Source: Heterotrichella gracilis (Eukaryota; Sar; Xanthophyceae; Tribonematales; Xanthonemataceae). From it: a stretch of DNA of 23,521 nucleotides. Position 1 is the stretch's first letter; each line of letters opens with the position of its first letter. A program made the position numbers and the translations under genes. The notes below the pieces were generated by a model. That model made no database searches, was not told the DNA's origin, and worked only from the letters and a program-made list of their open reading frames with translations. Shown piece after piece: positions 1-23,521 of this stretch. The stretch is taken from assembly GCA_032358255.1 (NCBI GenBank), contig JAULBX010029159.1, forward strand, positions 1 to 23,521. Direction: 5' to 3'.

Positions 1-1659
1 AACCTCAAAACTCTCCCAACACCCAAACTGCACACTAAAAATTCAGGAAAAGAGACCAACCAGAGGACTGCAAGAAAAACTGTTTGCCAGAACAGAGGAT
101 AATCCCAGAAACCTATGTTTAATCCCCAGTAAAACCCTAGAACAAAACTCGTTAAGTACTGTTGCGAGCGAAACAATCCACTTTGGTTCGGGCACCACTG
201 GGGAGCCGTGCTGATTATTATCATCCCTATACATCTCAACCGAGTCCCAGAGAACGTTCTAGCGAGACTCCCAACGTAAAAGTCTACAAACAGTGAAGAA
301 GGGACCTGTCTGAATATGTCTGTACTAAGAGCGGGTCTACTGAGTCAGAGTCCCGTTTAACACACCTGTGCATCACCTGCCTCCGAACCTCAACCTTCCA
401 ATACGCACTCCTAGGTTGAACCCATGTAGGACAAAAGTCCGACGACCAGTGTATCTACAAGGACGACCCACCGTGAGACGTCATATTTCAATCTCTAGGC
501 ACCGGAACCACTCCTGGCGGGGTAGACACATAGGTGAGGACCGAACCCGGCACCCACCACATATGCATGCATTATGGGCACGGGGGAAAGTCCCCGACAC
601 TCACATGCGTGCCGGGCAACTGAAGCTTAAGCGACCTGCTGTTGGGTGTTTGCCCCTGTTAGTCCTATGCTTTTCAAGCACATTGCAGTGCGCTGTTCTG
701 CTACATAGGCCCACCTGCGTTTGCTGGCCCCCCTAAGGGTGTGTGCTTGTTCGCCTGTGAGGGACCTTTCGGCTGTGCGATGCTACAGAATATATCACTG
801 GTACACTGAAAAGAAAAAAAGACCTTATACACGATTTCACTGGGTATATCTGGACCAGAAATTTCGCTGCAAAGGTTGTAGGGCACAGTCAGGGGTACCC
901 CACAATAGCCCAATGGTCAACTGTTGTTGCGTGCTCAAGTCAGCAAGATACAAGTTGGGTAACCTTGGACAGTCGAAGCTGCTAATTGCACAGTGCATCC
1001 CTTTCTCCTCACACCCGCCAACTGTTATGTCGCACCCCCTCCCCTCTGCCCCGTCAAAAGGGGTGGGGGTTCCTTCGTATACTACCCCTTGCAGTGGGGA
1101 ATTTTCAAGTACTATCCCTGCTAGGGGTGGGAGATTTGCACATGTTACCCCTTGCAGGCAGTGCTACAACTCACTGTAGCCCTCGCTGAGTATGCTTCAT
1201 GCACTGGGCGCCCCTTGCAGCGTCTGCGCCATACCGCCCGGATAGCACGGTGCACTACCCCCAGGTTTTTTTTGCTTTCTAATAGGTGTATGCATCACAG
1301 CAATACAGCCATTTAGCAGTCCGCAACCGACTGGTTTGCCCTCCCCCGTTTCAGCATGCTGAAGGGCATACCCCACTGCGCCGCAGGTCTCTGTCACATT
1401 GCAGCAGCCTCCTCTGTTCCCGGCCTGGGTGCCGCGCCTACATACCCCGGCACCACCCGCGCCCGCACACGTAATCTGTGACCACTAACACCCATCCACA
1501 GGGGTAACCAAGCCCCGAGGCCCCCCAGGGCCACATACACCAACGGCTCACAACCCCGTGAATAAATAAATACTTGAATAAATACTGGCAGCCTGCAACC
1601 ACCACCATATACGTACACCTGCAGCTAGCAGCCCCAAGCACACCCACACCCACACCCAC
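1..1659. other. Upstream non-coding stretch, no gene supported
   Basis: Open frames exist on both strands but none shows a recognisable domain, convincing splice sites or coding bias. Around 1075-1165 a roughly 30-base degenerate repeat occurs, with the shared core ACCCCTTGCAG at about 1083 and 1145 and a shorter CCCCTTGCAG near 1211. The last 200 bases before 1660 are C/A-rich (CACACCC runs) and probably hold the promoter and 5' leader of the UFD1-UBX gene. No TATA box is evident. Confidence 0.5.
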
Positions 1660-4538
1660 ATGCTGTCCTCGGAGCTGCGTGCGCGTGCGGAGCGCCTGGA
1701 GCGCGAGCAGCGCGACCGGGCCGCCAAGGCCCGGCAGGCGGCGGAGCGCGAGCGCCAGGTGGCGCTGCGCCATGCTGCTCGGCAGGCAGCTGAGGAGGAG
1801 GAGAAGCGGGCGCGGCGGCTAGCGGCGCAGGCAGCGGAGGCGGCGGTGCGTCTGCGTGTTTGAAATTTGCCTGGAATATTGTAATCTATTGTACAAATTG
1901 TATTTGTAAATATAATGCGCATTAAAATTATATTATATCAACATAGTTTACATGGGAATTATCTTGAAACTTGGATTATATCTATAACTTACATAGACTA
2001 TAGACTATAAGCTAAAAATAGGGCAGCGTAGGGCAATGCAAGAATATAGTCATGCAGCGCCAAATCCCAGCAAGCTGTGTACACTTTTTATTAAACTCTA
2101 CACCCCTTAAAATAGTAATAAAATTCGGATCTGCAGGCCCGGGAGGCTCACGAGGAGGGCCTTGAGCACAACCGGGGGGTGGCCTGGTCAGACTCCCTGC
2201 ATGCCATGCCCATAGATACTGAGGGCGCACGCGCAAGGGGCATAAAGCGTGCCGCTGACAAGCTGCTGCTGCCCCCCTCTGTGGGGCAATGGCTGATGGA
2301 CCAGGGGGCACCACGCAATGGGGCCATGTTTTTTAGGGTGGAGCTGGCAGGTGGGGATGGGGGTGGAGGTGGGGGTAGGTGTGGGGTGGGCCTGCAGGTG
2401 GGGGTGGGGATGGTGGGATACATGGTCTGGCGGCATGTATCTACCTGCGTGTGTATGCGGGCTGTATACATTGCGTGTGCGTGCATGTGCATGGCTGGGT
2501 GCTGGCATGGTGTGTACTGCAAGAAGGACTAGCTCATGTACAGGCCATGCGCAGTTGTCACAGTCGCGTCCTCATTACATGCACGTCCCACCCCTCCATC
2601 CCCGTGTCCAACCCTGCCCCTGGCCCCCACACTCGCAGGCCGATCCACCCATGCCGGCGTGCTGGAGTTCACTGCTGCAGAGGGCACCGTGGGGATCCCC
2701 CCCAAGGTTTACAAAAGCATACTGGGACCGGGGGCAACTCCAGCTGATGTGGCGGGGCGTGCGACTGTGACCTACCACCGATTGGAAAAGGGTGCGGTTT
2801 TTAAAAACCCTAGACTGGTTGATTAGACGCGGGCATAAGTTTCAGGTTGCGTGAGTACAAGGCACACGTGTTGCTGCCTCTCCTATTTTGTGGTACACCT
2901 TGGGCATCATACTTCTTACAGCAATAGGCGCTTTAACACAATGAAAACCGTTTCAAAGAAGGATATACGTGTATTTCATACGCCCTGTCCTATTATTATT
3001 TGCAAAATCATAGTACAATAAAGTGAAGAAGAATTGCCTTACAAAATTCTGTTAAATTCCCTATTGCAATATTTACATTCCAACCCATCCCACCTTTCCA
3101 CTTGTACTCCCAGGCACCTTCACCCGGCTGCAGCCTCGCAGCGCGTCCTTCCAGGAGAGCATGGCCGACTCCCTCAAGGGTGTGCTTGAGCTAGGGCTTG
3201 AGGCGTGCAGCTGCCTGAGCCAGGGGGACTGGGTGGAGGTGGAGGCGCAGGGGGTGGTGTGGGACCTGCAGGTCAAGGCGCTGCTGCCGAACCCACAGGT
3301 GGGAGGTGGGGGGAAACTTGCTGGTCTATGCACTGCTGTCAGACTCTCAGATGGCAGGTGGCATTTGGCAGGTGGCACACAAAAGCTGCGGACCAAAAAT
3401 CCGACCCAAATCCCTAGCTCTGCATGTGCCTGTTACCAATACTGAGCTGGAGGCTGTGGGAACACCCTTTCCCCTAACACAAAACCCTTATCGCCAAAGC
3501 ATGTTGCTCAAACCCTGTGCTCTCCCAGGTTTCTGTGATCGACACCGAGCTCGAGGCTGAGATTGAGCCCAGTGTGGAGGGCGAGGAGCGCATGCGGGCA
3601 GAGGAGGAGGAGGCCCTGCGCAGGGAGAAGGCGGCATTCGAGGCGACAAAGCAGGAGGAAAGGGAGAGGCAGGTGGGGGCCCATGTATATTATTTTATTT
3701 TATTACAGCATGGTTTGGGACGAAAAGTGTGGCTTTGGCAAAAGGAATTCAGTGGGCGGCTCGAGAGCAGCACCTCCCTTTTCTGCTCCCGCAATGCTGC
3801 GGGTGTTCTGGTGGGCGCTATACTCTCTTTAAGGCTACACACCCTATATCCTTGCACCCACCCAGTTGCCACCCCCCCCACCCACTCGACCCCATCCGCA
3901 CCCCCCCACAGGAAGCCGAGGAAGCCGCAGCACAATCCGCTGCAACTGCCGCAACCCACCAGCAACGCCTGCAGCAAATGCGGGAGCAGAAAGGCGCCGC
4001 GCTGCCCCCCGAGCCGCCCGCCGACTCCCCTTCCCCGGTGACGCTGTGCGTGGTGCGGCTGCCGGACGGTGGGCGGATCAGCCGGAGGTTCCTGCAGGGG
4101 GAGGCGCTGCAGGTGGGTGGTGGTGGAGGGGTGGGGGGATGAAGGAGGGTGGGGGATGTCCGGCTGCTGTTGCGGGAGGACGTGGTAGGGAACAGCAACA
4201 TTAGGGGTTTGGGTGTAGCGATTGGTGCAAGCGACTGTGTTGCAAAATGTTACAGAGCAATTGGAGGGATGCAGACTCTATTAGAGGAGGGTTTCTGCTA
4301 GGGTTTTAACCCCAAATGTGACCCTTTCCCCCGCCTGCAGGTTGTGTTTGATTGGATCGATAGCCAGGGAGGTGGTGGCATGGAGCCGGGGACATATGCG
4401 CTGGCCACACAATACCCTAGGAGGGTGTTCCAGGTGGAGGAGGGGGATCGGAGTGTGGTGGAGGCGGGGCTGACTGGGCGCCAGGAGGTGATGTTTATGG
4501 AGACAAAAGGGGAGGGAAACCCTGGCAAGCAGGGGTAA
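1660..4538 (+). CDS. UFD1-domain / UBX-domain CDC48 (p97) adaptor, seven exons
   Basis: Predicted adaptor that brings ubiquitinated substrates to the CDC48/p97 unfoldase in cytosol or nucleus. Exons read by eye: 1660-1845, 2137-2350, 2639-2791, 3114-3298, 3529-3672, 3912-4112, 4341-4538. All have GT/AG borders, the phases close (0,1,1,0,0,0), and the sum is 426 codons plus TAA. Residues 1-62 form an Arg/Glu/Ala-rich coiled coil (ERLEREQRDRAAKARQAAER) like the start of plant PRLI-interacting factor K. Residues about 95-200 are the UFD1 fold, seen as LLLPPSVGQWL, GAMFFRVEL, THAGVLEFTAAEGTVGIPP, GTFTRLQP, CSCLSQGDWVEV and VSVIDTELEAEIEP. Residues about 205-285 are a second charged helix. Residues about 295-385 are a FAF/UBXD8-like UBX domain: LPPEPPADSPSPVTL, VVRLPDGGRISRRFL, VFDWIDS, TQYPRRVF. 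YPR replaces the usual FPR p97-binding loop. PRLI-interacting factor K ends in zinc fingers instead. The start is the first ATG of the coiled-coil frame. I am sure of the domains and fairly sure of each border. Confidence 0.86.
2351..2420 (+). repeat. G-rich tract at start of intron 2 of the UFD1-UBX gene
   Basis: Directly after the exon 2 donor, the intron is almost pure G/T with many GGGG and GGTGGGG runs on the coding strand. It could form G-quadruplexes in DNA or pre-mRNA and may affect donor use. Nearby introns, for example 4113-4340, also start G-rich, but this tract is the densest. Function is inferred only. Confidence 0.5.
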
Positions 4539-5266
4539 AAAAAGTTAATCAGGCGAGGCGAAACCCAGTTGTCTGGATGGGATGAAGGCGCAGGGAGGGG
4601 TGAGCATGCTGCCCAAATAAAGGGGTGGATGAATAGTGAATCCAGGGGGGGTAAAGTTCCTGGTGCTGATTGCAGGGGGCATCGGCTATGCATTTGCAGC
4701 AAATTCCTGAAGCCACCCTGAATATGACGAACGTTCGCTCTCAACATCCGCGTTGCCAGCACACTACATTTTCACCCAGGCAGCTAGGCTTGCAAACCAC
4801 GTATTGCTGTTTAGGGTACTGAGAGCCGTCAATGTGGCAGTTTAAGTGGCGGGGGGTGACTGGAAACTTGGACAGTGGATTTTGAAGGCAAATGTTGGCA
4901 CAAACAACTTAGTGGTCCCATGACTGCGCCTTCGTGCGTTCTGTCTCTTGTTTTGGTTCCTTGCACGTCGTTCTACTTTGGGCACTATAAAAAATTGCAG
5001 ATATAGGATGATGCAGTACCTGATGCAGTAACTAGAAATTGAAAATGTACCACATTTGGCACTTTTGTTCGTCTACAAAAAGGGGTTTCTTTTTTGTCCA
5101 AGGGAAAAACAAATCCCTCTAATTTCCTTCCCAATAAATGGTTGCTGTTTAGCTACAGCCTCGTTGACACACAACACAGTTTGCCACGCCCCTGGTAACA
5201 AAACTGCTTGCTGACCTCGACAGAAAAAGGCACGGTTTAAGATTCCAGTTGTTATAGCACAGCCAT
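4539..5266. other. Intergenic spacer between the two plus-strand genes
   Basis: About 0.7 kb without a supportable exon. It should contain the 3' UTR and polyadenylation site of the UFD1-UBX gene and the promoter of the next gene, which is in the same direction. I saw no clear TGTAA-type algal polyadenylation signal close to the stop. Composition moves from G-rich near 4540-4660 to AT-rich near 5000-5130. Confidence 0.45.
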
Positions 5267-8075
5267 ATGGCGGTGTCTGACACGAGGGGTGGTGGCGCTG
5301 GTCCGCAACCTAGCAGCAGCAGCAGCTCTGGCGGCGGTGGAGAGGGCCAGGCAGGCATCAGCACCCGCCACCGGTGCTGCTATGGCGCGCTTTTCTACAG
5401 TCAAGCTATGCACAACGCGGGAAAGCTGCCGGTACGTTTATGAGATGGGCGCGTATGCATGCATGCACAGGCACTATGCATGCACTTCGGTAACATATTC
5501 ATGCGCACAGCACACCGAGTGGCAAGCGGTAGGCATTTTCATACGAGTATTTGTCTGGAGCCGTGGGTCGGACTGTGCCGGGAGTTTTTCGTTTGCCACG
5601 GTGGAAGTGTATGGTGGGGTGGTTGGTCGTGAGAGACCACGACCATGCAGGCCCTGTAGGTCAGTAGCTCTTGACACTTTATGCCCTGGGGTTGACTTTG
5701 GATACAGCTTATACCAGTGTGGCATTATCAAAGTGTCACCTTCGTCACTGCAGGGTTGGGCACACCATACCGGCTCAACCCTCATACCATCAATCTGCAG
5801 CCCGAAACCTGCCCACACCTGTCACTGCCTACACGCAAACCCCAAAACCATGCGGTTGAGTACTTGCCGCCGCAGCATGCATGTGCCACTGAGAAGGCCA
5901 GCGGATGGCATGCGCCCAGCGGGGTACTGCAGTGGGGTTGTGCAGTGGGATAGCTCCATCCTCCAGTGGTGCACCTCTGCCAGTGAGGTGCTTCTCCTGG
6001 CCCTCTCTAGTTCTGACCTGCGCCCTGCCCCCTGCAGAGGTGTGGAGGTGTGCCCGCCACCCGGGACAGCGCCAATGACCTGGCATCTTTACAATCCGAG
6101 TCAGTCCCCAGCGGCGACTTCAGGGTGCGTACCTTGGCGCCAGCAGATGCACATCCTGCGTGGCATGTGCATGAGGCGGATGAGTGCATACATACATGCC
6201 AGCAGGATATTGAGGTGGATTTTTTTTTTGCGTCCACTTGCATGGCAGCTTGTTCGCATGCCTATCGAGTACAAGCATATGAGGCCAAGGGTGCATACTC
6301 GCAAGGGCATAAGCGTGGTTGGTATTGCAAGGGGCATGCCCATCACTACAGGAGGTCACACGAGTACACACTTGCAGTGCTTACCATATGCATGGCGGAC
6401 ATATACCTCTCCTCGCCCCATGTGCATGCACAGCCCATACCAAGCTACATACAAATTCAAGCGATCACAAGCACAACCCGCACCATACATCCACCTGCAC
6501 ATGTAGACTCACCCCCCCCACACATATATCTATATTGATGTTATATTGATTTTGACACATGGGTGTGCAGTACATGTGCGTGGGCTACTCCCAGTACAAT
6601 GAGTCTGAGCTGCGAGCCAAGCAGCGGACCACAACGCCGGGCGGGCCCATAGATTTACCCTACTGCGAGGGTTTGGAGGTCATCTCTGCAGCGGCTGTAG
6701 ATGGACCCATGTTGATGAAGGAGGGGGCTGGGGGAGGGACAGGTGTGCGAGTGTGTGGGCGGGGGTGGGTGGAAGAAATATGTCTGCCAGGAACCTAGTT
6801 TTCATGTTTGTGTGGGGTTTGTGAGCAGAACAGAGTTAATAGTTTGTCATCAATCCCACACTTGCTACTAATGGTCAGCAAGATGCGGCGTACATAGTGT
6901 AAGCCCCGTAACGCATGGCTTGGCTAACAGTTTGTTGCTGTTGGGCATTGCGTGTTCTGGGCATGTCTGTTCAAATACTTGGGGTATGCACAATCCATAT
7001 GTACAGAGATATTTGCGGCAATCGGGGATTTTAGCGCCTGCGCAAATTTCGCAGATTGTCTATTGTCATGACCCTCCCACACACTACCCCTGCCAACGTG
7101 GTGCCCTCCCCCTCCTTGCAGCTGCAGATCTGCCCCGGCCAGAGGGCAGCGGAGACTTGCCAGGTGGCGGACGAAGACCAGCGTGGGGTGCGCCATGTGC
7201 ATGCATGTCACACAAAACTGCACATGCACATGCCCACATACACAAAAGCCGTGAACATGGCACATGCCTTGCTGCTCACACCCAGACATGCACATGCATG
7301 GGGCAAGCCACTTCTAGTCTCATGCTACATGGGCGATCAAGAGAAGCACTCACATGGATGAACCACGCTCATCACAACGCACCTAAAAAATGTTTGCTGT
7401 TCTCTCACTGCACCCTCCTTTGCCCTGACCTGCAGTTGGCCAGCCTGGCGTGAGTGTGGAGGAGTACCCAGAGAGGTGGGTAGTGGTAAGAGTGGGTGTT
7501 AGTGTGGTGTGGTGGTGACTGCTGGTCATGGGTTGTCAGGTTAATGATTACGGGGGCAATATTGCTAGAGAGTGGAGGGAAAGGAGATATACGCGGCGAC
7601 CTCTGCCATGGACTATGCCGCATTTTTCAACAACAAAGCATGCTATTCCAGTGTTTTGTGTGGCTAGCACAGGAGCGTAGTTCAGGTATTGTGTCGACGA
7701 GTGTTTTCAGCCCAGACTCTCATGCCATGACTAGCATGAATCTTAGACCTAAAACTTTGGCTGTGCCTGAGTAGCATGCCGTGGCTCAACCCTCTGCCTC
7801 TTCTCCACCATTCACAGAGCTGGCGTTGGCAAACCACCCGCAGAGCGCAAGCCCTTGCATCTCAAAGGCACACATCCTCTCACAAACTCTGCAGAAGGGT
7901 TATAAGTCTTGGCCCAAAATGCACAAACCCTCCCTATAACCTCTGTTGCAGGGTTCGCAAGATGTCACTCAAGATCGTTGACAAGATGAAGCGCAATTTG
8001 GACCACATGGCTGGCAGCGTGCGCAAGACACTGGGCCAGCTCAGCAATGACATTTTTGGCAAGGGGAGGGAATAA
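5267..8075 (+). CDS. Conserved-looking protein of unknown function, six exons
   Basis: I do not recognise the family. Exon model: 5267-5431, 6038-6124, 6571-6742, 7122-7187, 7436-7475, 7952-8075. Each border is GT/AG, phases run 0,0,1,1,2, and the total is 654 nt (217 codons plus TAA). The closure of all phases, including a 40-nt exon, supports the model. Residues 1-35 are Gly/Ser-rich and low-complexity. Then comes a compact segment CCYGALFYSQAMHNAGKLP, followed by SVPSGDFRYMCVGYSQYNE and LPYCEGLEVISAAAVDGP, which look conserved and globular. A Gly/Pro-rich linker (about 108-145) leads to a basic amphipathic C-terminal helix, MSLKIVDKMKRNLDHMAGSV, ending GKGRE. No signal peptide or membrane span is seen. 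Exon 4 could instead end at 7163, also phase 1. Introns carry many ATGCATGC and TGCACATGCA runs. The long open frame over exon 1 and intron 1 is in another register and is not coding. Confidence 0.62.
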
Positions 8076-8118
8076 CAGCTCAGCAATAATCATCGTTTGT
8101 TTGGCAAGGGGAGGGAAT
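8037..8118 (+). repeat. Imperfect tandem duplication across the stop codon
   Basis: The segment 8037-8075, starting CAGCTCAGCAAT and ending GGCAAGGGGAGGGAAT plus AA, is repeated at 8076-8118 with the same two blocks and a slightly longer middle. The first copy encodes the protein C-terminus QLSNDIFGKGRE and the stop; the second lies in the 3' UTR. Confidence 0.75.
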
Positions 8119-9560
8119 GGCAAGCCAGCAGTTGCAAGTACGACAAAGGAAGGTTCATCGGTTCTGGCAGTATGCACGTCGGGACCTGGGGTTGGGGACA
8201 GCTGTGTTGCTGGATAAATCTTATTCCGTAGTATGATGCTTTTTCACCAATAGCATGCTCATGTTGGTTTGGCAATGGTGAAGGCATGGAGGAATTTTCA
8301 TTTTGTGTATTGATGCCTCACCGTCACTTTCTGAGGGCCACGGGTAGGCGATGAAAGGGTTGGGGACAGGCCAAATGGGATGGGTGGAGCCCATGGGATG
8401 GCGCGGTAGGGGATGCGCAGTGGGAGGAATGGGGCATGGGCACACAGTCCTTGCCTGGGAGCCCTAGGGGCGGTTGGGATGACTAAAGTCGGACACCTAT
8501 TAGTGGCTGTTAGTATTGCAGAGTTGGTCAGTAGATTTTCCTGTGCAGTGGCCCGCAGAAGTGCCTATTGGCAGTATATTGTTGTTGTGCACGTCGGCAG
8601 GTCGACCAGAAAATGCTTGGCACCTTGCCACCCTAATGAGATACTGGGATTTGACAATCTGTGAACAGGGTTTCATATAGGTCCCCTATAGGGGTTTACC
8701 TGCCAGATTATACTATACAATCTCATCCCAGTGGTATTTTGAGCTGGGATGATTAAACACCGACTGTTAAGTCCATCTGTAAGGTACACCAGGACTACCG
8801 GTAATCGTTGACCAAGCCTTCCAACGATTCTGTTGTAAATACTGTACCTTCACCACCATGGCGATATGATCACTTCTGGCCAAAGTATGTTCCAGTGCTT
8901 TGGGCAGGGACTAGAGCTCTCCCGGGCGCTCTTCCATGCCCTCCAAACCCTACATCAACCCCAACCCCTGACCAGTGGTCTGTGAGTCACCACTCCCCTG
9001 ACTCAGTATCGCTCCCCTGTAGCACTCTGACATGCACTGCAAAATGCATCATGCCATGATGTAATTGGTCCACCACCAGGCAACACTGCCCTGACCCCAC
9101 AGTTGGCCAGTTGCAAAGGTCATCAACACTGATCATAAGTGACCCAGTCTGGACCTCTGATAGTAGCTTGGTGACAATTGTTGCAACTTACTAGGTTTTG
9201 ATGCAAATGCAAGATCCTTGTTTATTCTTGTTTGTAATGAAATTAATGGAGGGTATACCCGCTCAGCGGGTTCTCATTGAATGGAAGGACCATGAAAACT
9301 GTATGGCAGCCATGCTCCAACCATGGCATGGCATGCCATATGCCAAATTGACCTGGGGGACTCTCAGACACTGAGGTCAATATTTACTTCTCATTGTATT
9401 TTTTTGTGGCTTAAGAGGTCCAGGTGGGCATTCACTGCGGCAACTGGCTTTCCTGACTTTTAAATTTCAGGAGTATTTAGTAAAATATATTTATTCTTAC
9501 ATAATGGTTACATGTTTTACGTGACGTTAACCCAGTGGTGGGTCCAATCAGTAGGTGAGC
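8119..9560. other. Intergenic region without supported genes
   Basis: About 1.4 kb with no convincing exon on either strand. There is a CCCCTATAGGGG palindrome near 8682-8693 and a short CCCGCTCAGCGGG hairpin near 9258. From about 8200 onward the sequence is AT-richer than the two upstream genes. Confidence 0.45.
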
Positions 9561-9714
9561 ATGTCTAGAATCTCCCAATTTCTTTCAAGAGCTCTCGTCT
9601 TTGTCCCAGTGGGCGCAAGTGGCCTTGCAGCCAGACTTTGTGAAAGAAAAATTGGGAGCTTGCTCGGTCTGGGTCTGGACGCCCCTGAGGAGCCTAAGCT
9701 GGGCGTGGTCCCAG
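9561..9714 (+). CDS. Possible orphan first exon, 51 codons then a consensus donor
   Basis: An ATG at 9561 opens a 51-codon frame that ends in phase 1 at a good donor (CCAG then GTAAGG at 9715). The peptide has a hydrophobic start, ISQFLSRALVFVPVGASGLA, followed by RLCERKIGSLLGLGLDAPEE. This could be a membrane segment or organelle-targeting peptide. It is too short to identify, and I could not find a downstream exon that accepts phase 1. The open frame at 10207-10398 does not join in frame. It could be a pseudogene remnant or chance. Confidence 0.3.
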
Positions 9715-9982
9715 GTAAGGCTTTGAGCATCTAGAGCAACACAGGAGCTCATGGTTCACGCGCAGAGTACGCGTATTATGGCAGGACAACTCTTGCAGGA
9801 AAATGCCTCTGTTGCCCCCTTCATGTTCCACTGGTTGCTGCCCAGCCTTTCTGTATTTATCAAGTAGGCCATCAGGCTGAGCGGCTGATGCTGCTCTGCA
9901 GCAATCGAGATGAGCCAGCAATTATAGTCTAAGTATACATATACTAACTGCTCTCCCACTGGATGGGCAGGTGGAGTCTAAT

Positions 9983-10122
9983 GCTCTCTCAACCAAGGGT
10001 GAGGGAGGGTAGGGTTTGACGCTCTCTCAACCAAGCGTGAGGGAGGGTAGGGTTTGACGCTCCCTCAACAAAGCGTGAGGAAGGGTTGGGTGCATTGCTC
10101 TCTCAACAAAGCGTGAGGGAGG
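9983..10122 (+). repeat. 38-bp tandem repeat, 3.7 copies
   Basis: Units at 9983-10020, 10021-10058, 10059-10096 and a partial 10097-10122. Each begins GCTCYCTCAAC and contains AAGSGTGAGG. Units 1 and 2 differ at one base (AAGGGTGAGG against AAGCGTGAGG) and both end TAGGGTTTGAC. Units 3 and 4 are more diverged. Confidence 0.9.
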
Positions 10123-10780
10123 TGCCATTATTTGAGATACGCCATGGATCAGCCAACATTGGAGCAATCAGCGGTCGTAGCAAAAAGGCTGACAGGGTAG
10201 GATATGCATTGCCAATTTGAACGATTTGAAACGGCTTATAAGCAAATGCAACAAAAAAGACAAGAAGGATACACACAAGTGGCTAAGAAGCAATTCGGTG
10301 GGTACCACTGGCGACCTATGACTGCAGAGACAAGTTGCCAAGTGCAAGTAGACGAAAAGCAACGTGCATTGCCTGCAGCGTTGCATAAGACTTGCTGACA
10401 ACGGTCAGCTGTCTAGCACACCCTGCTTCTATTGCAGAGGAGAGAAAATACATACAAAGACATAGGATGGCCATGTGGCATCAACCCAGAAAACCCTTAA
10501 CAGGGTATCGTGTCCCACACTGTGGAAGGACTATGATGCTTGAATATACCCTTGGTAGCTGGTAACAGATGGTAACAGATGCTTGCGCTTGAGATTGGCA
10601 AAATGTTGACAACAAGGCACTGGTGGAGACGTTTTGGTTTCTTACTGCTTTATCTCACTTGCTACACATATTGCTCCTTGCAGGTGGAAAATTCTCACAA
10701 TATTTTTAAAAAAAGCCAGCTTGCCTCGTATCCATCAAATTGGCATATCCTAGTTTTTCATGCCAGCAGTCGCAGGTCCT
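10123..10780. other. Spacer with unsupported open frames
   Basis: A plus-strand frame at 10207-10398 (contains AYKQMQQKRQEGYTQVAKKQ) is charged and open for 64 codons, but I could not connect it by phase to the possible exon at 9561-9714 or to any later exon. A second copy of GGTAACAGATG lies directly after the first near 10560-10580. Any further 3' exon of the modular minus-strand gene would lie here, but I saw none. Confidence 0.4.
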
Positions 10781-10978
10781 TTAAAGCGCCACCAAGGTGT
10801 CTCTTACAATCATTGTTTTAATCTGAAGCTTGTCAAAACCGGTACTGGATGTGTCAGTCATGGCGCCACCGTTGGCAGCAAAAATGACAAGGCCATCACG
10901 TGCATCTTGCATGTGAGAGTATACGCCTTTATTAGGATTGCGGAACTGTAACTTCTTCGTTGGAATGCTGTCTCCCAT
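10781..10978 (-). CDS. Modular gene, last visible exon (type A module)
   Basis: The acceptor (GTCCGCAG) is followed by ATGGGAGAC, read as an internal Met: MGDSIPTKKLQFRNPNKGVY, then a beta-type stretch with DGLVIFAANGGAM and a short helical end FDKLQIKTMI. A strong donor, GTAAGA, follows codon 57 at 10808, so the exon may be 171 nt, exactly the length of the exon at 17252-17082. If that donor is not used, translation stops at a TAA at 10781-10783 after eight more codons, making this the terminal exon. No accepting exon was found downstream. Confidence 0.6.
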   Translation of the reverse strand: MGDSIPTKKLQFRNPNKGVYSHMQDARDGLVIFAANGGAMTDTSSTGFDKLQIKTMIVRDTLVAL

Positions 10979-13900
10979 CTGCGGACAAACAAGGAACTTT
11001 TTGGAAAATTTGCCAGCCAATTATACTAATTACACAATGCAATGCTTGACTCAGCTCTGTGAAATTGTCCACATCCACATGGATAGGCACCTTCTTACAC
11101 CATGCTGGGGTTTATAACAAACGCAATGTATAGGGACTTTAAAAAGGGGCAAATAGACCACTTGAAGTCTGTCTATAATACCGCAGTTTGTTGGTATGCC
11201 TCAACATGCAAAATAAGGCCATAGGTCATTACTTACCGCGGCCAGCTATGTGTAAATGTTGTCACGAGGTTATTGGTTGTATATATACTACAAGTATGGA
11301 TATTGTCATAACTGGGATTGGGCCATGGGTGGAATGCGAATCGTTCAGCATACTCTTTACGGTTGTCAACTATGTCAACTATGCCAAGCAGATTTAATGC
11401 GCAATGTCCTGGTATGTCTGGCTATGCATGGTAGTTCTACGTATAAACTGACCTTGCACTATAGTTAATATGGAGGGTTACTAGGGTTTTTTATTGCAGA
11501 ACTTACTGATGTTGACTCTTGTAGCAATGCTACTCCAATTTCTTAGCTGTCAAGTGGATCTTGTGAGGTCCACATATTTGTTTGGCCAAAAGCTGTATCG
11601 CTTGTCACCACCGGACTTGAGATCGCGCAGGAAAAATATCACGCTTGAGCTTCCCATTTTCCAGCGCATTGTAGGGTTTCCCATGTCCTCTTCCATGAAG
11701 GTGATGCCTCTGACTGTCAGTTGATCTAAAGTCAAAGAACCCTGTGCACCCCAATTGTAAGCAATTAGAGCGTATGTTGCTTGACTCAGCCTGCAAAGCT
11801 GTGTGCAGGCTTGTGTGCACCAAATCTGTGTGCAACTGGTGCCGCAAAGCATGCCTATATAGGGGCTACAAAGGGGAGAAGTGTTGAAATGTGCAGCTGC
11901 ATGCATGGTGCACATTGTCCATTATGCCCATACGATATCTCTCATGTTGGTTAGCATAATCCCCTTGTGCAACTTGTCCCTTGTCATGCAAGTAATATTA
12001 TCCCCTCTAAACACGATTATGTTAATTGATGGTCACTTTGCTAAAATTATGCATACAAAAGTAAGGTGGCACGCTGGGTGTTAGTAACACCCAGCGTGCC
12101 ACCTTTCTTTTGTATGCATAATTTTATCTCACTCCGGCAACATGAGAGAATGCACATTTACCAACGTACACCATGCACAAAACCCCACTCTACTTAACAC
12201 TCTAGTCTAGACATGAAGTCATCCCCATCAGTCGACCCATGAAGCCATGGGGCTGCCAACATATACCGTAGGTAAGTGATTGGCTTGCTCAGCAGGGAGC
12301 ATCAGCATCGAGCAAATTTGGCAGCACATCTCAAGCTGCCAAGGATACCTAGGTACCTAGATTTGCCACGCATATATCTCCTACCATAAAACGCAAAGAT
12401 TATCCTACATGATCTAAGCAAGCGGCGGTGTCTCACAAGTGACAGTGACAGCACTGTAATACCAGTATGTTCGGAGGGGTACTTACCGAGCTGATGTCCG
12501 TAAGTTTTGCGAGTTTGTTGCCCTGTCTACCAAACATCCACACCCCACTTCCATCATCCCGGATACTCAGGTACACATCTCCGGATGGATTACTGAACTG
12601 TAGCGTCTTTGTGGTTATTTGTTCTCCCATCTGCACAAGGCAGACAAGTCGTAGTTTTGGAAATCCAAGTGTGTTAAACCGTATACATTTAGTTACATGT
12701 ATACTTCTTCCCCCTTCCCAGCGAGCGAAAAATGTACAGCGGGCCTCAACTATTTGCTGGAAGAGAAACAAACTTGAGTAAATAAGGGTTTTGTGTTAAA
12801 AAAAAATTGTTTCATTGTCGTTTGGATTTCGTTTGCCAACTTATCATATGACCACTGACAATGGTTATGATAACATTGCTAATTAATATAGAGGTTGGAA
12901 CCCAGCTCTTGCTTGCACTGGTGCACTAGCTAACATTGGTGACATAACATTCAAGCTGGCCCACACCTATTGAAGTTTGGGTTAGGGTAGCGGCCAATTT
13001 TACACTTACCCCTGCGACTTGAGCTGTGACCCTGTTGACTTGGTCTTGCATCGCATTGTACCCTTTTAGATTTATTATGCCACCACCAGCTTCAAAGGCA
13101 TATCGAGAATCTGAGCCAGCATCTGACGTGACGGTGTCGCGGATGACGAAGGCGCCATCCACAGCATAAAACTGCCAGCGGTACTTAGGTGTTGCCAAAT
13201 CTCCTTCCATAAATTTGATGCGGTAGACATTGAGGGTTTTGACCGTTATCTCATTCTGCAAAGCACATGTACATGTGTAAGAACCTTGTCGTACATTCTC
13301 CCATCTGCGCAAGACACACAAGCCGTATTTTTGGGAGGTCGTGGTAATACTCTTTGTTAAGTTACATCCAAGAACTTGATCATTTTAAAATGAAAGTTAA
13401 TTTTGAGAGTATCCACTGTTATGATACCGGTACCCTGTGAACACAAAGGACCCTGTTCGCATTGCAACTTGTAGGTGGTGGACTTTTAACAGTATGTATC
13501 ATACGAAGCCTGGAGGTTGAACCTGCTAGATGTGGCGTGAATGCACTGTGTGTCTCACGTGGTGCATTGCTGGTGCACACCATAAGTGCCAACCTTTTCA
13601 GCGTTATATAAGTCCTATCCGCACAAGGCCCCCGCGCGTATGCAACGTACGCAACGTGGCTTTAGGATTTACATGTGTGTGCGCCCACATTGTTAGCGTT
13701 TGCATTTGCATGACTTTAGGGTCTAGGGTTGCGCCCGCGTATAACAACCCTTGACCCTAAATATTTTAGGGTTTAGGGTTGCCCCTGTAGGGCTTCAGGA
13801 TATTGGATTGCCCGTACCACAGTGTTGACTTTAGAGTTTCCCCTAGCAAGGCTTTTATGGTTGCTCCTACTCGCCCACATTTAAGATTGCGCACACCCAC

Positions 13901-16900
13901 AAGTTTTGAGTTCAGGGTTGATCCCACAGGGTTCACATTTGTATACGCATAGTTCCATAGTTTAGGGTTTAGAAATTGCAAATTCCCACACTTCTAGGGT
14001 TTAAAGCTCCCCTATAGGGCTGTAGTGTTGCTTCCACAGGTAACCATGGGGTTAAGGGTTGGCGATTGCGTTAATTGCGTGCGCGCACATAGCCCACAAT
14101 GCAAAGTTTAGGGTTGCCCCTATCCGAGTTTTGGGTTGCGTACGTCCACGGTGTCAGATTATAGGGTTCAGGGTTAAAAACGCCCACATTTTATGGGTAA
14201 GGATTTGGGGTTGCCCCCGAGAGTTTTATGGGTCGATTCCACAGGACTTTGGGTTCGGGTTGCGTACGGCCACGGTTTTTAAGTTGAGGGTTGGCCTCGC
14301 ACGGCTTTAGGGTTTAGAACATCGTGCGCCCACAGTCCTCAATTTTAGGATGTAGAGATGCCCCTGCAGGGTAACTTAAGGGTTTAGGGTTGCATGCCCC
14401 ACTACGCTCTAGGGTTGCTCCCGCTGAGCTTGAGGGTTTACATTTGCGTGCGACCACACTAAAAAGTTTAAGGGTTGCTCTTACATGGCTTTAGGGTTTA
14501 TGGCTGCGCATGCCCTATGCTTAGAGTTTGGGGTTGCACTCGCACGGTGTTTGGGTTGCGCACGCCCACAAGTTACTGTTTTGGGTAGTCCCGTACACCC
14601 ACGTTTGAGGTCGCGCACTGCCACAAGTTTGAAGTTTGCAGCCTATTATGGAAGCACATGGCGCATTCATAGAAGCAACTTGTTGCAAGACACTAGGTGT
14701 TTTCAACCCAAATGGGTGAAATAGGTGGTTCTCAAGTGCGTTAACAATGATCAATTATAACATATAAATTATTCTTGGTAACTTGATTCAAGTACCAAGA
14801 ACCAAGATATGATCCAAGTCCTTGGTACTTGGTCTTACTTGGTCCAAGGCTCTGGCGCTCACTCAAGGGCTTTGCTAGCTTTGCGGACTATGCAGACCCC
14901 TAGCGAGCACTCGAGTATGCCCTAATGTGTTAGGCATCTGCTGCAAGAGTCAAGCCGTATGCCTCACATCCTGAGCATCATCTGCCAATGCGACCCCCAC
15001 CCTCCCCCCCCAGCAACGCGCCTCATGAGAGACACAGTGCATTCACGCCACATCGATGTCCAGCAGGTATCTAGCAGGTTTTCAGACTTTGTAGGATACA
15101 TAGCGTTAAACCTCCACCACCTACAAGTTGCAATGCATAACAGGGTCCTTTGTGTTCACAGGGTACCGATACCATCACAGTTGATACTCTCAAAGTAAAA
15201 AAGGGTCAACATGCGCTTGACATGGTGTTGCTAGACCCTTGGGTTGAGAGCCTCACCCTGTAACCGACTTTTCTAATGGCTTTGAGTGTAATTCTACACA
15301 TTTTTATTGACCCTTGGTGCAAAATCACCTTCGTCAAAGACTACACAGATCTTATGGAAATTTCATTGGCTTTCAACAACAGTCATAAATTTTGGAACAC
15401 CTCTACGCCCGAGCGCAAAGGCCATCAAAGTAGTTTATGCTTATGGTTGGGGAAAATGCATGCTTGTGCCACTACTTCCAGCGAGCGCTGAGTGGTGGGG
15501 TGCGGATGCTTTCTATTAAACAGCTGGTATTACTTTAAAAAAACTGTGAACAAGTGGCTGCTGCTTGTAAGTGGATGGGTACTTACCTGACTCAGTTTTG
15601 CTTCGATGTTTTCAAGCCTGATTCTAATCGATATAAAGCCAACCAATTTGCGGCCCTGTGTGGGGTTCTAGGTTGGTGCACACCCCTATTTCTGATGTTA
15701 CGATTTTCTTAGCTTAAGTGGGCAACAAAGCATAAGTGACAAATCCATGGGCATTATGTTCGGCTGGTTGGGACCTTTAAGATGTTTACTGGACGAGTTG
15801 GTTCGTAAATGTATGTATTACCTATATAACAAATGATGGATCATGAGCTTTGGCAGTTGGCATGCAGCTAAGGCAGCTTTAATGAATGCATCGCAGCAGC
15901 GACACTAGCAAAACCCACATTGCCAGGCTGGTAATATCATCTGCATACATTATCAGGAAAACGATAAGCTGCAGGTTACCCTTAACGGGACGAGACGAGG
16001 ACCTACACAACTGGCCATCTATCTTGTAAGCAATGGTATTGCCCAGGTCCTGCATAACCTCCAGCACTTGGATTATTATCCCCTTGCATACTGTTAAGTT
16101 TAACAACTACAACATAATTAATAGACGATTCACAAAATCACAAACTAAGCAATTGTGATATGCATGCAAGGTGGAACGCAACATGAGAAAATAACACAAC
16201 AAGGAAGATATCTTTTGCACAATGCACACTATTCACAAGACAGGTTTGACCCAAAGTTGGATTCAAGCACTGGCTAACTTAGGTTCCAGCCATGGTGCGG
16301 CTCTGCTCTAGTAGACACACAGAAAATGTGATGCCAAGCGAGAGGCATTTTTTTACAAGCCGATTTGGCAGCACATACGAAACTGCCGTGGCAAAACTTA
16401 AATAATAAAATGCTGAGAGGGACATGCAAGGGAATGACCAGCCTCCTAGGCTGGCTCTCATGGCTCTCACTCACTCTGTTTCTTTCTCAACCAATGCCCT
16501 GGTACCTCAATTGAGACGAGGAGCGTTGTATACTCATTTATTTCGATGCTAAATTGACATGCTAGACTTTTGTTCTCATTTCTCACTCTCCACAGACACA
16601 CACACCATTCATCCATCTCAACTTTCTGAAGGAAATACAAGCCCTGTCTATTAGGGAATTATTTATTACTTTTATTGTTGTCCCCGTAGGACTTAATAAT
16701 TGCGCGCCCCACAGTAAGCAACATCCCAACAACAAGGCCACCAGGTCAACCTAACCTACAAACTATATGGTCAATTTGAGGTGTCCTGTAAAGGTTTTGC
16801 CTAATTTGACCATGTGACATATGTGATATGGCCCTTGCTGATGGTAAGTCCATAAACACCACTCCCCATCCCCTCTTGAATATCAGTATAAGCCTTGTTA

Positions 16901-19900
16901 AATGAAATAATGACAACGAGGCATGCCTGCTATCCACCCTATGCACAATACCTACAACCTAGGTACTGTATTACACCTATGTAGAAAACGTAGAATCTCC
17001 ATGCCCTCTCTTTGTAAATCGAACAGAAACAACCTCGACACATTACGCTCATCAATAGCTATAGTGATGATACGAGCGCACCTGGTTGGAGAATTTCGTT
17101 GAAATGGTTCCAGAAAGGAAGGTGCCCAGGCCAGAGCCATCGTTGAGCTCTTCAAGATTCCATATGGGTTTGCCAAATTTATTGAACAGAAGCCTCCGCA
17201 CAACCGCGTCACCACTTACTGTGAGGCTCTTTGTCACAATACTGTCCTTCATCTGTGGAAAGGGACAGAAGACAGGAGTGCAATTAGTGAAATGGGTCCT
17301 ACGCGACGTAGCTAACGTAGCAATGGAACGGAATATTAGGAGGGAAAGGCGTGGAGTAAGGAGAGTAAGCCCCCTTTAGGTACCCTAGGGGAGGGAGCAC
17401 TGTAAATGCCCACAAAAAGGCATGCAGCAAGCCCACATGGGCAGCAATAGCAATAGAAACGTGAAAGAAGTTTTAGTAGTCTGTTGCGTATGTTGCGCAT
17501 GCCCACAGTATAGAGTTTAGGAGTTGGGGTTTCCCTGCAGGATTTAGGGATTTAGGACTGCCCACCCCTTTGCAGTAGAGGTTTTAGTGTTGCCCATGCA
17601 CAAGTCAAGGTTTGAGGGTTGGCTCCTGCAAGGATTTAGGGTTCAGGGTTTTGCACGCCCACAGTTTCAGACTCTAGGACTGCCCATGTGAGCTAAAGGG
17701 TTGCCCCCGCTGTGCTTGTGGGTTTAGGGTTGTGCAAGTACGACCAATATAACAGTGTAGACTTTAGGGTTTAGTGTTGCATACGCCCACAGTTCTATGT
17801 TTTAGGGTTGCCCCTGCACTTCATTCCGGTGTTGCTTACGGTAACGCGCTTGACACTCTATATTTACAGTGTTAAACCTCCTAGTACTAGTGCAAGGGGC
17901 ATGATTCCTCCACGAAATCTAACTGATGCGCTGTAAGAGCTCCGCAACTGTACCCTTGCTTATGGTATTTTAAGCTCATGGCACAGACAAACGACCACAA
18001 ATTGCAAGTCCAGAAACCTGCCAATATGTCATACGTACGCCCATTGTATTAGGTTTTAATGATTGGGGATGCGATAGATGCAAATATCTACATTTTAGGG
18101 TTTAGGGTTGCCCCCGCAGGGATTTAGGGGTTGGTCCTGCAGGGCTTTGCGGGCCCCTTTAGCCCCTTAGGGTTTAGGGTTGCCTCTGAGAAGGTGCTAG
18201 CTGGGATCCTGGATTACAGTTGATTGCGCCCCCAATATTGCTTTTAAATTTGCACCCGTAGGACTTCATGGTTGCTTAGGTTGCTCCGAGGGCATAGGAT
18301 AAAGGGTTGCACTAATTGCCGCCCCCAGTGTCAAGTACAGGGTTTTCTTCCAGGGGTTTAGGGTTGCTCCCAGCAAGTTCACATGTGGGGTTGCGCACGC
18401 CCACTGGTTCGGAGCTTAGGGTTTGCTCCTTGTTCATGCAAACATTTGACTCATGTATAAGAAGAACATTGTGCAGGTATGCAGGACACTGGGTCTTCTA
18501 ACCAAGTTATGTAAAATAGTTTGATTGTTAAGGCATGACAGGCATTACCAACATGATTTACTGTCAGAAAGTGCGTTGCAGGTGCCCATCTTGTGTCCAT
18601 TGTCACCATCGTCTAGGATATCCGCGTGGTAGCTTTAAGGTCTGTAATCCCATATGCAGCGGTTGAGGAGCGTTTCCAAATACATTTAGGATTAGGGCTG
18701 CGTTCCCACACACTTAGGGTTAGGGGTTTAGCCCCGCACTACTTAAGGGTCTAGGCCCTAGGGTTGCGTGCCGTCCCCTCGTACCCCTCGACATGTAGAT
18801 CTTACAGTTTGCTTCCGCAAGGCTTCAGGGTTTAAAGATGCGTGCGCCCCTCAAGGTGAAGATTCTATGGTTTGCCCCCGCATGGCTTTAGGGTTTAGGG
18901 TGGCGTGCGCCCTCCAACATGGTGTGCACACCGCAAGACTTTAGAGTTGTTGAATTGAGAGGGGTTCTTTAGGGTTTGCTCTTGCCAGGACTTATATAAT
19001 TGCCTTATTATCAACCTGCAAACTGCGTATATTTGACCGGTCGGATTTGATATGAATGAAGTAGCTGAAATGGGGGGGATGTGGGCAGACTGAAATACAG
19101 ACAGGGATGTGTTAATTAAATTGGTATTTACTAGGTGTGCAATTTAGCGGGTTTAAAAAGGCATAAAATGAACGGCATGAGTTCAAAATGAACTTCAGTG
19201 AACAAACAAGACTTGCTGGTATGTTATGTCAATGCCAGAAACATGGCCCAAGGAGGACAAAACACCATACCAGAGGTATCCACTGTAAGTAAGTAAGTAA
19301 GTAAGTATATGCATTCCAGCTTTGAAGCCAGGTTAGCATGTCTGGGTATGCCTCACCCCAGTCCTAGAGCCAAGGCTTAACTGACACTGTTTCCAGTGTG
19401 GCAGATGGTGGCCAACCAGTCGTGCCCCTTACCGCACTGAGGTATCCACTGTGGTTTGCCATATTCACAATTAGCCTTAGGAAAGTGCAGAAAGCAGCGC
19501 AAGGGCTTGACCACATTTATGCAATGGCTGCTGGAAGGGGCTGAGGAATGTCCTTACATGTCAAGCTACCTGGCTTGTTTGTGACTGTGATCACATCATC
19601 ATCTTTTTGTTTACCAGCACGCAACCATCCAATCCACCATAGTATGTACGATATATACGATAATGGTGTAACCGGTGAGGGGAATGGCCTACCTGGTGCA
19701 CAATGTTTTGCCATAGTATATACTAAACTTACCGCATTCATGTTCGAGGCGAGGTCTTGGACCTGCGTTGCAGGGAATACATTTGTAAGACCAAGAGGTA
19801 TCAAGCACATAGCCAGTAGGTATCGAGAGTGCAATAAACTGCCGTTGCGCAACCAAGTACTACATGATGTGCATTTGCACGTCCACAATATGATGCATGT

Positions 19901-20638
19901 TGTTTGCCTGGGCAGCGTGATATGCAATTACTTTGATTACTTGCAACGTGCAGTGGATGCAGTGAATTCTGAATGCAAAGGTGCGGGTCTGGTCAAGAGT
20001 GCACCTCATGCTCATGATGACATAAGAGACACAAGGGTTAAAAGCTGGTGAGCAAAACCTCTGGCCTTGCTAACGCAAGATATATACCTGTGCATGCTGG
20101 TTGGAAGGGCCATTGCATCAGGGCCATCTAGGCCATCAATTGGCCATTTAACCCGTCTTTTAAATCTGAGGTGTGTGCATCTAGGGCGGCATCGATGTCT
20201 TCAGTGCAGCACAATAATATTACTTACCTGTTGTTGCAAAGATGATACTTGCGCTTTCAAGGCTGTCAGTTGGTTTGCAGGTGCGCCATGAAACAGGTAG
20301 GTGTAGAATGTTCCTCCGGGAGATGTGAAGATGAATACATCGGAATAATTACCATCCTTCTTTGCCGAGGAACTGAGTGAGCACAGTATGGAGTACTGCG
20401 TATTTGGGGTCAACTTGCTTTTGAAAGTTTTTGAAGCATCTTTGTCTAGTACGGGTCCCAATAGCTGGCAAGAGACATCCGGGCTGGTTTTTATCCCATT
20501 CAAACTTGCTGGTGCATTGTTGTTGTCAGGGGTGTACACGAGGTCGACGGCAACCGAATCTTTGTTGATATTGGACTGCACATTGAATCGCATCCCCGAA
20601 GCATATAGTTTCAGACATGCCACATACGCGTCGTACAC
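10781..20638 (-). CDS. Large modular gene: beta-type modules alternating with coiled coil, fibre-like; 5' end not found
   Basis: I do not recognise this gene. Exons in transcription order: 20638-20228, 19762-19733, 17252-17082, possibly about 16090-15987, 15655-15587, 13255-13010, 12630-12487, 11741-11507 (damaged), 10978-10808 (or read through to the stop at 10781). Nearly all have AG/GT borders with GTAAGT-like donors, and the intact ones are multiples of three in phase 0 (411, 30, 171, 69, 246, 144 and 171 nt). Symmetric phase-0 exons are the signature of module duplication. Modules start with a shared pattern: SIVTKSLTV, EITVKTLNV, QITTKTLQF, SIPTKKLQF, SLTLDQLTV. They end in short heptad coils. 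Short beta strands followed by coil, repeated, resemble trimeric phage or viral fibres and adhesins, which is an inference from architecture alone. Introns are long and repeat-filled. No signal peptide is visible because the start is missing; it may lie beyond the retroelement cluster. It could be several neighbouring genes or partly pseudogenised. Confidence 0.55.
11507..11741 (-). pseudogene. Modular gene, damaged type B module exon with in-frame stop
   Basis: After a CACAG acceptor the frame reads GSLTLDQLTVRGITFMEEDM, then RWKMGSSSVIFFLRDLK and KRYSFWPNKYVDL. It aligns along its length with the exon at 13255-13010 (ITVKTLNVYRIKFMEGDL, YRWQFYAVDGAFVIRD, SRYAFEAGG). An in-frame TGA at 11552-11550 falls where the coil should begin. 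The apparent donor GTAAGT at 11506 leaves 235 nt, breaking phase 0. It is either the true C-terminus of a shorter protein or a decayed exon. Because its neighbours are phase 0, it could be skipped without loss of frame. Confidence 0.6.
12042..12126. repeat. Near-perfect palindrome, 42-bp arms with one-base centre
   Basis: The left arm 12042-12083 (starts TAAAATTATGCATACAAAAG) and right arm 12085-12126 are reverse complements with one mismatch, around a single G at 12084. It sits in the intron between the 12630-12487 and 11741-11507 exons. No obvious target-site duplication flanks it. It could be a foldback element, a hairpin RNA source, or an assembly fold-back artefact. Confidence 0.95.
12487..12630 (-). 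CDS. Modular gene, 48-codon exon (type A module)
   Basis: Acceptor CTTGTGCAG, then MGEQITTKTLQFSNPSGDVY, LSIRDDGSGVWMFGRQGN and a short helical end KLAKLTDISS, with donor GTAAGT. It is 144 nt, phase 0 at both ends. The first 15 residues match the exon at 10978-10808 (MGDSIPTKKLQFRNPN), and the intron 3' end just upstream is also similar between the two, which indicates tandem duplication that included intron sequence. Confidence 0.68.
13010..13255 (-). CDS. Modular gene, 82-codon exon (type B module with coil)
   Basis: Acceptor CTTTGCAG, then NEITVKTLNVYRIKFMEGDL, TPKYRWQFYAVDGAFVIRDT, SDSRYAFEAGGGIINLKG, and a coil MQDQVNRVTAQVAG with hydrophobic a/d spacing M-V-V-V (4,3,4), then donor GTAAGT. 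It is 246 nt, phase 0 at both ends. The W-x-x-DGAFVIRDT pattern resembles the repeated display or fibre domains found in some phage and algal-virus structural proteins, a resemblance from memory that needs a profile search. It is paralogous to the damaged exon at 11741-11507. Confidence 0.7.
13304..13345 (-). other. Relic type A acceptor and exon start inside the intron before the 82-codon exon
   Basis: Reading the minus strand, the intron carries TGTCTTGCGCAG then ATGGGAGAATG, almost the same as the active borders before 12630 and 10978. Using it would put a TGA in frame after 17 codons, so the gene apparently uses the acceptor about 49 bases further on (exon start 13255). This marks an old copy of the type A exon start. 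Confidence 0.6.
13610..14650. repeat. Degenerate telomere-like repeat field 1, intronic
   Basis: About 1 kb with more than a dozen TTTAGGG or TTTAGGGTT motifs separated by two alternating spacer types, one like GCGCACGCCCACA and one like GCCCCTGCAGGGC. The motif matches the plant and green-algal telomere unit, but the copies are interrupted and diverged, so this is a compound minisatellite and not a real chromosome end. It lies in the intron between the 15655-15587 and 13255-13010 exons. Confidence 0.8.
14772..14852. repeat. Inverted CTTGGTACTTG repeats
   Basis: CAAGTACCAAG at 14789-14799 is the exact reverse complement of CTTGGTACTTG at 14821-14831. Further CTTGGT and ACCAAG copies flank both, so this intronic stretch can fold into alternative hairpins. 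Confidence 0.8.
15162..15263 (+). other. Module-like open segment on the opposite strand
   Basis: After a plus-strand acceptor-like TTCACAG, the frame reads GTDTITVDTLKVKKGQHALD and ends at TAA 15261-15263. The ITVDTLKV core is like the ITVKTLNV start of the minus-strand modules, at protein and partly at DNA level. It may be a module copy inserted in inverse orientation, an exon of an antisense gene (a possible donor CAGCAG/GTATCT lies near 15066), or chance over ten residues. Confidence 0.3.
15587..15655 (-). CDS. Modular gene, 23-codon coiled-coil exon
   Basis: The 69-nt phase-0 exon reads GRKLVGFISIRIRLENIEAK then LSQ, with donor GTAAGT. Hydrophobic residues I10, L14, I17 and L21 follow the 4-3-4 coil spacing. 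The donor is clear; the acceptor (CCACACAG) has a weak pyrimidine tract, so the start is less sure. Confidence 0.5.
15987..16090 (-). CDS. Possible coiled-coil exon of the modular gene
   Basis: An open minus-strand frame contains VLEVMQDLGNTIAYKIDGQL, with coil-like spacing V-M-L-I and similarity to VQDLASNM in the 30-nt exon. A phase-0 donor GTTAAG follows at 15986. I could not fix the acceptor; the start coordinate is approximate. Confidence 0.3.
17082..17252 (-). CDS. Modular gene, 57-codon exon (type A module)
   Basis: Acceptor CTTTCCACAG, then MKDSIVTKSLTVSGDAVVRR, PIWNLEELNDGSGLGTFLSG and the end TISTKFSNQ, with donor GTGCGC. It is 171 nt, phase 0 at both ends, the same length as the 10978-10808 exon, and shares the M-x-D-S-I-x-T-K-x-L start. 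The SLTVSGDAVV stretch is typical of short beta repeats in fibre proteins, which is an inference. Confidence 0.68.
17490..18975. repeat. Degenerate telomere-like repeat field 2, intronic
   Basis: About 1.5 kb of the same compound repeat as field 1: TTTAGGGTT cores with GCGCACGCCCACA-like and CCCCCGCAGGG-like spacers. It is interrupted by non-repeat sequence near 17870-18060 and 18430-18680. It lies in the intron between the 30-nt exon (19762-19733) and the exon at 17252. Confidence 0.8.
19273..19452 (-). mobile_element. 5'-truncated SINE-like insertion with target-site duplication
   Basis: The element body 19287-19438, read on the minus strand, ends in a (CTTA)n tail seen as AAGTAAGTAAGTAAG on the plus strand. 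It is flanked by identical 14-base copies GAGGTATCCACTGT at 19273-19286 and 19439-19452. The body closely matches 21621-21770 in opposite orientation, so it is the 3' part of the same family, cut off before the tRNA-like head. The duplication is exact, which suggests a fairly recent insertion. Confidence 0.88.
19733..19762 (-). CDS. Modular gene, 30-nt coiled-coil microexon
   Basis: The ten codons read VQDLASNMNA, with acceptor CAACGCAG and donor GTAAGT. Joined to the end of the preceding exon (LTALKAQVSSLQQQ), the hydrophobic positions L, L, V, L, V, L, M run in unbroken 3-4 spacing across the junction. This supports both the tiny exon and the join. Confidence 0.65.
20228..20638 (-). CDS. 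Modular gene, 137-codon exon: possible beta-sandwich then coil
   Basis: Acceptor TTGTGCAG and donor GTAAGT bound 411 nt in phase 0. It starts VYDAYVACLKLYASGMRFNV. Its centre has alternating strand-like segments (VAVDLVYTPDN, FKSKLTPNTQYSILCSLSSS, SDVFIFTSPGGTFYTYLF) in the style of fibronectin-III or Ig-like folds, with two or three Cys. The end, LTALKAQVSSLQQQ, is a coiled coil that continues into the next exon. This is the most upstream exon I can support. It begins in phase 0 after an intron, so at least one earlier exon is missing. Confidence 0.68.
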
Positions 20639-20659
20639 CTGCACAACACAAATTGGAAC

Positions 20660-21160
20660 ATATTGATACACGTGTTACCATAGTTCCTAATCTCGTCTCG
20701 TTGGTTGACTTTTAAACCACTTTCATTGTTCCAGACACGGTTGTATATATTCGAGTTCTAGTGTAAAAAGTTAGTCATTTTGGACACCAGCTATATTAGC
20801 TTATAACTATGCGTCGTTGTAGATATTACTTTCATCATGCCTTGCTAGCTGTTACACAAAAGGTAACTTCACGCTAAAAACGCACCATGCATGCTTGTGA
20901 AGTGTCGGCAATGCGCCCCAAATTTTCTTTCCATGATACATTTACACTAGTCTAGCCTCCTCAAGCATGTACACTAGTTTGGTATTTGTCCAGAGCTGCA
21001 ACATATTTCCAAGTCCCTACTTAAAAATCGGATGCCAGTCACTGTCAAATTGATCACATGTGTACAACAGAGGGAAACAGACAAGCCCCTTCCAGCTATC
21101 TCCTCAAGCTGAGAAGTACAGCAACAGTGTCTCTGTCAAGCCTAAATCTACACTGCTCTT
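20660..21160. other. Stretch without recognised coding sequence
   Basis: Probably intron or upstream sequence of the modular gene. It is AT-rich; no module signature, coil or reverse-transcriptase motif was seen on either strand. Confidence 0.4.
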
Positions 21161-21480
21161 CTAACAATTGGCTTTCAATCTAATTCTGCATCGTGCGAAT
21201 CGTGCTGATAAAGCGTGAACGGAAACTTCGCATGGAGCGCTTAGCATACTTAGCAACCGAATTCCAACCGATAACCGGCTCACATTGATATGTCCTTCTT
21301 TAAAAAAAAGTACCATGACGGCTTGTTTCCATTTGTTAAGCACTACCCTTGCTTCCAAAACCGCCCCTATAATGCGTTGTAACCAGCGGTGCACAACACT
21401 GCCCCCACTTTTTAGCTGCTTTGTTAAATGTTGTAGCACCTGCAGATTTATTGTCTGCAGACTTTTCCCTCCAACGTATC
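21161..21480 (-). mobile_element. LINE reverse-transcriptase fragment, minus strand
   Basis: The minus frame contains VVHRWLQRIIGAVLEARVVL then NKWKQAVMVLFFKEGH. This aligns with the finger region of non-LTR reverse transcriptases and directly with the copy at 23350-23450 (VEWKQAVLVPLFKKKDRS). After the Lys-Glu-Gly-His block the similarity fades (RLLSMLSAPCEV against SLLSVVGKAFA). It lacks the NYRG box and any catalytic YADD, so it is a decayed fragment. Confidence 0.65.
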
Positions 21481-21489
21481 CAACGGTCG

Positions 21490-21774
21490 ACCCAGCCGTT
21501 GGCTCAGCATCTGAGTTTGAGTTGAGTCTTGAGTTCAACTAAGCAAGGGGTCGCAGGTTCGAATCGCAATACTTTTCGAATTTCCCTGAACTTTGCGACG
21601 GGATAAATGGGGAGCACGAAAGTGCGGTAAGCGGCACAACTGGGTGGCTACCATCTGCCACACTGGAAATAGTGTCAGTTAAGCATTGGCTCTAGGACTG
21701 GGGTGAGGCATACCCAGACATGCTAACCTGGCTTCAAAGCTGGAAAGCAAATACTTACTTACTTACTTTAGACT
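21490..21774 (+). mobile_element. tRNA-derived SINE with (CTTA)n tail
   Basis: An A-box-like TGGCTCAGCAT at 21500-21510 and a B-box-like GGTTCGAATCG at about 21556-21566 give the internal RNA polymerase III promoter of a tRNA head, spaced as in tRNAs. A tRNA-unrelated body follows from about 21590 and ends at (CTTA)n near 21756-21774. The body matches the truncated copy at 19287-19438. The T stem does not pair well, so this is a tRNA relative and not a functional tRNA gene. The 5' border is approximate and no target-site duplication was found. Confidence 0.72.
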
Positions 21775-22240
21775 TGCTTGAAATGAACTAAAACGTTAGA
21801 AATGTGCGCTAGACACCACATCACTGCATAAGGGCAATATGCAGCATGCGCATTTTGCGTTAGTGTACTAACTGATCGCAGAATTGTTAGATAGCTGTTT
21901 CCATCCTCAATTGAGGATAATAAGGCGGAATAGTTAAACACTTGGGACACTTAACAGACAACATAATTTCAAAGCATGTTGGTTGGAAAGATGGTTGGGG
22001 TTAAGGCCACGTGGGATGCTCGCAAGGCTAAGGACTTGCAGGCGAAATGTGCAACCAGTGCCAGGATAGGGCAGTGTGGCGCACACTTATGCAGGGCTTT
22101 TATGCTGGAAGGGCAAGTATAGTAATAATACTAATGTTGCAAGTAATAATAATAATAATATCATTAATACAGAGCAGCTGCGTTGTAGGGAGGCCCAGAA
22201 CCCCATGGGCTGACCTGGCATGTGATTTAACTGAGCTAAC
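21775..22240. other. Spacer between SINE and LINE, with (TAA)n microsatellite
   Basis: No gene is supported. A (TAA)n run of about six units lies at 22143-22160. Some of 22047-22240 may be the decayed 5' part of the following LINE, because an open frame runs through into it. Confidence 0.4.
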
Positions 22241-23300
22241 ACCGCCAGCGCAGAGATGGTATAATTATAATTCTTTGGACTCATTAATTCACAAGTTTTT
22301 CAATAAGCGAGGTGAATTGTTGTAACAACATCTCCAATAATCTAATGAGCCCGGGCTGGCTCCCTCTTGACTGTCTCAAAATTCCTGTAATTACCTTTAG
22401 TAAGGGCCCAAAAACATGGGTAATAGAGCACATGGCCATGCAAGTTGTAGGAAAACATTTAGGACAATGGATAACATCTTCATCCTCCGGTGATGGATGG
22501 ACAAGGCTTGCATTAGGGGTGAGAAACCATGCACGTATTATGTTGGCTTCAAAAATGCTTTTGACACTGTCCCAAAGGCACAACTTGGGACCACCTAGAC
22601 CACCTTCACCAACTAAGAAATATGTACTTTCTTTAGCACAAATATTAGGATGTCCAGAAAAGTGCAGGCATGTTTGCAGACACCTACAGAGGGCCATATG
22701 CTTGTGTTTCATTGTTCATGAGAGGTCAAGCAAGGTTGCTAGTTGTCATCCCTTGCTTTCAATTGTACGTTGACCAGTTAAAATAGTTAACATCATTACT
22801 TTTTTATTCATGTCCATCTTACACATGCCACGTGCCACAGAGCTGGCTGGGGTGCAAATCACTTGTTTGTTGTACGCTGATGGAATTCTCATTTTCTCAC
22901 GCGCCCATTATATCCGCAATCACCGCTCGACATGCTCCACGCCTTTTGTGACAGGCAAGGCTTGACAATGAATGACAACGACGCGAGTTGTTTTGTTCAA
23001 TGGTTTGGAGTCCATCCAGCAACTTACATGGCTAGTGAATAGTTCAGTACATGCGCACCCAGCCATATATAAACAGAACAATACTGGCAGGTTTGAAAGC
23101 TTTCGTAGAAATACTAGAAATGGCTGCTAGAAAGCCATGTTTGGTATGATGGGCATAAAAAATAGTAAAAATACATATCAGCTGTATTATACGTTGGTTA
23201 TACCTTGTTATGGATGTGAAGTGTGGGGTCCGCAAATCATGCAGTCAGGCAACGAGGTACTTGAGATATTGCACAATTTATTCTTTTGCAGAAACTTAAT
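22240..23300 (+). mobile_element. Decayed LINE (non-LTR) reverse transcriptase, plus strand
   Basis: Reverse-transcriptase blocks appear in the right order but in different frames with stops between. They are LIHKFFNKRGELL near 22285-22322; WMDKACIRGEKPC then YYVGFKNAFDTVPKAQL at about 22490-22580 (box with the first catalytic Asp region); LYVDQLK near 22765; ITCLLYADGILIFSR at about 22856-22900 (the YADD box, here YADG); LHAFCDRQGLTMN near 22935; and YGCEVWGPQIM at about 23209-23240, the conserved thumb region of such elements. Frameshifts, stops and the YADD-to-YADG change show that it is inactive. No endonuclease domain was seen in the window. Confidence 0.8.
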
Positions 23301-23303
23301 GGT

Positions 23304-23521
23304 CAGATTTTGTTTGTTTGGATCCACCGTGTGTTCTAGGTGGTCTGGGATCCTGGAATTGTCCCTGTCGAGTGGAAGCAGGCGGTGCTAGTGCCCCTGT
23401 TCAAGAAAAAGGACCGCTCAGTGTGTGATAATTACAGGGGAATGAGTCTCCTTAGTGTTGTAGGAAAAGCCTTTGCTTATATCCTTTTGGATAGGCTAAG
23501 TGACTGGATAGAGGGACAGTT
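23304..23521 (+). mobile_element. Second LINE reverse transcriptase, cut by the window edge
   Basis: From about 23343 one open frame reads VWDPGIVPVEWKQAVLVPLF, then KKKDRSVCDNYRGMSLLSVV and GKAFAYILLDRLSDWIEGQ, up to the last base. This is the N-terminal finger region of a non-LTR reverse transcriptase, with the NYRG-SLLS block intact. It follows the C-terminal YGCEVWG region of the previous element and so belongs to a separate copy, of a family close to the minus-strand fragment at 21161-21480. One stop lies just upstream, near 23337. Confidence 0.8.

Follow-up and report, generated by a model that had tools for sequence, protein, structure and literature searches.

Viral fibres show a coil-into-strand architecture, in which a coiled coil runs into a beta strand, and metazoan exon shuffling classically uses phase 1-1 exons. 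Annotated tail-fibre and YadA-like adhesin genes are present in prasinoviruses of green algae (PMC12906663). The locus analysed here lies on contig C664 of an apparently algal assembly (68.5 Mb, 903 contigs); the contig is the entire window, that is, the whole stretch of DNA that was analysed (23,521 bases). A first-pass annotation had described a modular, spliced gene of coils and short modules, to be read either as an algal surface fibre or as a captured viral structural gene. Exon structure, module relationships, coil register, divergence and possible relatives were analysed, and a second gene on contig C238 was brought into the comparison.

Gene structure and genomic setting

The left part of the window contains an intron-rich gene whose exons, joined by hand, match both N-terminal Pfam domains of UFD1 (E 2e-11 and 7e-10), and contig C664 is therefore eukaryotic. 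Seven open exons (A, B, C, D, E, F and H; table 1) were found on the minus strand, each with AG before it, with a length that is a multiple of three and in phase 0; the last two points agree with the first-pass annotation of the intact exons. GT follows directly after each of the six exons preceding H; the donor is GTAAG in five of these and GTGCG in exon C. Joined from A to H with exon G left out, the exons form a single open frame. Exon G has an AG acceptor and GTAAGT, yet its length is not a multiple of three, and it is either a decayed exon or an alternative last exon.

Table 1. Features of the window gene (contig C664) and of the second gene (contig C238).
Feature	Contig	Position	Strand	Description
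Exon A	C664	20228..20638	-	137 aa, 411 nt; CAG acceptor, CAG|GTAAGT donor; most 5' exon found; region without assigned fold; a heptad coil begins after it and continues into B and C
Exon B	C664	19733..19762	-	10 aa (VQDLASNMNA), 30 nt; coil micro-exon; CAG acceptor, GTAAGT donor
Exon C	C664	17082..17252	-	57 aa, 171 nt; class I module; phase 0; donor GTGCGC
Exon D	C664	15587..15655	-	23 aa, 69 nt; possible coil; phase 0; GTAAGT donor; weakest of the set
Exon E	C664	13010..13255	-	82 aa, 246 nt; class II module, then coil; phase 0
Exon F	C664	12487..12630	-	48 aa, 144 nt; class I module; phase 0
Exon G	C664	11507..11741	-	235 nt; class II duplicate of E; in-frame TGA after 63 residues
Exon H	C664	10781..10978	-	65 aa plus stop, 198 nt; class I; CAG acceptor, TAA end; taken as terminal exon
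ATG exon	C238	11400-11513	+	hydrophobic signal-like stretch, judged by eye
Large exon	C238	from about 13806	+	own reading of the sequence
Coil exon	C238	ending 15344	+	11-residue-repeat coil
Module m1	C238	16091-16258	+	class I; phase-0 sites
Module m2	C238	16524-16673	+	class I; phase-0 sites
Module m3	C238	17038-17343 plus stop	+	class I; phase-0 sites

The stretch between 10.7 and 20.7 kb was scanned mechanically for phase-0 exons with a GTAAG donor and no fewer than 40 codons, with 500 dinucleotide shuffles as the null. Four exons were returned on the minus strand and none on the plus strand (shuffles: mean 0.24, maximum 3), and the minus-strand count exceeds chance. The four were A and E, a form of F that begins at a further acceptor and a form of H that stops at an inner GTAAG; exon C was missed. 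The longer exon F, starting at 12756, was rejected because the homology between F and H begins exactly at 12630. It was also considered whether H is internal, with its end at GTAAGA (10808). This reading was rejected in favour of the TAA because the H tail (STGxxKxQI) is similar to the tail of the final C238 exon, a weak similarity (46 of 2000 shuffles as good). From exon A up to the end of the contig (23521), the sequence offered only weak candidates for a 5' exon. Judged by its sequence, the window gene is a real-looking spliced gene, and the exons would be joined in vivo in the order given.

Modules shared by two genes

Exons C, E, F, G and H open immediately past the splice junction with I/L-x-x-K/D-x-L-x-V/F, in agreement with the start motif reported for five exons. 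E and G share 37% identity (blastp E 4e-9) and F and H 42–44% (blastp E 1e-9), with 0 of 2000 shuffles as good in either case, and both pairs read as clear diverged duplicates. When single exons were searched against the whole genome, F matched H (E 0.0036) and E matched G (E 0.006); neither query gave any match beyond these up to E 10.

With the joined exons as query, one additional locus was found in the genome (C238:15992-16228, E 1e-5), and the reverse search from C238 returned C664 (E 5e-5); only the best candidates are scored in such a search, so two loci are a lower bound and the family has at least two. The C238 gene (table 1) turns a single curiosity into a family. Its ATG exon, with the hydrophobic run of a putative signal peptide, would be part of the gene. 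The intron between its large exon and its coil exon would be in phase 1 by our reading of the sequence, and phase 0 is therefore no rule for the entire gene. Searched against the genome, the N-terminal part of the C238 gene matched only itself and exon A only its own locus; the two genes thus have a module tail in common but no recognisable common head.

Exon C and m1 are 50% identical (E 2e-12), and m1 matches m3, m2 and F with E values of 2e-7, 7e-7 and 7e-5 (all in a 12-sequence database). Every pair that C, F, H, m1, m2 and m3 can form (15 in all) was scored against 2000 shuffles. No shuffle reached the score of C-m1, F-m1, F-H, m1-m2 or m1-m3; few did so for C-m2 (1), F-m2 (6), C-H (36), F-m3 (41), H-m3 (46) and C-F (80), and four of the 15 pairs were at chance (m2-m3, 356; H-m1, 360; H-m2, 617; C-m3, 1026). 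It is m1, in the second gene, that links exon C with F and H. Scores of E or G against these modules were reached by 59–1210 of 2000 shuffles (best for F-G, 59), the start motif alone being held in common. On the basis of these pairwise shuffle scores, we sort the modules into a putative class I, connected by m1 and F (members C, F, H, m1, m2 and m3), and a putative class II (E and G).

The class I motif is roughly K-x-L-x-F ... W-x-L-x-D-D-G-S-G-L-x-x-Y/F and stands out best in m1, C and m2. The genome had five matches to a DNA pattern encoding W-x-[hydrophobic]-x-[DN]-D-G (control: two), of which two are m1 and m2; those on C58, C152 and C634 were dropped, as translation showed no module around them by eye. 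A profile of m1, m2, m3 and C placed F first among 2151 non-training frames (E 0.03), a match that is not significant alone because the frame of the C634 match follows just behind (E 0.07); H was at E 6.7, and E and G were not among the matches listed.

Coil register across splice sites

The hydrophobic a/d register of the heptads was scored against 20,000 shuffles per segment. Starting at the end of exon A, hydrophobic a/d positions run unbroken across micro-exon B and on into C (1 of 20,000 shuffles), and the heptads are also unbroken across the junction of E and F (0 of 20,000). Neither exon D together with the beginning of E (2885 of 20,000) nor the F/H join (7190 of 20,000) gave a significant heptad. 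The proposed interleaving of modules with coils is supported at A/B/C and E/F, with no significant coil at D/E or F/H. Preservation of the register over the splice sites of A/B/C and E/F would otherwise be hard to explain and argues that these exons are joined as drawn.

The coil of the C238 gene fits a heptad pattern poorly (8067 of 20,000 shuffles). It fits an 11-residue repeat that extends into m1 (0 of 20,000 shuffles, for a pattern and segment picked after inspecting the sequence). A coil running into the start of a module is accordingly seen at A/B/C, at E/F and at the C238 coil into m1, and is not significant at D/E or F/H.

Divergence, selection and possible decay

In DNA-only alignments, 120 of 124 columns were in the same codon phase for C/m1, 102 of 102 for F/H and 67 of 67 for m1/m2 (0 of 500 shuffles each), as were all 62 columns for E/G (1 of 500 shuffles as good); the alignment of m1 with m3 was reached by 166 of 500 shuffles. 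Over C/m1, F/H and m1/m2 there were 29 mismatches at the first codon position, 27 at the second and 44 at the third. For C/m1, dN was 0.37 and dS 0.77 in protein-guided alignments, which favour low dN; dS was 3.2 for E/G and beyond estimate for F/H. The slight third-position excess and dN below dS mildly favour purifying selection.

These data bear on the possibility that the window copy is a pseudogene of a C238-type family, a decaying gene in which exon G has acquired a TGA and lost its frame, no convincing 5' exon is in view and repeats swell the introns. We regard this as unlikely: the seven other exons are open and their splice sites intact despite largely saturated silent sites, the frame is single once G is omitted, and the missing 5' end is accounted for by the contig stopping upstream. 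The broken exon G nevertheless counts against the interpretation preferred below, and the copy could be partly decayed.

Searches for relatives and folds

Sequence searches covered protein, phage, viral and prokaryote collections and reach only sequences sharing short words with the query, so relatives in other algae may have escaped them. In a protein collection of 5.8 billion sequences, E limits of 0.01, 1 and 0.1 returned 4506, 7 and 1089 candidates, none of which scored, and no relative was found at any of these limits. Pfam gave only matches below the curated cut-offs for both genes, predominantly in coil regions; the strongest was to Apolipoprotein (E 0.0045), in the coil of the C238 gene. 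No match to the joined exons was found in the PDB, and the C238 modules and the module profile matched only antibodies and a capsid protein there (E 0.37 to 1.4). Prokaryote genomes held no relative, and YadA-type head, stalk or anchor Pfam domains were absent from the window gene and the C238 gene. No similar gene was found in the literature as judged by titles, which does not imply absence from print. Across the protein, Pfam, PHROGs, PDB, phage, viral and prokaryote collections there was no significant homologue, which supports the description of the locus as unrecognised and its place outside well-described families.

Exon A was modelled by AlphaFold as a single chain with a pLDDT of 39.5 and matched no Pfam family at E ≤ 1; the beta sandwich proposed for it is unconfirmed. 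Exon E modelled with G (single chain, pLDDT 47.1) gave four strands and a long C-terminal helix, a predicted layout that matches expectation but proves nothing; fold searches with this low-confidence model gave best E values of 0.064 (viral) and 1.3 (PDB). Taken with the sections above, the first-pass description holds for the exons and the start motif, in part for the coils (A/B/C and E/F only), and not for the beta sandwich of exon A. The end of that exon (LTPNTQY...SDVFIFTS) recalls fibronectin type III, and the gene might on that ground encode an extracellular modular protein of a known kind, strongly diverged and with a fibronectin-type head and a coil, whose members the libraries missed. 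Against this stand the empty Pfam result for exon A and the absence of this locus from the assembly's 11 PF00041 matches (E ≤ 0.01); we consider this reading very unlikely.

In a further rival reading, the alga captured a viral or phage receptor-binding fibre, which was then duplicated, gained introns and is now a host surface protein or idle. It would account for the architecture of coil running into strand, as in viral fibres, and fits the tail-fibre and YadA-like adhesin genes annotated in prasinoviruses (PMC12906663). Non-significant hints in its direction came from tblastn against phages, in which three Enterococcus phage records annotated as minor tail or tail assembly protein matched residues 183–239 of the joined protein (E 1), and from a PHROG tail-needle family on the A-B-C coil (E 0.085). 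Coding GC3 is also lower in the two family genes (0.52 and 0.51) than in parts of two left-hand genes of the window (0.77 and 0.72). On the other side, viral contigs contained no relative, the C238 modules had no match in phages, the best PHROGs match (E 0.016) was to a family without assigned function, and the viral fold library gave nothing at E ≤ 0.001, with a poor model as query. The giant-virus capsid family PF04451 had no match in the assembly, an absence that counts weakly because this single family was searched without a positive control. Furthermore, GC of the window gene (0.47) is near that of the surrounding DNA (0.456), and both copies are spliced, the second with phase-0 sites around its modules. 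Viral capture is unsupported by these results and we consider it very unlikely. Of the first-pass interpretation, the unrecognised, modular, fibre-like spliced gene is supported, and the alternative of a captured viral structural gene gains no positive support. An elaborated version, in which a viral fibre domain diverged past recognition, was domesticated by the alga and received phase-0 introns at its module borders to become a surface adhesin built of cassettes, seems to us very unlikely as well; were it true, adhesin length and binding modules would evolve through exon duplication.

Discussion

On balance, the observations are best explained by a nuclear, spliced host gene of a two-gene, lineage-specific family that encodes a rod-like protein of coils and modules, exported as a structural or adhesive fibre; we hold this to be rather more probable than its negation. 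The product of the window gene is probably a lineage-specific, fibrous, secreted protein of phase-0 exon cassettes, in which short modules of about 45–65 residues, predicted to be beta-stranded, would alternate with coiled-coil stretches. As modules and coils lie in phase-0 exons, the cassettes could be duplicated, lost or swapped without damage to the frame. Duplication of an E-F pair may have given rise to G-H, and the module tail may have been combined with different heads in the two genes, since their N-terminal parts differ. The signal-peptide-like exon of the C238 gene, together with its coil running into the same kind of module, favours an extracellular fibre of the host. The protein is most likely exported and most likely self-associates through its coils, probably as a trimer; we infer that it most likely serves at the cell surface or in the extracellular matrix, as a structural or adhesive fibre. 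This fibre reading is probable, though unproven. The gene looks like a clean eukaryotic example of a rod protein whose modular build coincides with that of its gene, and, if it is a surface fibre, it gives access to an adhesin or matrix protein specific to the lineage, of a sort that homology annotation would miss.

Three known systems offer themselves for comparison. The tail fibres of phages and algal viruses have serial short beta modules joined by coils, with a coil leading straight into the first strand, a layout that the one predicted here resembles; the present family differs in having no significant match to phage, viral or PHROG sequences and in being a spliced, two-copy nuclear gene. 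Trimeric autotransporter adhesins of the YadA type alternate a coiled-coil stalk with beta modules, much as is predicted here, whereas the family described here carries no YadA Pfam domain, is eukaryotic and spliced, and has a signal-like exon in the C238 gene only. Exon-shuffled extracellular proteins of metazoans share with it symmetric cassette exons that duplicate without loss of frame; here, however, the cassettes are in phase 0 as opposed to the classical phase 1-1, and the modules they encode match no known domain.

Repeats in the introns and neighbouring features

The intron between exons D and E of the minus-strand gene (introns being named by their flanking exons) contains an element of approximately 1.8 kb with terminal inverted repeats, which form three blocks with 87–90% complementarity; degenerate TTTAGGG-type repeats are enclosed by the element. 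Two arrays of degenerate telomere-like repeats were located in the introns, and in these arrays TTTAGGGTTTAGGG is present as exact copies at 3 places, together with a 55-nt repeat family (n = 9 copies). The F–G intron carries a near-perfect palindrome (98%) with 42-nt arms and a 1-nt spacer. Arms of a further inverted repeat, each 148 nt long and 95% complementary, are found within the B–C intron and upstream of exon A.

Positions of repeats, genes and the open frame in the window
Feature	Position	Strand	Basis
Gene with UFD1_N1 and UFD1_N2 domains	exons within 2137–3672	+	Pfam domains
Second gene, apparently spliced	5267–8075	+	without Pfam match at E ≤ 0.1
Element in D–E intron	13397–15199		
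Its terminal inverted repeats	13397–13573 and 15010–15199		
Telomere-like arrays	13687–14569 and 17607–18913		
Palindrome in F–G intron	12042–12126		
148-nt inverted repeat	19291–19438 and 21621–21768		
Open frame	23340–23519		

The open frame continues past the contig end. A Pfam search with its 60 amino acids gave 0 matches at E ≤ 0.1; in its sequence pattern it resembles a portion of a non-LTR reverse transcriptase.
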